DNA of 64,000 bases from Natranaeroarchaeum sulfidigenes (GTDB lineage Archaea; Halobacteriota; Halobacteria; Halobacteriales; Natronoarchaeaceae): NCBI RefSeq assembly GCF_017094485.1, contig NZ_CP064786.1, positions 1-64,000 on the forward strand, given 5' to 3'. The notes under the pieces were generated by a model, which saw only the letters and a list, made by a program, of their open reading frames with translations, did not search any database and was not told the origin of the DNA. The position numbers and the translations under genes are program-made. Of this stretch, positions 1 to 64,000 are shown piece after piece. Positions within the stretch are counted from its first letter, which is position 1; the number at the start of each line of letters is the position of its first letter.

Positions 1-194
1 CAGTCGAATCAGACCGACTATTGGAACAAGAACAGCTTCTGTTGATCACTCGATCCACAATTATCGGCCACCTTGCGAATCCTGTCCAACCCTTCTCCCT
101 GGAGATGGGTAGCTGGAACTGATCTCTGGTTCTCGGTACTAGTCACTCAACGAAGTGCAGTCCATTGGTCTGATGCCTTCGAGTCAACTTCACA

Positions 195-214
195 ACCCCT
201 CCATTTCGGCTGGA
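195..214 (-). repeat. ORB-like origin box, minus orientation
   Basis: Minus-strand reading TCCAGCCGAAATGGAGGGGT. It matches the copy at 379-398 at most positions, and both continue into a G/T-rich tail on the GGGG side. The G-rich end points left, away from orc1. Likely Orc1/Cdc6 binding site. Confidence 0.6.
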
Positions 215-378
215 ACTACGCTTCAACCTGTCCCCCAATGACGGAAAATGGGAAGAACTTAAGAGCCTACTCTACCTTGGGTTCGTTTGCATCAACTGGA
301 CTACCCCTCGTCAATACCATCGCGAATATCTGCCGTATAGGGTAGCAACGTACGAGTCTTCCACTACCGCCGTGGATG

Positions 379-398
379 TCCACGTGAAATAGAGGGGT
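379..398 (+). repeat. ORB-like origin box, plus orientation
   Basis: Reads TCCACGTGAAATAGAGGGGT, about 30 bp before the orc1 start codon, so Orc1 binding here could also autoregulate orc1. It is inverted relative to the copy at 195-214. Confidence 0.65.
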
Positions 399-431
399 CG
401 TCTAACACAAGAACGCCGGAGCGAATGACAG

Positions 432-1949
432 ATGGTCGACAATCAATCAGGAAGCGACAACGAGGAACGGACGAACAGCGCACAGTCATTCGAAGTCGAC
501 CTCGACGAAGTCGTCCTCGAGGACGAGCCAGACGGCGATAACCAGGGGTTGTTCGACGACCTGCTCGATAGCGAACCGATTTTCGAGAACAAGGAAGTTC
601 TCAGGCCGTCGTATACCCCACACGAACTCCCCCACCGGAAGGAGCAGATCAACAAGATGGCGACAATCCTCGTTGCTGCACTTCGGGGAGAGACACCGTC
701 CAACATACTTATCTACGGCAAAACGGGGACCGGCAAAACAGCGAGCGCGAAGTTCGTTAGCCAGGAGCTGGAAAGTACTTCACAGAAGTATAGCGTGCCG
801 TGCGATGTCGAGTACATCAACTGCGAGGTGACGGATACGCAGTACCGCGTCCTCGCCCAGCTTGCCAACAAGTTCATCGACAAGAACGAGGAGCTGATCG
901 ACAAACGGTTGACGGAGTACGAGGCGCTCCGTGAGGACCTCTCGAACGACGTGGGGGTGGATGAGTCTTCTGGAACCCCATCCCGACTCGACGATACCGA
1001 GTTCGATTCGGTCGACGAACTCGACGACCGGATCGAAGAGCTACGACAGGACCGCGAAGAGATGGAGCAGGTCCCCATGACGGGGTGGCCGACGGACCGA
1101 GTTTACAGTGTCTTCTTCGAGGCGGTTGATTACCGTGAACGCGTCGTCGTGATCATGCTTGACGAGATCGACAAACTCGTCGAAAAAAGCGGCGACGACA
1201 CCCTATACAACCTCTCTCGGATGAACTCCGAGCTCAGTAACTCGCGAGTCTCCATCATGGGGATCAGCAACGATCTGAAGTTCACCGACTTCCTCGATCC
1301 CCGTGTCAAATCAAGTCTCGGTGAGGAAGAGATCGTTTTCCCGCCGTACGACGCCAACCAGCTGCGGGACATCCTCCAGCACCGGGCAGACGTCGCGTTC
1401 AAACCCGACGCGCTGACCGACGACGTGATTCCGCTCTGTGCTGCGTTTGCGGCACAGGAACACGGCGACGCGCGACGCGCGCTCGACCTTCTCCGAACCG
1501 CGGGTGAGCTCGCCGAACGCGACCAGCAAGACCGGATCCTCGAAGAACACGTCCGGCAGGCCCAGGACAAGATCGAACTCGACAGAGTCGTCGAGGTCGT
1601 CAGAACACTGCCCACGCAGTCGAAACTCGTGCTCTTCTCGACGATACTCCTCGAGAAGAACGGGGTGCACAACATCAACACCGGCGAGGTCTACAATATT
1701 TACAAGAGCCTCTGTGAGGAGATCGACGCGGATGTCCTCACGCAGCGCCGAGTGACCGATCTGATCTCGGAACTCGATATGCTCGGGATCGTCAACGCCG
1801 TGGTCGTCTCGAAGGGCCGATACGGCCGAACCAAGGAAATCAGTCTCTCCGTACCGATCGAAGAGACCGAGGCAGTGCTCATGTCGGACTCACGAATCGG
1901 TGACATCGAGGATGTCCAGCCGTTCGTGCAGGCACGGTTCGATAACTGA
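432..1949 (+). CDS. orc1: Orc1/Cdc6 replication initiator
   Basis: 505 aa AAA+ initiator that recognises origin boxes and helps load the MCM helicase. An acidic N-terminus of about 55 residues precedes the AAA+ core. Walker A is IYGKTGTGKTAS near residues 94-105 and Walker B is VVVIMLDEID near residue 240. A long charged insert rich in Asp, Glu and Arg (about 160-215) separates them, as in haloarchaeal paralogs. The sensor region around GISNDLKF follows, and a winged-helix DNA-binding domain fills the last 110 residues or so. The ATG start follows the ORB-like box directly. Position beside ORB-like repeats, with sec11 and polD1 next door, supports the origin-linked Orc1 rather than one of the extra paralogs common in these genomes. 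Confidence 0.95.
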   Translation: MVDNQSGSDNEERTNSAQSFEVDLDEVVLEDEPDGDNQGLFDDLLDSEPIFENKEVLRPSYTPHELPHRKEQINKMATILVAALRGETPSNILIYGKTGTGKTASAKFVSQELESTSQKYSVPCDVEYINCEVTDTQYRVLAQLANKFIDKNEELIDKRLTEYEALREDLSNDVGVDESSGTPSRLDDTEFDSVDELDDRIEELRQDREEMEQVPMTGWPTDRVYSVFFEAVDYRERVVVIMLDEIDKLVEKSGDDTLYNLSRMNSELSNSRVSIMGISNDLKFTDFLDPRVKSSLGEEEIVFPPYDANQLRDILQHRADVAFKPDALTDDVIPLCAAFAAQEHGDARRALDLLRTAGELAERDQQDRILEEHVRQAQDKIELDRVVEVVRTLPTQSKLVLFSTILLEKNGVHNINTGEVYNIYKSLCEEIDADVLTQRRVTDLISELDMLGIVNAVVVSKGRYGRTKEISLSVPIEETEAVLMSDSRIGDIEDVQPFVQARFDN

Positions 1950-1989
1950 CGGAATCTCGTTATTCGATTCGAATGTATGCGTTGGCGGT

Positions 1990-2889
1990 TCACGGGCGAC
2001 AGGATGCGGCCCCGGAGAATTCCAGTCGGATACAGCCCAAATACGGCACCCGAACTTCCGCAGTCCCCTCTACCCACTCCGGTTTGACGATCTGGTATCG
2101 GTTGTCCTGATCGTAGTGCTGATTCGTCGTCGGGTTGTCCCCTTTGGTCACGAATCCATCGTGTGGTGCCGGGCAACTGGTGAGATCGTCACAGCTGTCG
2201 GCCTGTAGATGGTCTCCGTCCGCTCTGTCGTACCAGTTCTCTCCCTCTTCGACGTACAAATGCGCCCGATGTATTATCGGGGTCCGCTCTTGCCCGTCCG
2301 GTCGAAAGATGATCACGTCACCGTAATCGCCGAACTTGGTGTACCCTGTTTGCTGTCCCACCTCGTGAGTCACGACACCCGCTGCGACGGCCTCACTTGA
2401 TGCCAGCCGTTCGTTCTCCATCAGAAAGACGAGATCGCCTTTTTGCATGTGTGGCTCCATGCTGCCGCTCTCGATTGCAACGAGCGGGGGCCAGACGCCG
2501 CTGATCGTGAACAACACGAGGCCGATCACTGCGACGATCGCGATGCTGCTGGCGATGTCTTTAAACAGTAGTACGGAACCGTTTCTCGTGTTCAGGAACC
2601 AGCGAACCGGGTTTTCACTGGGTGGCGGGACGTCGCTGTCGGAGTCCGTTCCGCCGGTCGACGCCGTCGCTGTACTGTCGCTGCGCTGGCCAGAGATGGC
2701 GGTCTCGGTGTTCTCCTGTGACTGTTCTGAGGATCCGTCCGGGTCGACACCGTCTCCGTGAGGTGCGTCCGAACCGACTCCATCGCTACTGGAGGGCGTG
2801 GGGCCATCGAGGCTGGAATCCCCGTCGCCATCGCCGCCATCCGACGGGAATGGGGGATCGTGCTTATCGCCGTCCCGCCTGTCGTTCAT
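1990..2889 (-). CDS. sec11: Signal peptidase I, Sec11 type (S26B)
   Basis: 299 aa membrane protease that removes signal peptides from exported proteins. The first 90 or so residues are an acidic Asp/Ser/Gly-rich cytoplasmic tail. A membrane segment follows (around 110-135), then IESGSMEPHM with the catalytic serine, the conserved IIHRAH box with the archaeal histidine, and TKGDN with the aspartate. The extracytoplasmic domain carries cysteine pairs near SCDDLTSC, which could form disulfides. It is convergent with orc1, 40 bp apart. The short C-terminal end after the catalytic domain may be amphipathic; no second membrane helix is clear. Confidence 0.9.
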   Translation of the reverse strand: MNDRRDGDKHDPPFPSDGGDGDGDSSLDGPTPSSSDGVGSDAPHGDGVDPDGSSEQSQENTETAISGQRSDSTATASTGGTDSDSDVPPPSENPVRWFLNTRNGSVLLFKDIASSIAIVAVIGLVLFTISGVWPPLVAIESGSMEPHMQKGDLVFLMENERLASSEAVAAGVVTHEVGQQTGYTKFGDYGDVIIFRPDGQERTPIIHRAHLYVEEGENWYDRADGDHLQADSCDDLTSCPAPHDGFVTKGDNPTTNQHYDQDNRYQIVKPEWVEGTAEVRVPYLGCIRLEFSGAASCRP

Positions 2890-2963
2890 TGACCATCCCT
2901 ATACGGCCCCCGAAAATCAACCTTCTGTTCGCCGGTCCGGCACGCTTTTGACCGACTACGGGT

Positions 2964-4562
2964 ATGCTACGTGTAGTGCCGCTGGAAGCTCCCGCCAGAA
3001 TCGTACGTGAACTCGTCCGTCACGGTTACAACGCCGATCGAGAAGCGGTAACGCTGATCGCGTCGGCCGACGATCCGGCCGAAACGCTGGAGGCTGTCGT
3101 TGAAGCGACGCCCGACGATGCGTTGACGATCACTACCGAACAGGTCCGACGAGTTCTCTCAGACGGGAAGGGATCGAATGCTAACAAGGCTGCGTCGGCG
3201 AACTCCAACCCCTCTGTTTCAACTGGAGCTAATCGTCCAAAAGACCACTCCGAAACCGGGGGTGATCCACCTGAAACAAAGGGGGATTCGGCGGGGATAG
3301 CCGACGCATCGACCGCGTTTGGGGGAGGAGACGGTGCGGATCGCGGTGACGCCGCTCATCGGTCGATCGAGATCGCCAATGATATGACTGGTCGGAGTAC
3401 CGGCACCGGGGAGTACGACGACTTCGTCGACGTGTTCCGCGATCGGTTTGAGCGACTGAGCAACCAGCTCCGTGGCCGCGTCAACCACCGTCCGACTGAC
3501 ACGCTCGAAGCGATGGGCGGCAACAGCGATGCAGCTATCGTCGGGATGGTCAACGACATTCGTTCGACGGCAAGCGGACACTGGCTGATCGAACTCGAAG
3601 ACACCTCGGGAACCTTTCCCTGTCTCGTGATGAAAGATCGCGAGTTCGCCGACCTGGTCGACGAACTACTGCTAGACGAGGTAATCGCTGTCGAGGGAAC
3701 CCTCGCGGACGATGGGGGGATCCTCTTTGTCGATTCGCTTTATTTCCCCGATGTCCCGCGGACGTTCGAGCCGTCCACTGCCGACCGACACGTCCAGGCG
3801 GCGCTCATCAGTGACGTTCACGTCGGAAGTCAGGAGTTTATGGAAGACGCGTGGAATCGGTTCGCGAACTGGCTCCACACCGAGGCGGCCGAATCCGTCG
3901 AGTACCTGCTAATCGCGGGCGACATGGTCGAAGGAGTCGGTATCTACCCCGATCAGGACGACGAGCTCGATATCGTCGATATTTACGATCAGTACGAGGC
4001 GTTCGCGGAGCATCTCAAATCGATTCCCGGCGATATCGAGATCATCATGATTCCGGGGAACCACGATGCCGTTCGGCTGGCCGAACCGCAACCCGGCTTC
4101 GATGAGGAACTCCGCGACATTATGAGCGCTCATGATGCCAGAATCACCAGCAACCCGTCCACGGTCACCATCGAAGGCGTCTCCGTGCTGATGTACCATG
4201 GCGTCTCGCTCGACGAAATTATTGCCGAGTTCCCAGACGAGAAAGCTACGTACGATGAGCCCGAAAAGCCGATGTACCATCTACTGAAGAAACGTCACGT
4301 CGCGCCCCAGTACGGCGGCCATATGCGACTCGCACCCGAAGAGAAGGACTATCTCGTCATCGACGAGGTGCCCGACATCTTCCATACGGGTCACGTCCAC
4401 AAACTCGGCTACGGCAAATACCGAAACGTCCTCGCGATTAATTCCGGCTGCTGGCAGGCCCAGACCGATTTCCAGAAGAGCGTCAACATCGACCCCGATT
4501 CGGGGTACGCACCGATCGTCGATCTCGACACACTGGACACTACAATCAGGAAGTTTTTCTGA
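2964..4562 (+). CDS. polD1: DNA polymerase D small subunit (DP1), exonuclease
   Basis: 532 aa. Small subunit of the archaeal replicative PolD, with a calcineurin-like 3'-5' exonuclease fold. An N-terminal helical domain (1-75) is followed by a low-complexity linker (about 75-140) and an OB fold around residue 210 (GHWLIELEDTSG). The phosphoesterase domain shows ISDVHVGS (near 281), GDMVEG (near 318), GNHD (near 363) and HTGHVHK (near 474), the metal ligands expected for an active nuclease. The ATG at 2964 is the longest start. A GTG at 2976 gives a protein beginning with PLEAPARIV, the usual family start, and may be the true one. The linker DNA contains two inverted ORB-like boxes. Confidence 0.93.
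   Translation: MLRVVPLEAPARIVRELVRHGYNADREAVTLIASADDPAETLEAVVEATPDDALTITTEQVRRVLSDGKGSNANKAASANSNPSVSTGANRPKDHSETGGDPPETKGDSAGIADASTAFGGGDGADRGDAAHRSIEIANDMTGRSTGTGEYDDFVDVFRDRFERLSNQLRGRVNHRPTDTLEAMGGNSDAAIVGMVNDIRSTASGHWLIELEDTSGTFPCLVMKDREFADLVDELLLDEVIAVEGTLADDGGILFVDSLYFPDVPRTFEPSTADRHVQAALISDVHVGSQEFMEDAWNRFANWLHTEAAESVEYLLIAGDMVEGVGIYPDQDDELDIVDIYDQYEAFAEHLKSIPGDIEIIMIPGNHDAVRLAEPQPGFDEELRDIMSAHDARITSNPSTVTIEGVSVLMYHGVSLDEIIAEFPDEKATYDEPEKPMYHLLKKRHVAPQYGGHMRLAPEEKDYLVIDEVPDIFHTGHVHKLGYGKYRNVLAINSGCWQAQTDFQKSVNIDPDSGYAPIVDLDTLDTTIRKFF
3208..3227 (-). repeat. ORB-like box inside polD1, minus orientation
   Basis: Minus strand reads TCCAGTTGAAACAGAGGGGT, closely matching the boxes before orc1 (TCCA, GAAA, GAGGGGT). 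It lies in codons of the low-complexity linker and is inverted relative to the copy at 3266-3285. Confidence 0.55.
3266..3285 (+). repeat. ORB-like box inside polD1, plus orientation
   Basis: Reads TCCACCTGAAACAAAGGGGG. It forms an inverted pair with 3208-3227, 38 bp apart, with a weaker related string (CCGAAACCGGGGG, 3250-3262) between them. Same G-rich-outward arrangement as the pair upstream of orc1. Confidence 0.5.
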
Positions 4563-4635
4563 GCTTTAGTGTATCTTCTCACTCCAAAATGCCTTATAGT
4601 GGATTAATGTGTCATAAACGCTGCCAAATAAGGAA

Positions 4636-4647
4636 TTTTTATATATT
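4636..4647 (+). promoter_or_regulatory. TATA box for the 61-aa zinc-finger gene
   Basis: TTTTTATATATT lies 24-35 bp before the ATG at 4671, the spacing expected for a leaderless archaeal transcript. Confidence 0.6.
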
Positions 4648-4670
4648 CTCGAACCGTGTGTGAGGTTGTC

Positions 4671-4856
4671 ATGGTTTCCTGTGAAAACTGCGGTGACGAT
4701 GTCCCACACAGGTTCGAGCATCGCGTCCGGGCGGAGGTGATGACCCATCGGCAAGTACGGCTTGTCTGTGCTGACTGTCATCCGAACCTCGCAGCGGACC
4801 TAAAATACGAATCGCCAGCCGGTGCAGGCATGCGAAGTGATCAGACCGCTGATTGA
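4671..4856 (+). CDS. Small zinc-finger protein, 61 aa
   Basis: Function unknown. Two CxxC knuckles (SCENCGDD near residue 4 and VCADCH near residue 37) make a single zinc-ribbon-like fold likely, with an Arg/His-rich stretch between them. I chose the ATG at 4671 because it gives a leaderless start for the TATA box at 4636-4647 and places the first CxxC just after the N-terminus. An upstream GTG would add five residues. Haloarchaea encode many such small zinc-finger proteins; several with known phenotypes affect growth or biofilm, but nothing here points to a particular role. Confidence 0.75.
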   Translation: MVSCENCGDDVPHRFEHRVRAEVMTHRQVRLVCADCHPNLAADLKYESPAGAGMRSDQTAD

Positions 4857-4890
4857 CGGTTATCGTCTATTCTTGCGTGCCCACTGGTGT

Positions 4891-5316
4891 TCACGCTTCG
4901 AGCCGGTATCGTATCGTTCTAGTACCGTTGAACGTCGGCCCCCGACCTGCCGTGACAAACCCGAGTTCTTCTGCGGCCGTCGCTACTGCTGGCTCGGAGT
5001 CAGGAGCGAGCAACTCGACGTCCATTCCCTCCCGTTTAGCGAATCTAATCGGCTCTCCGAGCAGCTTCTGACACGCCTCGGCAGTGCCGTCTAGCTGGGT
5101 GACGTGTACCGTCTGTCGTCTAGCGTCGAAACTGACGAAGCCGAGTAGTTCACCGTCTGACCGATCCGTATCGGCGTTCGGATCGGTTGCGGTCCCGTCT
5201 GGTTCGGCGACACGGACAGTTCGGTCGTGGACGAGATTCCGCATCACGTCGGTCGGCGCGTCCGCGATCGACGCGATCTCATCGGCGTCCGCTTCGACTG
5301 CGTCCCGTATCTCCAT
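4891..5316 (-). CDS. GNAT-family acetyltransferase-like protein
   Basis: 141 aa. The N-terminus (MEIRDAVEADADEIASIA) has the opening strand and helix of a GNAT fold. The core strand (LLGFVSFDARRQTVHVTQL) and the C-terminal ELGFVTAGRG followed by NGTRTIRYR fit the acyl-CoA-binding and closing strands. An acidic loop (about 45-62) is inserted between the first helices. The classical Q/RxxGxG/A loop is not clear, so the substrate and even activity are uncertain. It stands alone on the minus strand, convergent with the zinc-finger gene. Confidence 0.7.
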   Translation of the reverse strand: MEIRDAVEADADEIASIADAPTDVMRNLVHDRTVRVAEPDGTATDPNADTDRSDGELLGFVSFDARRQTVHVTQLDGTAEACQKLLGEPIRFAKREGMDVELLAPDSEPAVATAAEELGFVTAGRGPTFNGTRTIRYRLEA

Positions 5317-5400
5317 GATGTATGTTATTGATCCACGTGGATAAACCGTTTGTGACGAGTCTTGTGGACAGTTACTTTCATAATGACCGCAAGGCGGAAA

Positions 5401-5420
5401 CCCGCGTCTTTAGGCGCGGG
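5401..5420. repeat. Left-end hairpin of the TnpB element
   Basis: CCCGCGTC and GGCGCGGG pair (one T-G wobble) around the loop TTTA. It matches the right-end hairpin in stem length and loop size, as expected for TnpA recognition hairpins. Confidence 0.7.
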
Positions 5421-5521
5421 AGGAAGCCGACCACTCGGACACACACCGCGTTCGATAGCAGGCCGACTCCCCACGCCAATCCGAACTAGTATAAATTCCA
5501 AGTGCTACACATGAAGTGAAG

Positions 5522-6760
5522 ATGGTGGAAGGCTCAGGCACTCGCACTGTTCCCGTCAAACTCGATGTGGACAAGAGTGCCGCTGACCTCCTCCACCAGA
5601 CCATCGACCACTTCCTCGACGCCGCCAACCATGTTGTAGACGTAGCGTGGGAATCCGACTGGAAAATCACCAGCAAACAGAAACTCCACGACCTCACCTA
5701 CTACGACGTTCGAGACGACTCGCCACTCCCGGCCAATCTCGTGCAAGCCGCGCGAAACCGTGCCGCAGAAGCCGTCAAAGGCGTCGTAGAACGCTGGAAG
5801 GAAGGCAAAAAAGCCTCGAAACCCGAGTTCACGTCACGGTTCGCTAGCTACGACGCCCGAACCGTCACCGTCAACGACGACCACGCAACACTCGCCACCA
5901 TCAACGGGCGAATCACCGCTGAGTTCGTCCTCCCCAACGAACAGCGTAAGACGCCGCACTCGGCGTACCTGTTCAACGATGACTACGAGGTGAAGGGGGC
6001 CACACTCCATTACGACGAGGGTGAGGACTGTTTCTATCTTCACGTGCGGACAAAGCCCGCCGTGGAGAACGATGATGCCGACACAGGCGATGCCAAGCAC
6101 GTCTCCGTCCTTGGTGTTGACCTCGGCATCACAAACATCGCAACCACCTCAACCGGACGATTCTGGGGCGGCGGCGAACTCAACCACTGGCACCGAGAAT
6201 ACGAGAAACGGCGGGGGTCGCTTCAGCAGACTGGAACTCGGTGGGCGCACATCAACGTGCAGCGAGTCGGTCGGAAGCAAACTGGGCGGTTTGAGCAGAT
6301 GCTTCACACGATCTCGAACGAACTCGTAGACGAAGCTCTGGAGAACGACTGTACGCATATCGTGTTCGAGCAACTCAAAGGAATCCGCGAACGCTTGCCG
6401 CACGCGAAGGCGGTTCACAAGTGGGCGTTCCACCGCTTGTACGAGTACGTCACGTACAAGGCCGAGTCTGACGGGCTTGTCGTGAAGCAGATTAATCCTG
6501 CGTACACGAGCCAACGTTGCTCGAAGTGTGGGTTCACTCACGAGGATAATCGCCCGCACAATAACGGTCAGAACGAGTTCGAGTGCTTGAAGTGCGGATA
6601 TGATGTTCACGCGGATTACAACGCGGCGAAGAATATCGGCTTGAAGTATCTCCGCGACCAGCAAAAGTCTGGGCGTGGAGGCGCACCCGTAGGCGTGCGC
6701 TTGAACAGCGGGATGATGAACGTGAACGGCGAGTATTCGCCTACTGTGTTACACAGTTAG
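5522..6760 (+). CDS. tnpB: TnpB RNA-guided endonuclease, IS1341 type
   Basis: 412 aa. TnpB proteins are RuvC-like nucleases guided by an RNA made from the element's right end. Here the RuvC aspartate lies in GVDLGITN (near 200), the glutamate in IVFEQLKGI, and the final aspartate in DYNAAKNIG, just after a four-cysteine zinc ribbon (CSKCGF and CLKCGY). All three acidic residues are kept, so the nuclease looks intact. ATG at 5522 is preferred; a GTG at 5516 would add two residues. The last 60 codons or so and the right-end hairpin are where the guide RNA would be encoded. Any guide would start immediately past the right end, that is in the leader of the next gene. Confidence 0.92.
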   Translation: MVEGSGTRTVPVKLDVDKSAADLLHQTIDHFLDAANHVVDVAWESDWKITSKQKLHDLTYYDVRDDSPLPANLVQAARNRAAEAVKGVVERWKEGKKASKPEFTSRFASYDARTVTVNDDHATLATINGRITAEFVLPNEQRKTPHSAYLFNDDYEVKGATLHYDEGEDCFYLHVRTKPAVENDDADTGDAKHVSVLGVDLGITNIATTSTGRFWGGGELNHWHREYEKRRGSLQQTGTRWAHINVQRVGRKQTGRFEQMLHTISNELVDEALENDCTHIVFEQLKGIRERLPHAKAVHKWAFHRLYEYVTYKAESDGLVVKQINPAYTSQRCSKCGFTHEDNRPHNNGQNEFECLKCGYDVHADYNAAKNIGLKYLRDQQKSGRGGAPVGVRLNSGMMNVNGEYSPTVLHS

Positions 6761-6781
6761 AACGGGAGTCCACGCTGAATG

Positions 6782-6801
6782 CCACGTCCTTCAGGGCGTG
6801 G
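6782..6801. repeat. Right-end hairpin of the TnpB element
   Basis: CCACGTCC and GGGCGTGG pair (one T-G wobble) around TTCA. Probably both a transposition end and the last hairpin of a guide-RNA scaffold. Confidence 0.7.
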
Positions 6802-6833
6802 TAGCTTACTTTCGCGACGGTCAAATAGTGTGT

Positions 6834-7874
6834 ATGAGTAACGATGGTCGTGATCGGACAACGAGATGTGATTTCTGTCGGCTCCCGTGCCCGGAACCGA
6901 CCCTGAGTCTGGACCGGTCCGGCGTGTCCTACGAGTTCTGTTCGGAGGCGTGTCGGGACGCGCTTCGAGATTCGGACCGGGTTTTCACCGAATATCATGG
7001 CCATCGACGCGTAAGTCCAGGCGTCTCGGGACTCGACACTGCGCTTCCAGAGGGAATGCCCCGGAACAGTTTCGTCCTGATTCGCGGTCAGGCAGGAACT
7101 CGCGATACCGAACTACACGCCGAACTCGTCTGGCGAACGCTCCAGCGAGGCGAACCAGCGGTTATCGTGTCCTTTCGTGAACCGCCGACGTCCGTCGTCG
7201 AGCGGTTCCTCACCCTCGACTGGAACGTCCTTCCCTCCCTCGAACGCGGCCAGCTCCGGATCGTCGACTGCTTTACTGATCGTCTCGACAACCCCGATCG
7301 CCTGTTCGACCGGATGAACGACTGGAACCGGCATCTGCACGGCGTTACCGAGCCCGCGTCGATCGACGTGCGAAACCCGCGGGACACCGCCGAAATCGAG
7401 AGCAAACTCGACGACGCACTCGACGAGTCCGGTATGGTGGATGAGGGGATCGTCGTGATCGACTCACTGACCGAGTTCGGGACGCTCGTCCAGCCGGTAC
7501 AGGCGTACGACTTCGTAAAGAACGTCCGGGCAGATGTCTGCAAGGGCCGATTTGTTCCGATCTTTGCAGGGGCAACTCCTGGGCCGGAACGTGACGTCTT
7601 TCCGCACGATCTCGAATACATTGCGGACGGTATCGTCGATCTCGCAATGGACGACTCTCTGGTCGAGCACACACTAATCAAGCGGATCCGCATTCGCAAG
7701 ATGAGTGGTGTACTCGTCTACGCCGAATGGGTGGCATACGAGTACACTGCCGAACAGGGGATGGTGACGTTCTCGCCCGCAGAAGAGATGAACGGAGATG
7801 ACGAGACATCATCCACCGAACCAGACGGCTCCGCTTCGACTGACGATACAGACGGAGACGTCTCGGAGAGTTGA
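6834..7874 (+). CDS. KaiC/RAD55-like ATPase-fold protein with N-terminal zinc knuckle
   Basis: 346 aa. An N-terminal TRASH/YHS-like metal knuckle (CDFCRLPCPEP and FCSEACRD, residues 9-45) precedes a RecA/KaiC-fold domain (about 60-300) and an acidic tail. The fold is recognised by SGLDTALPEGMPRNSFVLI and the Walker B-like strand GIVVIDSLTE. The Walker A position reads RGQAGTRDTEL and lacks the GKT/GKS lysine, so ATP hydrolysis is doubtful and a binding or signalling role is more likely. The ATG at 6834 is chosen because the longer ORF start (GTG at 6798) lies inside the end of the TnpB element. The insertion ends about 25 bp upstream, so the native promoter may have been displaced. Confidence 0.75.
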   Translation: MSNDGRDRTTRCDFCRLPCPEPTLSLDRSGVSYEFCSEACRDALRDSDRVFTEYHGHRRVSPGVSGLDTALPEGMPRNSFVLIRGQAGTRDTELHAELVWRTLQRGEPAVIVSFREPPTSVVERFLTLDWNVLPSLERGQLRIVDCFTDRLDNPDRLFDRMNDWNRHLHGVTEPASIDVRNPRDTAEIESKLDDALDESGMVDEGIVVIDSLTEFGTLVQPVQAYDFVKNVRADVCKGRFVPIFAGATPGPERDVFPHDLEYIADGIVDLAMDDSLVEHTLIKRIRIRKMSGVLVYAEWVAYEYTAEQGMVTFSPAEEMNGDDETSSTEPDGSASTDDTDGDVSES

Positions 7875-8000
7875 AGCACAAATAACCGCCCAACCGTTCA
7901 CGAACGACGGTCGGGGTCGGATCGCAATGAACACAGTTATCCGGTCCCCTTGGTTACTCACCCCCATGACCCACAGTCACACGAGTAATCGGGTGGTAGC

Positions 8001-9179
8001 ATGCGAGTAGTCGCGAAGTTCGGGGGGACGAGTCTTGGGAGCGGCGAACGGATCGACCGAGCCGCCGATTCGATCGCAAAAGCGGTCGAACAGGGCCACG
8101 AGATCGCGGTCGTCGCCAGCGCGATGGGGAGTACGACCGACGACTTGCTCTCGGAGATTTCTTTCGAGACCGAACCGGCCGACCGGGCCGAGATCGTCAG
8201 TATGGGCGAACGCACGAGCGTCCGTATGCTCAAGGCGGCACTCAACGCTCGCGGCGTCGACGCCGTCTTCCTCGAACCCGGCAGTGACGAGTGGCCCGTC
8301 CTGACCGACGAGGATGGGGAGGTCGACGTCGAAAGAACCCACGAGCGCGCACAGGAAGTCGCCGGAACTCTCAGCAACGTCGTCCCGGTCATCACCGGCT
8401 TTCTCGCGCAGGCTCCTGATGGATCGCTGACAACACTGGGTCGCGGCGGGAGCGATACGACCGCCGTCATGCTCGGCAAGTACATGGACGCCGACGAAGT
8501 CGTCATCGTGACTGACGTCGAGGGCGTCATGACGGGCGACCCACGGGTCGTCGAGGGTGCCCGGAACGTCGGTGAGATCACTGTCGACGAACTCCGGAAC
8601 CTCTCCTTCCGCGGGGCCGAAGTCGTTGCACCAAGCGCGCTGGCGTACAAAGAAGGCAACATGGGCGTTCGTGTCGTGCACTATCAGCACGGCGACCTGC
8701 TCACCGGCGGGACGCAGGTTGAAGGACAGTTCCGGAGTCTCGTCGATATGCGGGACGAACCGCTTGCGTGCATGACCGTCGCCGGGCGCGCGATCCGCAA
8801 CAGCCCGGGAGTCCTTCAGGAACTCACGACAGCGCTCGGCGAAGGCGATATCAACGTCGACGCGGTCGCATCAGGGATGGACTCGATCACGTTCTACGTC
8901 GACGAATCACAGGCCGAGGACGCCGAAACCGTCCTCCATCGTGAAGTGGTGGATCAGGAGCCGCTGTCGAGCATTACAGTCGACGACGGTATCGCAGTCA
9001 TCCGCGTCACCGGCGGCCAGCTCCCCAACCAGCCCGGCGTCCTCTCGGAGATCATCGAGCCGCTCGCTGCGGAGGGGATCAACATCCTTGATGTGATCAC
9101 GAGCGCGACGAGCATCGCCGTCTTCGTCGACTGGTCGGATCGGGAGACTGCACTCGAAATCATGCAAAAGCGGTTCTAG
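8001..9179 (+). CDS. lysC: Aspartate kinase
   Basis: 392 aa. Phosphorylates aspartate, the first step to threonine, methionine and (where made) lysine. The amino-acid kinase domain opens with VAKFGGTSLG and contains the ATP-site strand TLGRGGSDTTA. Two ACT domains fill residues 250-392 or so (GRAIRNSPGVLQELTTALG and TGGQLPNQPGVLSEIIEPL), the usual place for feedback binding of the end-product amino acid. The ATG start agrees with the conserved N-terminus. It stands alone, convergent with the phosphoesterase gene two bases beyond its stop. Confidence 0.95.
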   Translation: MRVVAKFGGTSLGSGERIDRAADSIAKAVEQGHEIAVVASAMGSTTDDLLSEISFETEPADRAEIVSMGERTSVRMLKAALNARGVDAVFLEPGSDEWPVLTDEDGEVDVERTHERAQEVAGTLSNVVPVITGFLAQAPDGSLTTLGRGGSDTTAVMLGKYMDADEVVIVTDVEGVMTGDPRVVEGARNVGEITVDELRNLSFRGAEVVAPSALAYKEGNMGVRVVHYQHGDLLTGGTQVEGQFRSLVDMRDEPLACMTVAGRAIRNSPGVLQELTTALGEGDINVDAVASGMDSITFYVDESQAEDAETVLHREVVDQEPLSSITVDDGIAVIRVTGGQLPNQPGVLSEIIEPLAAEGINILDVITSATSIAVFVDWSDRETALEIMQKRF

Positions 9180-9181
9180 CG

Positions 9182-9841
9182 TTACTGTCCCGTTTTCAAT
9201 CGCTGTCCGATCCGTTCGGGGAGGCCCGCCGCCTCGACGGCGTCGATCACGGCGTCGATATCATACTCCACCCGGTAGAGATCGACGTCCATTCCGTCGA
9301 GATCGACCACTGCGTAGGCCGCACGCGGATCACCGTCGCGAGGCTGTCCGACGCTTCCGGGATTCAGCACGATGCCTTCGCCGTACCGCTCGCAGTGCTG
9401 AACGTGAGTGTGGCCCATCACCAGTACGTCCTCACCCTCCAGCATCCGTGCACTGAACTCGTCGGGATACGTGTACCGGTCCGGATCGTCGGGATGTCCG
9501 TGGACGAGCTTCAGGCGATCCTCCAGCTCGACGCGCTCGTCCGGGAGCGATTCGAGCCAGTCGAGCTGGTCCCCGGTGAGTTCTTCACGGGCGTACTTTA
9601 CGCCCGCCGCAGCCATGTTGTTGAACCGGAACGTCGACCCGCTTGCAACTGCTCGGTCGTGGTTTCCCATCACCGTCGGCACGTCTCGCTCCCGTAGCTC
9701 GTCAACGCACTCCGCGGGCCAGGGGTTGTAGCCAACGACGTCGCCAGCACACACCAGCGCGTCGACTGGCGGCAGATCCTCGAGCACGGCGTCGAGCGCG
9801 ACCTTGTTTCCGTGTACGTCAGAGATGACGCCGACGTTCAT
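9182..9841 (-). CDS. Metallophosphoesterase, YfcE/MJ0936 type
   Basis: 219 aa single-domain calcineurin-like phosphodiesterase. Metal ligands are complete: SDVHGN (residues 7-12), GDVVGYNPWP, GNHD and GHTHVQH. The spacing fits the small archaeal YfcE/MJ0936 group, which hydrolyse model phosphodiesters and whose natural substrates are mostly unknown. ATG at 9841 is used; the longer frame starts at a weak TTG. It is followed on the same strand by nothing, and the purO gene lies 47 bp upstream, so the two could be cotranscribed. Confidence 0.88.
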   Translation of the reverse strand: MNVGVISDVHGNKVALDAVLEDLPPVDALVCAGDVVGYNPWPAECVDELRERDVPTVMGNHDRAVASGSTFRFNNMAAAGVKYAREELTGDQLDWLESLPDERVELEDRLKLVHGHPDDPDRYTYPDEFSARMLEGEDVLVMGHTHVQHCERYGEGIVLNPGSVGQPRDGDPRAAYAVVDLDGMDVDLYRVEYDIDAVIDAVEAAGLPERIGQRLKTGQ

Positions 9842-9888
9842 ATCCAACGCTACGAATCGGGGCTCCTTCAGAATTCGGCCGCGATCGG

Positions 9889-10461
9889 TTACTCGCCGTT
9901 CTCGATCGCCAGTGAGATGCCGTCTTCGCCCCGCTCGATTCCCGCCGCACAGACGGCGTGTTCGAGATCGAGATCGTACGCCTCGGTTGCCGCGTTAGCT
10001 GCCGTTTCGGCGTCGAACGGGAACGCTTCCGGTGAATCCTTTTCGTAGGTTGCCACCAGGGTTGGCTCCTCGACCTGTTCGACCAGCAGGGCATCCTTCC
10101 GAACGGTCCCGATATACGCCTCCTCGCCGATCACACCGGCGATCCGGGGCGTGTCGTAGTCGTCCTTTTCGTAGTCCATCGCGAGCAGGCTCTCGGCAAG
10201 GGCATCGCGTGCGGGGTAGCCCAGTTCGAGCTTCTCAGTGATCGGATCGACGTGCGAGCCGTTCCCGAGGACCACCGACTCGCCCGCCGTCCGCACGCAG
10301 TTATACGAGACGTAGGGGTTGTCGGTCTCTGCGGCTTCGGCAGTCGGGACGACAGTCAGGGCACCGTCGCGCTCGACGATCTTTCGATTCGGGAACGACC
10401 GCGACGATACTCGATACGCACCCACCGACGGGCCGACGACGACGAAGCGTCCGACGTACAT
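9889..10461 (-). CDS. purO: IMP cyclohydrolase, archaeal PurO
   Basis: 190 aa. Catalyses the last step of IMP synthesis, ring closure of FAICAR, replacing the bacterial PurH domain. The N-terminus [11 protein letters not shown] and the internal SRSFPNRKI and YNCVRT strings are typical of PurO. Length matches the family (about 200 aa). I take the ATG at 10461 because it yields the conserved MYxGRF start; the longer frame would add 17 residues not seen in the family. Probably one transcript with the phosphoesterase downstream. Confidence 0.93.
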
Positions 10462-10539
10462 GTCTCGTGTTCTGTAACCCGTGAAAAAAGCGGTGTCGAT
10501 ATTCAGCTTCACACATGGGTCCCTCCAGAGACTGATCCT

Positions 10540-12102
10540 CTAGCAATCCCGCTCTGTAATCGTGCGCTGGCTGATGTCATCAACTGTGCCATCTCTGGAG
10601 TCCGGCTGAATGTACTGTGTGACTGTGAGTTGCTGGACTGAGTCGCCGTGAACCGTTTCGGCGCGGTCACAGGCCCACTCGACGTAACTCCCGGCGAGTA
10701 TCTCGTGACGGTCTCCGAGTCCAGAATCACGAACGGTCTCCAGTAGTTTCCGATCCCGGAACCCATCGTACTCCTGTGCGGCGTCCGGTGGTGGGTCCGA
10801 ACTGCCCGTGTTGTCGTCGAGCGCATCGACTGTGTCTCCGGTTTCGAGCTCGGCCTCGACGGCGTACCAGCTGTATCCGGCTCCCGGATCAGGGGCGTAC
10901 AGACCCCAGCGTTGCTCGTCGAGATGCGTCGAATCGAGTTCGTGGGGCACCTCATACTCGGTCGCATGTGCGCCACCGAACAGCAGCATCCATGCAAGCA
11001 CGAGCACGCCGAGGACGGTAAGCAACGAGTGTCCGTACGTGACCGCGAAGGAGGCCATCGAGTGATGTCCCCGCTTCCGGATGGCTGTGAGAACTCGCTG
11101 TTCGATGGGTGGACGTTCAAGCGGCCCGAGTGTGGAGGCGGTCAGCCGGTTCGTGATGACGGTACCATACGGAGCGATCCGACGCCCCCTTTCCCAGAAG
11201 TCTCTTGTGAAGAAGGGCAGGACTGCTGCGATCAACACCAGCGGAAAGAGTCCGACGGCCATCGAGACGGCCATTCCGGCGAACGCCCCAATATACACTA
11301 GTGCGAACGCCGTCCGCAGCCACCCTGCTGTGAGCAGCAAGAATACCGACGAGCCGGCAAGCAGCCAGACCCACAGAAACGTCAGTAGTTCCAGAAGCGC
11401 CGGATACTGCGCCAGGGCGTTCCCGAGGTGGATAGTCATAGCGTCGTTCGATAGCGCTATTTCGAGAGCCTCGCCTGTGTACCAAGTGTCGCCTTCGCGC
11501 TTGAGATACGCGTTCTGGGTGAACACTACGATCGGCTGGACGAGCAGCGCCACGGTCGTCATGCTGGCTACACTGACACGGGCGTGTCCACGCCGCAGCG
11601 CGTCGATGGACCAGCGTTCGCCCAGCGGCGTCAACAGTGCGACCAGTAACAGCACGCGTAACAGTCGGTCGGCTCCATTGAGTATCGCGGGGTTCCGTGC
11701 GTGTAACGAGAACAACAGCAGCAACGATATCGTCCCGACCAAACGGGTTCGATAGCCGAGCACGAAGAGGACCGCAAACGTCGCGGCGATCGCGAACAAC
11801 AGTTGTTGAAACCACAGGTCGCCCGAGAGCGCGTGCACAGAGAGTCCGTTGTAACTGATATACGTCAGCTCGAACGCTTCCAGCGGGTAGACACCGGCGT
11901 CGGTATAGTGGCGTTCGATGTCGCCAGCACGATGCCCCAGATCAACGAGAAGGGTCACTCCTAACAGGATCCGAAGGGCGGCCAGTGACCGTGTATCCAC
12001 CTCGAAGCGGGCCCGAATTTGCTGCAGGATCGGTTCAAACCGGTCGCTGTCGGGCCGGTATTCTCGAACCCGCCGCGTCAACTCCGGTCGGTCGAGACGC
12101 AT
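10540..12102 (-). CDS. HTTM-domain membrane protein (gamma-carboxylase-like)
   Basis: 520 aa integral membrane protein. The N-terminal part matches the HTTM (horizontally transferred transmembrane) domain shared with vitamin K-dependent gamma-carboxylase: ALRILLGVTLLVDLGHR opens the first helix, followed by an extracytoplasmic region with YTDAGVYPLEAF and several further helices. After about residue 330 there is a soluble linker, one more helix (VLGVLVLAWMLLFGGA, near 365) and an extracytoplasmic C-terminal domain of about 140 residues with paired cysteines. Carboxylation has not been shown for haloarchaeal members and no candidate substrate is nearby. No partner gene; about 700 bp without genes follow upstream. 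Confidence 0.8.
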   Translation of the reverse strand: MRLDRPELTRRVREYRPDSDRFEPILQQIRARFEVDTRSLAALRILLGVTLLVDLGHRAGDIERHYTDAGVYPLEAFELTYISYNGLSVHALSGDLWFQQLLFAIAATFAVLFVLGYRTRLVGTISLLLLFSLHARNPAILNGADRLLRVLLLVALLTPLGERWSIDALRRGHARVSVASMTTVALLVQPIVVFTQNAYLKREGDTWYTGEALEIALSNDAMTIHLGNALAQYPALLELLTFLWVWLLAGSSVFLLLTAGWLRTAFALVYIGAFAGMAVSMAVGLFPLVLIAAVLPFFTRDFWERGRRIAPYGTVITNRLTASTLGPLERPPIEQRVLTAIRKRGHHSMASFAVTYGHSLLTVLGVLVLAWMLLFGGAHATEYEVPHELDSTHLDEQRWGLYAPDPGAGYSWYAVEAELETGDTVDALDDNTGSSDPPPDAAQEYDGFRDRKLLETVRDSGLGDRHEILAGSYVEWACDRAETVHGDSVQQLTVTQYIQPDSRDGTVDDISQRTITERDC

Positions 12103-12819
12103 GGCTATTGATGACTCCTGTTTCAGACAGCCCCAACGGCGACGTTCCTGATGGATCTCCCTGCCGGGGGTCAGTACCCGTCCGGGTGCCCTGATCGGCG
12201 ATTCGTGATGGTGGCTTGCCGTCTAACAGACGCACCGATGGGGGTGGGACACAAGTGCTTTCAGTAGGGTCAAAGAGTCCCTTGAGTCTCCATGCGGTCG
12301 GGTACCGAAGTCCTTGACGACCTGCCTGATTCTCCTGTATACTCATACTTGACTTCTCGATTGATCCATCTCTTAGAGACACAGCCCTGCGTTCTCACAG
12401 GCTCGATCGTTTTTCATAATCGGCTCTATTGCCCGCTAGTGGCTGTCTCATAAGATCACGAATCGAACTAGGGCGGAAAAGAACCACTGACCGGTGTCGA
12501 GACAAGTACTACTACTTGCAGCTGGGCGCTATCTCCGAGTCTATCCTCTGTATCGCCCGATACTGACCGTGTTGCCTTTCGCCTGATGGGATACGCTCGG
12601 CCGTGCATGGGGCTTCGTTTAATGAATCAAACCGGCAGACGGGAACCGATTATGAATATTTACTCGGTGCCCCTGTGGGCAGCTCTGGCATCGCGACGCT
12701 GTTTTACGGCCCGGAGTCGACGAGTATAGCCATATTGACCACTTACAACCCGTTTCGACGATAGCGGTTCTCCGTACTGGTGGGCATTCCGTTTTCCTAG
12801 TCTTCACAGCATTCTTTCT
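12103..12819. other. Gene-poor stretch, about 700 bp
   Basis: No frame here has haloarchaeal codon bias or a recognisable motif. A minus-strand frame across 12035-12382 is open but Arg/Pro/Ser-rich without domain features. The base composition is softer than the flanks, and the region marks the left edge of the gene-poor segment running to about 17.1 kb. It may hold decayed mobile DNA, but I see no clear inverted ends. Confidence 0.4.
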
Positions 12820-13083
12820 ATGTCAGCCCTCTCCCGGAGTACTGAGACGAATATGATCTGTCATAAGGAAATTTCTCGGGACGAACGCCTCTTTCCTTAC
12901 GGTAGAGGTTCTTACACTGATTATGAACTCGGTGGTCGCCACGGAACGAAACTGGAGTTGGTCTGCAATCGGAACGACATGATGAGCATGTTTGATTTTA
13001 TTGAAAATTGCCATCCAGATACATTTCTGTGGGAACGACCGTTCGGTAGCTGTGCAAACTGTTCGGTATTGTACTATCAGTAG
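12820..13083 (+). CDS. Small protein of unknown function, 87 aa
   Basis: I do not recognise it. The second half is Asn/Asp/Cys-rich and ends with SCANCSVLYYQ; together with the earlier CHKE and CNRND this could make a small metal site. A second ATG at 12853 (MICHKEIS) gives a 76-aa protein. Codon use is less GC-biased than in neighbours, fitting an acquired gene. It is isolated, with loose flanks. It could be non-coding, although the frame is uninterrupted and the composition protein-like. Confidence 0.4.
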   Translation: MSALSRSTETNMICHKEISRDERLFPYGRGSYTDYELGGRHGTKLELVCNRNDMMSMFDFIENCHPDTFLWERPFGSCANCSVLYYQ

Positions 13084-13177
13084 GAAATAACATCTACACT
13101 GCTATGCAAGGTACAGGGCGCGAGTCCTGCATGACGGTCTGCTCAAATAGCGGTTGAAGAAGACCGGTCGATACAGG

Positions 13178-13471
13178 TCACTTGCTGCTCGTTTTGCTTT
13201 CTCCGGATGGCTCGTTCAGAAGGCCGAACTGGATATCATATCTTTGTGCTGGGAGAATCCATGGCGCTGTTACCCAGAAGATGACAATCACCAGCACCTG
13301 AAGGAGTGCGATGATTGCGAGCGGAGGCAAGAGTAAACTCGCAAGACCTGAAACCATTGCTACTGTCCCCAATATGTGTGCTACATCACGGCGTGGGTTA
13401 TTACCACACTTTGAGCAGACAACTGTGTTTTCATCGATTGTTGCACCACAGGAAGCACACTTCGTACTCAT
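13178..13471 (-). CDS. Zinc-ribbon membrane protein, 97 aa
   Basis: The N-terminal zinc ribbon has two knuckles (KCASCGA and VCSKCGN, residues 4-21). Two hydrophobic segments follow (about 32-50 and 53-72: GTVAMVSGLASLLLPPLAII and LLQVLVIVIFWVT), then a short polar tail. ATG at 13471 is used; the frame reaches a TTG three codons earlier. Zinc ribbon plus membrane hairpin is common in archaeal small proteins of unknown role. It faces the 12820 gene tail to tail. Confidence 0.7.
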   Translation of the reverse strand: MSTKCASCGATIDENTVVCSKCGNNPRRDVAHILGTVAMVSGLASLLLPPLAIIALLQVLVIVIFWVTAPWILPAQRYDIQFGLLNEPSGESKTSSK

Positions 13472-14001
13472 GTACGTCAATCCGACTGCAGATTAAAAAA
13501 TCATGGACAAATCCACTCTCAAATCCCTGACTGAAATCACTCATCTGACCAGTCTGCTTACTCGCCGACACCGTAACGGATGCCGGTCCTGTGTCGGTTC
13601 GCACGCTCAGTGAGTAGATAATTCGCCCACTGACGTATGGAAGAAAACGAGTAGAAGTGTTGAACTCACCCTCTGTGTCTTGCACGTCGCTACTGACATA
13701 TTGTGGAGAGGTCACCGTTCGATATCTGTATGCAAGTATCCTGTACCGATCGGTTCGATTCCCTGTGATTCGGTGAACTGTGAGTGCAAGAGGCGCCCTC
13801 TGTATCACAGCCCGCTTCGCTGACCCTGACAATAGCTGAGTGTCTCAACAGAAACACATAGGCTGAAACTCATCAGCTCCGATAGTCTCTCTGTGGTATT
13901 CGTTCGCGATGTCGTCCTCTGGCTCGTTTAACCGGTATTTTATACCGCGCCCCAACGGGTGGGGCGCGAGTATTCCCCCGAAATAACGCGCCAAGAGTTG
14001 T
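13472..14001. other. Intergenic stretch with a doubtful minus-strand frame
   Basis: A minus-strand frame (13832-13431, 133 codons) overlaps the zinc-ribbon gene. Part of it, around RFLPYVSGRIIYSLSVRT, looks protein-like but has no start context or recognised domain. It may be the remnant of an exported protein that lost its N-terminus. The right end carries the HNH gene promoter. Confidence 0.3.
13936..13968 (+). promoter_or_regulatory. TATA box followed by an 8-bp hairpin before the HNH gene
   Basis: TATTTTATAC at 13936-13945 is followed at once by CGCGCCCC and GGGGCGCG separated by 7 nt (13946-13968), a perfect 8-bp inverted repeat where transcription should start. It could be a repressor operator or a leader hairpin for the gene at 14002. 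Confidence 0.5.
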
Positions 14002-14604
14002 ATGATTGCACACGAGACCTGTTTCGAAGCACTTCGCGAAGCTGCACAGCGACTGGGCGAATCCCCAACGAAAGCCCAGTACGAACAACTTGGACTGACA
14101 CCGTCTGCGTCGACGATCCTTCGGGTGACGGACGGCTGGAACGCGGCCAAAGAGCAAGCCGGACTCGACACGGAGTACTCCCGCGGGCCGCGACTCGATC
14201 CACAACCAGACGACGTCACCATCCCTGACGAACTGGAGTGGGATGAGCTCTCTGCCGACCAGCGCTGGCACTACCGGCATCGCGAGACGAACAACGAACG
14301 GACCAAAACACGTCGTGCTGCCAACCGAGCGTGGGTGTACGTATACAAACGGGACGTCGCAGTGTGCACTCGGTGTGGCGAAGCCGATCCGGCCTGTCTC
14401 GACTTCCACCATCTCGATCAAGCAGTCAAGGAGATGGCGATCGGTCAGATGGTCACCTACGGGTACTCACGGGAGAGGATTCGAGCTGAAATGGAAAAGT
14501 GTAGTATTCTTTGTTCGAACTGCCATCGGAAGGAACACTACACTGTTCCAGCGGGTGTTGCGGCTGTTTCGACCTCGGAGAACGGCGTATCTCGGTCGGG
14601 CTAG
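14002..14604 (+). CDS. HNH endonuclease with N-terminal helix-turn-helix-like region
   Basis: 200 aa. The C-terminal half is an HNH nuclease: a CTRCGE knuckle, LDFHHLD carrying the catalytic histidines, then CSILCSNCHRKEHY with the second knuckle and the final H-N-H residues. The first 60 residues (ALREAAQRLGESPTKAQYEQLG) resemble the homing-nuclease-associated DNA-binding helices seen in phage and haloarchaeal HNH proteins. The linker is rich in Arg and Asp. A TATA box and hairpin lie upstream. It is not inside an intron or intein here, so it is a free-standing nuclease, either a homing-type selfish gene or part of a remnant element. tRNA-Gln lies 115 bp downstream. Confidence 0.82.
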   Translation: MIAHETCFEALREAAQRLGESPTKAQYEQLGLTPSASTILRVTDGWNAAKEQAGLDTEYSRGPRLDPQPDDVTIPDELEWDELSADQRWHYRHRETNNERTKTRRAANRAWVYVYKRDVAVCTRCGEADPACLDFHHLDQAVKEMAIGQMVTYGYSRERIRAEMEKCSILCSNCHRKEHYTVPAGVAAVSTSENGVSRSG

Positions 14605-14719
14605 CTAACCGCAGTCTGGTCTTTTTGTACGTTGTTGTACCGAGTTCGAAACCCTCAAATACCAAAGGCCAGTATTTGCTGGTGAAGCACTCGCGAAAGT
14701 GAGTGAATAGAGACATGTC

Positions 14720-14792
14720 AGTCCATTGGGGTAGCGGCCAATCCTGAAGCCTTCTGGGGGCTTCGACCCTGGTTCGAATCCAGGATGGACTA
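14720..14792 (+). tRNA. tRNA-Gln (CUG)
   Basis: Cloverleaf reads directly: acceptor stem AGTCCAT (14720-14726) with ATGGACT (14785-14791), anticodon stem AAGCC/GGCTT, loop TTCTGGG with anticodon CTG at 14754-14756, T stem CCTGG/CCAGG with loop TTCGAAT, discriminator A. No CCA is encoded. Its 3' end is repeated 109 bp downstream. Confidence 0.95.
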
Positions 14793-14902
14793 TTCTTGTC
14801 GCGAACGTACCTGTGAGCGACAGAATCGTCATTGAGTGGATTCGAACTCCGGCAGACGAGTGGTAGCGAGTCTGCAGTCAGTTCGAATCCAGGATGGACT
14901 AT
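14772..14902. repeat. Duplicated 3' end of tRNA-Gln (att-like) with hairpin spacer
   Basis: The last 20 or so bases of the tRNA (14772-14793) recur exactly at 14881-14902, a 22-bp direct repeat 109 bp apart. This is the signature of integration into a tRNA 3' end. The spacer contains a hairpin, GCAGAC and GTCTGC (within 14852-14876), directly before the second copy, and no gene. The same arrangement follows tRNA-Gly in this window. Confidence 0.75.
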
Positions 14903-14938
14903 ACTTTCCTCAACTCCACACGATCCTCGTAGAGACCC

Positions 14939-15493
14939 TCACTCTTCCTCGGGCTGAACGTTCGTTTCGATTGCAAAGTCGTCTTCTGGGAAGGCGACAC
15001 ACGTAAGCAACCAGCCGTCCTCGATCTGTTCTTCGTCGAGGAACTCGTTGCCATCGTGGCTGATAACCTCGTTTGCATCGCCGTCGTACCGGGCTGTGCA
15101 CTGACCGCAGGTCCCGACTTCACAGGCGTATTGTAGATCCCATCCCTGGTCCAGCCCGGCGTACAGCAGTGCCTCGTCCTCGTCGACCTCGATCGTCTCG
15201 TCGAACTCCAGGAACTCGACTTCGTACACCTGCGCTTCCTCCTCAGGGTCGTCCTCTGTTTCCTCCTCCGGATCGTCTTCCTCGTCAGGGTCGTCTTCTG
15301 CCTCAGGCTCCTCTTCAGGGTCGTCCTCGTCGTCGAACATATCGAGACAACCCGAGATCGCCACCGTACCGACTCCTCCCATTGCGACCAACAGGCGGCG
15401 ACGCTCCGGGTCAGCTTTCACACGACGACTCGAGCAGCTTTTCCCGTCGGAGTGGTCATCGTGGTGCTCAGAGTTCTGTGGCATACAATACAT
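14939..15493 (-). CDS. Membrane-anchored [2Fe-2S] ferredoxin-type protein
   Basis: 184 aa. A plant-type [2Fe-2S] domain fills the C-terminal half: CEVGTCGQC gives the first three cysteines and WLLTC the fourth. Before it lie a twin-arginine-like signal (RRRLLVAMGGVGTVAISGC) with a lipobox cysteine near residue 49, and a linker of about 45 residues made mostly of Asp, Glu and Pro. I infer export folded through Tat and anchoring as a lipoprotein, so the cluster would act outside the membrane. Start could be ATG 15493 or ATG 15484. No redox partner is adjacent. It lies just past the second tRNA-Gln 3' end, so it may be cargo of a former element. Confidence 0.85.
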   Translation of the reverse strand: MYCMPQNSEHHDDHSDGKSCSSRRVKADPERRRLLVAMGGVGTVAISGCLDMFDDEDDPEEEPEAEDDPDEEDDPEEETEDDPEEEAQVYEVEFLEFDETIEVDEDEALLYAGLDQGWDLQYACEVGTCGQCTARYDGDANEVISHDGNEFLDEEQIEDGWLLTCVAFPEDDFAIETNVQPEEE

Positions 15494-15563
15494 TGTGCCA
15501 CACTCTATCAGAAATACCTTACAGTGGATAGCTTGGCCGTATTGGTCGACACGATACGGCCGG

Positions 15564-16118
15564 TTATTTTACGATCCACCACATCACGCCCAGCAGCAAC
15601 CCGAACCCGCCGCCGGTGACGAGGGCGATGTACCGGATGTCGAGCAAGACCAGCTCGAAGGGGTTGTACACCGTAATACCGGCATTGTACATCGGCTCGA
15701 TGATATCGGGGAAGAGTCCTCCGAGTACAAGCGGGACAAGCGGTACCAGGACCAACAGCGTCCCAAAAAACTGAAAATACATGAACACATCCTCGATACG
15801 GAGCTTCTTCCGTATCTCCGCTTTCGTCAACGAAGACGCCTTCTCACGGTCTCGGACCCACTTTAGCATATAGAGACCAACGACGAAGGAACTCACGTTT
15901 CCTAACAGGAGTGCGATGCCTGCAGTCATGCTCATAGACTCGGCGAAGATCGCCGTCCCCTCGATCTGTCTGATGTAGTCACGCCTGAAGTGGACTGCCG
16001 GTGCGGCCAGCGTCGAAAGTAAGAGCGTGCCGACAGTGAGTATCATCTTCGACCTGATCGACATGTGGAACGCGAGCCGCATCTCCGATCTGACATCGCT
16101 GTACGTGTTGTTCGTCAC
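15564..16118 (-). CDS. Multi-pass membrane protein of unknown function
   Basis: 184 aa with about four membrane helices: MILTVGTLLLSTLAAPAV (near 25), AGIALLLGNVSSFVVGLYML (near 65), TLLVLVPLVPLVLGGLF (near 118) and IALVTGGGFGLLLGVMWWIV (C-terminal end). A basic cytoplasmic loop follows helix 2. No motif recognised. The start at 16118 is GTG; an ATG at 16082 would shorten it by 12 residues. It is on the same strand as the ferredoxin gene, 70 bp upstream of it, but not obviously linked. Confidence 0.65.
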   Translation of the reverse strand: MTNNTYSDVRSEMRLAFHMSIRSKMILTVGTLLLSTLAAPAVHFRRDYIRQIEGTAIFAESMSMTAGIALLLGNVSSFVVGLYMLKWVRDREKASSLTKAEIRKKLRIEDVFMYFQFFGTLLVLVPLVPLVLGGLFPDIIEPMYNAGITVYNPFELVLLDIRYIALVTGGGFGLLLGVMWWIVK

Positions 16119-16576
16119 AGCGTCTGCTAGGGATGGGACGTGCTTATTTTTTGCGCAGAAGAAAATACATATGCTATTCTACACTTCGTGGCGGGCTGGA
16201 CTATCCGGTCTCTGACACGCGCAATGAACCGGTTATTATCCCGGACATAACGCGATAGAGCCTGACTGTGAGGTCTCACTCGTCGCGCGCAGCGGCGCGA
16301 TCGGGTGGGATATGTTATCGACTTCTGACAGTAGCGAGTTTGGCAAGCAAGCCTCGCGGAATACCTTTCGTGGATCCGTCGATGGTTGGCACAAAACAAG
16401 TTGTGACCGATTGCAGGATGTGTCTCTCACCAAATATTTGTCAAAACCATCATGCGAGATTTAGGGCGCGAATGTGGCAGAAATCGAGAGCCGACCTACG
16501 GAGATCGTGATCGGTCAATTTGTGAGAAGAGCAGTTTATATCTCTACGAATCGTTAATTATTATTGGTGTTGTATA
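16119..16576. other. Intergenic stretch, about 460 bp
   Basis: Softer composition and no confident gene. A 42-codon frame at 16382-16510 contains a cysteine/histidine cluster and is listed separately. The right end has a TATA-like GTTTATATCT (16534-16543), suitably placed for the 53-aa gene at 16577. Confidence 0.4.
16382..16510 (+). CDS. Doubtful 42-aa Cys/His-rich frame
   Basis: ATG frame with the cluster CRMCLSPNICQNHH, which could bind zinc. No clear promoter or ribosome site and no known relative that I recognise. Listed because real zinc-finger mini-proteins of similar size occur in this window (4671 and 16577). Confidence 0.2.
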   Translation: MVGTKQVVTDCRMCLSPNICQNHHARFRARMWQKSRADLRRS

Positions 16577-16738
16577 ATGGGGGACAGAAATCATCTTCAC
16601 GTGTGCCGTCATTGTGGGAACGTCATGGCAACGTCGTCCGAGACAGGACCGAAAAAATGCTTCCAGTGTGAGGGAGCGGAATTCTCTCGATACATTAGTA
16701 TTCCGGAGCTACCTGACAGCGAATATAATCAGGACTGA
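16577..16738 (+). CDS. Small zinc-ribbon protein, 53 aa
   Basis: Starts MGDRNHLHVCRHCGN and contains a second knuckle KKCFQCEG about 18 residues later, so four cysteines are arranged as a typical zinc ribbon. The acidic tail ends in YNQD. A TATA-like GTTTATATCT sits 34-43 bp before the ATG, leaving a very short leader. Function unknown. It lies between the gene-poor stretch and the hairpin cluster and is easily missed because of its length. Confidence 0.7.
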   Translation: MGDRNHLHVCRHCGNVMATSSETGPKKCFQCEGAEFSRYISIPELPDSEYNQD

Positions 16739-17138
16739 CGACAGAGCCGCAGGAAGGTGGGTTGACCTCCTCCCACGGCTGGAGCCGTGGGATTCCAACG
16801 TCGGGATTAACAGGTTCCCAGTCCGGTCGGCATGACCGGACTACTGGCGTCCACGAGAACGGAGTTCTCGTGCAGCCCATCAGAAATCTTCGATTTCTGA
16901 GGACGGGGCCAAGCCGCCGTTACTCCTATCCCGGCATGGGATTCAGAGTTACTTTGCGTGTCGGAATCAACAGCCAGCGGCCCGAAGGGGACTCCTTCAG
17001 ATGTGGCGTGACCCGAATCCCGATAGTATCCGTTTACCACGTCGACGGTGGCACCGCCAATATCCGACCGGTCGTCGATACGTTGCTACCAAGCACGTAT
17101 TTCAGCGTTGAGGACGTAATACATCGTGTAGTAGTTCC
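16739..17138. other. Non-coding stretch dominated by hairpins, about 400 bp
   Basis: No gene seen. The left half (16772-16900) contains four inverted repeats described in the next entry, and a fifth weaker one (ATCCC/GGGAT, 16928-16942) follows. The right half leads to the gene at 17139. Confidence 0.6.
16772..16900. repeat. Array of four consecutive 9-bp hairpins
   Basis: Perfect inverted repeats at 16772-16791 (CCCACGGCT/AGCCGTGGG), 16820-16842 (AGTCCGGTC/GACCGGACT), 16852-16872 (CACGAGAAC/GTTCTCGTG) and 16880-16900 (TCAGAAATC/GATTTCTGA), the last three with 3-5 nt loops. The first resembles the end hairpins of haloarchaeal IS200/IS605 elements. No transposase frame adjoins. Candidates are a decayed TnpB element or MITE, or a folded RNA. 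Confidence 0.65.
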
Positions 17139-17501
17139 ATGCTGCCGGTCTGGTTTCCATCGCTAATCCTTTTCACGATGCCAGCTGCTATCGTTGGCTA
17201 CTTCGTTGGTCGTCTGCACATTCGGTATCTTGCATTTCACGGAGGGGAAGAAAAATATCCGGATCCGATCCCGGAAACCGTAGAGGCATATCGCGATCTC
17301 CACCACGTCGAAGAGCTACAGCGATCCTCATTTACCGCCGCGTTCGCCCTGTTTGTGACGGTCAACGTCGCGCTGTCGGTGGTCACTGTGGTGCTGCTCG
17401 TCGGCTACTTCAGCATCGGGTACTACTTCGCGACGAAAGTGATTCGCGCCCTCGCTGACGTCGACCCAGCGGACGAACCACAGATATTCGACACTGGTTG
17501 A
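17139..17501 (+). CDS. Small membrane protein, 120 aa
   Basis: A hydrophobic N-terminal helix (FPSLILFTMPAAIVGYFVGR) is followed by a polar acidic region with His/Glu, then a long hydrophobic stretch (AAFALFVTVNVALSVVTVVLLVGYFSIGYYF) that could form one or two helices, and a short acidic tail. Codon bias is typical of the host. No family recognised. Confidence 0.65.
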   Translation: MLPVWFPSLILFTMPAAIVGYFVGRLHIRYLAFHGGEEKYPDPIPETVEAYRDLHHVEELQRSSFTAAFALFVTVNVALSVVTVVLLVGYFSIGYYFATKVIRALADVDPADEPQIFDTG

Positions 17502-17760
17502 ACGACCCCGGTAGCCATCTGGTGCGCTCTCTCAACGTGGGACTTGCCCCCGCTAAAGAGTATGAGCCCTCCAACCAACCGTGGTCGTCCCACTCGAAGC
17601 ACACGGGCTGAGCCATTCGGTCCGTTTTCTGGGTCACCGCCCGATTAGCGCAGAGTGTTGTGATGATAGTGTCTCGTCGGGTCAATCCGGCCGTCGATAT
17701 ATAAAAGACACTGCTACTAGGAACTGCCTTTTTTGAGCTATCACAGGTACTATCTGCCGT
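17502..17760. other. Intergenic stretch with a TATA box
   Basis: No gene. A TATA-like string at 17697-17704 (ATATATAA) sits about 55 bp before the ATG of the interrupted gene at 17761, so that gene's promoter seems kept. Confidence 0.4.
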
Positions 17761-18090
17761 ATGAGTCGGATTCGGTACGAAGTCACCTAACCGTTTGGCG
17801 GTTTCAAGCAGGGAGAGGTTCTTTGTGTCACCGCCCGGTTCGGTGACTGGCATGCATACGATTTGAAGCTCGAACCGGAACGAGCGGAGCATCGCACGAA
17901 AACGGTCGTTGTCACCGAGCACGACGCCGGTTTCGGTGAGGCTGAGATCCTCGATGAGACTGCACGGATCGGCGACTGGCACGAGTGCGGTCTCGCGTTC
18001 GAGCCCGGAGCGGAGCCGACCCGGAGCGGAGGGCGTATCGAGATCACGGCAGACCAGCTGTCCAGCGTCGCAAAGCCCGTCGAGTCGTGA
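17761..18090 (+). pseudogene. Paralog of the 19972 gene broken by an in-frame stop
   Basis: The frame starts MSRIRYEVT and meets TAA at 17788-17790, then continues in the same frame (FGGFKQGEVLCVTARFGDWH and onward) to a stop at 18090. It aligns along its whole length with the intact 109-aa protein at 19972-20301, which has Glu where the TAA falls. So one nonsense change, with no frameshift, interrupts a second copy. The rest is well kept, including the repeated TAR-GDWH motif, so the inactivation looks recent. A restart downstream would need the TTG at 17863 and would lose the first repeat. Confidence 0.75.
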
Positions 18091-18130
18091 CGCCTCGCGT
18101 GGACGCTTCTTTCGGATTTCTGTAACCAGT

Positions 18131-18140
18131 GTATTAATAT
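18131..18140 (+). promoter_or_regulatory. TATA box for the PAP2 gene
   Basis: GTATTAATAT lies 29-38 bp before the GTG at 18169, supporting a leaderless start there. Confidence 0.5.
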
Positions 18141-18168
18141 AGGTCTCGGCCAATCTCCGTACGAATCC

Positions 18169-18999
18169 GTGTTTCCGATCGAGGTCCTCGTACTGTTTCT
18201 GAGTGTCATCGTGGTTACCGCTGTTGGCCTCTCCCTCGTCTGCTGGTGGTGTCTTAGCGCCCGACGACTCCACGAGATCCGGCACCGACCTGATTGGGTT
18301 CGGGACCGCCTCCGAGCAGTCGGTCCGTTCGTCCTCCTCCTGGCGCTCGTTCTCCTCGTCAACAAGGGTTCTCAGAGCTATATCGAACGTTTCTCTCACG
18401 CGTACGGCTTCGAGGCAACTGCGACGATCTACGCCATCGAGGGCGATTTCGTCGTGACGTTTCAGTCACTGGTTCCCGACATCACGATGCCGTACTTTTC
18501 GGCGGTGTACGTCGTTGGCTATGCGCTGCTGTTGATCGCTCCAGTCTTTCTCTACTTCTTTGCCGACCGGGCGCGCCCACTCAAGCTGCTCGTGACGGCA
18601 TACGCGATTAACTACGCTGTCGCGGTCGTGTTCTACGCCTCGGTCGTCGCCTATGGCCCCAGAAACGCCGACCGGTCCAGCGATGGGTCGAGCGCGGATG
18701 CGCCGTTGCTCGAACTCGTCCCAGATATCACGCATCTCACCGCGCTGTGGAACACGAACACGAACGTCTTCCCGTCGCTGCATACGTCGCTATCGGTGAC
18801 CGTCTTCTTGCTCGCCGCGATGACTCGCGAGGAGTTCCGACGCTGGTTCGGGCTGTCGTCGGTGCTTGCAGCCTCGATCGTCGTCGCGACGATGGCGCTT
18901 GGGATTCACTGGCTCGTCGACGTCCTCGCGGGGATCGTCCTCGCGGTCGTTGCGGTGACTGGTGCACGAGCGGTCGTCACTCGGCCAAAGAGTCATTAG
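18169..18999 (+). CDS. PAP2-family membrane phosphatase
   Basis: 276 aa. Type 2 phosphatidic acid phosphatase fold, which hydrolyses lipid or isoprenoid phosphates at the membrane. The family's second and third motifs are visible as FPSLHTS (near 205) and GIHWLVDVLAG (near 247), supplying the catalytic histidines and aspartate. The first motif (K-x6-RP) is less clear. About six membrane helices. Start is GTG, matched to the TATA box at 18131. The FkbM methyltransferase gene follows 29 bp later on the same strand; a link to envelope glycolipid or isoprenoid carrier turnover is possible but unproven. Confidence 0.85.
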   Translation: MFPIEVLVLFLSVIVVTAVGLSLVCWWCLSARRLHEIRHRPDWVRDRLRAVGPFVLLLALVLLVNKGSQSYIERFSHAYGFEATATIYAIEGDFVVTFQSLVPDITMPYFSAVYVVGYALLLIAPVFLYFFADRARPLKLLVTAYAINYAVAVVFYASVVAYGPRNADRSSDGSSADAPLLELVPDITHLTALWNTNTNVFPSLHTSLSVTVFLLAAMTREEFRRWFGLSSVLAASIVVATMALGIHWLVDVLAGIVLAVVAVTGARAVVTRPKSH

Positions 19000-19028
19000 T
19001 CCACACGCAAACGGTCCAGTAACCCGAC

Positions 19029-19820
19029 ATGCTCTCCGACGGTCGACTCTACACGGGCCATCTGAAACGCATAACGCGGCGGGTCGGGGTCCATACCCAT
19101 CTCAAATCGCTGTACTGGGGACTCGATATTCCACGGATCCTCTTTCGGCTCTCCCGTCAGGACTCGATCGTCCACGAGGTCGGCGGAATCGACGTCGAAC
19201 TCCCCTTGGAGACGTACTGGCAGTACCAGCGCTTTCGCTGGATGCATCCCGAGATCCGACTGTTCGAGGAGCTGGTCGAGGAACTCGAACCCGGAGACGT
19301 GTTCTACGACGTCGGGGCACATCTGGGCTGGCACGCTGTCGTGGCTGCGAGTGTTCACGACGAGATCGACGTGGTCGCGTTCGAGCCGCACCCGACCACT
19401 GCTAACCGACTCCGAACGGTCGTGGAGACGACCGGCCACGACATCGATGTCCACGAGGTGGCACTCCACGAGAAAGCGAGTTCCGTCGAGTTTACCGCGG
19501 CACCTAGCTCGGCCGCCCACGTTTCCGGTGCACAGGGGGAGCGCCTATCGGATACAATCACCATCGAGACGGTCGACGGGGATAGCCTCGTCGCGTCCGG
19601 AACAGTCCCATCTCCAGATGTACTCAAGATCGACGCGGAAGGTGTCGATGCGGCTGTTCTGCGCGGGTTGCGGACGACGATCGAGCGGGATCGACCGCGG
19701 GTGATCTACTGTGAAGTCCATACCGACGGCGAGGAGATTGAGCGGTTACTCGACGAACTTGGCTACGAATTCGAGCCGTTGCGCGACGCCCGTCCGATCC
19801 TGAAAGCACTACCTGCGTGA
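19029..19820 (+). CDS. FkbM-family SAM methyltransferase
   Basis: 263 aa. The SAM-binding motif is FYDVGAHLGWHAVVAAS (near 95-112), followed by VVAFEPHP, and the FkbM signature LKIDAEGVDAAVLRGL near 200-215. Such enzymes O-methylate sugars or polyketides; in haloarchaea they often accompany glycan assembly genes. The N-terminal 90 residues are less typical and may form the acceptor-binding part. Probably cotranscribed with the PAP2 gene upstream. Confidence 0.87.
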   Translation: MLSDGRLYTGHLKRITRRVGVHTHLKSLYWGLDIPRILFRLSRQDSIVHEVGGIDVELPLETYWQYQRFRWMHPEIRLFEELVEELEPGDVFYDVGAHLGWHAVVAASVHDEIDVVAFEPHPTTANRLRTVVETTGHDIDVHEVALHEKASSVEFTAAPSSAAHVSGAQGERLSDTITIETVDGDSLVASGTVPSPDVLKIDAEGVDAAVLRGLRTTIERDRPRVIYCEVHTDGEEIERLLDELGYEFEPLRDARPILKALPA

Positions 19821-19971
19821 CTCACTGGCTGACGTGTCAACGCGGAACTCACTGCCCACCGCCACAGACAACGGGGCATCGGGAGGGCTCTGCAGATACA
19901 GACGCCGGTCGTATAAATGGGCACTTCCCCGTGAATATGCTTTTCAGGCCTCATACCGCACGATTATCTGC

Positions 19972-20301
19972 ATGGCACGGAACAGCTACGAGATCACAGA
20001 GACGATCGGTGGCTTCGAAGAGGGGGTAATTCTCGACGTGACCGCGCGCTTTGGCGACTGGCATATGTACGAGCTCAAACTCGAGCCGAGAGCCACGGGT
20101 CGCCGCTCGAACACCGTCGTCGTTACTGATCGAAAAGCGGGATTCAGTGAGACGGAGATCCTCGACGAGACTGCCCGAATCGGTGACTGGCACGAGCTCG
20201 AACTATCCTTCGAGCCGGTCTCCGGATCGGGAGCGGACGGGGGGCGAGTCGAGATCACTGCCGACGAACTCCACGAAATCGCCGACCCTGTCGAAAGCTG
20301 A
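19972..20301 (+). CDS. Small conserved-looking protein with an internal repeat, 109 aa
   Basis: Function unknown. The protein contains two copies of the motif TAR-x-GDWH-x2-EL-x2-EP: ILDVTARFGDWHMYELKLEP near residues 21-40 and ILDETARIGDWHELELSFEP near 64-83. The TATA-like GTATAAAT (19911-19918) is about 55 bp upstream. An interrupted paralog lies 2.2 kb upstream (17761-18090). The duplicated motif suggests a symmetric beta-rich fold or dimer-like monomer. I cannot name the family with certainty. Confidence 0.75.
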   Translation: MARNSYEITETIGGFEEGVILDVTARFGDWHMYELKLEPRATGRRSNTVVVTDRKAGFSETEILDETARIGDWHELELSFEPVSGSGADGGRVEITADELHEIADPVES

Positions 20302-20468
20302 CGCTGTTGACGGTTGCCCGCCGCTCCTTGTCAACTGCCTCGGGGTCAAGTCGTTCGGGAATCTCCGATTTTCGTGATCCCGCCAACCAGTGATTTTCGG
20401 ACGACCCCGTGGTATCCGCCTTGATTCGTGATGAAAAAGTGGTTGTATCGTGACCACAAACGAGGGGT

Positions 20469-20990
20469 ATGGCCGACGATAGCGACCCTCTCGCGGATGT
20501 TCTCGACCGTCTCGAAGAGGCCCGACTCGCGTACGGGACTGTCCTGTTGGACGACGAGCTCCGGATGGTCGAGTGTCTGGACCGGACAGCCTTCGAGGAT
20601 GACGACGCCGCTGAGTTGGCGCGTGCCACGGCGTACGCGAGCGTCAACGCGGATCTCGTTCCCTTCGTCATGGACCATCGAGACGACTTCTCGACGGTTG
20701 ACCTGATAGCCGACGAGGAGCCGGACCGCATAACCGGTTTCGATGGGGTCGCCGACACGCTCCCCGATGCTCGTGCATATTACTTTGTTGCCGAACTCGG
20801 CGATGAACGGTGGAACCGGGTCCGAAACGTCGTCCCGGATAGGTTTGATCAAAACGGTGTCATCAGAGCACCCGATGCGGGCCGGTTTGCAGTGGCCAAA
20901 ACTCTCGTCGACGAAGCGCGTGAGCGGATCGGTGACCTACCCGAGGGCGTCGAGGGCGAGGAGATCGACATCATCGACTGGTCGAGCTGA
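20469..20990 (+). CDS. Uncharacterised acidic protein, 173 aa
   Basis: Single-domain, soluble, very acidic, no signal or membrane segment and no motif I recognise. It begins MADDSDPLADVLDRLEEARL and ends EGEEIDIIDWSS. Codon use is typical of the host, and the frame is clean over its length, so it is a real gene. Confidence 0.7.
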   Translation: MADDSDPLADVLDRLEEARLAYGTVLLDDELRMVECLDRTAFEDDDAAELARATAYASVNADLVPFVMDHRDDFSTVDLIADEEPDRITGFDGVADTLPDARAYYFVAELGDERWNRVRNVVPDRFDQNGVIRAPDAGRFAVAKTLVDEARERIGDLPEGVEGEEIDIIDWSS

Positions 20991-21204
20991 TCGCCGAAAG
21001 AAGCGCGCCTACAGCAGGCTCGCGAAGACGGTGATTCCGACCACCCAGCGCATCCGCTAGGTCAAGTAGCTGGTGACTCGCCGTTTCGGCTATCCTCTCC
21101 CGGCGCTCGGGGATCTCCGTCTGAATCCTTGTCATCAGTCTACGTGCCTCCCAGTTGCTTCCCGCCGACGGGGAATCAGGTCGTTACGAACCGAAGTGAG
21201 GGTG
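20991..21204. other. Intergenic stretch, about 210 bp
   Basis: No gene. It includes GAACCGAAGTGAG (21187-21199), one of the short GAACG-AGTGAG-like strings that recur in loops of hairpins downstream of tRNAs in this window. Confidence 0.3.
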
Positions 21205-21393
21205 TCAGCAGCTACCGCCAGCACCGCACGCGTCGCCGTACTTGACGCCAGTCTCTTCGGTAATCGCCTCGTTACACTGTTTCAGCATCGTGGTGAACTG
21301 GAACTGTGAGGTGTCGGCTTTCGCCGCGGCGAGTTCCTCGCCCAGCGCCGCTGCCGCCGCCAGCACGTCCTCGTCGGAGGCGCTCAACAGCAC
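21205..21393 (-). CDS. Half-size YlbF-like protein with cysteine tail, 62 aa
   Basis: The C-terminal half (CNEAITEETGVKYGDACGAGGSC) aligns with the end of the YlbF-family protein encoded just upstream (TNEVISEKIGREFAQSLGGGCC), so it is a short paralog. Both end in a Gly-rich cysteine tail. The GTG start overlaps the last codons of that gene by 10 nt, implying translational coupling. It is the last gene of the arsD-arsA run. I infer a small helical partner whose cysteines may bind metal or metalloid; no activity is known. Confidence 0.6.
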   Translation of the reverse strand: MLLSASDEDVLAAAAALGEELAAAKADTSQFQFTTMLKQCNEAITEETGVKYGDACGAGGSC

Positions 21394-21752
21394 CCACCTC
21401 CCAGTGACTGCGCGAACTCGCGGCCGATCTTCTCGCTGATGACCTCGTTTGTCTCCTGGAGCAGTTCCACGAGCGCTTCCTGTGCCTCGCGATGGGCCTG
21501 GATCGTGTCGTTGTCGTTCATTTCTTCCTGGAGCTCTCGCAGCTCGCTCATCACCGACTCGTCGAAGCCGCCCGTCTGGAGCTGCCGCTGTTTCTGCTGG
21601 TACTCCTGCAGCAACGCCTTCGCCTCCGAGTCATTTTCGAGACGTTCGTTGGCGGCCATGAACTCCTGGTAGACCCCGGAGTCTTTGAGCGTCCCGATGA
21701 ACGTCTGGAGCTTCTGTTCGACTGCCTCCTCGTTGGACACTTGCTGGCTCAT
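21384..21752 (-). CDS. YlbF-family protein with cysteine tail
   Basis: 122 aa, all helical. The YlbF/YmcA fold is indicated by the coiled segments DSGVYQEFMAANERLENDSE and AKALLQEYQQKQRQLQ. In Bacillus YlbF, YmcA and YaaT form a complex acting on RNase Y and phosphorelay; archaeal members are uncharacterised. It ends GGGCC, unusual for the family. Its ATG overlaps the arsA stop (ATGA), so it is translated with ArsA. The context suggests a role beside the metalloid ATPase, for example as a thiol carrier, but this is inference. Confidence 0.75.
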   Translation of the reverse strand: MSQQVSNEEAVEQKLQTFIGTLKDSGVYQEFMAANERLENDSEAKALLQEYQQKQRQLQTGGFDESVMSELRELQEEMNDNDTIQAHREAQEALVELLQETNEVISEKIGREFAQSLGGGCC

Positions 21753-23677
21753 TGAATCGTCACCTCCTCTCGTTTGGCGATCTCGGACAGTCCCGTGATC
21801 TCCTCGCCGAACGCCGACAGTTCGTCGAGGCCGATTGGCTCGTCCTGTCGGAGCGGGGCGAGCATCATCGGGGTCTCGAAGCGGTCCTTGATCTCACCGA
21901 GGTACTGCTGCTGTTGGGCTCGGCGGTTGGCGAAGAAGGCGTTGTCGCCGTACTCTTCGGGCAGCAGGTAGTTGGCGACGACAAAGGCCGTCTCGATGCC
22001 AACCTGGTCTTTCAGGTCCTCGGCCGCACGGTGGGCCTCCATCATCGGCGTGTACTCGGGGTACATAACGAAGGCAAACGAGCTCTTCTCGGGGTTCTGC
22101 ATCGTCTCGATGACCATGTCGTACTTGCCGCCCTTGGCTGGCGCGGCACCTTTCGTCAGCGAGCCGAGATCCATGAAGCCCTTCCAGTCGGATGGGAGCT
22201 CGAGCAGTCTGAGCGTGTGACCTGTGGGTGCGGTATCGAAGACGACGATATCGTACCCGTCCTCCTCGAAGTAGCCGACGAACTTTTCGAGCGCGGCCAT
22301 CTCTTCGGCGCAGGGGGATTCGAGCTCCTCTTCGACGTTGGCGATCGCCGCGTCGACGTCGATCTGGGTGTCGTCCTTGTCGGCGTACATCTCCGTGACG
22401 TGGTCGAGGACCTGCTCGCGGTACTCCTCGAGCGCCTTCTCCTGGTCGATTCGGGCCGCATCCAGGTTCGCCTGGCTCACCGAGGTCGGTTCGTGGCCGA
22501 CGGGTTCGCCGAAGATGTCCTCGAGGTGTGCTGCCGGATCGGTCGTCACGACGAGCGTCTCGTAGCCCGCCTCGGCGAGCTTTGTCGCCGATGTCGCTGC
22601 GATCGTCGACTTGCCCACGCCGCCTTTACCGGTGAAGAACAGATAGCGCGTCTCCCCGTCGACGGGTTCGAGGTTTTCGGCGACTGCGTCGGGATCAGTT
22701 AGTGCGTCGAAGTCGACCGATGCCTCGGTGTCGATACTGGTTGCCGATCCCACGTCGACGGTGGCCTCGTTGCCGTCGTAGAGGACGCCACCCACATCAG
22801 CCAGCAGGTCGATACCGGCGATCTCGCCGGGCTGGAGGGGATAGGTCGCTGTGGCGTCGGCATCGAATTCCTCGCTGGCCCGTTCGATGACTGCCTGTTC
22901 GTCCTCGCGCTTCCCCTCGAAGAAGGGGTCCTCACAGACTGATTCGGGCAGGTATCCGTTGATGATCAGCAGCTGGGATTCGATCCCCAGCTCTCCGAGG
23001 TCCGAGGCACTCCGCTGGATCTCGTCGAGCGAGGAGTCTTCGGGCTTGCCGACGAAGGCAAAGGAGGTTTTCTCGCCGTCTTGGAGGGTGTCGATCGCCC
23101 GCTCGTAGTCCTTCTTTTTGTCCTCCATCGAGGCGGCCGGGCCAATACAGGTCGAGCCGCCCTTTTCCAGCTCTGCGTTCCAGTCGGATGGCAGCTCCAT
23201 CAGCCGGATCGTGTGGCCCGTCGGCGCGGTGTCGAAGACGACCACGTCGTATTCGGGTGACTCCATGAAGTCGACGAAGTTATCGAACGCTGCAATCTCC
23301 TCGACACACGGGCTGTTGAGCTGTTCTTCGACCGCCGTGACCTGCTCGTCGTCAAGCAGCTCGCGCATCGGCTCGATCGTTTCCTGCCGGTACTCTTCGG
23401 CGGCCTGATCCGGATCGATCTCGATGGCAGAGAGGTTCTCGATGTCGTCGATCGTGGTCACTTCGTGGCCGATCTCCTGCCCGAAGATGTCCGAGAGGTT
23501 CGGCGCTGGGTCGGTGGTGACCAGCAGGGTCTCGTAGTCGTTGTCGGCGAGCCATGTCGCCGTCGCACAGCTGACGGTGCTCTTGCCGACGCCGCCTTTC
23601 CCGCTGAAGAAGACGAACTCGGTGTCTTCGCTGCTCGGCTCGACGATCTCTCGGGCTGCAGTAGTGGTTTCGGCCAT
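21749..23677 (-). CDS. arsA: ArsA-type ATPase, two-domain
   Basis: 642 aa. Arsenite/antimonite-stimulated ATPase of the ArsA/Get3 family, in the bacterial-type tandem form. Each half has a deviant P loop GKGGVGKST (near residues 25 and 345), a switch II strand VVFDTAPTGHT and a cysteine in the LNSPC/LESPC context. Those repeated cysteines are candidates for the metalloid site. Partners: ArsD directly upstream (one-base gap) and two YlbF-like genes downstream. No arsB or acr3 membrane pump is seen nearby, so the pump would have to be elsewhere. ATG start is firm. Confidence 0.93.
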   Translation of the reverse strand: MAETTTAAREIVEPSSEDTEFVFFSGKGGVGKSTVSCATATWLADNDYETLLVTTDPAPNLSDIFGQEIGHEVTTIDDIENLSAIEIDPDQAAEEYRQETIEPMRELLDDEQVTAVEEQLNSPCVEEIAAFDNFVDFMESPEYDVVVFDTAPTGHTIRLMELPSDWNAELEKGGSTCIGPAASMEDKKKDYERAIDTLQDGEKTSFAFVGKPEDSSLDEIQRSASDLGELGIESQLLIINGYLPESVCEDPFFEGKREDEQAVIERASEEFDADATATYPLQPGEIAGIDLLADVGGVLYDGNEATVDVGSATSIDTEASVDFDALTDPDAVAENLEPVDGETRYLFFTGKGGVGKSTIAATSATKLAEAGYETLVVTTDPAAHLEDIFGEPVGHEPTSVSQANLDAARIDQEKALEEYREQVLDHVTEMYADKDDTQIDVDAAIANVEEELESPCAEEMAALEKFVGYFEEDGYDIVVFDTAPTGHTLRLLELPSDWKGFMDLGSLTKGAAPAKGGKYDMVIETMQNPEKSSFAFVMYPEYTPMMEAHRAAEDLKDQVGIETAFVVANYLLPEEYGDNAFFANRRAQQQQYLGEIKDRFETPMMLAPLRQDEPIGLDELSAFGEEITGLSEIAKREEVTIQ

Positions 23678-24010
23678 CTATTGGGCTTCCTGTGGTTGTA
23701 CGCGCTGTTCCAGCGTTTCTGCGAGCTCGTCATACTCGAGGTACTCTTCTCTGGCGACGATCTCGTCGTCGACGACCGTGATCGGCAAGATTGAGGGGCC
23801 GTGCTCCTGGACGAGATCGTAGATCCGCTGGGTCTCGAGGAACTCGTCGATGTTGTGTTGCATGTTCGCCCGGCTGATCTCGACGTTCTCGAACTCCTCG
23901 TCAAGCTGGTCCAGGGCCGCGCTTACTTCGACGAGTTCGTCGTCTGGATCGGGACCACAGACGCCCGTCGAACAGCACATCGCCTCTTCGTACAGTTGTA
24001 GTTCGGTCAT
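23678..24010 (-). CDS. arsD: ArsD-type metallochaperone
   Basis: 110 aa, thioredoxin-like fold. The N-terminal CCSTGVCGP (residues 12-20) is the ArsD cysteine signature that passes As(III) or Sb(III) to ArsA. The rest matches the family (RYDL-type helix, SILPITVVDDEIV strand). First gene of the operon arsD - arsA - ylbF-like - half ylbF-like. The family's C-terminal cysteine pairs are absent, as in many shorter members. Confidence 0.92.
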   Translation of the reverse strand: MTELQLYEEAMCCSTGVCGPDPDDELVEVSAALDQLDEEFENVEISRANMQHNIDEFLETQRIYDLVQEHGPSILPITVVDDEIVAREEYLEYDELAETLEQRVQPQEAQ

Positions 24011-24137
24011 GGTGTATCGTGTCCGTTCAATCGTTCAGGCGTTCGCGATCGGAGTGTGTACGGTTATCAATCGCGGGTTCGCCGAACTCGTTTGAGCAAT
24101 CATTCATTCGTAGGGATAAACGCTTCGATCGCGGCAC

Positions 24138-24530
24138 TCAGCCGACGAACCCCTCGATCGACCAGAAGTCGTCGTCGCCCTCGCAGCTCGCGGCGACACA
24201 GCGCGAGGCCGGCGCGCTCACGAGCACAAACGCGCTTTCCGTGTCGCTGTTTCTGATCTGGCGCGTGGCGCTTGGTTCGATCCATACGGCGTCGCCACTT
24301 TCCATCGTGATCTCGTCGTCGTCGATCACCACCGTTGCCTCGCCGTCGATCAGGATGTAGATCTCCTCGTGGTCGTTCTCGGCGTGATCGTGAGGCATGT
24401 TTCGCCAGCCCGGATCGCAGCGGACCACGGACACACCGACCTGCTTGCTATCAAGCGAATCGCCAAGTGCATGCATCGCGCCGGAGACTGGTTCGATCTC
24501 GTTGTAGTTGACCTGTTTGTAGGCGCTCAT
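24138..24530 (-). CDS. Cupin-domain protein
   Basis: 130 aa, one cupin fold. Motif 1 is HDHAENDHEEIYILIDGEA and motif 2 falls at GDAVWIEPSATRQI. The metal histidines of motif 1 are present, while motif 2 has no histidine at the usual place, so metal-bound catalysis is uncertain. ATG 24530 is preferred over GTG 24542. It is divergent from the ArsR-type gene across an ArsR-like palindrome, which would place it under that regulator. Two cysteines near the C-terminus (SRCVAASCEG) are notable in this metalloid context. Confidence 0.8.
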   Translation of the reverse strand: MSAYKQVNYNEIEPVSGAMHALGDSLDSKQVGVSVVRCDPGWRNMPHDHAENDHEEIYILIDGEATVVIDDDEITMESGDAVWIEPSATRQIRNSDTESAFVLVSAPASRCVAASCEGDDDFWSIEGFVG

Positions 24531-24616
24531 TCCCCCTGACACCTCGCGTTTCGGCGACAGGAAACCAGTGGCAGTTCGACGATCTCTCCCCGTACGGTTC
24601 CGCTATCCATGCGAAC

Positions 24617-24634
24617 TATTTGTATGAGCAAATA
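24617..24634. promoter_or_regulatory. Palindromic operator candidate for the ArsR-type regulator
   Basis: TATTTG and CAAATA are separated by 6 nt, a perfect 6-bp inverted repeat with the ATTTG/CAAAT half sites common to ArsR/SmtB operators. It sits between the cupin gene (87 bp from its start) and arsR (83 bp from its start). Confidence 0.6.
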
Positions 24635-24716
24635 CTAAATTGTTCTGTTGTCAGATCGAGAACTACCACCTCGCCACGCCAAAACGCTTAATCCACTATC
24701 TGCTCAAATTACCCCT

Positions 24717-25109
24717 ATGTCATCTAACGACCGTCTCCAGCGGTATCTCGCCGACGACCAGGGCAGTTGTACGCCGGGGGACGTTGCAGAGCGGATGGCC
24801 GAACTCGAGGAACTCGATGCAGCGACGGGTGGTTCGACGCTCGACGCCGACGTCGAACTACTATCCGCGCTCGCCAACGACACCCGATACAAGATCGTTC
24901 GAATGCTCCATGAAGCGGACGACGAGCTCTGTGTCTGTGAGTTTGGACCCCTGCTCGACGTCAGCGACAGCGCGATCAGTCACGCGCTCTCACAGCTGAC
25001 GGAGGCTGGTCTCGTCACTCGGCGCAAGGACGGGAAGTGGCGCAAGTACCGTGCGACATCGAGGGCGAACGCCGTACTCGTCGCTCTTGATGGATCGCGA
25101 CGCCTCTAG
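24717..25109 (+). CDS. arsR: ArsR/SmtB-family metalloregulator
   Basis: 130 aa winged-helix repressor. The metalloid-binding ELCVCEF string lies in the recognition region (near 85-91) as in classical ArsR, and SDSAISHALSQLTEAGLV is the DNA-reading helix. An N-terminal extension of about 45 residues carries one more cysteine (QGSCTPG). Bound As(III) or Sb(III) is expected to release it from DNA. ATG at 24717 follows a run resembling a TATA box (CGCTTAATCC). Likely targets are itself, the cupin gene and the arsDA operon 0.7 kb to the left. Confidence 0.88.
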   Translation: MSSNDRLQRYLADDQGSCTPGDVAERMAELEELDAATGGSTLDADVELLSALANDTRYKIVRMLHEADDELCVCEFGPLLDVSDSAISHALSQLTEAGLVTRRKDGKWRKYRATSRANAVLVALDGSRRL

Positions 25110-25164
25110 TATCTGGCTTTTCCGCCCTGTAGCTTAAATAGCATCTCGCCCCAGTACCGGGTAG

Positions 25165-27120
25165 ATGGACGTCAGCGACCTGTCGCTCGCGCCGAAGTTC
25201 ATAGAACACTTCGAGGGACTGGGGATCGAATCGCTGTATCCACCCCAGGCTGCTGCCGTCGAGGCCGGAATCACGCGGGGGGATCGGGTCGTCGCGGCGA
25301 TGCCCACAGCCAGCGGGAAGACCCTCGTCGCCCAGCTGGCGATGCTGTCGGCCGATGGACCTGCCCTGTACGTCGTCCCCCTTCGTGCGCTCGCCACCGA
25401 AAAGTACGAGACGTTTTCCGAACTCCCCGATGTGAGCGTCGGCATTGCGACCGGCGACTACGACGCCGAAAACGAGTCCTTCGACGAGGACGACATCGTC
25501 GTTGCGACGAGCGAAAAGGTCGACTCGGCGATCCGGAACGGGGCTAGCTGGGTCGAAGCGATCGCCTGTGTGGTCGTCGACGAGGTCCACCTGCTGAACG
25601 CTCGCGGGCGTGGGCCTACGCTGGAAGTCACGCTCGCGAAACTCCGGCGGCTCGTCCCCGACCAGCAACTCGTCGCGCTCTCGGCGACCGTCGGAAACGC
25701 CGCGGAGATCGCCGACTGGCTCGATGCCGAACTCGTCCGGTCGACGTGGCGACCGATCGATCTCCGGACCGGGGTGTACGACGATGGCACGGTCACGTTC
25801 GACGATGGGGGCCGACGTACGATCGATCCCGGCGACGACCCACCGACGACTGCGATGGTCGCCGACGTGATCGATGACGGTGGGCAGGCTCTCGTCTTCG
25901 TCAACTCCCGACGTGAGGCCGAGACGTTCGCCCGGAGCCTCGGCGCGAGGGAGTTCCGGACCGCACCAGACGTCGCAACCGGGATCCGCGAGGGTGCAAC
26001 GACCAGCACCGGACGGGCACTCGCGGAGGCCGCCGAAGGCGGTGTCGGGTTTCACCACGCTGGCCTTCGCGCCGAACACCGCTCGATCGTCGAGCAGGCG
26101 TTTAGAGAGCGCGACCTCGCCGTCCTCTGTGCTACACCGACGCTCGCGGCGGGCGTCAACGTCCCCGCACGGCGGGTGATCGTCCGCGACCACGAGCGGT
26201 TCACCGGTGAGGGCTACGAGCCACTACCCGTCCTCGAGGTTCATCAGATGTTCGGCCGTGCGGGGCGACCGGGACTCGATCCCTACGGTGAGGCGATGCT
26301 GGTCGCGACCGGCGTCGACGCCGCCGAGCTCCGGGAGCGCTACATCGGAGCAGAACCAGAACGTGTGGAGTCGAAGCTCGACTCGCGGGAGGCGCTCCGG
26401 ACCCACGTGCTCGCCACGCTCGCTGGCGGCTTTGCCGAGAACCGGTCCGAGCTCGACGACCTCCTCTCCTCGACGTTTTTCGCCCACCAGCGCGACCCGT
26501 CCGAGCTGACCGATCTCGTCGACGAAGTACTCTCGTATCTGGACGCGACTGGAATGGTACGGCGCAACGATGGCCTCTCCGCCACAGACCTCGGCCGACT
26601 GGTCTCCCGGGTGTACGTCGATCCATTGACTGGTGCAGCAGTCGTGGAAGCGCTCGGTACTGCGGCGGCGATGGATCGGGTGACGACGTTGACGGTGCTC
26701 GAAATCATCTGTGATACCGAGGACATGAGCACCCAGTACGTCCGGACCGAGGAGGCGGGCCGTCTCAGTGAGTTCGCCATGCGCAACGCCGAGCAGTTCA
26801 CCAAACCGGTTCACGACTTCGAGGGAAACTTCCAGTCCTGGCTGGCGACGGTCAAGACGGCGCGGATTCTCGACGACTGGATTGCGGGCGTCGATCCCGC
26901 CGACCTCGACGAGCGCTACGGCGTTGCACCGGGCGACGTCCGACGGCTGGCTGAGCGCGCCGAATGGCTGCTATCGGCGACGGAGGTAATCGCTGAACAC
27001 CTCTCGGATGGGACAGGGACTCACCGACCGACGGATCCTGACTCGGACGTAGAGTACGATACTGTACTCGAACGGCTCCAGGAGACGAGGGCGGCGTTGC
27101 TCGACGTTACCGCCGAGTGA
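25165..27120 (+). CDS. hel308: Hel308-type DNA helicase
   Basis: 651 aa superfamily 2 Ski2-like helicase. Motif I MPTASGKT (near 47), motif II DEVH (DEVHLL), motif III LSATVGN, motif IV region FHHAGL and motif VI GRAGRPG are all present, followed by winged-helix and ratchet domains. Hel308 unwinds stalled forks in archaea. The protein is shorter than most Hel308 (700 or more aa) and its C-terminal domain V appears reduced, so a sub-branch is likely. I recall a Hel308 gene near the same origin in Haloferax, which would fit. Confidence 0.88.
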   Translation: MDVSDLSLAPKFIEHFEGLGIESLYPPQAAAVEAGITRGDRVVAAMPTASGKTLVAQLAMLSADGPALYVVPLRALATEKYETFSELPDVSVGIATGDYDAENESFDEDDIVVATSEKVDSAIRNGASWVEAIACVVVDEVHLLNARGRGPTLEVTLAKLRRLVPDQQLVALSATVGNAAEIADWLDAELVRSTWRPIDLRTGVYDDGTVTFDDGGRRTIDPGDDPPTTAMVADVIDDGGQALVFVNSRREAETFARSLGAREFRTAPDVATGIREGATTSTGRALAEAAEGGVGFHHAGLRAEHRSIVEQAFRERDLAVLCATPTLAAGVNVPARRVIVRDHERFTGEGYEPLPVLEVHQMFGRAGRPGLDPYGEAMLVATGVDAAELRERYIGAEPERVESKLDSREALRTHVLATLAGGFAENRSELDDLLSSTFFAHQRDPSELTDLVDEVLSYLDATGMVRRNDGLSATDLGRLVSRVYVDPLTGAAVVEALGTAAAMDRVTTLTVLEIICDTEDMSTQYVRTEEAGRLSEFAMRNAEQFTKPVHDFEGNFQSWLATVKTARILDDWIAGVDPADLDERYGVAPGDVRRLAERAEWLLSATEVIAEHLSDGTGTHRPTDPDSDVEYDTVLERLQETRAALLDVTAE

Positions 27121-27134
27121 TCGGCGATACGGCT

Positions 27135-29570
27135 TCAGGGTAGTAGGCCTCGTTCCACGACGAACCGTTCCCACAGTAGCAACGTCGGCGGAAGGACGGT
27201 TACCGATAGCAGGAACGAGTAGACGACGCTGATCGACATCAGAATCCCGAATTGACCAAGGATCGGAATGATTGCGAGCATCAACGAGAGCGCCCCGCCG
27301 AGTGTCGTCAGCATACTGCCGGCGAGCGCGCCACCGGTTCCCTGAAGCGTCGTCACCAGCGAGTCGAAGCCGTCCTTCCCGGCGTTGAACTCGTCGATAA
27401 AGCGATGGGTAACGTGAACCGAGTAGGCGACGCCAACGCCGATCGTGATCGAGAGAACCGTTGCCGTCATCGCGTTGAACGGAATCCCGAGCAGGGGCAT
27501 CGTCCCGACCAGCATGGCCACGGTCACCGCGATCGGGACCATATTTGCGAGTCCCAGAGTGGCATATCCCTCGAGAACCCGGTAGATCACCATCAGGAAG
27601 ACAGCGGTAAGCGTCAGTGCAAGCACGAGGCTGGTGATCGCCGACTCGAAGATCACGTCTGCGACACCCTGGAAGATGATGATCTCGCCTGTCGGGGTCG
27701 CCTGAAATCGGTAATCGTCCGACATCGCTTCCATATCCGACCTGATATCGGCGTCGTCCGCCCCCGACTCGACGGAGTAGACTACTTTTGTGTATCGTCT
27801 ATCGTCGGTCAGGAAATCGTCGGTACGGTCCCCGGCCTCGGACTGTTCGAGGGCATCGTAGACTTCGCCGAGGTTCCGGTCCGGGATTCCGTTCCCGGTG
27901 ACGTCCTTGCGATCGACCAGTGCGGCAAACTCCTCGTCTTCTTCGGCCTGGCTCTCGATAACCGTGATGATACTTTCCGAATCGGCCTGTCCACCATCCG
28001 AGATCACCGTTCCTGGGGGATCACCACCGGCTCGATTGATAGACTCCAGGGCATAGTCCGTCTCCATCGGCCCTTCCACGTAGACCGTCACCTCGTCGTC
28101 CTCGCCGGACTCGAAGTTATCCGCCAGGAAGTTGATCGTCTCGGTGAAGGTGTACTCGGAGGGGGCGAGGGGACCGGGGGCGTTCGTGACGTAACCCGGG
28201 AGCTCCTCGGGTGGGAGGAAATCTTCGTCGTCGAAGGTCGTGTCGACGCCCGTCGCGAGTGCACCGGCGCCGGCTGTGACGAGTAACGCCCCGATCAGGA
28301 CGGCAATCGGCGCTCGTCGTCCGACCGTTGCACCGATAGGTAGTACCCGGCCGAGCAGGGATCCGTCCGATCCAAGGGGGGCAGTACCGAACTCCGGGAT
28401 CCGCGTTCCGTCGCGGGCCCGATCCAGCAGCACCTTCGCTGCGGGCATGAACAGGCCGAACACGAGGAAGGTAAACACCACGCCGATGCTCGCAACGATC
28501 CCGAAATCCCTGATCGGACCGAGATCACTCACGACGTTCGCGCCGAACCCGATTACCGTCGTTCCGGCGACGATGAAGAAGGCGATCAGTAGCTGGTCAG
28601 TCGCTGCACTCATCCCCTCGCTGACACCTGAGCCCGCGACCCGTTCCTCCCGGTAGCGGTTCACCGAATGAATCCCGAAGTCGACGCCGATCGCTAGCAA
28701 CAGTGGTGGCACCGCGATCATCATTTCCGAGAAGGGGATCCCGACGAGTCCGGTGAACCCGAACGTCCAGATAACGGTGATTCCGAGCGCAGCGAGCCCC
28801 AACAGCAGGTCGATCGGGTCGCGATAGGCGACGGCCAGAAACAGCAATATCAGGAGCACGACCGCCGGAACGACGATTGCCAGCGAGTCACTGATAACGG
28901 TCTCGAACTCCTCTTCGATGAGACCGCCACTGAAGACGGTGAACTCACCGTCGACGGCCGAGGCAGCGCGCTCGGCTCGATCCTGCGCATTGCTCTCGTC
29001 GACGCTTCCATCGAACTCGACGACGGTCAGTGTGGCGCTTGCCTCTCCGCTCGATTCGCTGTAATCCTCACTCGCGAGCTCGGCCAGACCGTCCTCTTCG
29101 GCCAGCAACTGTCGGGTTGTGGTCCGCACTTCGTGATCGGGTGTCGATTCGATGACGGCACGCTGTGCGCTCGGCGTCGTCGCCGACGGTTCGATGGTCT
29201 GTGCGACGGCTCCAGCAATCGAGCTCGTCCCCTCGATGTCGAGCTGGGGGTCGGATTCCAGCTCGGCCTGCACGGCGAGGTTCCGTTCTAACCCCGTCGG
29301 AGTCAGCGCGCCCTGGCTTCGCTGAATGAGCTGGACTGACGACGTATCGTCTGCAAACGCCGGGCTGAAGCGTTCGTCGACTTCGTCCTGTGCGTCCTGT
29401 GCTGGTACCCCTTCGGCGAACTCGTCGGTGCCCTCTTCGCTCTCGATCGCACCGAGTCCGGTTGCAAAAACGGCTGTGACGAGGAGAAAGGCGAGTACGA
29501 CCGTTCCGGGACGCTCAGTTATGAGAGTCCCGATGCGGCCCATACCACGTTCGAGAGCGGAGTCGCCCAT
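27135..29570 (-). CDS. RND-superfamily exporter (HAE3/MMPL type)
   Basis: 811 aa with the duplicated RND plan: one membrane helix, a large extracytoplasmic domain (about 45-230), a six-helix bundle, then the same again. Helical stretches such as ALGITVIWTFGFTGLVGIPF (a sterol-sensing-like segment) and the second bundle ending near 800 are visible. It would use the proton or sodium gradient to move hydrophobic molecules. It starts 2 bp after the stop of the exported beta-domain protein and is therefore its operon partner. The target substrate cannot be told from the sequence. Confidence 0.88.
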   Translation of the reverse strand: MGDSALERGMGRIGTLITERPGTVVLAFLLVTAVFATGLGAIESEEGTDEFAEGVPAQDAQDEVDERFSPAFADDTSSVQLIQRSQGALTPTGLERNLAVQAELESDPQLDIEGTSSIAGAVAQTIEPSATTPSAQRAVIESTPDHEVRTTTRQLLAEEDGLAELASEDYSESSGEASATLTVVEFDGSVDESNAQDRAERAASAVDGEFTVFSGGLIEEEFETVISDSLAIVVPAVVLLILLFLAVAYRDPIDLLLGLAALGITVIWTFGFTGLVGIPFSEMMIAVPPLLLAIGVDFGIHSVNRYREERVAGSGVSEGMSAATDQLLIAFFIVAGTTVIGFGANVVSDLGPIRDFGIVASIGVVFTFLVFGLFMPAAKVLLDRARDGTRIPEFGTAPLGSDGSLLGRVLPIGATVGRRAPIAVLIGALLVTAGAGALATGVDTTFDDEDFLPPEELPGYVTNAPGPLAPSEYTFTETINFLADNFESGEDDEVTVYVEGPMETDYALESINRAGGDPPGTVISDGGQADSESIITVIESQAEEDEEFAALVDRKDVTGNGIPDRNLGEVYDALEQSEAGDRTDDFLTDDRRYTKVVYSVESGADDADIRSDMEAMSDDYRFQATPTGEIIIFQGVADVIFESAITSLVLALTLTAVFLMVIYRVLEGYATLGLANMVPIAVTVAMLVGTMPLLGIPFNAMTATVLSITIGVGVAYSVHVTHRFIDEFNAGKDGFDSLVTTLQGTGGALAGSMLTTLGGALSLMLAIIPILGQFGILMSISVVYSFLLSVTVLPPTLLLWERFVVERGLLP

Positions 29571-29571
29571 G

Positions 29572-31293
29572 TTACTCGTCGGGGTCGTTGTTTGGCAGTC
29601 GAGTCCTGATCCCGTCGCGGTACCGCCAGGCTACTGCACCGACACCGGCGGTGAGCACGAGGCTCGCCAGGAGTCCGATGCGTAGCCAGTTGGTCTCCCC
29701 TTCGACTGCCGTTATGGGAATCCGGTACGTGTCCGACAGCCGCGTATCACCGTCGGCATCGTCGAACTGGAAGTCCACACGTACCGGGTACGTCTTCTCG
29801 CTGGCCGAGCCGTCGACATCGATCTCGAACGTTATCGTTTCACTGTCCCCGTCGTCGAGGCGCTCGATGAACGCCTCGTCGTCGCTGCTGTCGATCGGAT
29901 CGTTGGTGAACAGCTTCGCCTGGACGTCGGTTACATCCTCGCCGAACGTGTTGGTGACGGTGAGTTCGAGGGTTCCGCTCTCGTCGATCTCGAACGTTCC
30001 GTCCGTCGCTTCGACGGCAAACTCCTCGCGTTCCTCTCCGATCGTGACTGGCGCGTCAAGTGTTCGACTCGTCCGAATGTCGTCGTCGGCGTTTCTGTAT
30101 CTCACCTCCATTGGCAGGATCCGATCTCCCGCTGTCGCATCCGCGCTGGCATCGATTCGGAACTCGAACTGAGCTGTCTCACCGGGTTTGAGGTCACCGA
30201 CGAAGCTCGTCTCCTCGCGTGGAGACACCGTCTCCGAGTCACCGGTATCGAGTACGTCGATATCGTCCGAAGGGTCCTCGCTGAACTGGACGACGGCGTT
30301 CCGTACCGTCTCGTTGCCCTCGTTTTTCACCGTCCCGTTGACGAAGCCATCATCGTCGACGCGGACGGTGCTCTCCACGTCATCCAGCACGAAGCGTTGT
30401 TCCTCGACGACGTCTGCACCGAGGACCATCTCTCTGGACGTTCGATCGACGCCGCGGTCGTCACGGAACTCGACGTCTGCCCTGATCGCGTTCTCTTGCG
30501 GGAGGGCGTCCTCGTCGACCCGTACCTTCAGATCGATCTCACGGGTCTCGTTTTGCTCCCAGTCCCCGACGTAGACTTCACTGGCGACAGTCGCTGGATC
30601 ACCCTCACCGTCGTCGGGGACTCCCGATAGCTCACCGTCCGGAACTTCCGGGAAGGCCTCTACGTTGGGGTCCTGCGCCTGAAATCCGACGACAGCGTCG
30701 CTTGCGTTCTCGGCACCGGTATTCGTAATCTCCGCCGTCGCCGTCCGGGTGTCGCCCACACGGAACTCGCTGACGTCGATTTCGCCCTCGAAGCGCGCCT
30801 GCTCGTCGACGCGGATCTCGAGGGACTTCTCTTCGGTGACCGTCCGCTCGTCGTCTGGACCGTCGTCGTCGTCCACGGCGGGCGTGTACGTGTACGTCAC
30901 GTTTACTGGTAGCTCGTACGTTCCGGCCTCGGCGGTCTGATCCACGTCGATGTCGAACGACACCGACTGGATGGCGTCCTGTGGCATATTGGACAGGGGC
31001 TGCTCGTTCGTCCTGATGTCCACCGGAACGTCCTCGTCATCGCCCAGCTCGACGCTGACGTTTCTGGCGGTCGTTACGTCATCGTCGGCACCAGGGGGGC
31101 CATCGTCATCGTCGACGCTGCCCTGATTCTGCAGATCGACCGTGACTGTTTCTGACTCTCCGGGTTCCACGAACGGGTCTGGCGTGTACACCTCAATATC
31201 GGGACTACCGGTCGTCTCGTCTGCAACTGCCAGCCCCACGAGAACGACTCCGGCGAGAAACAGCACGAGTAATCCAGCCCTAACCCTGTTCAT
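29572..31293 (-). CDS. Exported beta-domain protein (COG1361/S-layer-like), membrane anchored
   Basis: 573 aa. Signal peptide MNRVRAGLLVLFLAGVVLVGLAVADE, then several repeats of an immunoglobulin-like/CARDB-type domain (recurring VEPGESETVTVDLQNQGS, VTNTFGEDVTDV and similar). The C-terminal helix WLRIGLLASLVLTAGVGAVA and a short positive tail anchor it in the membrane. The start is ATG 31293; the longer frame would extend into the promoter. Role inferred: an extracytoplasmic partner of the RND exporter, in place of a bacterial periplasmic adaptor. Confidence 0.82.
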   Translation of the reverse strand: MNRVRAGLLVLFLAGVVLVGLAVADETTGSPDIEVYTPDPFVEPGESETVTVDLQNQGSVDDDDGPPGADDDVTTARNVSVELGDDEDVPVDIRTNEQPLSNMPQDAIQSVSFDIDVDQTAEAGTYELPVNVTYTYTPAVDDDDGPDDERTVTEEKSLEIRVDEQARFEGEIDVSEFRVGDTRTATAEITNTGAENASDAVVGFQAQDPNVEAFPEVPDGELSGVPDDGEGDPATVASEVYVGDWEQNETREIDLKVRVDEDALPQENAIRADVEFRDDRGVDRTSREMVLGADVVEEQRFVLDDVESTVRVDDDGFVNGTVKNEGNETVRNAVVQFSEDPSDDIDVLDTGDSETVSPREETSFVGDLKPGETAQFEFRIDASADATAGDRILPMEVRYRNADDDIRTSRTLDAPVTIGEEREEFAVEATDGTFEIDESGTLELTVTNTFGEDVTDVQAKLFTNDPIDSSDDEAFIERLDDGDSETITFEIDVDGSASEKTYPVRVDFQFDDADGDTRLSDTYRIPITAVEGETNWLRIGLLASLVLTAGVGAVAWRYRDGIRTRLPNNDPDE

Positions 31294-31339
31294 ACCGGTA
31301 CTGATAGAGGGGTAGACAAGTACCTTTTGGATCGAAACC

Positions 31340-31352
31340 ACAACACTGTTGT
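31340..31352. promoter_or_regulatory. Palindrome between the exporter operon and its TrmB-type regulator
   Basis: ACAACACTGTTGT is a perfect 6+1+6 palindrome centred in the 81-bp divergent spacer, with a further half site (GTGTTGCG) to its right. Well placed to control both transcripts. Confidence 0.55.
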
Positions 31353-31374
31353 TTCTAACCGTGTTGCGTAGAGT

Positions 31375-32163
31375 ATGGGCGAGCACGTCGCGGAGAAGCT
31401 TGCGGATCTCGGACTATCGAACTACGAGGCTCAGGCCTTTCAGGCACTGATAGAGAAAGGGCCGATGACAGCCGACGAGGTAGCCGCTGCCGCCGAGCTA
31501 CCGAAAGGCCGGATTTATGATGTCCTTAACTCGCTGTCGAAACGCTCTGTCGTTCGTCACGATGACTCACGTCCGCGCACATACGTCCCTGCGTCGCCGG
31601 AACATGCCGTCTCACAGCTACTCGATGCCCGGCTGGAGGACCTCGACGAACGCCGTCGCCGATTCGAAACGACCGCCGAGGAGCTTGAAACGGCGATTCG
31701 ATCACAGGAGACCGACCGACCAACGCAGTCGTTCGCCACGAGCGCCTTTCGGCACGAAGATGCCATCGAGTTGCTAGACGAGCGCCTCGGAACTGCAACC
31801 GAGTGCGTCTCCATCGCAGCAGGGACGATCGACGAGGGGCCCGAAACCCGGGACACGCTCACCGAGCGCCTTCGATCGCTGTTACACGACGGTATCACGG
31901 TCAAACTCCTCGTTCACGAGCACACCGAGCTAGAATACGATACTGAGCTGGCCGACGCAGGGCTTGCGATCCGGCGCAGTCCGGTCGTCCCCGACCAGCG
32001 GTTCATCCTGATCGATGGTGAGGAGGTCTGTCTCGAAGTCGTTCACCCGATCACCCCAAACGAGCTGCTCTCGGTCGTCGACTTCAGAAGCGACCAGGTG
32101 GCGACCGAACTCGTCGACACGTTCGACGAACTCTGGGCGGATGCCACGCCGGCTGAACCGTAG
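31375..32163 (+). CDS. TrmB-family transcriptional regulator
   Basis: 262 aa. N-terminal winged helix (LSNYEAQAFQALIEKGPMTA and GRIYDVLNSLSKRSVV) followed by a coiled linker and a C-terminal ligand-sensing region resembling a phospholipase D-like fold (HEDAIELLDERLGTA and onward), as in TrmB proteins that bind sugars or other small molecules. It is divergent from the exporter operon with an 81-bp spacer holding a palindrome, so it most likely regulates that operon and itself. Confidence 0.87.
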   Translation: MGEHVAEKLADLGLSNYEAQAFQALIEKGPMTADEVAAAAELPKGRIYDVLNSLSKRSVVRHDDSRPRTYVPASPEHAVSQLLDARLEDLDERRRRFETTAEELETAIRSQETDRPTQSFATSAFRHEDAIELLDERLGTATECVSIAAGTIDEGPETRDTLTERLRSLLHDGITVKLLVHEHTELEYDTELADAGLAIRRSPVVPDQRFILIDGEEVCLEVVHPITPNELLSVVDFRSDQVATELVDTFDELWADATPAEP

Positions 32164-32164
32164 C

Positions 32165-32683
32165 TCACTCCCGGTCCAGATACTCCTGCTGGACCGCCAC
32201 GATCTCGCTCGAATCTTCACAGTCGGCATACCGGCGTAGCGGTTCCTCGTTCATCACCAGAAACGTCTCGCCCCATCTGAACTTCGATAGAATCCGACTG
32301 GCATGCTCTCGGTCCCCCAGAATACATAACCCGGCCGCCAGTGCTTCAACCGTCGTCAACTGGAACGGCTTTCCGTAATTGACCGGGTTCGCCGCGACGA
32401 GGAAGGGCAGGGCACGGTGTTCGCCGTCGACGCTGAACTGTGCCTCGCGGGCGCTCTCCCAGGAGCAATCGAGTGCGACTAGTCGGTCACTCACCGTCGC
32501 GTCGGCCGGTGACAGTGCCTGCTCGGCGTGCGGGTTCAACACGACGCCGTACGGTGTTGCCCGATCGGTGCTGTGCAAGGTCGCCAGCTCGAACCGAGAG
32601 AGTTTCTTCGCAGTACACTTGTCGGGATCGTCGTCACCCTCGTACCTGACGTGGAGGTTCACTGTTCGGCGGTACGGGACCAC
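32165..32683 (-). CDS. tsr3: Tsr3 rRNA aminocarboxypropyltransferase
   Basis: 172 aa. Transfers the 3-amino-3-carboxypropyl group of SAM to a pseudouridine of small-subunit rRNA, a SPOUT-class reaction. The signature LDCSWES (near 90) and [15 protein letters not shown] (near 115) fix the assignment, and the length is normal for archaea. GTG start at 32683. Its stop is 2 bp from the TrmB-type gene stop (convergent). Confidence 0.93.
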
Positions 32684-32745
32684 TCACAAAAAACGCCGCG
32701 TTCGTCAGGACGAACTTTTGTGTACACCTGCTCCTAAGTCCGGTC

Positions 32746-33513
32746 ATGCGCGCCGACGACGACGGACATTACGACGACGCCATCGCCTCCCTCGCCGATC
32801 GAAACTACACTGCGGCCGGGGATGCCTACACCCGTGCGGGACGTCGGGTACTCTCCGGTCCGCGGGCGAACAGTAGCCCATTCGATGACGACGAACACGG
32901 CTGGGTCGGAATCGGACTCAGCTATCTCTGCACGGCGTCGATCTGCTATCGTGTTGCCGGACAGCAAGCCCGTGCGACCCACCGTGCAGTCGAAGGTGTC
33001 GCCGTCAGCCGTGATCTGGCCGCGGTCACTGACCACGCCGCCCAGCGGGCCTGCTTCGAGGAGCTCATCGCCGATCTCCACGTTGCTGGCGACCTGAACG
33101 GGGTGGACGAGGCCTACGATGACGCCGTCACGGCCTATCGAGACGCTGGCGCGGGGATCGACGATCCACAGCGCTGGGCGACGACTCCTCTGTTCGAGGC
33201 CGCCGCGACGCCGCTCACGCAGGTTGCCAGAAGCCTCGCTGACGGCGAGATTGCCATCGAGTGGGAGCAGTTACACGGCTCCGATCCTGCAGATCAAGCT
33301 GCCTTCCTCGCGGAACGTGCCCGCTACAAACGCCGCCGCTTTCCGTCGTTGCTGGACCGTGTCGTCGAGGGTGGCTATCTTGCCGCCCCGCGAGGGTCGA
33401 CCGAATACGACACGGATCACCACTACTGTCCGAACTGCGAGTCGACGAGCGTCAACTGGATCGGTGATGACGTGCTCTGTCTGCGGTGTTCGAGCGTCGC
33501 CCGCCCACAGTGA
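32746..33513 (+). CDS. Conserved-looking protein with C-terminal zinc ribbon, 255 aa
   Basis: The first 210 residues are helical with repeats suggestive of TPR-like helices (HYDDAIASLADRNYTAAGDAYTRAGRR near the start). The C-terminal end is a zinc ribbon (YCPNCESTSVNWIGDDVLCLRC). I do not know its function. Divergent from tsr3 with a 62-bp gap that must hold both promoters. Confidence 0.75.
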   Translation: MRADDDGHYDDAIASLADRNYTAAGDAYTRAGRRVLSGPRANSSPFDDDEHGWVGIGLSYLCTASICYRVAGQQARATHRAVEGVAVSRDLAAVTDHAAQRACFEELIADLHVAGDLNGVDEAYDDAVTAYRDAGAGIDDPQRWATTPLFEAAATPLTQVARSLADGEIAIEWEQLHGSDPADQAAFLAERARYKRRRFPSLLDRVVEGGYLAAPRGSTEYDTDHHYCPNCESTSVNWIGDDVLCLRCSSVARPQ

Positions 33514-33837
33514 GCCGCTATGCCCTCGCGTCACTTTTCTTATAAAAGGGCTGATATTTTGATTCCTAGTCCCGGGGCTCAACTACTCGTTGCGGCGATT
33601 CAACTCCTCACATTCGATCGATCGTCGGTCAGAACTGCCGGGTACTCACTCACTTCGTTCGTGACATTGACGCAGGAATGCGTCGAGAGACACTCTGTTC
33701 GTCTCTCGAACATGGCTTCGCGGTGCTCAGCCATGCGCCGGCCGGGAATTGAACCCGACTGCGAGACTCACTCCGTTCGTCTCGCGTGATTCAATTCCCG
33801 GAGCGATTTCACTGCTCACTGACGTTCGCAGCAGAAA
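33514..33837. repeat. Hairpin cluster downstream of tRNA-Gly
   Basis: No gene. On the minus strand, at least four stem-loops share a GAACG-(N)-AGTG-type loop: near 33754-33786 (GCGAGAC/GTCTCGC), 33685-33710 (CGAGAGAC/GTCTCTCG), 33643-33665 (TCAC/GTGA) and 33808-33832 (CTGC/GCAG). The duplicated tRNA-Gly 3' end lies among them. Confidence 0.6.
33733..33757 (-). repeat. Duplicated 3' end of tRNA-Gly (att-like)
   Basis: This 25-bp string repeats exactly at 33837-33861, which is the 3' end of tRNA-Gly including the discriminator. The copies are 104 bp apart. The spacer between them aligns with the spacer after tRNA-Gln (14793-14880). Confidence 0.75.
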
Positions 33838-33908
33838 TGCGCCGGCCGGGAATTGAACCCGGGCTATGAGCTTGGGAAGCTCATGTCCTACCACTAGACC
33901 ACCGGCGC
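33838..33908 (-). tRNA. tRNA-Gly (CCC)
   Basis: Minus strand: acceptor GCGCCGG with CCGGCGC, anticodon stem TGAGC/GCTCA, loop TTCCCAA giving anticodon CCC, T arm CGGGTTCAATTCCCG, discriminator A. No CCA encoded. Confidence 0.95.
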
Positions 33909-34129
33909 ATTCGGGTTGCTGCATCCCGATTTATGCGGTGGCGATTCTTAAACACTGCTGATTCAGCTCCCGTCATCGTCTCCGACAATACAGCTTGACA
34001 AATATTGAACTGTGCGTATGTTTATTGATAGCTCCACAATAATATAATGGTCTTAAACGCTTTTTGCTGAACATACGTCTATTTCGACAAAGTTAACTGA
34101 CAACGATTCTCAAAGCAGTTGTTCACTGT
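33909..34129. other. AT-rich spacer between tRNA-Gly and pntA1
   Basis: About 220 bp, much richer in A and T than its flanks, holding the divergent promoters of tRNA-Gly and the transhydrogenase operon. No small gene seen. Confidence 0.4.
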
Positions 34130-35323
34130 ATGATACTCGGGGTACCGAACGAGTCAGTTGCAGACGAAACGCGGGCGGCCCTCATTCCGCCGGTAGCCGA
34201 CGCCCTCGTGGACGACGGCCACGAGGTGTTGATCAGCTCCGGAGTTGGTACTGGGGCTGGCTGGAGTGACGAGTCGTATCGAGCGGTCGGTTGTGACGTT
34301 GTCGACGACGAGGACGTCTTCGAGCGATCGGATGTCGTGTTCCACGTCCGCGGGCTCGGGGCGACGCCCGACGACGAGCTCCCACCGTACCGGGAGGGGC
34401 AGGTGGTGATCGGGTTGCTCGGTCCGTACGAACTCGACGCGGAACTCGACGAGCTAGCCTCCCGAGGAGTCGACGTGTTCGCTCTCGAGCTGATCCCGCG
34501 CATCAGCCGGGCACAGAGTATGGACGCAGTCTCCTCGATGGACAGCGTCAGCGGCTACAAGGCCACGATGATCGCCGCCGAGGCCCTGCCGAAACTGTTC
34601 CCCATGGAAATGACTGCAGCCGGGACCATCCAGCCTGCAGAAGTGTTCGTCCTCGGGGCCGGAGTTGCGGGACTGAAGGCGATTTCGACCGCCGAACGGC
34701 TCGGAGCCAACGCGACTGCAAACGATGTCCGGCCGGAGGTCCGCGAGGAAGTCGAAAGCCTCGGCGCGGAGTTCGTCGAGGTCGGCGCGGAGACCGATTC
34801 GATGTCCGACGAGGAAGGATACGCGACAGAACAGGAGAAAGATTTCGCCCAGCAACAGCAAGAGACACTGATGAGCGTTGTCCCGGACTCGGACGTCCTC
34901 ATCACGACGGCAGCGATTCCCGGCCGGCCGGCCCCCCAGCCGATCTCAACCGAGATGATCGAGCGGATGGATCCGGGCTCCGTGGTTGTCGATCTTGCCG
35001 CGGAGAGCGGCGGTAACTGCGAACCATCTCGACCCGGTGAAACCGTCGTCCACGACGGCGTCGAGATCTACGGGCCGACCAACTTGGCCGCGACTGTCCC
35101 CCAGACCGCGAGCAAACTGTACGCGAACAACCTGCGGAACTTCCTTGATCTGCTCACGGGCGAGGATGGGCTGACGATCGATCTCGACGACGAGATCATC
35201 GACGCAACGCTGCTAACCCACGACGGCGAGGTTCGAGCGCCGCACCGCGAGGACGGGGAGGGCTCGGACGAAGACGGACAGAGTGACGAGACTGCCGACG
35301 CATCCAACGGAGGTGAGGCCTGA
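34130..35323 (+). CDS. pntA1: NAD(P) transhydrogenase alpha subunit, soluble domain I
   Basis: 397 aa NAD(H)-binding domain of proton-translocating transhydrogenase. The alanine dehydrogenase-like N-terminal domain is followed by the dinucleotide fold VLGAGVAGLKAISTAERLGA (near 180), and the RQD-loop region follows. The C-terminal 30 residues are an acidic tail. Its stop overlaps the next start (TGATG). Three genes (pntA1, pntA2, pntB) make a split-subunit enzyme, as in several bacteria and archaea. Confidence 0.92.
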   Translation: MILGVPNESVADETRAALIPPVADALVDDGHEVLISSGVGTGAGWSDESYRAVGCDVVDDEDVFERSDVVFHVRGLGATPDDELPPYREGQVVIGLLGPYELDAELDELASRGVDVFALELIPRISRAQSMDAVSSMDSVSGYKATMIAAEALPKLFPMEMTAAGTIQPAEVFVLGAGVAGLKAISTAERLGANATANDVRPEVREEVESLGAEFVEVGAETDSMSDEEGYATEQEKDFAQQQQETLMSVVPDSDVLITTAAIPGRPAPQPISTEMIERMDPGSVVVDLAAESGGNCEPSRPGETVVHDGVEIYGPTNLAATVPQTASKLYANNLRNFLDLLTGEDGLTIDLDDEIIDATLLTHDGEVRAPHREDGEGSDEDGQSDETADASNGGEA

Positions 35324-35604
35324 TGTCGCTGATCCAGAACCTGACGCTGTTCGTGCTGGCGGCGTTCCTCGGATACGAGATTATCAACAAGATCCCGACC
35401 AATCTCCATACGCCGCTGATGTCCGGTGCGAATGCGATTACCGGGATCACGCTCGTTGGGGCAGTGGTCGTGGCTGGCTCCGGCGATACGATGCTGGCGA
35501 CAGCGCTTGGGTTCGTTGCAGTCGTTATGGCAACGATCAACGTCGTCGGTGGCTATCTGGTTAGCCACTTCATGCTCGCTGATTTCCGCGGAGGTGACCG
35601 ATGA
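35323..35604 (+). CDS. pntA2: NAD(P) transhydrogenase alpha subunit, membrane domain IIa
   Basis: 93 aa, with three or four membrane helices (NLTLFVLAAFLGYEIINKI, ITGITLVGAVVVAG, FVAVVMATINVVGGYLVSHFML). It supplies the alpha-subunit half of the proton channel and corresponds to the separate second alpha gene in split transhydrogenases. Overlaps pntB by 4 nt. Confidence 0.92.
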   Translation: MSLIQNLTLFVLAAFLGYEIINKIPTNLHTPLMSGANAITGITLVGAVVVAGSGDTMLATALGFVAVVMATINVVGGYLVSHFMLADFRGGDR

Positions 35605-37031
35605 TGCTTGCTGCATTGCCGGAATCGACGCTCGCGCTCGCCTATCTGTTCGCTTCGATACTGTTCATTCAGGGCCTGCGGGATATGACCCATCCCCGGA
35701 CGGCGATGCGTGGCAACCTCATCTCCGCTGGCGGGATGTTCGTTGCCGTCGTCGTCACGGTCCTGTGGTTCGAGATCATTGACCCGCTGGTGCTCTTTAG
35801 CGCCTTGCTCGTCGGCACCGCCGTCGGAACGATCCTCGCCGTCAGAGTCGAGCGGACCGAAATGCCACAGCTCGTCGGTCTGTTCAACGGGTTCGGCGGT
35901 GGTGCGTCTGCCGTGGTTGCCGGCGCGGAACTCGTTGAACTCGGCTCGACCGACGCGATTCCGGTCGATGTGGGTGTCGCAGCAGTCTTCTCCGGCATCG
36001 TCGGCTCGGTTACCCTCTTCGGTAGTCTGGTCGCGGCCGGAAAGCTCCACGGGCTCATCACTACCTCTGCGATCCGATACGATGGTGAGCAGGTGATGAA
36101 AGCCCTCGTCCTGCTCGTCGCGCTGGTGTTTGGCGGCTACCTCGTTGCAAGCCCCGACCTGTTCGCTGCGCAACTCCATGCCGACTGGATACCACCGTAC
36201 TGGCTGCTGGTGCTCGCTGCCGCCGTGCTCGGAATCCTCCTTGTGATTCCGATCGGCGGCGCTGATATGCCGGTCGTCATCGCACTGTTGAACGCTTACT
36301 CGGGACTCGCCGCTGCCGGGACCGGTTTCGTACTGGACAACAGCGCGCTGATCATCGCAGGGACGCTCGTTGGCGCAGCAGGGATGATCCTCACTGTCAT
36401 TATGTGTGAGTCCATGAACCGGTCGCTCACGAACGTCCTGTTCGGCGGGTTCGGCGAGGAGCCGGATCAGGAAGCGATGGACGACATCTACGACGGCAAC
36501 ATCACCGAGACGTCCCCCGAGGAGGTCGAGATGTTGCTGGACACCGCCAAGCGGGTCGTCATCGTTCCCGGCTACGGGATGGCAGTCGCGCAGGCCCAGC
36601 ACGCGGTCGCGGAGCTCGCCGAGCTGCTCGACGAGAACGACGTCGACGTCGAGTTCGGCATTCATCCGGTCGCGGGACGGATGCCCGGCCACATGAACGC
36701 GCTACTGGCGGAAGCTGATGTCCCGTACGACAAGATGCGGGAGCTCGAGGAGGTCAATCCGACCTTCTCCCAGACTGACGTCGTCATCGTGACCGGCGCG
36801 AACGACGTCGTCAATCCGAAGGCAAACACCGACGAGTCGAGCCCGATCGCCGGGATGCCCGTCCTCAACGTCTCGGATGCACGATCGGTGATCGTGAACA
36901 AGCGAAGCCTCAGTCCTGGTTTCTCCGGAATCCCGAACCCACTGTTCGCGAAGGACAACACGAGCATGCTGTTTGGCGACGCGAAGGGCTCGATGCAGGA
37001 GCTAGTCAACGCATACAAGGAGAACCACTAG
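35601..37031 (+). CDS. pntB: NAD(P) transhydrogenase beta subunit
   Basis: 476 aa. N-terminal membrane domain of about nine helices, then the NADP(H)-binding domain III (VIVPGYGMAVAQAQHAV and VTGANDVVNPKAN, near 315 and 395). The enzyme reduces NADP+ with NADH using the ion gradient, a main source of NADPH. With nadE next on the strand, the block supplies and balances pyridine nucleotides. Confidence 0.94.
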   Translation: MMLAALPESTLALAYLFASILFIQGLRDMTHPRTAMRGNLISAGGMFVAVVVTVLWFEIIDPLVLFSALLVGTAVGTILAVRVERTEMPQLVGLFNGFGGGASAVVAGAELVELGSTDAIPVDVGVAAVFSGIVGSVTLFGSLVAAGKLHGLITTSAIRYDGEQVMKALVLLVALVFGGYLVASPDLFAAQLHADWIPPYWLLVLAAAVLGILLVIPIGGADMPVVIALLNAYSGLAAAGTGFVLDNSALIIAGTLVGAAGMILTVIMCESMNRSLTNVLFGGFGEEPDQEAMDDIYDGNITETSPEEVEMLLDTAKRVVIVPGYGMAVAQAQHAVAELAELLDENDVDVEFGIHPVAGRMPGHMNALLAEADVPYDKMRELEEVNPTFSQTDVVIVTGANDVVNPKANTDESSPIAGMPVLNVSDARSVIVNKRSLSPGFSGIPNPLFAKDNTSMLFGDAKGSMQELVNAYKENH

Positions 37032-37154
37032 CTTTCTTTCTCTATCGTCTACCGTCCCGGCATACCGTCGCCAATTGTCGATCTTCCGGACAGAATATGT
37101 TCCATAGATTGCACGAACCGAGTGATTCTTACACGTGTGAACAAATGACTTACT

Positions 37155-37949
37155 ATGGTCGATCTTCGGTTTTCGGATGTCGAACTCGCGGAACGGAGAG
37201 AGCATATCACGGGGTTCATCGAGGAGACGGTTGCCGACGCGGGGGCCGACGGCGCGGTGCTGGGGCTGTCAGGAGGGATCGACAGCACGACGGTCGCACA
37301 CCTCGCGGTGGAAGCGCTTGGCAACGATGGCCTCAAGGGGCTCGTGATGCCCGGAGAGGTCAGTCACGAAGCCAATATGAGCGATGCGGAACGGGTCGCC
37401 GAGATGCTCGACATCGAGTACGAGGTAATCGAGATCCAGCCGATTATCGACCAGCTCGTCGCGGGGTATCCCGAGGCCGAGGGCGACGACCTCGCGGTCG
37501 GTAACGCTCGCGCGCGGACTCGCGGCGTCCTGAACTATCTGGTCGGGAACCACGAGAACCGGCTCGTGCTGGGGACGGGCAACCGGAGCGAAGCACAGGT
37601 GGGTTACTACACGAAATACGGCGATGGAGCGGTGGACTGCCATCCGATCGGCAACCTATACAAGGTGCAGGTTCGCCAGCTAGCACGCGACCTCGGCGTT
37701 CCCGAGGATCTGGTCGACAAAACTCCGACGGCAGGTCTCTGGAGCGAGCAGACCGACGAAGAGGAGATGGGGATCGCGTACGACACGCTTGATCCGATCC
37801 TCGCACTGCACGTCGACGGTGCGCTTTCTGCCAGCGCCACTGCGGCAACCCTCGATGTCGATGTCAGTACTGTCGAAGAGGTACGAGGGATGTACGAACG
37901 GAGTGCACACAAGCGCTCGATGCCGCCCGCGCCGCCCGCCCTCGACTGA
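37155..37949 (+). CDS. nadE: NAD+ synthetase, ammonia-dependent
   Basis: 264 aa, single-domain form without a glutaminase. P-loop LGLSGGIDSTTVAHLA (near 36-51) and the family string GTGNRSEAQVGYYTKYGDGA (near 145) are complete. It amidates nicotinic acid adenine dinucleotide to NAD. The ATG at 37155 lies 123 bp after pntB, so it may have its own promoter; a TATA-like TTACTATGG is not convincing. Confidence 0.94.
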   Translation: MVDLRFSDVELAERREHITGFIEETVADAGADGAVLGLSGGIDSTTVAHLAVEALGNDGLKGLVMPGEVSHEANMSDAERVAEMLDIEYEVIEIQPIIDQLVAGYPEAEGDDLAVGNARARTRGVLNYLVGNHENRLVLGTGNRSEAQVGYYTKYGDGAVDCHPIGNLYKVQVRQLARDLGVPEDLVDKTPTAGLWSEQTDEEEMGIAYDTLDPILALHVDGALSASATAATLDVDVSTVEEVRGMYERSAHKRSMPPAPPALD

Positions 37950-37955
37950 GCTGGC

Positions 37956-38654
37956 TTAGCTTCCGTCGTCGTTTCTTCGCTTGCGCTCTCTCACCAGTTC
38001 CGCGAAGGCGTCCGCCTCTCGACGTTCCTGCTCGGCCTTGCTCGCGGTGTCTCGAAGTCGCTCTTTGAGTACCGCGAGCGCCGCTGGATCGTTGCCAGCA
38101 ATCTCGTGGGAAACCGCCTCAGGTTGCTCGACGATCCGCGAGACGAGTCCGATCCGGCGTGCTTCTTCGGCGGAGAGGTCGCGACCGCTCACCGAGAACT
38201 CCATCGCATCCCCGAGGCCGACGATCTCGGGCAGGCGGACGGTCCCTCCCCACGCTCCGAACAGGCCGAAGGTGACGCCTGGTTCGCCGAACGTGGCTGT
38301 GGGTGTTGCGACCCGGACGTCACACGCGAGCGCGAGTTCGACGCCGCCGCCGCGGGCCGCGCCGTCGATCCCGGCGACGACGATCGCATCTGCTGTCTCG
38401 ATCGCCTGTGCGACCCGCTGGCCGCGTGCCGAAAAGTCCCGCGCCGCATCGGCATCCTCCAGCGCGTCGACCGCATCGAGATCGGCCCCCGCACAGAACG
38501 CCGTGCCCGCGCCGTGGAGGTACACCACCGGTTCATCGGCATCCGCGATTGCGGTTTCGAGCTGATCGAGACCATCTGGTGTCAACGCATTACGTCGGTC
38601 TGGGCGCGACAACGTCACTACCCGAACCCGCTCGTCGACGCGCTGCTCGATCAT
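37956..38654 (-). CDS. Enoyl-CoA hydratase/isomerase family protein
   Basis: 232 aa crotonase fold. The CoA-binding/oxyanion strings are AGTAFCAGADLDAVD (near 46) and GAARGGGVELALACDVRVA (near 95). The glutamate positions expected in hydratases are not both clear (GEPGVTFGLFGAWGG carries one), so isomerase or another crotonase reaction is possible. ATG 38654 removes an untypical 20-residue extension. No beta-oxidation neighbours, so the substrate is open. Confidence 0.82.
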   Translation of the reverse strand: MIEQRVDERVRVVTLSRPDRRNALTPDGLDQLETAIADADEPVVYLHGAGTAFCAGADLDAVDALEDADAARDFSARGQRVAQAIETADAIVVAGIDGAARGGGVELALACDVRVATPTATFGEPGVTFGLFGAWGGTVRLPEIVGLGDAMEFSVSGRDLSAEEARRIGLVSRIVEQPEAVSHEIAGNDPAALAVLKERLRDTASKAEQERREADAFAELVRERKRRNDDGS

Positions 38655-38751
38655 GTACTGAGTGTAGCCCTCCGTCCTGTAAGTTCTGCCGCAACGGCTG
38701 GCACCGAAGGGCACAAACTCCTTGTGGGTTCAGGAGACAGATCTGACAGTA

Positions 38752-40116
38752 ATGGACGCGGACGCAACGGTACTCGACGACCTTTCCGGCTTCGAGTTCG
38801 AGGACGTGATGGTCGAGGTCTTCCGGAAGATGGGCTACCGGAACGTTCGGCAGGCCGAACGCATCGCCGACAAAGGGCGTGACATCCTGATGGAAGAACC
38901 GCGGGAGAACGGGCCACCGAGCGCGGTCGTCGTCGAGTGCAAACACACCGCGACCGTCGGTCGGCCGGTCGTCCAGAAACTCCACTCCGCGGTACAGACC
39001 TACGATCATCCGGGACCGAAGCGCGGGATGGTCGCGACGACCGGACGCTTTACCCGCCCGGCCGAGGAGTACGCGGCACGGGTTGGCCGTGAATCCGGGG
39101 CAGCCGAAATCGAACTGTTCGACGGCCAGCGGCTCCGCGAGGTCGGCGATGAGATCGGGATGGATCTCTACAGTGGCCGGATCGAAATCGTCTGTGAGGA
39201 GACGCTCGCGCCGCCGCGGGACCGGGAATCCGTCGCTAGCCAGCTCCGCGCTGCGGCGAGCAGTGTCGAGAACCTCGATCCGGAGCTTGTCGCCCCGTCG
39301 AAGATTACCCTCACCTTGCTTCCGATCGTGTATGCTGACACCCATGTAAACGCCGTATTCGAGACCTCCGTCGGCGTCATCCATCGCGTCGACGAGCGCG
39401 ACCCCATCTCGATCCTCGCCGACCGCGACGGCCCACGACCGCTCGCGGGCGATGTCAGCCGACTCGTGGCTCGAAACGTCGACCGTACCGAACCCATTGC
39501 TCTCGACCGGTATCGAGAGCAGTTCGACGCCGTCGATACGGAACGGTTCGGCCGCACTGAAGCGGAGTACCGCGACTGGATTGCGGAACTGCAGTGCGAC
39601 CGCTTCGAGACGACCGTTCGGTATACCGGCGACAACAATGTCACGTACACCAGGACCTGTCGCCCGACAGAGTCAGACGTCTCGATCCGATCGCTCCATC
39701 CAGTCTACGTTCCGGCGGTCGATGCACGGCTCGAACTCGGCGAGTATGCCTACCAGCACAGCTATCTCACGGCGGATCGTGACACAGTCGTCATGGACGG
39801 GGCGTTCGGCCACTGTGTCCATTGCGGTGGGGATGGACTGCTCACCTACTGTGAGAACTGCGGGAGTGTCAACTGCGACGACCACATCGAAACGGAACGA
39901 CTGGACGGTGCTCCGGTCTGTACGGGCTGTGCCGTCACCGAATCGTTCCTGTTCAAGACGAAGTACTTCTACGACCGCGAGAACCTCGAACGGTTCCGCG
40001 CCGAGTACGACGCGATGCCGTTCTACCGCAAAGCAATGGAGAATCCCTTGCTCGCTGGGGCGGCCGCAATCATTGTCGGTCTACTCCTGTTTGGCCTGCT
40101 CGGTCTCGTCATCTGA
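38752..40116 (+). CDS. Mrr-like restriction-fold nuclease with zinc knuckles and C-terminal membrane anchor
   Basis: 454 aa. The N-terminal domain (about 10-110) has the Mrr-type PD-(D/E)xK core: FEDVMVEVFRKMGY, then KGRDIL with the aspartate and VVVECKH with the E-x-K. A middle domain of unknown fold follows (about 150-340). Next comes a cysteine cluster (CVHCGG, YCENCGSVNC, CTGC, about 360-400). The last 22 residues form a membrane helix (AGAAAIIVGLLLFGLLGLVI). Nuclease tethered to the membrane is unusual; I infer a role in recognising incoming or membrane-associated DNA. No methylase is nearby. ATG 38752 is used; earlier starts overlap the divergent gene's promoter. Confidence 0.78.
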   Translation: MDADATVLDDLSGFEFEDVMVEVFRKMGYRNVRQAERIADKGRDILMEEPRENGPPSAVVVECKHTATVGRPVVQKLHSAVQTYDHPGPKRGMVATTGRFTRPAEEYAARVGRESGAAEIELFDGQRLREVGDEIGMDLYSGRIEIVCEETLAPPRDRESVASQLRAAASSVENLDPELVAPSKITLTLLPIVYADTHVNAVFETSVGVIHRVDERDPISILADRDGPRPLAGDVSRLVARNVDRTEPIALDRYREQFDAVDTERFGRTEAEYRDWIAELQCDRFETTVRYTGDNNVTYTRTCRPTESDVSIRSLHPVYVPAVDARLELGEYAYQHSYLTADRDTVVMDGAFGHCVHCGGDGLLTYCENCGSVNCDDHIETERLDGAPVCTGCAVTESFLFKTKYFYDRENLERFRAEYDAMPFYRKAMENPLLAGAAAIIVGLLLFGLLGLVI

Positions 40117-40201
40117 GGCCGAGCCCGCATGCGATCTCTCGCAGCTACTCGCAGGCCGACTTTCCAAAGGTCTTTGCCCTTCCTCTCCCTAGTCCGGCGT
40201 G

Positions 40202-40900
40202 ATGGATGAGGCCGTGCGGACTCGGCAGGCAGCACACGACGCAGTCGCGGATATCGAGCCGACTACCCTCCGCAAGCTTCTCGACGATCGTCTCGACGAC
40301 GCCTCCATGGCCCCGGGAGCGCTCACCCTGTCCAGTGCACGGTCGATTGACGGCTCGGCGACAGCCGACTCCGTCGCCGAACGCGGTGCTGGCGTCCAGT
40401 TGATCTACGAGGGACTGCGCCTGACCCGGACGCTCGCCCAGGAACAGCCCTGGGCCACCCGCGACCCGCGCGATCACACCGAACCCAACCTCGAAATCCT
40501 CGCCGCCGACGTCCTCGTCTCACGGGGCTTTTATCTGCTCGCCCGGACCGAGGCCGCCGACAAGGCCGTCGAGACCGTCCGGGCGTTCGGCCGCGACCAG
40601 ACGCTCCGCCGAAGCGCCGAAAGCGCCGACGCCGCCGCCTCGCTGGATCGCTCGCTCGAACGGAACGTCTTCGAGCTGGCAGTGATCGCGGGCGCGACCG
40701 CGGGCGATAGCCCATGGCCGACTGCGGAGGCAGGGCTGGTCCCGACGAGGCTCCTTGACCTCGCAAACGAACTTGGGGCGGCCGATACACCACTTCCCCC
40801 TGCAGCCGAGCTATTACCCAGCGATCTCGACACCATGCTTGGATCGCGCTCGTCCGATGGCACTGACGATCACGTCCAGCAGTCGGCGACCGATCACTGA
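40202..40900 (+). CDS. Uncharacterised all-helical protein, 232 aa
   Basis: Rich in Ala, Arg and Asp, with no membrane helix. The run EILAADVLVSRGFYLLARTEA resembles the helices of polyprenyl synthetase-like folds, but the DDxxD motifs of that family are missing. I would call it a conserved-looking haloarchaeal protein. ATG 40202 is taken; a GTG one codon earlier is also in frame. Confidence 0.6.
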   Translation: MDEAVRTRQAAHDAVADIEPTTLRKLLDDRLDDASMAPGALTLSSARSIDGSATADSVAERGAGVQLIYEGLRLTRTLAQEQPWATRDPRDHTEPNLEILAADVLVSRGFYLLARTEAADKAVETVRAFGRDQTLRRSAESADAAASLDRSLERNVFELAVIAGATAGDSPWPTAEAGLVPTRLLDLANELGAADTPLPPAAELLPSDLDTMLGSRSSDGTDDHVQQSATDH

Positions 40901-40976
40901 TTCGGGACGGCGTCCCGCGGTATCCGGGAATCGAAACGCATAAAGTCGGATCCCGATAATCGAAGGATGCACCCGT

Positions 40977-41048
40977 GCCTGGGTAGCTTAGCGGTAAAGC
41001 GCGTCCTTGGTAAGGACGAGAGCCCGGGTTCAAATCCCGGCCTAGGCT
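40977..41048 (+). tRNA. tRNA-Thr (GGU)
   Basis: Acceptor GCCTGGG with CCTAGGC (one G-T pair), anticodon stem CGTCC/GGACG, loop TTGGTAA giving anticodon GGT, T arm CCGGGTTCAAATCCCGG, discriminator T. No CCA. Its 3' end is not duplicated here, but a GTGA/TCAC hairpin with GAACGAGTG in its loop follows (41070-41093). Confidence 0.95.
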
Positions 41049-41202
41049 TTCTGCGAGGAACGAACGGTGATCAACAGAACGAGTGGTCACACGAGATGCC
41101 CTCGCTTCCGCCACTCGGCTCGGATTGTCACCGGTTGTGTCCGAGGAGTCCGGGTCGGCCGTCGATCCGCGTGACCGCAACAAAAATCTCACCTGCCGAA
41201 AC

Positions 41203-41212
41203 GGATATATAC
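41203..41212 (+). promoter_or_regulatory. TATA box for the 41238 gene
   Basis: GGATATATAC lies 26-35 bp before the ATG at 41238, indicating a leaderless transcript. Confidence 0.55.
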
Positions 41213-41237
41213 ACCAACCTTGTTACCCTGTCACAGT

Positions 41238-41831
41238 ATGGGGGATCCGAACAAGTACACCGAGATGGTGCTCGACGGACGGGAGTACGAACTCATCCGG
41301 GCGCAACACGGACTCCTGAGCCGCTGGTCGATCGCCCAGAAAGTCCGTGGCTGTAGCTACCTGCTGTTTGCGGCGTCGGCGACCGTACCGATAATGGTGT
41401 TTCTTCCTCCAGCAGTTTCACAGACCTACTTTGGCGGGAACCCGGCCTTCTCTCCGGTGGCGTTTTCCGCACTGCTGTTGCTCAGTGTGGCGTGTCTCCT
41501 CGTCTCGGCTGGCGGTCTCGGTGTAGTCTCGGCGTATCGGTCGTCGCTCGGAGAGGTTTCGGAGAGTCAGGCGTGGTCGCTGGTCGGATTTGAGGATATC
41601 TTCTCCGGATTCGGATTCGTCACCGGCCTGCTCGGCGTCGTCGCGACGCTGGTGCTCGCGGGACTGGGCCATGCCGGTCTCGGGGCGATCGAAAGTCTGG
41701 GGGCCTCGGGGGTTCACCCGTACCACGACGAGTTCTTCCTCAGCATGACGGTACTGACCGCGGGCGGGGTCGCTTTCTGTACAGGGACGAACGTCTTCGT
41801 GGTGGGCACCTTCCTCGAACGGCTGGAGTGA
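41238..41831 (+). CDS. Four-helix membrane protein, 197 aa
   Basis: Start chosen at ATG 41238 (MGDPNKYTEM) from the TATA box spacing. Hydrophobic stretches lie near 35-55, 70-95, 115-140 and 170-192 (GYLLFAASATVPIMVFL-like opening helix). Between helices are short acidic loops. Function unknown; it stands alone after tRNA-Thr. Confidence 0.65.
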   Translation: MGDPNKYTEMVLDGREYELIRAQHGLLSRWSIAQKVRGCSYLLFAASATVPIMVFLPPAVSQTYFGGNPAFSPVAFSALLLLSVACLLVSAGGLGVVSAYRSSLGEVSESQAWSLVGFEDIFSGFGFVTGLLGVVATLVLAGLGHAGLGAIESLGASGVHPYHDEFFLSMTVLTAGGVAFCTGTNVFVVGTFLERLE

Positions 41832-41885
41832 TGCGTTCGCCGGAGACCAAAACGGTATGTCGATTCGGCCACGGATAACGCACGA

Positions 41886-42758
41886 GTGACCCGAACCTAC
41901 TCGCAGGAGCGTTATCTCGCGGCGAAACGGACGATCGACGACCGGTCGCTGAACCGGCACGTGCTGGAAGAACTGGAACCGATACTTGCGGATGCGTCCG
42001 AGGTCGTCGAGATCGGTGCTGGTATCGGTACGATGCTCCAGCGCCTCCTCGACTGGGGGCTGCTCCCTGACCGGCTTACGTACACGTTAGTCGATGTCGA
42101 CGGGGCGTCGATCGCCGCCGCGAAAGAACGGCTCCCCGACTGGGCGGCGTCGGAAGGCTATACTGTCTCCCAAGACAGCGGAATTACTCTCCGTCGCAAC
42201 GATCAGGAAATCAGGATTGAGACCGCGGTGATGGACGCTGCGGACTATCTTTCGACAGAGACACCGGATCTGGTTATCGGATCTGCGCTTCTCGACCTGC
42301 TGGATTCGGCGGAGGTCGACGAGCTATTCGACCGTCTCCCAGCGGGCTGTCACTGTTATTTTCCGATCACCTTCGACGGCGGGACGACGTTCCAGCCGAC
42401 TGTCTTCCCGTCGTTCGACGATCACGTCGTCGAGCGATACCACGAGGATATGATCCGCCGCGAGAACCCGGGTGATCCACACGCTGGCCAGCACTTGCTC
42501 TCACGTGCGGCAAACGATCACACATTGATCGCCGCAGGGGCATCCGACTGGGTCGTCGCTCCCACCGAGAACGGATACCAGGCCGATGAAGCGTATTTCC
42601 TGCATCACATTGTCGATACGGTGGCCTCGGCTCTTGTTGACGATCCGGCGGTCGACGGCGACCGACTGGTGCGCTGGGAAGATCACCGACACGAGCAGAT
42701 CCTTCGGGACGAACTCGTCTACGTCGCTCACCAGTTAGACGTCTTGCTCACCGTCTGA
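41886..42758 (+). CDS. Class I SAM-dependent methyltransferase
   Basis: 290 aa Rossmann-type methyltransferase. SAM motif I is EVVEIGAGIGTMLQRLL (near 39-55), motif II LVDVDGASIAAAKE and the post-II strand VIGSALLDLLDSAEVDELFDR. GTG start at 41886. The final 24 bp overlap the convergent glycosyltransferase gene. The substrate cannot be told; proximity to sugar-transfer genes hints at glycan or lipid methylation. Confidence 0.8.
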   Translation: MTRTYSQERYLAAKRTIDDRSLNRHVLEELEPILADASEVVEIGAGIGTMLQRLLDWGLLPDRLTYTLVDVDGASIAAAKERLPDWAASEGYTVSQDSGITLRRNDQEIRIETAVMDAADYLSTETPDLVIGSALLDLLDSAEVDELFDRLPAGCHCYFPITFDGGTTFQPTVFPSFDDHVVERYHEDMIRRENPGDPHAGQHLLSRAANDHTLIAAGASDWVVAPTENGYQADEAYFLHHIVDTVASALVDDPAVDGDRLVRWEDHRHEQILRDELVYVAHQLDVLLTV

Positions 42759-43823
42759 TTGCTTGCCGAGGAACGCTCGAATATCGCTCATTGATTCGTC
42801 CCACGTCGGATGCTGTCTCGCTGTCACGAGAGCTCGTTTGCCTAGCTGGGCAAGTCTCCCGCGCTGGTCGTCGAGTTCCTGCAAGTGTGTGGTGATTCCA
42901 GCCTCGTCGCCTGGCTCTACCACGAACCCGTTGTGGCCATGCTCGACGAATTCGCCTGCGCCGCCGACGCTCCCGGCAATCGGGACGACGCCGTACTCCA
43001 TCGCTTCCAGATAGACCATACCGAACGCCTCGTAGCGCGAGGGCACACAGCAGACGTGGCTCCGTTCGAGAATGGCCTCCAACCCGGGTGGTTCGATCTT
43101 TCCTGTGAACTCCACCCGATCGTCGATTCCGTACTCGCTGGCCGCCATGACGACTGACGCGGCGTAGTCGGGATCGGCGTCGTGGCTCCCGACGACGGTC
43201 AGTTCCCAGTCCCGCTCCGGGTGGCCGCGCGCGATGGCGGCCAGAAGCGTTTTGGGGTCCTTGCGGGGAACCACGTTCCCGAGGTAGACGACACGGAGCG
43301 GCCCGGTTACCGCTCGTTTCCTGACACGCTCCGGCGTGACCGCAGCTCCCTCGGTTCGCCCGGCCGGGGGCGCAACGAGAGTGGGCTTTCGGCCCAGTTC
43401 GGCCGCCAGCTCGCACGCACGGGTCCGGCTGAACTGGCTCGTACTGATCGCGGCGTCGACTGATTCGAGGTATCGCCGCTCAAACGGCCGAAACGTCGGG
43501 CCGAACCGTTCGGTCGGATCGTCCGATCGAAGATGGTGGATGAGCGTGACGATCGCTCCCGGCTTCTCAAGTTGGTGATTCTGTCGCCACAACGACGGAT
43601 GGCAGAGCCCGTCCTGTACGAGCACGTCGACGGATCGGTCGAGTTTCGCCCGGATCGACGGGGAGACGCCGTCGACGAGTCCACGCGGATACGAGCGCCA
43701 CGGAAGCGAGATCACGTCGACGGTGTCGCCCTGCTCCCGGAGATACGAGACGAGCTGTCGGTCGTACCGAAAGCCACCGGAAGTCGCGTTCAGATCCCCG
43801 TAGATCACCAGCCCGACGTGCAT
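42735..43823 (-). CDS. GT4-family glycosyltransferase
   Basis: 362 aa, two Rossmann domains. The N-terminal acceptor domain begins MHVGLVIYGDLNATSGGF; the GT4 donor-site region is RVVYLGNVVPRKDPKTLL and, near 270, VCCVPSRYEAFGMVYLEAMEYG with the E-x7-E retaining signature. It probably transfers a nucleotide-activated sugar to a lipid or sugar. ATG 43823 is preferred; GTG 43838 would add five residues. It is the last gene of the minus-strand run starting at 48541. Confidence 0.88.
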   Translation of the reverse strand: MHVGLVIYGDLNATSGGFRYDRQLVSYLREQGDTVDVISLPWRSYPRGLVDGVSPSIRAKLDRSVDVLVQDGLCHPSLWRQNHQLEKPGAIVTLIHHLRSDDPTERFGPTFRPFERRYLESVDAAISTSQFSRTRACELAAELGRKPTLVAPPAGRTEGAAVTPERVRKRAVTGPLRVVYLGNVVPRKDPKTLLAAIARGHPERDWELTVVGSHDADPDYAASVVMAASEYGIDDRVEFTGKIEPPGLEAILERSHVCCVPSRYEAFGMVYLEAMEYGVVPIAGSVGGAGEFVEHGHNGFVVEPGDEAGITTHLQELDDQRGRLAQLGKRALVTARQHPTWDESMSDIRAFLGKQSDGEQDV

Positions 43824-43846
43824 CGTCGTCTCGCTCACGCTCGTAC

Positions 43847-44224
43847 TCAGAGCGTTCGCTCGTGGGTGACAGTCGCGATATCGTCTTCCTGTAGTCCGAC
43901 TTCAAAACGCGTCGCCGTCTCGGGCTGCAGGCGTGCGAGCAGGCTATCGCCGAAGATCCGGGCGAAGTGTTCGGCGCTTGGATTTCGACCCTCGAACGCC
44001 GGTAACTCGTTGAGTGTCTCGTCGCGGAATTCCGCGACCGTCGCTTCCAGTGCCTCGATGACGGCGTCGATATCGACGAGGTAGCCGTACTCGTTTAGCT
44101 CCGGTCCCTCGAACGTCACCTCCACTGTGAAGTGATGCGAATGGAGGGCTCCTTCCGGTCCCGGATCGGGAACTGTCAGCCAGTGCTGAGCGACGAATGA
44201 TCGGGTGGCGGATACAGTGTACAT
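43847..44224 (-). CDS. 6-pyruvoyl-tetrahydropterin synthase (PTPS/QueD) family protein
   Basis: 125 aa, T-fold. Zinc-binding histidines are in AQHWL (near 13) and LHSHHFTVEV (near 27). The C-terminal glutamate is present in FEVGLQEDD. The family makes pterins, including queuosine/archaeosine precursors or folate-related intermediates. The canonical catalytic cysteine region of QueD is not evident, which favours a PTPS-III or other variant. Its placement in the same run as GTP cyclohydrolase III points to a GTP-derived pterin branch. Confidence 0.82.
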   Translation of the reverse strand: MYTVSATRSFVAQHWLTVPDPGPEGALHSHHFTVEVTFEGPELNEYGYLVDIDAVIEALEATVAEFRDETLNELPAFEGRNPSAEHFARIFGDSLLARLQPETATRFEVGLQEDDIATVTHERTL

Positions 44225-44270
44225 AACTGTCCCTTTGACTGCGTGTGCTTAAATTCGTGGCTCGCTGTCG

Positions 44271-45038
44271 TTACTGCGCTCCGTCGAGTCGCCCGGAGAC
44301 CACCAGCCAGTCCCGCGTAAAGTTCACCAGAAATGGGACTAGCACGATCCACGCCAGCAGCCGTGAGAGTGACACGCCGGGGACCGGCAACAGCGCAAGG
44401 CAGATAACGACCATCGCGGCTCCTCCGAGTGCACGCCGGAGGTCGCTCGGGTCGAGATCGTACACGTTGCGGCCGCGTCGTCGACGGTACTTGATCCCGG
44501 CGACGAAGGCGTACCGAGCGACGCCGACGACGACGAAAATCACCGGGGCGACGCCGTACCGGACCGCGAGGACGGCCCCCACGAGGACAGTGAGCGAGTC
44601 GATCTCGACGTCGAGACGTTCCCCTCGTTTCGATTCGCAGTCCAACCAGCGGGCAATGGCCCCGTCGGCGGCGTCTACCGCGGCGGCGAGCGCGAACAGG
44701 ATGCCGGGAACCCACGTGACCAGCCCGTCCGGTGAGGGTACGAACAAGAACCCGGTCAGCAGGACCAGTGCACCTCCTCTGGCGATCGTCACCCAGGTGG
44801 CAGCCGTGATCCGCTCCGGACCGACCTCGGTTCGAGCGAGCTGAAATGCTCGCCATGTCGTCGTTACCACGACGGCGAACCCGACGAGGGCCCCGAGTAG
44901 GTATGGATTCGGCGGGCCACTCTCCCACGCGAGTGCGAGTCCGCTCCCGCCGACGACCGCGAGAAGGGCCGTGGCTCCCGCGGCAGCCGTCCAGTGGTGA
45001 CGACGGGCGGTCACGTCAGCCGATTGCTCTGCGGTCAT
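44271..45038 (-). CDS. CDP-alcohol phosphatidyltransferase
   Basis: 255 aa integral membrane enzyme. The diagnostic DxxDGxxAR(x8)GxxxDxxxD is DAADGAIARWLDCESKRGER followed by LDVEIDSL (near 135-165), so it transfers a CDP-activated lipid to an alcohol, as in archaetidyl-glycerol, -serine or -inositol synthesis. About six membrane helices. ATG 45038 gives 4 nt overlap with the preceding ParB-like gene; the longer frame would run far into it. Confidence 0.88.
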   Translation of the reverse strand: MTAEQSADVTARRHHWTAAAGATALLAVVGGSGLALAWESGPPNPYLLGALVGFAVVVTTTWRAFQLARTEVGPERITAATWVTIARGGALVLLTGFLFVPSPDGLVTWVPGILFALAAAVDAADGAIARWLDCESKRGERLDVEIDSLTVLVGAVLAVRYGVAPVIFVVVGVARYAFVAGIKYRRRRGRNVYDLDPSDLRRALGGAAMVVICLALLPVPGVSLSRLLAWIVLVPFLVNFTRDWLVVSGRLDGAQ

Positions 45039-45814
45039 CCCACTCCCTCCTCGACGAGATCTCGCAGGTCCGGGTGGTGGTGAGACTCCTCGTCGATACC
45101 GGTCTGTCCCTGTTCCCGTACCCGGTCGCGGACGCGCTGCCACTCCCTGTGGCGACGCTGCACGACCACGGGCACCGTCTCGATGTCGAGTAACTTCGCG
45201 ATCGCGAGCCGGTGTTGTCCGTACGTCCGCCAGTAGATCGTTCCGTCCCGGCCGATATCGACGTTAATCTCGTCGGCCCGGACACCGACCGTCGCTCCGT
45301 GGTCTCTCAATTCGGCCTGCTCCCGGTAGCCTTCCCGTTTGATCGACTCATACACCCGCTCGATCTCGCGACAGCGCCGCTCGAAATCGTTGATCGATGT
45401 GTGCTCCCAGGCGTTACCGAACCGCTTCAGCTGCTCGACATAGGCGTCGTAGAGTGCCGTCTCCCTCCACGGACTGTCTTCGACGAACCGCTGTTCAAGT
45501 CCCCGGGGTACCTGCCGGTCGTCGAACGACTCACCCGCCCGGTCCCAGTCGCCGCCGACGACCCGCCCCCACTGTGGCCGTGCGGGTGCGGTCTCCAGCA
45601 GGCTCCGTTCGATCCGCCCCGGATCCACCTGCAGCAGTGCGAACGGATCGGCGTCGGTGTACCGCCGCGGCCCGAGACGCCGTCGTAGACGGTGATATCG
45701 GCGCAGTGCTGTGAGCGGAACGCGTCGGGTCGCTGGGGCCGTCACGCCCCGCCGTATCGCGACCACGAGCCGACCGCGCAGTTGCTTGCGGCGGGAGATC
45801 GATTCCCGTTTCAC
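45035..45814 (-). CDS. ParB/sulfiredoxin-like domain protein
   Basis: 259 aa. A basic, arginine-rich N-terminal half is followed by a ParB-like C-terminal domain with the string GQHRLAIAKLLDIETVPVVV and RHREW (near 200-225), the fold used by ParB, plasmid nucleases and Srx. The known ParB helix-turn-helix is not seen. GTG start at 45814 overlaps the stop of the upstream membrane gene (GTGA), so it is read as part of the run. Role unclear; the basic N-terminus suggests nucleic acid or phosphate-rich ligand binding. Confidence 0.72.
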   Translation of the reverse strand: MKRESISRRKQLRGRLVVAIRRGVTAPATRRVPLTALRRYHRLRRRLGPRRYTDADPFALLQVDPGRIERSLLETAPARPQWGRVVGGDWDRAGESFDDRQVPRGLEQRFVEDSPWRETALYDAYVEQLKRFGNAWEHTSINDFERRCREIERVYESIKREGYREQAELRDHGATVGVRADEINVDIGRDGTIYWRTYGQHRLAIAKLLDIETVPVVVQRRHREWQRVRDRVREQGQTGIDEESHHHPDLRDLVEEGVG

Positions 45815-46182
45815 GACTCGCGTCGGTAGAGAACTACCAGCACGGCGATCAGGACGACCTGTGCGACTTTGTCGGCGATGTCCGCCGCGCCGAGTGCAGA
45901 CACGCTGTCGGGCTGGTTGACCACGTACCACCCCACGATCTGTGACAGGGTAAACGGGATTCCAACGAGGTAGACGACCGTACGCCGGTAATCCAACAGT
46001 ACAAGCACGACAGCACCGACGAAGCCACCCGTTGCGAGCAAAAAGAGTACGCCCATGTAGTGTGGGAAGAAGCCGACGCCGAGGACGAGGTGGACGAGCG
46101 CGCTCACGAGCGCCATCGCGATGCCAAGCCAGTGCAGCGGTGTCAGCGAGTCGAGTGCAAGTGATCGATCCATGATACTCAT
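45811..46182 (-). CDS. Small four-helix membrane protein, 123 aa
   Basis: Four membrane helices: LHWLGIAMALVSALVHLVLG, MGVLFLLATGGFVGAVVLVL, VVYLVGIPFTLSQIVGWYVV and IADKVAQVVLIAVLVVLY. The pattern matches a small haloarchaeal membrane-protein family of unknown function. A second ATG lies 3 codons in. Its stop overlaps the ParB-like gene's GTG. Confidence 0.68.
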   Translation of the reverse strand: MSIMDRSLALDSLTPLHWLGIAMALVSALVHLVLGVGFFPHYMGVLFLLATGGFVGAVVLVLLDYRRTVVYLVGIPFTLSQIVGWYVVNQPDSVSALGAADIADKVAQVVLIAVLVVLYRRES

Positions 46183-46232
46183 TGTCTATGGCTATGGCTG
46201 ATACGACAAATCCCTTTGCATAGGGGAACCCC

Positions 46233-46766
46233 CTACTCGAACGAGACGTCGTCGAGTAGTTCACGGAGCCGCCGTTCCCCGTCTTCGGGATCGTAGCCCT
46301 CCTGTCTGAGGTGGGCGAGGGGGGCGACGTTCGGATTTAACTCCCAGTGACACCACACGTCAGTCGTTCCCTCCGGCGTCGGGAACAGCCGAACGTGAAG
46401 TTGCCAGCGCCCGAACGTCCCGCCGGGTCGATACGAGCAGCTGGCCACCTCGTACAGTACTTTCCCGTCCCGTTCGTATGCGTGGAGGTACGCCCGGATC
46501 ATCTGGCTAAACCCACACTCTGCGAGCCGGTCGCGTGCCGTCGCAGGGGGGACATCCCAGACGCCGACGTACTCGCTTTCGGGCGGGGGAAGCACACGGA
46601 ACGGCTTCGGGACGAGCCACCCTGGGAACTGCCTGGAGAGCCGCGCACCGACCACTCGCACCTGCCAGAGAGAAACGTAGGTAAGCGTGACCCACATGAG
46701 AACACCCCCAAACGCGGATAGTCCGGCGCGTACCAATAGATCTCGAAGCGATCGGCAGGAGTTCAT
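46233..46766 (-). CDS. Uncharacterised protein with N-terminal membrane helix, 177 aa
   Basis: N-terminal hydrophobic helix (AGLSAFGGVLMWVTLTYVSLW), then a soluble domain with two cysteines and mixed beta-strand pattern (GRWQLHVRLFPTPEGTTDVWCHWELN). No family recognised. It starts on the base next to the MDR dehydrogenase stop (no gap), so it is part of the same transcript. Confidence 0.68.
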   Translation of the reverse strand: MNSCRSLRDLLVRAGLSAFGGVLMWVTLTYVSLWQVRVVGARLSRQFPGWLVPKPFRVLPPPESEYVGVWDVPPATARDRLAECGFSQMIRAYLHAYERDGKVLYEVASCSYRPGGTFGRWQLHVRLFPTPEGTTDVWCHWELNPNVAPLAHLRQEGYDPEDGERRLRELLDDVSFE

Positions 46767-47756
46767 TCAGTAGGTCAACACCACCTGTACCGCCGATTCC
46801 TCACGCTCGTCCAGCAGCTCGTAGGCCCGTCCGGCTTCCTCGAAGGGAATCTGATGACTGACGAGTGACCCCGCATCCATTCGCCCGAGCCACTCCAGCG
46901 CCGTGTCCATGCGTCGGTCGGTATCCCACCTGCCGCGCAGTTCGGGATCGATGGTACTCACCTGGCTGGAGACGAGTTCGATCCGATTGCGGTGGAACCG
47001 GCTTCCGAAGTCGATCCGGGCGCGTTTGGTCCCATACCAGGAGCCGACAACGACGCGACCGTCGTAGCTGACAACTCCGATGGCATCGTCGAGGGCGTCG
47101 GGCTGGCCAGACAGCTCGACTGCAACGTCGACCTCGCCTGCGTGCTCGCCGAGATGCTCCGGATGACAGCCGGTATCAGCTCCTAACTCCACGGCGAGTG
47201 CCCGACGGCTCTCGATCGGATCGACGGCGACCAGTCGGTCGAGGGGGAACTCCGAGAGGAGTCGCACCGTACACAGCCCGATGACGCCGGCACCAAATAC
47301 GACGACCTGCTCGCCCAGACGTGGGTGAACATCGAGCGTCAGGTTCGTCGCGGTCTCGACGGTCGGTAACAGCGTCGCGTGCTCGGCCGAGAGTTCCTCG
47401 GGGACCTCGATCACGTCGTCCGGTCGGGCGCTGAACCGTGTCTGGTGTGGGTTGAACGCGAACACCCGTTTACCGACCCAGTCGCCCTCGACGTCTCGTC
47501 CCCTATCGACTACCTCGCCCACTGCAGCGTAGCCGTACTGCATCGGATACGAGAATTCACCACGGAGACTCTCGATGGTCTCGTCGACTGCCGTTTCGGG
47601 CGGCGTCTCGTTCCGGTAGACCAGCAGTTCGGTCCCTGCGCTCACCGCCGAGAACTCGGTCTCTATCAGTAGTTCGTCCGAGGCGGGGCCGTCGATCTCT
47701 ATTGATCGGGTTTCGACGGTCCGTTCGTCGGTAAAATACAGCGCGCTCGCGTTCAT
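46767..47756 (-). CDS. Zinc-containing MDR alcohol dehydrogenase family protein
   Basis: 329 aa medium-chain dehydrogenase/reductase. The GroES-like half is first, and the dinucleotide fold follows (VVVFGAGVIGLCTVRLL near 165). The catalytic zinc ligand set of classical alcohol dehydrogenases is incomplete (the cysteine-rich lobe is missing), so a non-zinc or altered reaction is likely. ATG 47756 overlaps the arfA stop by 4 nt. Co-occurrence with GTP cyclohydrolase III and PTPS suggests it reduces or oxidises a pterin- or ribose-derived intermediate, by inference only. Confidence 0.8.
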   Translation of the reverse strand: MNASALYFTDERTVETRSIEIDGPASDELLIETEFSAVSAGTELLVYRNETPPETAVDETIESLRGEFSYPMQYGYAAVGEVVDRGRDVEGDWVGKRVFAFNPHQTRFSARPDDVIEVPEELSAEHATLLPTVETATNLTLDVHPRLGEQVVVFGAGVIGLCTVRLLSEFPLDRLVAVDPIESRRALAVELGADTGCHPEHLGEHAGEVDVAVELSGQPDALDDAIGVVSYDGRVVVGSWYGTKRARIDFGSRFHRNRIELVSSQVSTIDPELRGRWDTDRRMDTALEWLGRMDAGSLVSHQIPFEEAGRAYELLDEREESAVQVVLTY

Positions 47757-48541
47757 CGATCGATAGTTGCCTGAGGGCTGAACCGCTCGATCCGTCGGCC
47801 CGTCTCCCGACATTCTTCGAGCGCCAGTTTCGCCCGATACCCTGCCTTATGTGGGGTTTCACCCTCGCCGACCCCCACTTGCAGGTCGATCCCGGTCGTT
47901 GCCTGCACGTGCTCTCTCGCCCCCTCGAACGCACCCTCGTCGAGTGACGGACAGAGTGCAATGATGTTGTCGCCGCCGACGAATCGGGCGATCCCCTCGT
48001 GCTCTTCGCGCAGGTACGACGCGAGCGAAACAGTCGCCCGCTGGATCGCAAGTGAGGTCTCCCCTGCGGCTTTCTGATCCGTAAACTCGCCGGTGACGTC
48101 GACCACGTCGAAATGAGCGACGGTCAGCGACCCGCGAGTGTCCCCGACTGCTCCGGCTGTCGCCAGTTGCTCGGTTCTGTCCGCGTCCTGTGCACTTCCT
48201 TCCGCCTGGAGCGCCTGCGAGGCGGCCCCCAGCGCCTCGGTCGGCGTCCGGCCGACGCCGATTCCGATGCTCACTGTCACCGGGAACTGGTTCCTGATCT
48301 GTTCCTGGAATCGCTCGTGGTCCGGTACGGTCATCCCGTCTGTGACGGCGATCATGTTGTCGAACCGGTCGAAGAAGGCGTAGCCGTCGTGGTTGCCGAC
48401 GAAATCGGCGAGGGCCGCGTACAGCCGTGCCTGTAGTGCCTGCAGATCCGTCTCGCGACGCGGCGACGGCGTCACCGTCCACGGCCCGTAGTTGTCCAGC
48501 TGGACGAGTGAGATCTGGATCGACTCCCGTGTGCTAGTCAC
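47753..48541 (-). CDS. arfA: GTP cyclohydrolase III (ArfA)
   Basis: 262 aa. Hydrolyses GTP to 2-amino-5-formylamino-6-ribosylaminopyrimidinone monophosphate, the first step toward riboflavin and F420 in archaea. The family's opening QISLVQLDNYGPWTVTPSPR and two GGDEF-like halves (FDRFDNMIAV and FVGGDNIIAL) are clear. GTG start at 48541. It heads an eight-gene minus-strand run (48541-42735) with overlaps or short gaps between most genes. Confidence 0.92.
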   Translation of the reverse strand: MTSTRESIQISLVQLDNYGPWTVTPSPRRETDLQALQARLYAALADFVGNHDGYAFFDRFDNMIAVTDGMTVPDHERFQEQIRNQFPVTVSIGIGVGRTPTEALGAASQALQAEGSAQDADRTEQLATAGAVGDTRGSLTVAHFDVVDVTGEFTDQKAAGETSLAIQRATVSLASYLREEHEGIARFVGGDNIIALCPSLDEGAFEGAREHVQATTGIDLQVGVGEGETPHKAGYRAKLALEECRETGRRIERFSPQATIDR

Positions 48542-48693
48542 AGGACCACTCAGGATTCTCCTGTAATAATCGGTCGTGTTCCGGCAAGGGCTCTCGCGGA
48601 GTAGAGTGGCTGCTCTCCCCTGATCCGATAGTTGACTCTTGTGACCTGCCCTTCAACGACAGACGGATGTGTGTTCGGTCGAAGAGCCGCGCA

Positions 48694-50208
48694 ATGACGG
48701 ACAGGGGTGACGAGTCTCGGGTCCACTCGCTCGTCTCGATCGCTCGCGGAGCCTCCCTCTACACCGTCGGGAAAATCGTCTCCGACGCCGGTGAGTTTCT
48801 CGTCCACCTGCTCGTCTCGCGCTGGCTCGGGGCAGGCCTGTACGGATTGTTCGCGTACGGCAAGACGATCGCGTTTACGGCCTTGCTCCTGACGAACCTC
48901 GGCTCTGACACGTCCATTCTCAAGTATCTCCCCCAGTACGAGGATGAGCCCCAGAAGCGCCGCTTTCTCCTCGGGCTTGCGTGGCTCACCTCGTTTCTGG
49001 GCGCGCTCACAGTCTCGACGGTGCTGTTCGTCTTCGCTCCGACAGTCGCGGCGCTTACCCTCGACGAAGCGGGCTTCGTTGCCGTCTTGCGGCTGTTCGC
49101 AGGGATCCTGTTTCTGGATACGCTTGCGAACCTGCTGTACGCGACGTTTCGTGCAGTCGAGTTGATCGAGTACGAGGTGTTCGCCGATCGACTGGTAAAG
49201 CCCGTTCTGCGAATCGTCGCCGTCGGCGGTGCGCTTCTCGTCGGGGCGTCGGTCTACGGCCTCGTCGCGGCGATGGTCGCCGCGAGCATGGTGACGCTCG
49301 TCGTTGCAGGCTTCCTCTTTCTGACTCGGCTCGACGTCCGGCCAACGCTACGTGGCCCGCACGCGACTCGCGAGACTGTCAGGGAGTACTACAACTACTC
49401 GTTACCACTGACCGCCAAAGAGGCAGGGACGGTCATGCAAGGGCGGATCGATGTGCTGATCGTCGGTGTCTTTCTCTCGTCGACTGCGGTCGGCATTTAC
49501 AACGTCTCCGTACTCGTCTCGAGTCTGCTGTACATCCCGTTGCTTGCGTTCAACCAGTTATTTCCGCCAGTTGCCGCACGGCTGTACACCAACGACGAGC
49601 GGGCCGATCTGGCGGCTATCTACGGCGCAACGACGCGCTGGATCTTCACGATCAGCCTTTTGCTTGGCATCCTTGCGATCGTCTTCCGCGTCGAGATTCT
49701 GACGCTGTTCGGCCCCGAGTTCACCGCCGGAACGCTCGTGCTGACGCTGTTTGTCATCGGTCAACTGTTCAACTGTGCCACCGGACCGAGCGGCTATCTG
49801 CTGATGATGACTGATCACCAGTACGTCGTAATGGCCAACGAGTGGGTGTTCGGAATCGCCAACGTCGTCCTCAACGTCGTTCTCATCCAGCAGTTTGGTT
49901 TCGTCGGGGCGGCAGTGGCCTCCGCCGGTGTGCTCGCAGTCCGTAATCTCACGAAGGTTGCCGAAGTGTGGTACTTCGAGCGGCTTCATCCGTACTCCCG
50001 ATCATTCTTCAAACCACTGCTTGCGGGCGCGGTTGCGGCACCTGGAATGGGTTTCGTCGGCTGGCTGTTACCCCCCCTCCCAGCCATTGTCGTCGGCGCA
50101 GTGGTTGGCATCGCGCTGTATGCTGCCGTCTTGCTATCTTTCGGTATCGAACCGGTCGATCGCAGAGCCTACCAGGAGGTTGCTGGAGCACCGGGGTCAC
50201 CCGATTGA
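48694..50208 (+). CDS. Wzx-like polysaccharide flippase
   Basis: 504 aa, MATE/MurJ-like polysaccharide transporter of about 12-14 helices (opening VSIARGASLYTVGKIVSDAG). It would flip lipid-linked sugars for S-layer or archaellin N-glycans. ATG 48694 is taken over an upstream TTG-like start. It is divergent from arfA with a 152-bp spacer, and the minus-strand glycosyltransferase and CDP-alcohol transferase are probably related in function. Confidence 0.84.
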   Translation: MTDRGDESRVHSLVSIARGASLYTVGKIVSDAGEFLVHLLVSRWLGAGLYGLFAYGKTIAFTALLLTNLGSDTSILKYLPQYEDEPQKRRFLLGLAWLTSFLGALTVSTVLFVFAPTVAALTLDEAGFVAVLRLFAGILFLDTLANLLYATFRAVELIEYEVFADRLVKPVLRIVAVGGALLVGASVYGLVAAMVAASMVTLVVAGFLFLTRLDVRPTLRGPHATRETVREYYNYSLPLTAKEAGTVMQGRIDVLIVGVFLSSTAVGIYNVSVLVSSLLYIPLLAFNQLFPPVAARLYTNDERADLAAIYGATTRWIFTISLLLGILAIVFRVEILTLFGPEFTAGTLVLTLFVIGQLFNCATGPSGYLLMMTDHQYVVMANEWVFGIANVVLNVVLIQQFGFVGAAVASAGVLAVRNLTKVAEVWYFERLHPYSRSFFKPLLAGAVAAPGMGFVGWLLPPLPAIVVGAVVGIALYAAVLLSFGIEPVDRRAYQEVAGAPGSPD

Positions 50209-50781
50209 GTGATGGGTTCTCGTGGCTGTGGGGGGTCGATACGGCTGCCAGCGATGATGGGATTGGTAGTTGCTCGTCAGTATTCGGGAGCCTTCGGTGA
50301 CCAGTGGCCCCGTCGGGCGCTATTCGATCGTCCGGTTTCGGCTCTCGATATACGAGCTCAGTCTCCCGAGGTAGCGCCTGTAACTCCCTACTGCGTATCT
50401 GGTGGTGTAGCTTGCGTCGACGTGACGGTTGGCTAGCTTTGCATACTGACGGCGACAACTGCTCGGACAGGTCGACGGAGTATCGCTATCTTCAGAATTC
50501 TCAAAAAGTCTGCAGGAATAATCTCTACGCGATGTTGTGAACACTGACCTTCCTTCCGGGCGTTTTGCTGTAACTGTATCTATCGTTAATTGCTATTCCG
50601 TCTGTGTCGGTTTGTTACGCAGGTCTGACTGTAAGACTTCACTCAATTTGCTACTGCTTTATCTTCTAATCTATTCTATCGATCAGAAATAAATACAGTG
50701 GGGCTGATCTTACTCACTCTGTCGTCAGAATCCTGCAACAGTACACAACGATTTTATCGGTCCTCCTCTAATTCATCCAGT
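50209..50781. other. Intergenic stretch, about 570 bp
   Basis: No confident gene. A minus-strand frame at 50320-50544 (74 aa, Arg/Tyr/Ser-rich) may be a remnant coding piece but has no recognisable domain. AT-rich DNA after 50570 leads to the kinase promoter: CGATTTTATCGG at 50749-50760, 22-33 bp before the ATG at 50782. Confidence 0.4.
50749..50760 (+). promoter_or_regulatory. TATA box for the PfkB-type kinase gene
   Basis: CGATTTTATCGG lies 22-33 bp before ATG 50782, the spacing of a leaderless start. Confidence 0.5.
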
Positions 50782-51912
50782 ATGGACAAAGAGGTACGAA
50801 GAGAAACGGCCGCAGCGATCGAGGATTGCCGCGAGTCGTTGCCCACCCAGCTCGACGCCGAGTCCGTGGTGTTCGGCTTCGATGGCTTCGTCGACCGGGT
50901 TCGGCGAATGGTCGCCGAGCGACAGGACGAGGATACCTATGATTCCCTGACGACGCTCGAAGAACTCGGCGATCGGATCAGCACGTCCGCGGCCGCCGAT
51001 AGCTCGCTGTCGATCGAGTGGCTCAACACGGCGACCCGCACCGGCGGTCATACCGCACACCTCTCGCGGGCGTACGGTCACCTCGGCTACGATCCGGTGA
51101 TGATCGGCACCTACGGCAACCCTATCGAGGAGCCCTTCGCCGAGGAGTTCGACGAGTTCGAGATGGTCTCCTTTGGCGATCCGGGATACACGGACGCCTG
51201 CGAGTTCGACGACGGGAAACTGATGTTGATGGAGATCAACAAGACACGGGACCTCGACTGGGCCGAAATCGTCGAGCACACCGAGCCAGCGGAGCTCGCA
51301 AACCGCATTGACGGTGCTGCGCTGTTCGGAATGGGCTACTTTGCCGACATGCCGAGTTTTCCAGACATCGTAGCGGGGCTGCTCGAAGACGTCTGGCCGT
51401 TGCTCGATGACCCGCCGGAAACCGTCATGGTCGATCCGGGCGATGTCCGCAAGCTCAGCGAGGCCGAACTGCGCGAGGGAATGGATGTCATTACTCGTCT
51501 GGACGACGTTGCGACGCTGACCATCACCGCGAACAAGTTCGAGTCCACCGTCCTCGCCGAGACGCTCTCGGGCGGGGAGTACGACACGCTCGCCGAGGCG
51601 TCCGGCGCCGCCTACGAGGCACTCGGTGTGACACGATTCGTCGGGCACGGCGCACACGAGTCGGTCGTCGTTACTGCGGATGGGTCGAGCCGCGTTGCCG
51701 TTCCCCGCGTCGAGGAGCCCGAGATCACCACGAGTGCGGGCGATCATTTCAACGCAGGGCTCTCGCTCGGCCTCGTCAACGACGTTCCGGACCGTGCTGC
51801 GGTCGCGATCGGTAACGCCGTCGCCTCGTACTTCGTCGGGAGCGGCGATCAGCCGTCCTACGAGGAACTCCATGCATACTTCGACGAGTACGAAGCGTTC
51901 CTCGAAGCGTAA
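50782..51912 (+). CDS. PfkB-family sugar kinase, candidate ketohexokinase
   Basis: 376 aa ribokinase-fold kinase. The PfkB second signature is SAGDHFNAGLSLGL (near 328), with the anion hole and catalytic aspartate. The N-terminal part has VVFGFDGFVDRV and RTGGHTAHLSRAYGHLGY. It is longer than typical PfkB members by about 60 residues. It is directly followed by a DeoR/GlpR-type regulator and 1-phosphofructokinase. That context suggests it makes fructose 1-phosphate, as a ketohexokinase; I recall that such an enzyme of the PfkB family has been described from Haloferax. Sequence alone cannot exclude another sugar. Confidence 0.78.
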   Translation: MDKEVRRETAAAIEDCRESLPTQLDAESVVFGFDGFVDRVRRMVAERQDEDTYDSLTTLEELGDRISTSAAADSSLSIEWLNTATRTGGHTAHLSRAYGHLGYDPVMIGTYGNPIEEPFAEEFDEFEMVSFGDPGYTDACEFDDGKLMLMEINKTRDLDWAEIVEHTEPAELANRIDGAALFGMGYFADMPSFPDIVAGLLEDVWPLLDDPPETVMVDPGDVRKLSEAELREGMDVITRLDDVATLTITANKFESTVLAETLSGGEYDTLAEASGAAYEALGVTRFVGHGAHESVVVTADGSSRVAVPRVEEPEITTSAGDHFNAGLSLGLVNDVPDRAAVAIGNAVASYFVGSGDQPSYEELHAYFDEYEAFLEA

Positions 51913-51948
51913 CACTGCGCTTGGGGGAACGAGATACGATACTCAATC

Positions 51949-52710
51949 ATGTTACCACGACAACGGCGACGGACGATAGTCGAACTCGTTTCCGCACACG
52001 ACGGGTGCTCAGTGACGACACTGGCCAATGAACTCGACGTGTCCGAGGCGACGATCCGACGCGACCTCCAGACGCTCGAAGACGAGCAACTGATCGAGCG
52101 CTCCCACGGCGGGGCGCTCCCGGTTACCAGCGTGGGCAACGAGCAGGCGTTCGATCAAAAGGAGGTCCAGAATCTGGACGTCAAACGGACCATCGCCGAT
52201 CACGCAATCGACGAACTGCAGGACGGACAGGTCGTATTCTTCGATACCGGGACGACGACGATGGAGGTCGCCAAACGCGCACCGACAGATGGCTCGATCG
52301 TGTCCGTCACTAACTCGCCGTTGCTCGCACTTGAACTCGGTGGCGGTGACAATGACGTCAAACTCACCGGCGGTCGGCTCCGACAGAGCACGCAGGCGCT
52401 TGTCGGCCCGTCCACCGAAGCGTTCATCGAACGGCTGCACTTCGATCTCCTCTACCTGGGGACGAACGCAATCGATCTCGAGACTGGGCTGACGACTCCT
52501 AATGAGGCCGAAGCACAGGCCAAACGCAGTATGATCGACAACTCGACGCGTGTCGTGCTGGTCGCGGACGCGACGAAGTTCGACGAGCGGAGCTTCGTCC
52601 GCTTTGCCGACTTCGAAGAGATCGATCTCGTCATCACTGATGAACGGCTCTCCGACCCGTACCGTGCCGCCTTCGACGACTCCAACACTAACTACATCGA
52701 CGATATATGA
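51949..52710 (+). CDS. glpR: DeoR/GlpR-family transcriptional regulator
   Basis: 253 aa. N-terminal winged helix (LANELDVSEATIRRDLQTLE, near 24-43) and C-terminal DeoR sensor domain (FFDTGTTTMEVAK near 97 and LYLGTNAID near 165). In Haloferax volcanii GlpR represses fructose and glycerol genes in the presence of glucose. Here it sits between the kinase and 1-phosphofructokinase genes and overlaps the latter by 4 nt, so it probably regulates the block and itself. Confidence 0.9.
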   Translation: MLPRQRRRTIVELVSAHDGCSVTTLANELDVSEATIRRDLQTLEDEQLIERSHGGALPVTSVGNEQAFDQKEVQNLDVKRTIADHAIDELQDGQVVFFDTGTTTMEVAKRAPTDGSIVSVTNSPLLALELGGGDNDVKLTGGRLRQSTQALVGPSTEAFIERLHFDLLYLGTNAIDLETGLTTPNEAEAQAKRSMIDNSTRVVLVADATKFDERSFVRFADFEEIDLVITDERLSDPYRAAFDDSNTNYIDDI

Positions 52711-53621
52711 TCCTTACAGTCACACTCAACCCAGCGATCGACCACACGCTATCGCTCACGGAACCACTGGTCGACGGTGATGTCGCCCGGACCGGTGAGT
52801 ACGAACTCAACTCCGGTGGCAAGGGCATCAACGTCTCCCAGTACCTGCGCCACCTCGGCGTCGAAACGACAACGACCGGGCTGCTCGGTGGGATGACCGG
52901 CGAGTTCATCCGCAACGAACTCGACGAGGACGGGATCACCCACGACTTCGTCGAGGTTTCCGAACGGACTCGTCTGAACACGACGATTTCGGCTCCGGAT
53001 GCGGAGTACAAGATCAATCACCACGGCCCAACCGTCGACGAGTCAGCCATCGACGAGTTGATCGACGTGATTTCCCGCCACGAGCCTGCAGTCGTCGTGA
53101 TCGGCGGCTCGCTCCCGCCGGGCCTCGACGTCGATGCGATCGACCGACTCGCAGAGGGTGGCCCCTGGGAAACCGTCGTCGACGTCGGCGGCGAGGCGCT
53201 CGCCGAACTCGACGCCCAGTACAGCCTCTGCAAACCGAACGAGGTCGAACTCGCAGCCGCTACCGGGATGCCCTGTGAGACGATCGCGGAGTGTCGTGAG
53301 GCCGCACAGGCACTTCGCAGGCAGGGGTTCGACCGTGTCGTCGCCTCGCTCGGCGCGATGGGGGCGCTGTACGTCGCCGAGGACACCGTTCTGTTCGCAG
53401 AATCGCTCGACGTCGATGTCGCCGATACGGTTGGCGCGGGCGACGCGTTGCTCTCGGGCGTCCTCGCTGCCTCGCACACGAGCGAGTCGCCCGAGCGCGT
53501 CCTCAGCTATGGCGTCGCAGTGTCGGCGCGACTCGTCGGTACCGTCGGAACGGCGGTCAACCACCTCGACGATGTCCCGGAGCTCGCCGATCAGGTCCGA
53601 ATCGTCGAGGACCCGGACTGA
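52707..53621 (+). CDS. pfkB: 1-phosphofructokinase (PfkB)
   Basis: 304 aa, PfkB family. Signatures GGKGINVSQYLRHLG (near 33) and VGAGDALLSG (near 243). It phosphorylates fructose 1-phosphate to fructose 1,6-bisphosphate, the committed step of the haloarchaeal modified Embden-Meyerhof route for fructose. Overlaps glpR (ATGA), so the two are translationally coupled. No PTS genes appear in this window, so fructose 1-phosphate probably comes from the kinase at 50782. Confidence 0.92.
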   Translation: MILTVTLNPAIDHTLSLTEPLVDGDVARTGEYELNSGGKGINVSQYLRHLGVETTTTGLLGGMTGEFIRNELDEDGITHDFVEVSERTRLNTTISAPDAEYKINHHGPTVDESAIDELIDVISRHEPAVVVIGGSLPPGLDVDAIDRLAEGGPWETVVDVGGEALAELDAQYSLCKPNEVELAAATGMPCETIAECREAAQALRRQGFDRVVASLGAMGALYVAEDTVLFAESLDVDVADTVGAGDALLSGVLAASHTSESPERVLSYGVAVSARLVGTVGTAVNHLDDVPELADQVRIVEDPD

Positions 53622-53637
53622 ACGTTTTTGTTGATCT

Positions 53638-54324
53638 CTAGGGGCTGATACCCATCTCGTCGAGAAGTACGAGTGCTGCCTCGTGGGATGACGACGGACC
53701 ACGGGCCGTGATGAGGTCGCCGTCGACGGTAACTGACGTCTCAGCGTCGAGTTCGGCGTCCCAGTTGCCACCGGCAGCGTTCAGTTCATCCTCGACCCAG
53801 TAGGGAAGTTTCCGCCCGTCGGGTAGCAGTTCCTGCTCGGTGACGATCCCGTCCTCCCAGGCGTTCGGGAACCCGGTCACGTTCCGTCCGGAGACGAGGA
53901 ATCCCCCATCGGAGTCCCGGGTAAAGGCGAGGATCCCGACCGCATGGCAGACGACAAGCGCCTTTGCATCCCCGTCCTCGACAGCCGTTCGGAGTGCGGC
54001 CCGGGCGTGGCGGTCCTGATTGATATCCCACACAGTGCCGTGACCCCCCGGAAACACGACCGCATCGTACGCGTCCGGGGTGACGTCCGCCAGGGCCTCT
54101 GGATTCCGCAGTCGCTCGTCGGTCTCGTGGACCTCGGCAACGTGTGTCGCCGTCTCCTCACCGACTTCGTCCGGATCGACAGATTGCTCGTCGATCACCG
54201 GCGGGCCCCCGCTTGGCGTTGCTACAGTAATTTCGACACCGGCGTCCGACAGTGTTGTCAGTGGCTCAATACATTCTTCGCCCCAGTACCCTTCTTCACT
54301 GACGATAAAGAGTGCGTTCGCCAT
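53638..54324 (-). CDS. DJ-1/PfpI-family protein
   Basis: 228 aa class I glutamine amidotransferase-like fold. The nucleophile elbow is LVVCHAVGIL (Cys near 129), with the conserved glutamate from the EEGYWGEE region. Members act as glyoxalase III, deglycase-like or chaperone proteins. Next to fructose metabolism, a role in detoxifying reactive sugar-derived aldehydes is plausible but unproven. ATG 54324 is taken; 54333 is the alternative. Confidence 0.85.
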   Translation of the reverse strand: MANALFIVSEEGYWGEECIEPLTTLSDAGVEITVATPSGGPPVIDEQSVDPDEVGEETATHVAEVHETDERLRNPEALADVTPDAYDAVVFPGGHGTVWDINQDRHARAALRTAVEDGDAKALVVCHAVGILAFTRDSDGGFLVSGRNVTGFPNAWEDGIVTEQELLPDGRKLPYWVEDELNAAGGNWDAELDAETSVTVDGDLITARGPSSSHEAALVLLDEMGISP

Positions 54325-54477
54325 CAGTAACATACTCGGGTCCAAGCACTGAAAAACCCACCATACTCACTGCCTGTCATGGCTGTGGCCTGGGAACACC
54401 CTCGCTGGCTGCCACGCCGCTGGACTGGCAACGCTCTCGCTGGCTGGCGACTCGATAAAAACGCGACAGCACCGAGT
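54325..54477. other. Short spacer with an imperfect repeat
   Basis: The DNA at 54400-54450 contains CTCGCTGGCTG-like units twice or more (54402-54412, 54437-54447). No gene; spacer between two minus-strand genes. Confidence 0.3.
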
Positions 54478-55470
54478 TCAATCGAATTTGCTGTTGCCTG
54501 CGCTCCCCGAGACCTCGGTCAGGTCGGCGTGAACGTCCGCGATGCGCTCGCGGATCTCCCGGCCGGTGACGCGGGGGTCGAAGTGGTCCTTGTTCGGCGA
54601 CCAGTCGGTGTCGTTGAAGAAGGTATCACGCGAATCCGGGACGCCCTCCGGCGGGAAGATGGCGTCGCGGTGCTCGTCGTAGTAATCGAAGGCAGTCCGG
54701 GTGTACTCGTACTGGTACCGGGTGTCCTTGTTGACCTTGCAAATGCCGTGCTGGAGCATCTCCTGGAGCTGGTCGGGCTGGACGCCCGAGGAGCCGTGCA
54801 GGACGAGCGGCGTGTCCAGGCCGTGGTCGCGCAGCGCCTGACGGATATCGCCCGCGAGGTCGGGGCGAAGCTCCAGATCCTTTCCTTTGGCGACGCCGTG
54901 CTGCGTACCGACGGAGATCGCAAGCAGGTCACAGCCCGTCCGATCGACGAACTCGACGGCCTGCTCGGGATCGGTGTAGAACGCGTCCTCGACGGCGATC
55001 TCGTCCTCGACGCCTTTGATCTGGCCCAGTTCGGCCTCGATGAGGATGTCGGCGTCGTACTCGTCGACCATCTCGACGACCTTCTTGCTCTCGGCGACGT
55101 TCTCCTCGAACGGCTCGTGGGAGGCGTCGATCATCACCGAGGATGGAATGTCGGTCTCCATCTGGTACTCGATGAAGTCCATGTCGGTCTGGTGGTCCAT
55201 ATTGAGGAACACGCCGATATCGAACCCCTCGGCGAGCGCGTCGATGTAGCCACCGAGCGCTTTTAGGCCGGCTTTGGCGTCGCCGTTCCCGGCGAAGCGA
55301 CAGGCTCCGGCAGAGGCCTGCAACAATAGATCCGAGTCGTTGCGTGCTGCCCCTTCCATCAGGCCGATCATCGTATTCGGCTCCGCGATGTTCGAGGCGA
55401 TCAGGCCGAACCCTTCCTCCAGCGCGTCGTCGTACACGGTCGCGAGTTCACTGCCGTCGTAGAATGACAT
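54478..55470 (-). CDS. fba: Class II fructose-bisphosphate aldolase
   Basis: 330 aa, zinc-dependent. Zinc ligands are in FLNMDHQTD (near 95) and [10 protein letters not shown] (near 145), and the GTQHGVAKG string supplies another histidine. It cleaves fructose 1,6-bisphosphate to triose phosphates. ATG 55470. A TATA-like AATAATATATTC lies at 55510-55521, about 40 bp upstream. It ends the fructose route begun by the kinase and pfkB and is divergent from the Gfo/Idh gene with a 127-bp spacer. Confidence 0.93.
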
Positions 55471-55597
55471 GGTAGTGGTCTACCCACCGTAAACGTTCCA
55501 CGGCGCGGGTAATAATATATTCGAAACCGCGGTCTATCGGCGCGATGCACGTTCAATCGCCCGGAGAGCTTTTAGTGTGCACGATCAATCACCGCGC

Positions 55598-56584
55598 ATG
55601 GAGTTCGGTATTCTCAGCACGGCAGGCATCGCCCGAAACTCGGTCGTTCCCGCGATCCGGGAGAGCGAAGCGACGGTCGGTGCGATCGCCTCCCGGGACG
55701 CCGACCGGGCGGCGTCGGTCGCGGACGACTTTTCGATTCCCCGGAGCTACGGATCCTACGACGCGCTACTCGACGATTCCGGGATCGATGCCGTCTATAT
55801 CCCCCTTCCCAACGGCCTGCACGCCGAGTGGACGAAACGGGCGGCAGACGCCGGGCTCGATGTCCTCTGTGAGAAACCCCTCACCGTCGATGCCGCGGAG
55901 GCCCACGAGGTCGTCGATCACTGCGAACGACGCGACGTCACGCTCATGGAGGCGTTCATGTATCAGTTTCACCCAAGAACCGAACGCGCGATCGAACTGG
56001 CCGACGAGCGCCTCGATGATATCCGCTCTGTCTCGGCATCGTTCAAATTCCCGCTGGTCGACGCCCCTGACGATATCCGGCTGAATCCCGACCTCGCCGG
56101 GGGAAGCCTGATGGATGTCGGCGCGTACGCCGTCTCGGCTGCCCGGCAGTTTCTCGGCCAGCCGGGTCGCGTATATGCCCACATCCACGACTCCCGTGAT
56201 TCGGGCGTCGACACGGAGGTCGCCGGAATCCTGGAGTACGATGACGGCTCTTCTGCCAGAGTCGCCTCGGGTTTTGATACCCAGACCGTTCAGCGATATC
56301 GGGTCGAAGCGGCGAACGGCTGGATCGAGGTCGAAAACGCGTTCAGCCCGCCATCGGACGATCCGGCCGAACTCGACTACATGATCGACGGCGTTCGTGG
56401 CACCGAGCGGTTCGAGCCGGTCGATCAGTACCGGCTGCAGATCGACCATTTCGTCGACTGCGTCGAGTCTAGAGCACAGCCCCGGACTGGCGGTACGGAG
56501 GCAATCGAGAATATGGCAGTTATCGACGCGCTGTACCGGAGCGCCGACAGTGGGGAACCCACCACAGTCGATACCCAACAATAA
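55598..56584 (+). CDS. Gfo/Idh/MocA-family oxidoreductase
   Basis: 328 aa. N-terminal Rossmann fold (FGILSTAGIARNSVVPAI, the family's G-x-G variant) and the lysine-bearing VLCEKPLTVDAAEA (near 96). The second domain has GGSLMDVGAYAVSAARQFL. These enzymes oxidise or reduce sugars and sugar acids with NAD(P). ATG 55598 is chosen; the longer frame starts at an unlikely site. The AGE-family gene follows after 4 bp, so they are an operon and probably act on the same sugar. Confidence 0.88.
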   Translation: MEFGILSTAGIARNSVVPAIRESEATVGAIASRDADRAASVADDFSIPRSYGSYDALLDDSGIDAVYIPLPNGLHAEWTKRAADAGLDVLCEKPLTVDAAEAHEVVDHCERRDVTLMEAFMYQFHPRTERAIELADERLDDIRSVSASFKFPLVDAPDDIRLNPDLAGGSLMDVGAYAVSAARQFLGQPGRVYAHIHDSRDSGVDTEVAGILEYDDGSSARVASGFDTQTVQRYRVEAANGWIEVENAFSPPSDDPAELDYMIDGVRGTERFEPVDQYRLQIDHFVDCVESRAQPRTGGTEAIENMAVIDALYRSADSGEPTTVDTQQ

Positions 56585-56588
56585 CACA

Positions 56589-57776
56589 ATGTCTGACCAA
56601 CAATACCGCGACCACGGCTGGCTTGGCAACGAAATTGAACGTATCCTCGAGTTCTACTACCCCGACTGTCTCGACGACGTCCACGGTGGGTACGTCGCCC
56701 AGTTCGACGAAGCGACTGGAGAGCTCTACGACCACGACACGAAACATCTCGTGGCGACGGCCCGCTTCGTCACGAACTTCGCCGTCGCGGATCAGCTTGG
56801 CGGCCCGGAGTGGTGTCGTCCTGCGGCCGAGCGAGGCGTCGACTTCCTGCTCGACGTCCATCGTGACAGCGAGCACGGCGGTTTCCACTGGCTGCTCGAT
56901 GGTACCGAGCCGGTCGACTCGCGTCGAGTCTGTTACGGTCATGCGTTCGTCCTGCTGGCGCTCTCGCGTGCCGCCGAGATCGGCATCGGTCGGGCCCAGT
57001 CGGAACTCGGTTCGGTTTCGGACCTCATTGACGAGCGGTTCTGGGAAGCGGACTACGGTCTCTGCGCGAGCGAATACGATCCGGAGTGGACGAGCGCAGA
57101 CTCCTACCGGGGACAGAACGCAAACATGCATACCTGCGAGGCGATGATCGCGGCGTACGAGACCACCAACGAGACCCGATATCTCGATCGCGCGATAACG
57201 ATTGCCGAGTCGCTCACTGTCGATCTCACCGCCGAGACGGACGGACTTATCTGGGAGCATTACACCGCCGACTGGGGGCACGATTTCGAGTATAACCGCG
57301 ACGACCCGACACACACCTTCCGGCCCTGGGGGTATCAGCCGGGCCATCAGATCGAGTGGGCGAAACTGCTCGCCGTCCTCGACCGATACGCCGACGCGTC
57401 CTGGCTGCTCCCCCGTGCCGAGGAACTGTTCGACGCAGCGATCGAGTACGGCTGGGACGACGATCACGGGGGCTTTTATTACTCGTTCGACCTCGATGGC
57501 GAGCCGCTGGTCAACGACAAATACTCCTGGGAAGTCGCGGAGGGGATTGGCGCTGCTGCCGTCTTCACGGAGCGAACGGACGACGAGCAGTATCTGGACT
57601 GGTACAGCCGGTTCTGGACGTACGCAGACGAGCACCTGATCGCTCCTGTGAACCGTAACTGGTACACGAAAGTTACCGAAGACAACGAGCCGATGCCGAC
57701 AACCGAGGGGGTTGCAGTCGAGCCGGGGTACCACCCGATCGGTGCATGTCTCGAAGGGATTCGATCGCTCTCGTAG
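56589..57776 (+). CDS. AGE-family (N-acylglucosamine 2-epimerase-like) isomerase
   Basis: 395 aa, alpha6/alpha6 barrel. Family strings include GGYVAQFDEATGEL (near 36), YGHAFVLLALSRAAE (near 118), QNANMHTCEAMIAAYE (near 177), HQIEWAKLLAVLDR (near 255) and KYSWEVAEGIGAA (near 310), with the histidines used for general acid-base. Relatives include mannose isomerases and cellobiose epimerases. Since it lies beside fructose genes, mannose-fructose isomerisation is my best guess. The ATG at 56589 follows Gfo/Idh after 4 bp. Confidence 0.86.
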   Translation: MSDQQYRDHGWLGNEIERILEFYYPDCLDDVHGGYVAQFDEATGELYDHDTKHLVATARFVTNFAVADQLGGPEWCRPAAERGVDFLLDVHRDSEHGGFHWLLDGTEPVDSRRVCYGHAFVLLALSRAAEIGIGRAQSELGSVSDLIDERFWEADYGLCASEYDPEWTSADSYRGQNANMHTCEAMIAAYETTNETRYLDRAITIAESLTVDLTAETDGLIWEHYTADWGHDFEYNRDDPTHTFRPWGYQPGHQIEWAKLLAVLDRYADASWLLPRAEELFDAAIEYGWDDDHGGFYYSFDLDGEPLVNDKYSWEVAEGIGAAAVFTERTDDEQYLDWYSRFWTYADEHLIAPVNRNWYTKVTEDNEPMPTTEGVAVEPGYHPIGACLEGIRSLS

Positions 57777-58087
57777 CGCGCTGGTGAGCTATCCCCACAT
57801 TTTATATTCAAAACCTGACTGTTCTGGCAATATATAGAAAATCTTATTTTTACAAATATGAAAAATGAGAATTCCGGCAGAATCGGCGTATTGAGGCTCT
57901 ACTACCGGATATATGTCTACTCTGCTGACGAGCGATTAACTGATGGCGATAGCTCAACTTCTCAGAAGTACTTGAGTGGAGTTCTATTGGCAACTCTTGA
58001 ATTTCCGCCCTACCAGTTACTATCTTGATATGATTGATTAATAGGATAAATTCATATTTTTTATTTTGCCGGCAAATCGTCCAGTAT
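57777..58087. other. AT-rich spacer, about 310 bp
   Basis: Convergent genes end here on both sides. The DNA is much richer in A and T than its flanks (ATATATAG near 57830, TATTTTTTATTTT near 58053). No gene or clear stem-loop seen; it may act as a termination region. Confidence 0.4.
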
Positions 58088-58591
58088 CTATCGTCCGAGA
58101 ATCGGCCGACCGTCACGCCACCAGACCGCAACCGCAACGAGCACGATCAGCGCTTCCAGCCAGTACGTCGTGACGGTCACACCTCCGGCCTCGACGAGCA
58201 CTTTCCGGCCCGTATACTCCGGCATCTCCGTGATCGGCCAGAGCAAATAGCCCAGTTCGTCGTACGCCCCAACCAGCAGCGGCCAGAACGCATCGGAAAC
58301 CAGATGGGAGAGATAGCCGACCGTGAAGCCAACGCCGAGACGTGCTCGTCCCCTACGTCGTGTGACGAACCACACCAGCAGGATCGTCGGCACGGCCACG
58401 AGCAACGAGTGGCCGACCGACCGCCCGACATGTCCTGCCAGCAGGATTCGTAGCGGCTGGTCGATGAGATCAGGTAACAGCGCGCCGATAACGACCGCAA
58501 CCGTCGGACCTGCGGTAGGTGCCTCACCATCGAGACGCCGATACGCGCTGTAACAGAGGTAGCCAAAGAACGGGTGCACCAGCGGCCACAT
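58088..58591 (-). CDS. YdjM-like membrane protein (DUF457-type)
   Basis: 167 aa with four to five helices. It opens MWPLVHPFFGYLCYSAYRR, contains LLPDLIDQPL, and GHSLLVA and GYLSHLVSDAFWPL have the pattern of the YdjM/LexA-regulated membrane hydrolase family. The histidine and aspartate positions (VHP, PDLID, GHS, SHLVSD) could bind metal. Function unknown. Confidence 0.76.
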   Translation of the reverse strand: MWPLVHPFFGYLCYSAYRRLDGEAPTAGPTVAVVIGALLPDLIDQPLRILLAGHVGRSVGHSLLVAVPTILLVWFVTRRRGRARLGVGFTVGYLSHLVSDAFWPLLVGAYDELGYLLWPITEMPEYTGRKVLVEAGGVTVTTYWLEALIVLVAVAVWWRDGRPILGR

Positions 58592-58693
58592 ACTGGACCG
58601 TTACCGATCCTGGTAGGTAAGCCTCGGGGTATGCCAATCACTTCCACCCTCCTTTGGCAAGGTTCTTAGGCGATGCGGCGCTACGCTCGTGCA

Positions 58694-61600
58694 ATGGCGA
58701 CAGCGGAGAACACCGAACTCGTCGACGCCTTCGAGCAGTTCTACCGCAACTACTACCGCGAGGAGATCGGCGAGCTCGCACAGAACTATCCCGGCGAGCA
58801 GCGCTCCCTGTATATCGATTGGGACGACCTCTACCGATACGATCCCGATCTCGCCGACGACTTTCTCTCACAGCCCGAACAGCTCCAGGAGTACGCCGAA
58901 GAGGCGCTGCGGATCTACGACCTCCCGGTCGACGTGAGCCTCGGGCGGGCACACGTCCGCCTGTACAACCTCCCGGAGACGACCGGAATCCGTGATATCC
59001 GCTCACGACACGTCGGGCAACTACTGTCGGTCTCCGGCATCGTCCGCAAGGCGACGGACGTCCGGCCGAAGATCGAGGAAGCGGCCTTCGAGTGCCAGCG
59101 GTGTGGCACGTTGAACTACATCCCCCAGTCTTCCGGCGACTTTCAGGAACCTCACGAGTGTCAGGGCTGTGAGCGACAGGGCCCCTTCAATGTCAACTTC
59201 GATCAGTCGGAGTTCGTCGACGCACAGAAACTCCGGGTGCAGGAGAGTCCCGAGGGGCTGCGGGGCGGTGAGACGCCCCAGGCCGTCGATCTCACAATAG
59301 AGGACGACATCACCGGCGAGGTGACGGCTGGCGATCACGTCACCGTCACCGGCATTCTCCATCTCCAGCAGCAGGGTAACCAGCAGGAAAAATCACCGAT
59401 TTTCGATATCTACATGGACGGTATCACCGTCGAGATCGAGGACGAGCAGTTCGAGGACATGGAGATCACCGAAGAGGAAAAGGCCGAGATCATCGAACTC
59501 TCCCAGTCGCCCGACATCTACGAGAAGATGATCGGTTCGATGGCCCCCTCGATCTACGGCTACGACCAGGAGAAACTCGCTATCATCCTCCAGCTCTTTT
59601 CCGGTGTTACCAAACACCTCCCCGATGGCTCGCGGATCCGCGGGGACCTGCATATGCTGTTGATCGGAGATCCGGGGACGGGTAAATGTGTTAAAGGTGA
59701 TACGTTAGTAACACTGGCCGACGGACGCGAACGCCCTATCAAAGAGATCGTCGAGGCGAATCTCACGGATCCATCTCCAGTCGACGATGGAGTGTATGAC
59801 TCTCTCGATCAGGATGTGGTCTCTCTGGGTACTGATGGAACTACTGAACTCCGTACTGCGACGAAGGTGTGGAAACGGGAGGCTCCCGACCGGATGTGTC
59901 AGATCAGGACCGCAAGCGGGTACGAACTCGAAGTGACTCCGTCACATCCGTTGTTCGTCAGCCGCCCCCGCGGGTACGAAGCCCGTATCGCTGATGAGCT
60001 ACAGGTGGGTGACTCAGTTGCCATCTCACCCGATCGTCCTGACAAACCGCTGGCTACAGACGGCGGGGCACTCTCTGGGCCGGATTTTGACTCTGTGCCG
60101 TCTGGCGAAGGTTGGCCCGTGGAGCGGGATCATATCGAGTCTATCAATGTCGTCGAACCGGAGTACGACTGGGTCTACGATCTAGAGGTCAAAGGGACGC
60201 ATAGCTACCTCTCGAACAACGTCTTTTCACATAACTCCCAACTATTGCAATATGTTCGAGAAATTTCTCCTAGATCTGTATATACGTCCGGGAAGGGATC
60301 TAGCGCTGCCGGGCTTACTGCCGCAGCGGTACGCGATGATTTTGGAGACGGCCAGCAATGGACGCTAGAGGCTGGCGCGATGGTGTTGGCAGATAAAGGC
60401 GTCGCAGCAGTCGACGAACTCGATAAGATGGATGCCGGAGATCGGTCGGCAATGCATGAGGGGCTAGAGCAGCAGTCCTACCACCCTGACACCGAAGTCC
60501 TGCTTGCGGACGGTCGACGCGTCGAAATCGGCGAGTTCGTCGACGAGCGGATTGAGGACGACGAGACCGAGGTGATTGATGGCGTTGATTGCGAGATCGC
60601 ACCGGTCGAGGGCGTCAGGATCCACTCGACGGATCTCGACGCCAACGAGACGACCAAGACGTCGGTCGATCGGGTGAGCCGACACGAGGCTCCGGAGGAG
60701 TTCGTCCGCGTGACGTTCTCGAACGGTCGTGATGTCCTCGTGACGCCGGAGCACCCGATGTTCGTCGAGGAGGGGGGGACAATCGACACTGTCGAGGCCA
60801 GCAGTATCGAGGTGGGCCAGTACGTGCCAGCACCCCGTAAGCTACCCAACTCCTCGGCTGGCGTTTCTCTCGACGAGGAGGTGCATATCGGCAAAGAAAA
60901 AGACGTAACGCTCCCAGAGGAACTCTCCCCGGATCTGGCGGAGATTCTGGGACTGCTCACCGCAGAGGGCCACAGTTATGCGGGGTCGTCTCACGAGATC
61001 GGGTTCTCGAACCAGGATCCGCGACTGCTCGATAGGATCGATGTACTGATGCGAGACGTCTTTGAGATGGAGAGTACGGATACCGTTTCCACTGACGGAA
61101 CAACCACAAAGCGGTGGGTATCGACGAAGCTCTACCGCTGGTTCGACCGGAACTTTGCAGGCGTGATGGAAACTGCGCGGGACAAGCGGATCCCGAGTGC
61201 TGTCCTCGGAGGGTCCGAAGAAGAAATCCGACGGTTCCTCGTCGGTGCGTTCGCGGGCGACGGCGGTGTCGAGAGCGAGGCGATGTCCTTTTCAACGGCA
61301 TCGACAGGCCTCGCCGAAGATTATGCGGACGCGCTCTCCAAGATCGGTGTGGCTACCCGGATTCACCACGATATCGCCCAGGACTCCTGGAAGACGTACG
61401 TGATGGGCGATTCGACTGGGTCGTTCGTCGAACAGATCGTCGACCCGACCGACGACCGGTACGATGATGCACGGGCGTTTGCCGAGCGCAGCACTGATAC
61501 GCGACGCCATCACGATGTCTTACCGCCGAGCGCGGCAGAAGAGATCCGAACACTGCGAACACTGCTGGGTATTGGTCTGACCGGACAGTTCTATCCGAAC

Positions 61601-62908
61601 GTCGACGAGGGGTTCGGCGTTCAGATCGAAACTGTCGAAGCGGAGGTGGCAACGCTCCACGAGCGAATTGATGCGGTTCGGGCGTCCCTCGAAGACTGCG
61701 AGTCGGTATCGGAGATCCGAGCGGCGGTCGACTGGTCCTGTCGGCAGCTGGCCGAACGGATCGACGGCGAAACGACGAGTTCCATCTCCTACGCCGAGGA
61801 CGGCGGCTATAATTCCGAACGCCGCACTCTGATCGCCGAGCGTGCAGCGGCTGCCGTTCGGGACGCGCTAGCCGAGGCTGAAGGTCGACTCGACACGCTC
61901 TCAGAAAAGACCGAACTGCGATATTACGAGGTGACGAACGTCGAAACGGTCCCGAACGAGGGTGATCACCAGTGTGAGTGGGTCTATGACGTGACAGTTG
62001 AACCGACCAACACGTTCGTGAGCCAGGGCGTTATCCTTCACAATTCGATCAGTATCAGCAAGGCAGGAATCAACGCCACCCTCAAATCCCGCTGTTCGCT
62101 TCTGGGCGCGGCAAACCCCAAGTACGGCCGCTTCGATCAGTACGAGTCGATCGGCGAGCAGATCGATCTCGAACCGGCGCTGATCTCGCGATTCGACCTG
62201 ATCTTCACGGTCACCGATCAGCCGGACGAGGAAGAGGACTCCCGGCTGGCCGAACACATCTTGCAGACGAACTTTGCGGGGGAGTTGAACACCCAGCGCG
62301 AGGAGCTGAGCGCGCCAAACGTCACCCGCGAGCAGGTCGAGAGCCAGACCGAGGAAGTCGAACCCGTGATCGACGCTGAGTTGCTTCGCAAGTACGTCGC
62401 ACACGCGAAATCGAACGTCTATCCGACGATGAGCGAGGAGGCCAAGGAGGCGATCCGGGACTTCTACGTCGACTTGCGTTCGAAAGGGACCGACGAGGAT
62501 GCTCCCGTTCCGGTCACCGCCCGAAAGCTGGAGGCACTGGTCCGGCTTGCGGAGGCGAGCGCGCGGGTCCGCCTCGCCGACACCGTCGAGATCGAGGACG
62601 CCGAGCGCGTCATCGAGATCGTTCGCTCGTGTCTCCAGGATATCGGCGTCGATCCCGAGACGGGTCAGTACGACGCTGACGTCGTCGAGACGGGGACCAG
62701 CAAGTCCCAGCGCGACCGGATCAAGAACATCAAGCAGTTGATCGCAGATATCGAGACGGAGTACGATGAAGGCGCGCCCGTTGATGTGGTGCTCGATCGG
62801 GCCGACGAGATCGGGATGGATCAAACGAAGGCCGAACAGGAAATAGAGAAGCTCAAAACACAAGGTGAGTTGTATTCGCCCAGCACCGATCACGTACGGA
62901 CTACATAA
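58694..62908 (+). CDS. mcm: MCM replicative helicase precursor with two inteins
   Basis: 1404 aa precursor; removing both inteins leaves 698 aa, the normal size of haloarchaeal MCM. Extein: N-terminal domain with a zinc knuckle (CQRCGT, ECQGCE; near 130-150), then the AAA+ core. Walker A GDPGTGK|SQ is interrupted by intein 1 (residues 332-514). Walker B VAAVDELDKM lies between the inteins, intein 2 (595-1117) follows HEGLEQQ, and LISRFDLIF with the arginine finger follows it. The C-terminal winged helix is present. ATG 58694 (MATAENTEL) is preferred to the TTG- or ATG-led longer frame at 58673. Splicing must restore both junctions for activity. Confidence 0.94.
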   Translation: MATAENTELVDAFEQFYRNYYREEIGELAQNYPGEQRSLYIDWDDLYRYDPDLADDFLSQPEQLQEYAEEALRIYDLPVDVSLGRAHVRLYNLPETTGIRDIRSRHVGQLLSVSGIVRKATDVRPKIEEAAFECQRCGTLNYIPQSSGDFQEPHECQGCERQGPFNVNFDQSEFVDAQKLRVQESPEGLRGGETPQAVDLTIEDDITGEVTAGDHVTVTGILHLQQQGNQQEKSPIFDIYMDGITVEIEDEQFEDMEITEEEKAEIIELSQSPDIYEKMIGSMAPSIYGYDQEKLAIILQLFSGVTKHLPDGSRIRGDLHMLLIGDPGTGKCVKGDTLVTLADGRERPIKEIVEANLTDPSPVDDGVYDSLDQDVVSLGTDGTTELRTATKVWKREAPDRMCQIRTASGYELEVTPSHPLFVSRPRGYEARIADELQVGDSVAISPDRPDKPLATDGGALSGPDFDSVPSGEGWPVERDHIESINVVEPEYDWVYDLEVKGTHSYLSNNVFSHNSQLLQYVREISPRSVYTSGKGSSAAGLTAAAVRDDFGDGQQWTLEAGAMVLADKGVAAVDELDKMDAGDRSAMHEGLEQQSYHPDTEVLLADGRRVEIGEFVDERIEDDETEVIDGVDCEIAPVEGVRIHSTDLDANETTKTSVDRVSRHEAPEEFVRVTFSNGRDVLVTPEHPMFVEEGGTIDTVEASSIEVGQYVPAPRKLPNSSAGVSLDEEVHIGKEKDVTLPEELSPDLAEILGLLTAEGHSYAGSSHEIGFSNQDPRLLDRIDVLMRDVFEMESTDTVSTDGTTTKRWVSTKLYRWFDRNFAGVMETARDKRIPSAVLGGSEEEIRRFLVGAFAGDGGVESEAMSFSTASTGLAEDYADALSKIGVATRIHHDIAQDSWKTYVMGDSTGSFVEQIVDPTDDRYDDARAFAERSTDTRRHHDVLPPSAAEEIRTLRTLLGIGLTGQFYPNVDEGFGVQIETVEAEVATLHERIDAVRASLEDCESVSEIRAAVDWSCRQLAERIDGETTSSISYAEDGGYNSERRTLIAERAAAAVRDALAEAEGRLDTLSEKTELRYYEVTNVETVPNEGDHQCEWVYDVTVEPTNTFVSQGVILHNSISISKAGINATLKSRCSLLGAANPKYGRFDQYESIGEQIDLEPALISRFDLIFTVTDQPDEEEDSRLAEHILQTNFAGELNTQREELSAPNVTREQVESQTEEVEPVIDAELLRKYVAHAKSNVYPTMSEEAKEAIRDFYVDLRSKGTDEDAPVPVTARKLEALVRLAEASARVRLADTVEIEDAERVIEIVRSCLQDIGVDPETGQYDADVVETGTSKSQRDRIKNIKQLIADIETEYDEGAPVDVVLDRADEIGMDQTKAEQEIEKLKTQGELYSPSTDHVRTT
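59687..60235 (+). other. Intein 1 in MCM (mini-intein, 183 aa)
   Basis: Splice junctions K|C and N|S. First residue Cys (CVKGDTLV), block B TPSHPLF, block F WVYDLEV, block G ends SHN. No LAGLIDADG or HNH nuclease block, so it can splice but not home by itself. Inserted inside the Walker A loop, before the serine of GTGKS. Codon use is less GC-biased than in the flanking upstream extein. Confidence 0.92.
60476..62044 (+). other. Intein 2 in MCM (with homing endonuclease, 523 aa)
   Basis: Junctions Q|S and N|S. First residue Ser (SYHPDTEVLL), block B TPEHPMF, block F WVYDVTV, block G VILHN. Two LAGLIDADG-type blocks, LAEILGLLTAEGH and FLVGAFAGDGGV, indicate a homing endonuclease domain. Codon use matches the host. 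A long coiled insert follows the nuclease (about residues 420-480 of the intein). Confidence 0.92.
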
Positions 62909-63183
62909 TGGACCGAATTTCTGCGATCAGGAACGTCGAGGACGCGCTGGCAGCGTTCGAGGACGGTACGGTCGATCTTACAACGACTGAGGAGCGCGTA
63001 CTGGCGGCCGTTCGGACCTACGCAACGGACTACGAGGGCGAGGCCACTGCGGCATATCGAGTCCAGCCGATCAGCCGCCAAGAGCCGGTCGTCGTGGTTG
63101 CGGCGTCGCCCGACGAGGCGGTCGAACGGGCAACGTCCATTCTGGGGGAGAACGTCGTCGCCGAGTCCGTCGAACGTATATAA
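62908..63183 (+). CDS. Small acidic protein downstream of mcm, 91 aa
   Basis: Starts on the last base of the mcm stop (TAATG), so coupled to it. Ala/Glu/Val-rich, one helical segment (NVEDALAAFEDGTVDLTTTE) followed by a beta-type core, no motif recognised. Conserved position after mcm would suggest a replication-linked role, but I cannot confirm it from one genome. Confidence 0.68.
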   Translation: MDRISAIRNVEDALAAFEDGTVDLTTTEERVLAAVRTYATDYEGEATAAYRVQPISRQEPVVVVAASPDEAVERATSILGENVVAESVERI

Positions 63184-63200
63184 CCCGGTCCAGTTCATTA

Positions 63201-63213
63201 ATTTTATTATATC
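63201..63213 (+). promoter_or_regulatory. TATA-like box before the 63233 gene
   Basis: ATTTTATTATATC lies about 20-32 bp before the GTG at 63233, suggesting a second promoter inside the mcm cluster. Confidence 0.45.
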
Positions 63214-63232
63214 TTGAGTGTAACATCCTGCC

Positions 63233-63577
63233 GTGATACTGGTGGTTACCTACTCGGTCGGGGCGCGACAGACGCTCCGGAACGTCTGCTCGGCCCACGA
63301 GGAAACGATCGTACGTCGACTCGGTCGGGCGGCGCTGTTCGAGGAGACGGAACTTGGGGCCTTTCTCGCGCTTCGACTCCGTGAGAAACACGGCTGTGAC
63401 GTGCAGGTCGAACGGACGCGACCGTTCAACGAGTTCTCACTGGTTCCCGAATCGGTCAGGGAGGCTGCACAGGCCTACGAAGCCCGTTCTACCCCCAGCA
63501 CGTCCTATGCGAAGTTCCAGTCGGGGACGGAGCATCCCCATCCGCGTGATCTTCAGGGGCAAACACTAACCGAATGA
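63233..63577 (+). CDS. Conserved-looking protein, 114 aa
   Basis: GTG start, leaderless with respect to the box at 63201. The protein begins MILVVTYSVGARQTLRNVC and has a positively charged middle (HEETIVRRLGRAALFEETEL), no known domain. Overlaps the next gene by 4 nt (ATGA). Confidence 0.65.
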   Translation: MILVVTYSVGARQTLRNVCSAHEETIVRRLGRAALFEETELGAFLALRLREKHGCDVQVERTRPFNEFSLVPESVREAAQAYEARSTPSTSYAKFQSGTEHPHPRDLQGQTLTE

Positions 63578-64000
63578 CTGCGCAGCGAGGGCCATACGAG
63601 GGCGCATCTGGCAGTGGGATAGCGACTGCACCGGCTGCGGATCATCCCTCACGTCTTACAGCGACGATCGATGGGGTTACAGTTCGTGGCGTTGCGGTCG
63701 ACCTCCGGCCGTGGTCGATCGATGCCGGGGACGCCGCCGCGGCAATCCGCGGGCGTGCTGACGAGTGTACCGTCGCGTGTTCGCGCCCCGGTTCGCTGTT
63801 TGACGCTGTCGGGGTGGTCGACCCCTCACTAAACGTATCACTTCGGCGGGTCCTCGCTGCGGTCGCACGTCGCCGCGGGTATCGGGCAGACGCCGCTGAG
63901 GAGCTCCGCCAGGTCCGGGTCGAACTTGCAACGCTTGCACCCCCCAGCTGTGATCGATCCAAGCAGCGGCGACAGGTCGCCACGGCCGGTGCCGACGAGG
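63574..64000 (+). CDS. Partial gene, cut by the window end
   Basis: 142 codons open to the edge with host codon bias. ATG at 63574 overlaps the upstream stop (ATGA). The protein begins MTAQRGPYEGASGSGI and continues with Arg-rich and acidic stretches, ending in a basic run (SKQRRQ) at the edge. No domain recognised; the third member of the small-gene run after mcm. Confidence 0.6.
   Translation, partial: MTAQRGPYEGASGSGIATAPAADHPSRLTATIDGVTVRGVAVDLRPWSIDAGDAAAAIRGRADECTVACSRPGSLFDAVGVVDPSLNVSLRRVLAAVARRRGYRADAAEELRQVRVELATLAPPSCDRSKQRRQVATAGADE

Follow-up and report, generated by a model that had tools for sequence, protein, structure and literature searches.

In the haloarchaeal genome studied here, the gene for tRNA-Gly(CCC) is followed by a second copy of its own 3' end, which raises the question of what such a duplicated tRNA tail is and how it comes about. 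The window that we analyzed comprises bases 1-64000 of this single-contig 3.04-Mb genome. The tRNA-Gly(CCC) gene, the parent gene of the repeat, lies on the reverse strand at 33837..33909 (ARAGORN; Rfam RF00005, 70.7 bits). Its tail (33837-33861) recurs as an identical 25-bp copy, ATGCGCCGGCCGGGAATTGAACCCG, which extends from the T-loop to just past the discriminator at 33733-33757; direct reading confirms this copy and the offset of 104 bp given in the initial annotation. A comparable arrangement is found at tRNA-Gln(CTG) on the forward strand (14720..14792; ARAGORN), the last 21 nt of which (14772-14792) are repeated at 14881-14901, 109 bp further on. The elements listed earlier as common to the two spacers are indeed present in both. 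Two features had been overlooked, namely an antisense T-half within the Gly spacer and an exact empty site in the congener G140.

Both loci thus carry a complete unit bounded by tRNA tails, 104 nt long at tRNA-Gly (33733..33836, reverse strand) and 109 nt long at tRNA-Gln (14793..14901, forward strand). The Gly unit, delimited by the exact repeat and by the absence of the segment from G140, begins at the tRNA 3' end with hairpin I (33808..33836; TTCTGCTGC-GAAC..GTGA-GCAGTGAA), which is predicted by folding and has a covarying stem. It is followed by the antisense T-half CCGGGAATTGAA (33790..33801), recognized from the fold and from its specificity for its own tail, and complementary to the T-half of both the tail copy and tRNA-Gly. 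Hairpin II in the fold (33758..33789; GCGAGAC-GAACGGAGTGA-GTCTCGC) and the tail copy (33733..33757) complete the unit, all parts lying on the reverse strand. Pairing between the antisense T-half and the tail copy turns the second half of the unit into one long hairpin. On the forward strand, folding of the Gln unit gave the same succession of hairpin I (14793..14825), an antisense T-half, TGGATTCGAACT, at 14837..14848 that pairs with 14880-14891, and hairpin II (14849..14879), with the tail copy at 14881..14901. The third tRNA gene of the window, tRNA-Thr(GGT) (41048 being its last base and 40977 its first, forward strand; ARAGORN), has a hairpin-I-like trailer without a tail copy.

We then asked how widespread such copies are and scored the flanks of the 44 tRNAs detected by Rfam in the window genome for the best ungapped match to the respective tail within 300 nt, with a cutoff score of >=15; this tRNA list omits tRNA-Trp as well as tRNA-Gln(CTG), which has a unit. 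A copy of the own tail was present downstream of 23 of the 43 scored tRNAs and upstream of none (0/43) at this cutoff. The tails of other tRNAs reached the cutoff in 6 of 600 trials, and shuffled flanks yielded no own-tail copy (0/150). Several tRNAs have two or three tandem copies, for example tRNA-His at +116, +221 and +366. Other haloarchaea gave similar results (21/42 tRNAs in G140, 18/43 in G007 and 13/31 in G027), while none of 58 tRNAs from two archaea of the same phylum but other classes had a tail copy. The exact pattern GGATTTGAAC-(28-58)-GTTCAAATCC occurred in 25 of about 42 haloarchaea, whereas about 200 non-haloarchaeal genomes of the phylum and the reversed control had no match; since the pattern covers one T-loop sequence only, its absence from other genomes is less firmly established than its presence in haloarchaea. 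Tandem tRNA-Gly(CCC) tails were found on 31 haloarchaeal contigs, including named Haloferax, Haloarcula, Halorientalis and Halobaculum. Moreover, 9 of 13 strong hairpin-I-like structures in 444 kb of the window genome lie at tRNAs or displaced units. Taken together with the upstream, foreign-tail, shuffled and non-haloarchaeal controls, this survey rules out chance or a frequent haloarchaeal motif as an explanation.

Tail-copy units are therefore real, class-wide in haloarchaea and spread across the genome. What had been suspected from the two window loci, elements of about 105 bp that form a family at tRNA 3' ends, extends to many tRNAs and genera, with tandem arrays and an exact filled/empty pair; comparison of the trailers of the scored tRNAs and of relatives brought up both further copied tails and loci with and without a unit. 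In open-licence papers we found no description of tail-copy arrays, which, judged from this literature, are apparently undescribed. In a small sample, tRNAs with a close next gene on the same strand had no units: Ser-gct and Leu-cag, each followed by an apparent ribosomal protein gene, and Asn, followed by tRNA-Met.

The units have a common anatomy. They measure about 65-200 bp, mostly 90-145 bp, and one to three of them follow about half of the tRNA genes. On the tRNA strand, the order is hairpin I, antisense T-half, hairpin II and tail copy, the latter reaching from the T-loop to the discriminator. Hairpin I abuts the tRNA end and typically has the form TTCTGC-GACGAACGGACGTGAGGA-GCGAA, whereas hairpin II belongs to one of a few recurring sequence types, such as CCAGTCGCGCGCAGCGAAGCGAGCACGTCTGG or GCGAGACGAACGGAGTGAGTCTCGC. 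The hairpin cores are common to different tRNAs and families. The tail copy (about the last 22 nt) begins at -22/-23, and its end coincides with the last base of the tRNA gene in 95 of 142 matches. The antisense segment is the reverse complement of the T-loop and 3' T-stem of the tRNA, and it fits the own tail in 68% of the units compared to 24% for foreign tails. No such signal was obtained when the acceptor part of the copy was tested for pairing to the linker (15.1% for own and 14.5% for foreign tails). The Tyr and Phe units instead have a longer tRNA copy, which hairpin II interrupts at the T-arm. Units of a second kind, composed of an antisense acceptor, a GCAAAC..GTTTGC hairpin and an acceptor copy (-14 to 0), are found at Ala-cgc, Asp, Gly-tcc and Arg-tct.

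Several lines of evidence indicate that the structure itself is conserved, as the initial annotation had considered when it proposed a mimic of the tRNA tail. As RNA, both window units fold far better than shuffled sequences (z of -4.86 for Gly and -4.81 for Gln), and folded as DNA they reach a z of -3.9. Across 75 hairpin I sequences, arm pairing at positions 1-8 was well above that of arm-shuffled controls, with 62 Watson-Crick pairs at position 4 compared to 28.9 +/- 3.7; several pair types occur at the stem positions, so the stem covaries. Strand preference is equally evident. Of 233 trailers, 111 have the GARC..GYGA core in the sense orientation of the tRNA within their first 45 nt and 14 have it in antisense, the count in a control stretch being 14/231. 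Conserved mismatches read on the tRNA strand comprise 173 G-A and 10 T-C, and RNA folding is more stable on this strand in 102 of 125 units, compared to 22 for the opposite strand. Covariation, fold scores and strand preference thus support the proposed mimic as a structure. G-U pairs do not exceed A-C mismatches in hairpin I (11 versus 27), hairpin II (11 versus 38, most of the 38 representing one conserved C-A) or the antisense T (13 versus 20). Such a shortage of G-U is usually atypical for a long-selected RNA helix, and for this reason the sequence alone is compatible with either RNA or single-stranded DNA.

The missing G-U preference would be expected if the units had little or no function and were by-products of replication, in which a self-complementary T-half provokes template switching and slippage and leaves triplets of tail, antisense tail and tail with quasipalindromes. 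The plus/minus/plus order of the tail segments agrees with such an origin, as do the decay of copies with distance described below, the second kind of unit with an antisense acceptor in place of the antisense T, and an analogous E. coli locus. We nevertheless consider it unlikely: the hairpin cores are strand-specific and conserved across tRNAs and families, and none of the 58 tRNAs of the two archaea from other classes has a tail copy.

Comparison of relatives revealed turnover of units. In G140, tRNA-Gly is directly followed by TGGCTGAGCATCGCGAAGCCATG, which in the window comes after the tail copy, and this represents an exact empty site. At tRNA-His, the window genome has the series U1-U2-U3, and G140 has U2 followed by a U1/U3 hybrid. 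At Ser-cga, the first and the last hairpin I differ between the two genomes by an exchange of their 5' halves, and the units at Ser-gga are reordered. Leu-taa has two units in the window genome against one in G140, and Cys none against one. The Gly arrays of four Haloferax species read x-y, z-y-x, z-y'-y and y. Among 60 multi-copy arrays, the copy nearest to the tRNA had 0.93 mismatches and the farthest 2.38, the nearest copy being the better one in 28 arrays and the farthest in 11. The T-stem of tRNA-Phe in G140 has changed to the tRNA-Tyr form while the tail copy keeps the older form, which shows that copies are not strictly kept in step with their tRNA; a conversion between tRNA genes is possible at this locus. 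As a separate observation, 400 nt of trailer and flank of tRNA-Leu(TAG) are identical in the window genome and G140, although other trailers clearly differ, and the sequence identity suggests a recent exchange between the two species. Units cannot be essential for their tRNAs, given that about half of the tRNAs have none and that the set lacking one differs between species.

Haloarchaea are documented to delete sequence between short direct repeats (PMC3119063), and loss of a unit via its 22-25 bp repeats can therefore proceed without a dedicated enzyme. It is harder to explain gain and reordering in this way, but duplication followed by deletion suffices. Alternatively, the units could be small mobile cassettes of about 105 bp that a site-specific recombinase, acting in trans, cuts out and inserts at tRNA tails, with the newest one next to the tRNA. 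The enzyme would be either a tyrosine recombinase acting on duplex sites or an integron-like one acting on folded single strands. The exact filled/empty site with the tail as target repeat is in line with this idea, and so are the reordered units at His, Ser-cga, Ser-gga and in the Haloferax Gly arrays, the freshest copy adjoining the tRNA, and the hairpin I exchange at Ser-cga, which fits one excision and one reinsertion. Polarity, exact excision and reordering fit an integron-like cassette array, but tandem duplication and deletion fit equally well and also account for the reordering. In its most elaborate form, the proposal comprises gene-free, class-wide cassettes folded on the tRNA strand, which would be excised and reinserted as single strands in an integron-like manner, newest first, and would double as tRNA-specific trailer RNAs; we regard this combination as very unlikely.

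A direct link between units and an integrase was suggested by the tRNA-Tyr locus of the window genome (C1:2229287-2234396), where an element of about 4.75 kb with an SNJ2-family integrase separates the tRNA from three tail copies. Its direct repeats include tail plus hairpin I, as if its attP had carried a whole unit, and G140 has the array without the element. This observation prompted the idea that units are the attP of SNJ2-type viruses, which was ruled out by inspection of seven viral attP regions (SNJ2, HHPV4, HRPV9, Halfgib1, Harhisp1, Humcor2 and LSV-48N): none contains hairpin I, the antisense T or hairpin II, and they share the acceptor core only (13-15 bp where annotated). SNJ2-type integrases are present in 113 of 116 haloarchaeal genomes, but in G027, where 13 of 31 tRNAs have copies, a search for this type gave no match; G027 has other tyrosine recombinases. 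Only 1 of 30 SNJ2-type integrase loci has a unit within about 1.5 kb, and at this locus, in G007, the unit is intact and located downstream of the element. Furthermore, the antisense T-half is adapted to each local tRNA, which is unexpected from simple movement between tRNAs. Mobilization in trans by a tyrosine recombinase, as put forward in the initial annotation, is on these grounds possible but unsupported, and we judge mobile cassettes in general to be improbable.

The exact T-hairpin pattern matched 11 viral contigs, none with a haloarchaeal unit and several of them perfect tRNA-tail palindromes of bacterial appearance; the hairpin II consensus had no match in viral contigs, and phage and plasmid DNA searched with the Gly unit contained no full-length match. 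Five IMG/VR contigs, probably of bacterial prophage origin, carry near-perfect tRNA-tail palindromes (CATGGATTTGAACC..GGTTCAAATCCATG).

Since tRNA tails are the usual att sites, the tail copies might also be old att sites left by viruses or plasmids, or decoys, that is, spare targets catching new arrivals. The integrations at tRNA-Tyr and at the intron-containing tRNA-Trp (C1:1211153-1236558) would suit this reading, the latter element of about 25 kb being located exactly between tRNA and unit, with its integrase-side end abutting the displaced unit. The same position speaks against it, as the elements at tRNA-Trp and in G007 each precede an intact unit and so did not make it. Considering that the viral attP sites have no unit either, we conclude that the units pre-exist the integrated elements. 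The spacers, in addition, contain shared hairpins and no viral sequence. Among the explanations weighed here, remnants or decoys appear the least likely.

We prefer, over recombinase-driven cassettes and replication by-products, a reading in which the units are structured trailers of tRNAs, similar to RtT, whose turnover results from recombination between the tail repeats, and we assign it a probability of about 0.45, which makes it a tentative choice. In this model, the pre-tRNA trailer would include the transcribed unit, which would fold compactly, with the T-copy paired to the antisense T and with hairpins I and II formed. This fold would keep the antisense T off the real T-arm. The folded unit might end the transcript, or a small RNA might be freed upon tRNA 3' cleavage, as reported for E. 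coli RtT. Units would be gained, lost and reordered when the 22-25 bp tail repeats, and also similar hairpins, recombine or cause replication slippage, whichever recombination enzyme might serve; turnover through the tail repeats would leave the copies nearest to the tRNA freshest and let distal ones decay. We count against this reading that the acceptor part of the copy lacks a pairing partner, along with the missing G-U preference, the many tRNAs that have no unit and the tRNA-Phe copy of G140 that fell out of step with its gene.

These results extend a structure known from a single E. coli operon to about 40-55% of the scored tRNA genes of four haloarchaea, with the same plan in many genera. 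Owing to this wide occurrence and to natural filled/empty pairs, the question why tRNA tails duplicate in tandem becomes testable in the tractable Haloferax and Haloarcula. They also affect the calling of tRNA-anchored elements, as a copied tail behind a haloarchaeal tRNA does not in itself constitute evidence of an integrated element.

The units share individual traits with several known systems. SNJ2-type att sites are likewise located at tRNA 3' ends, but their attP consists of the acceptor core without unit parts. REP/BIME palindromes and MITE/PATE-like repeats are also short, gene-free, hairpin-forming and variable in copy number; however, they are dispersed or bounded by transposon ends, whereas the haloarchaeal units sit at tRNAs and are bounded by tRNA tails. 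Integron arrays (attI/attC) are likewise tandem and repeat-bounded, with one hairpin per unit, the freshest unit at one end and a varying order; the haloarchaeal units differ in being gene-free and in having a tRNA tail as bounding repeat.

The closest resemblance is to the E. coli tyrT-tyrV-rttR locus (RtT). In E. coli K-12 MG1655 (1285800-1287800), 19-nt tail copies follow tyrV at a spacing of 178 bp, and the repeat units fold such that the anti-tail GGGGAAGGAT and ATCCTTCCCC of the copy form a stem enclosing inner GCGAAGC-type hairpins; strain SK1144 is devoid of these tyrTV/RtT tail-copy repeats. As in haloarchaea, the units are tandem, end with a copy of the own tail and follow an anti-tail/hairpin/tail plan. 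In contrast, RtT occupies one locus in the genome examined, has a longer unit of other sequence and includes CCA inside the copy. The Rfam family RF00391 (RtT) matched four E. coli units and none of the haloarchaeal loci L006, L009, L041 and L086, and a cutoff as loose as E<=5 gave no match in the surroundings of the Gly unit either; no known Rfam family could be assigned to the units. RtT RNA is described, in a passage of PMC4986893 citing Bosl and Kersten 1991, as being released during tRNA processing and affecting the stringent response. By their sequence and predicted fold, the haloarchaeal units are thus built like RtT without being members of RF00391, and by analogy they may work like it. 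The occurrence of a common plan in two domains suggests convergence.
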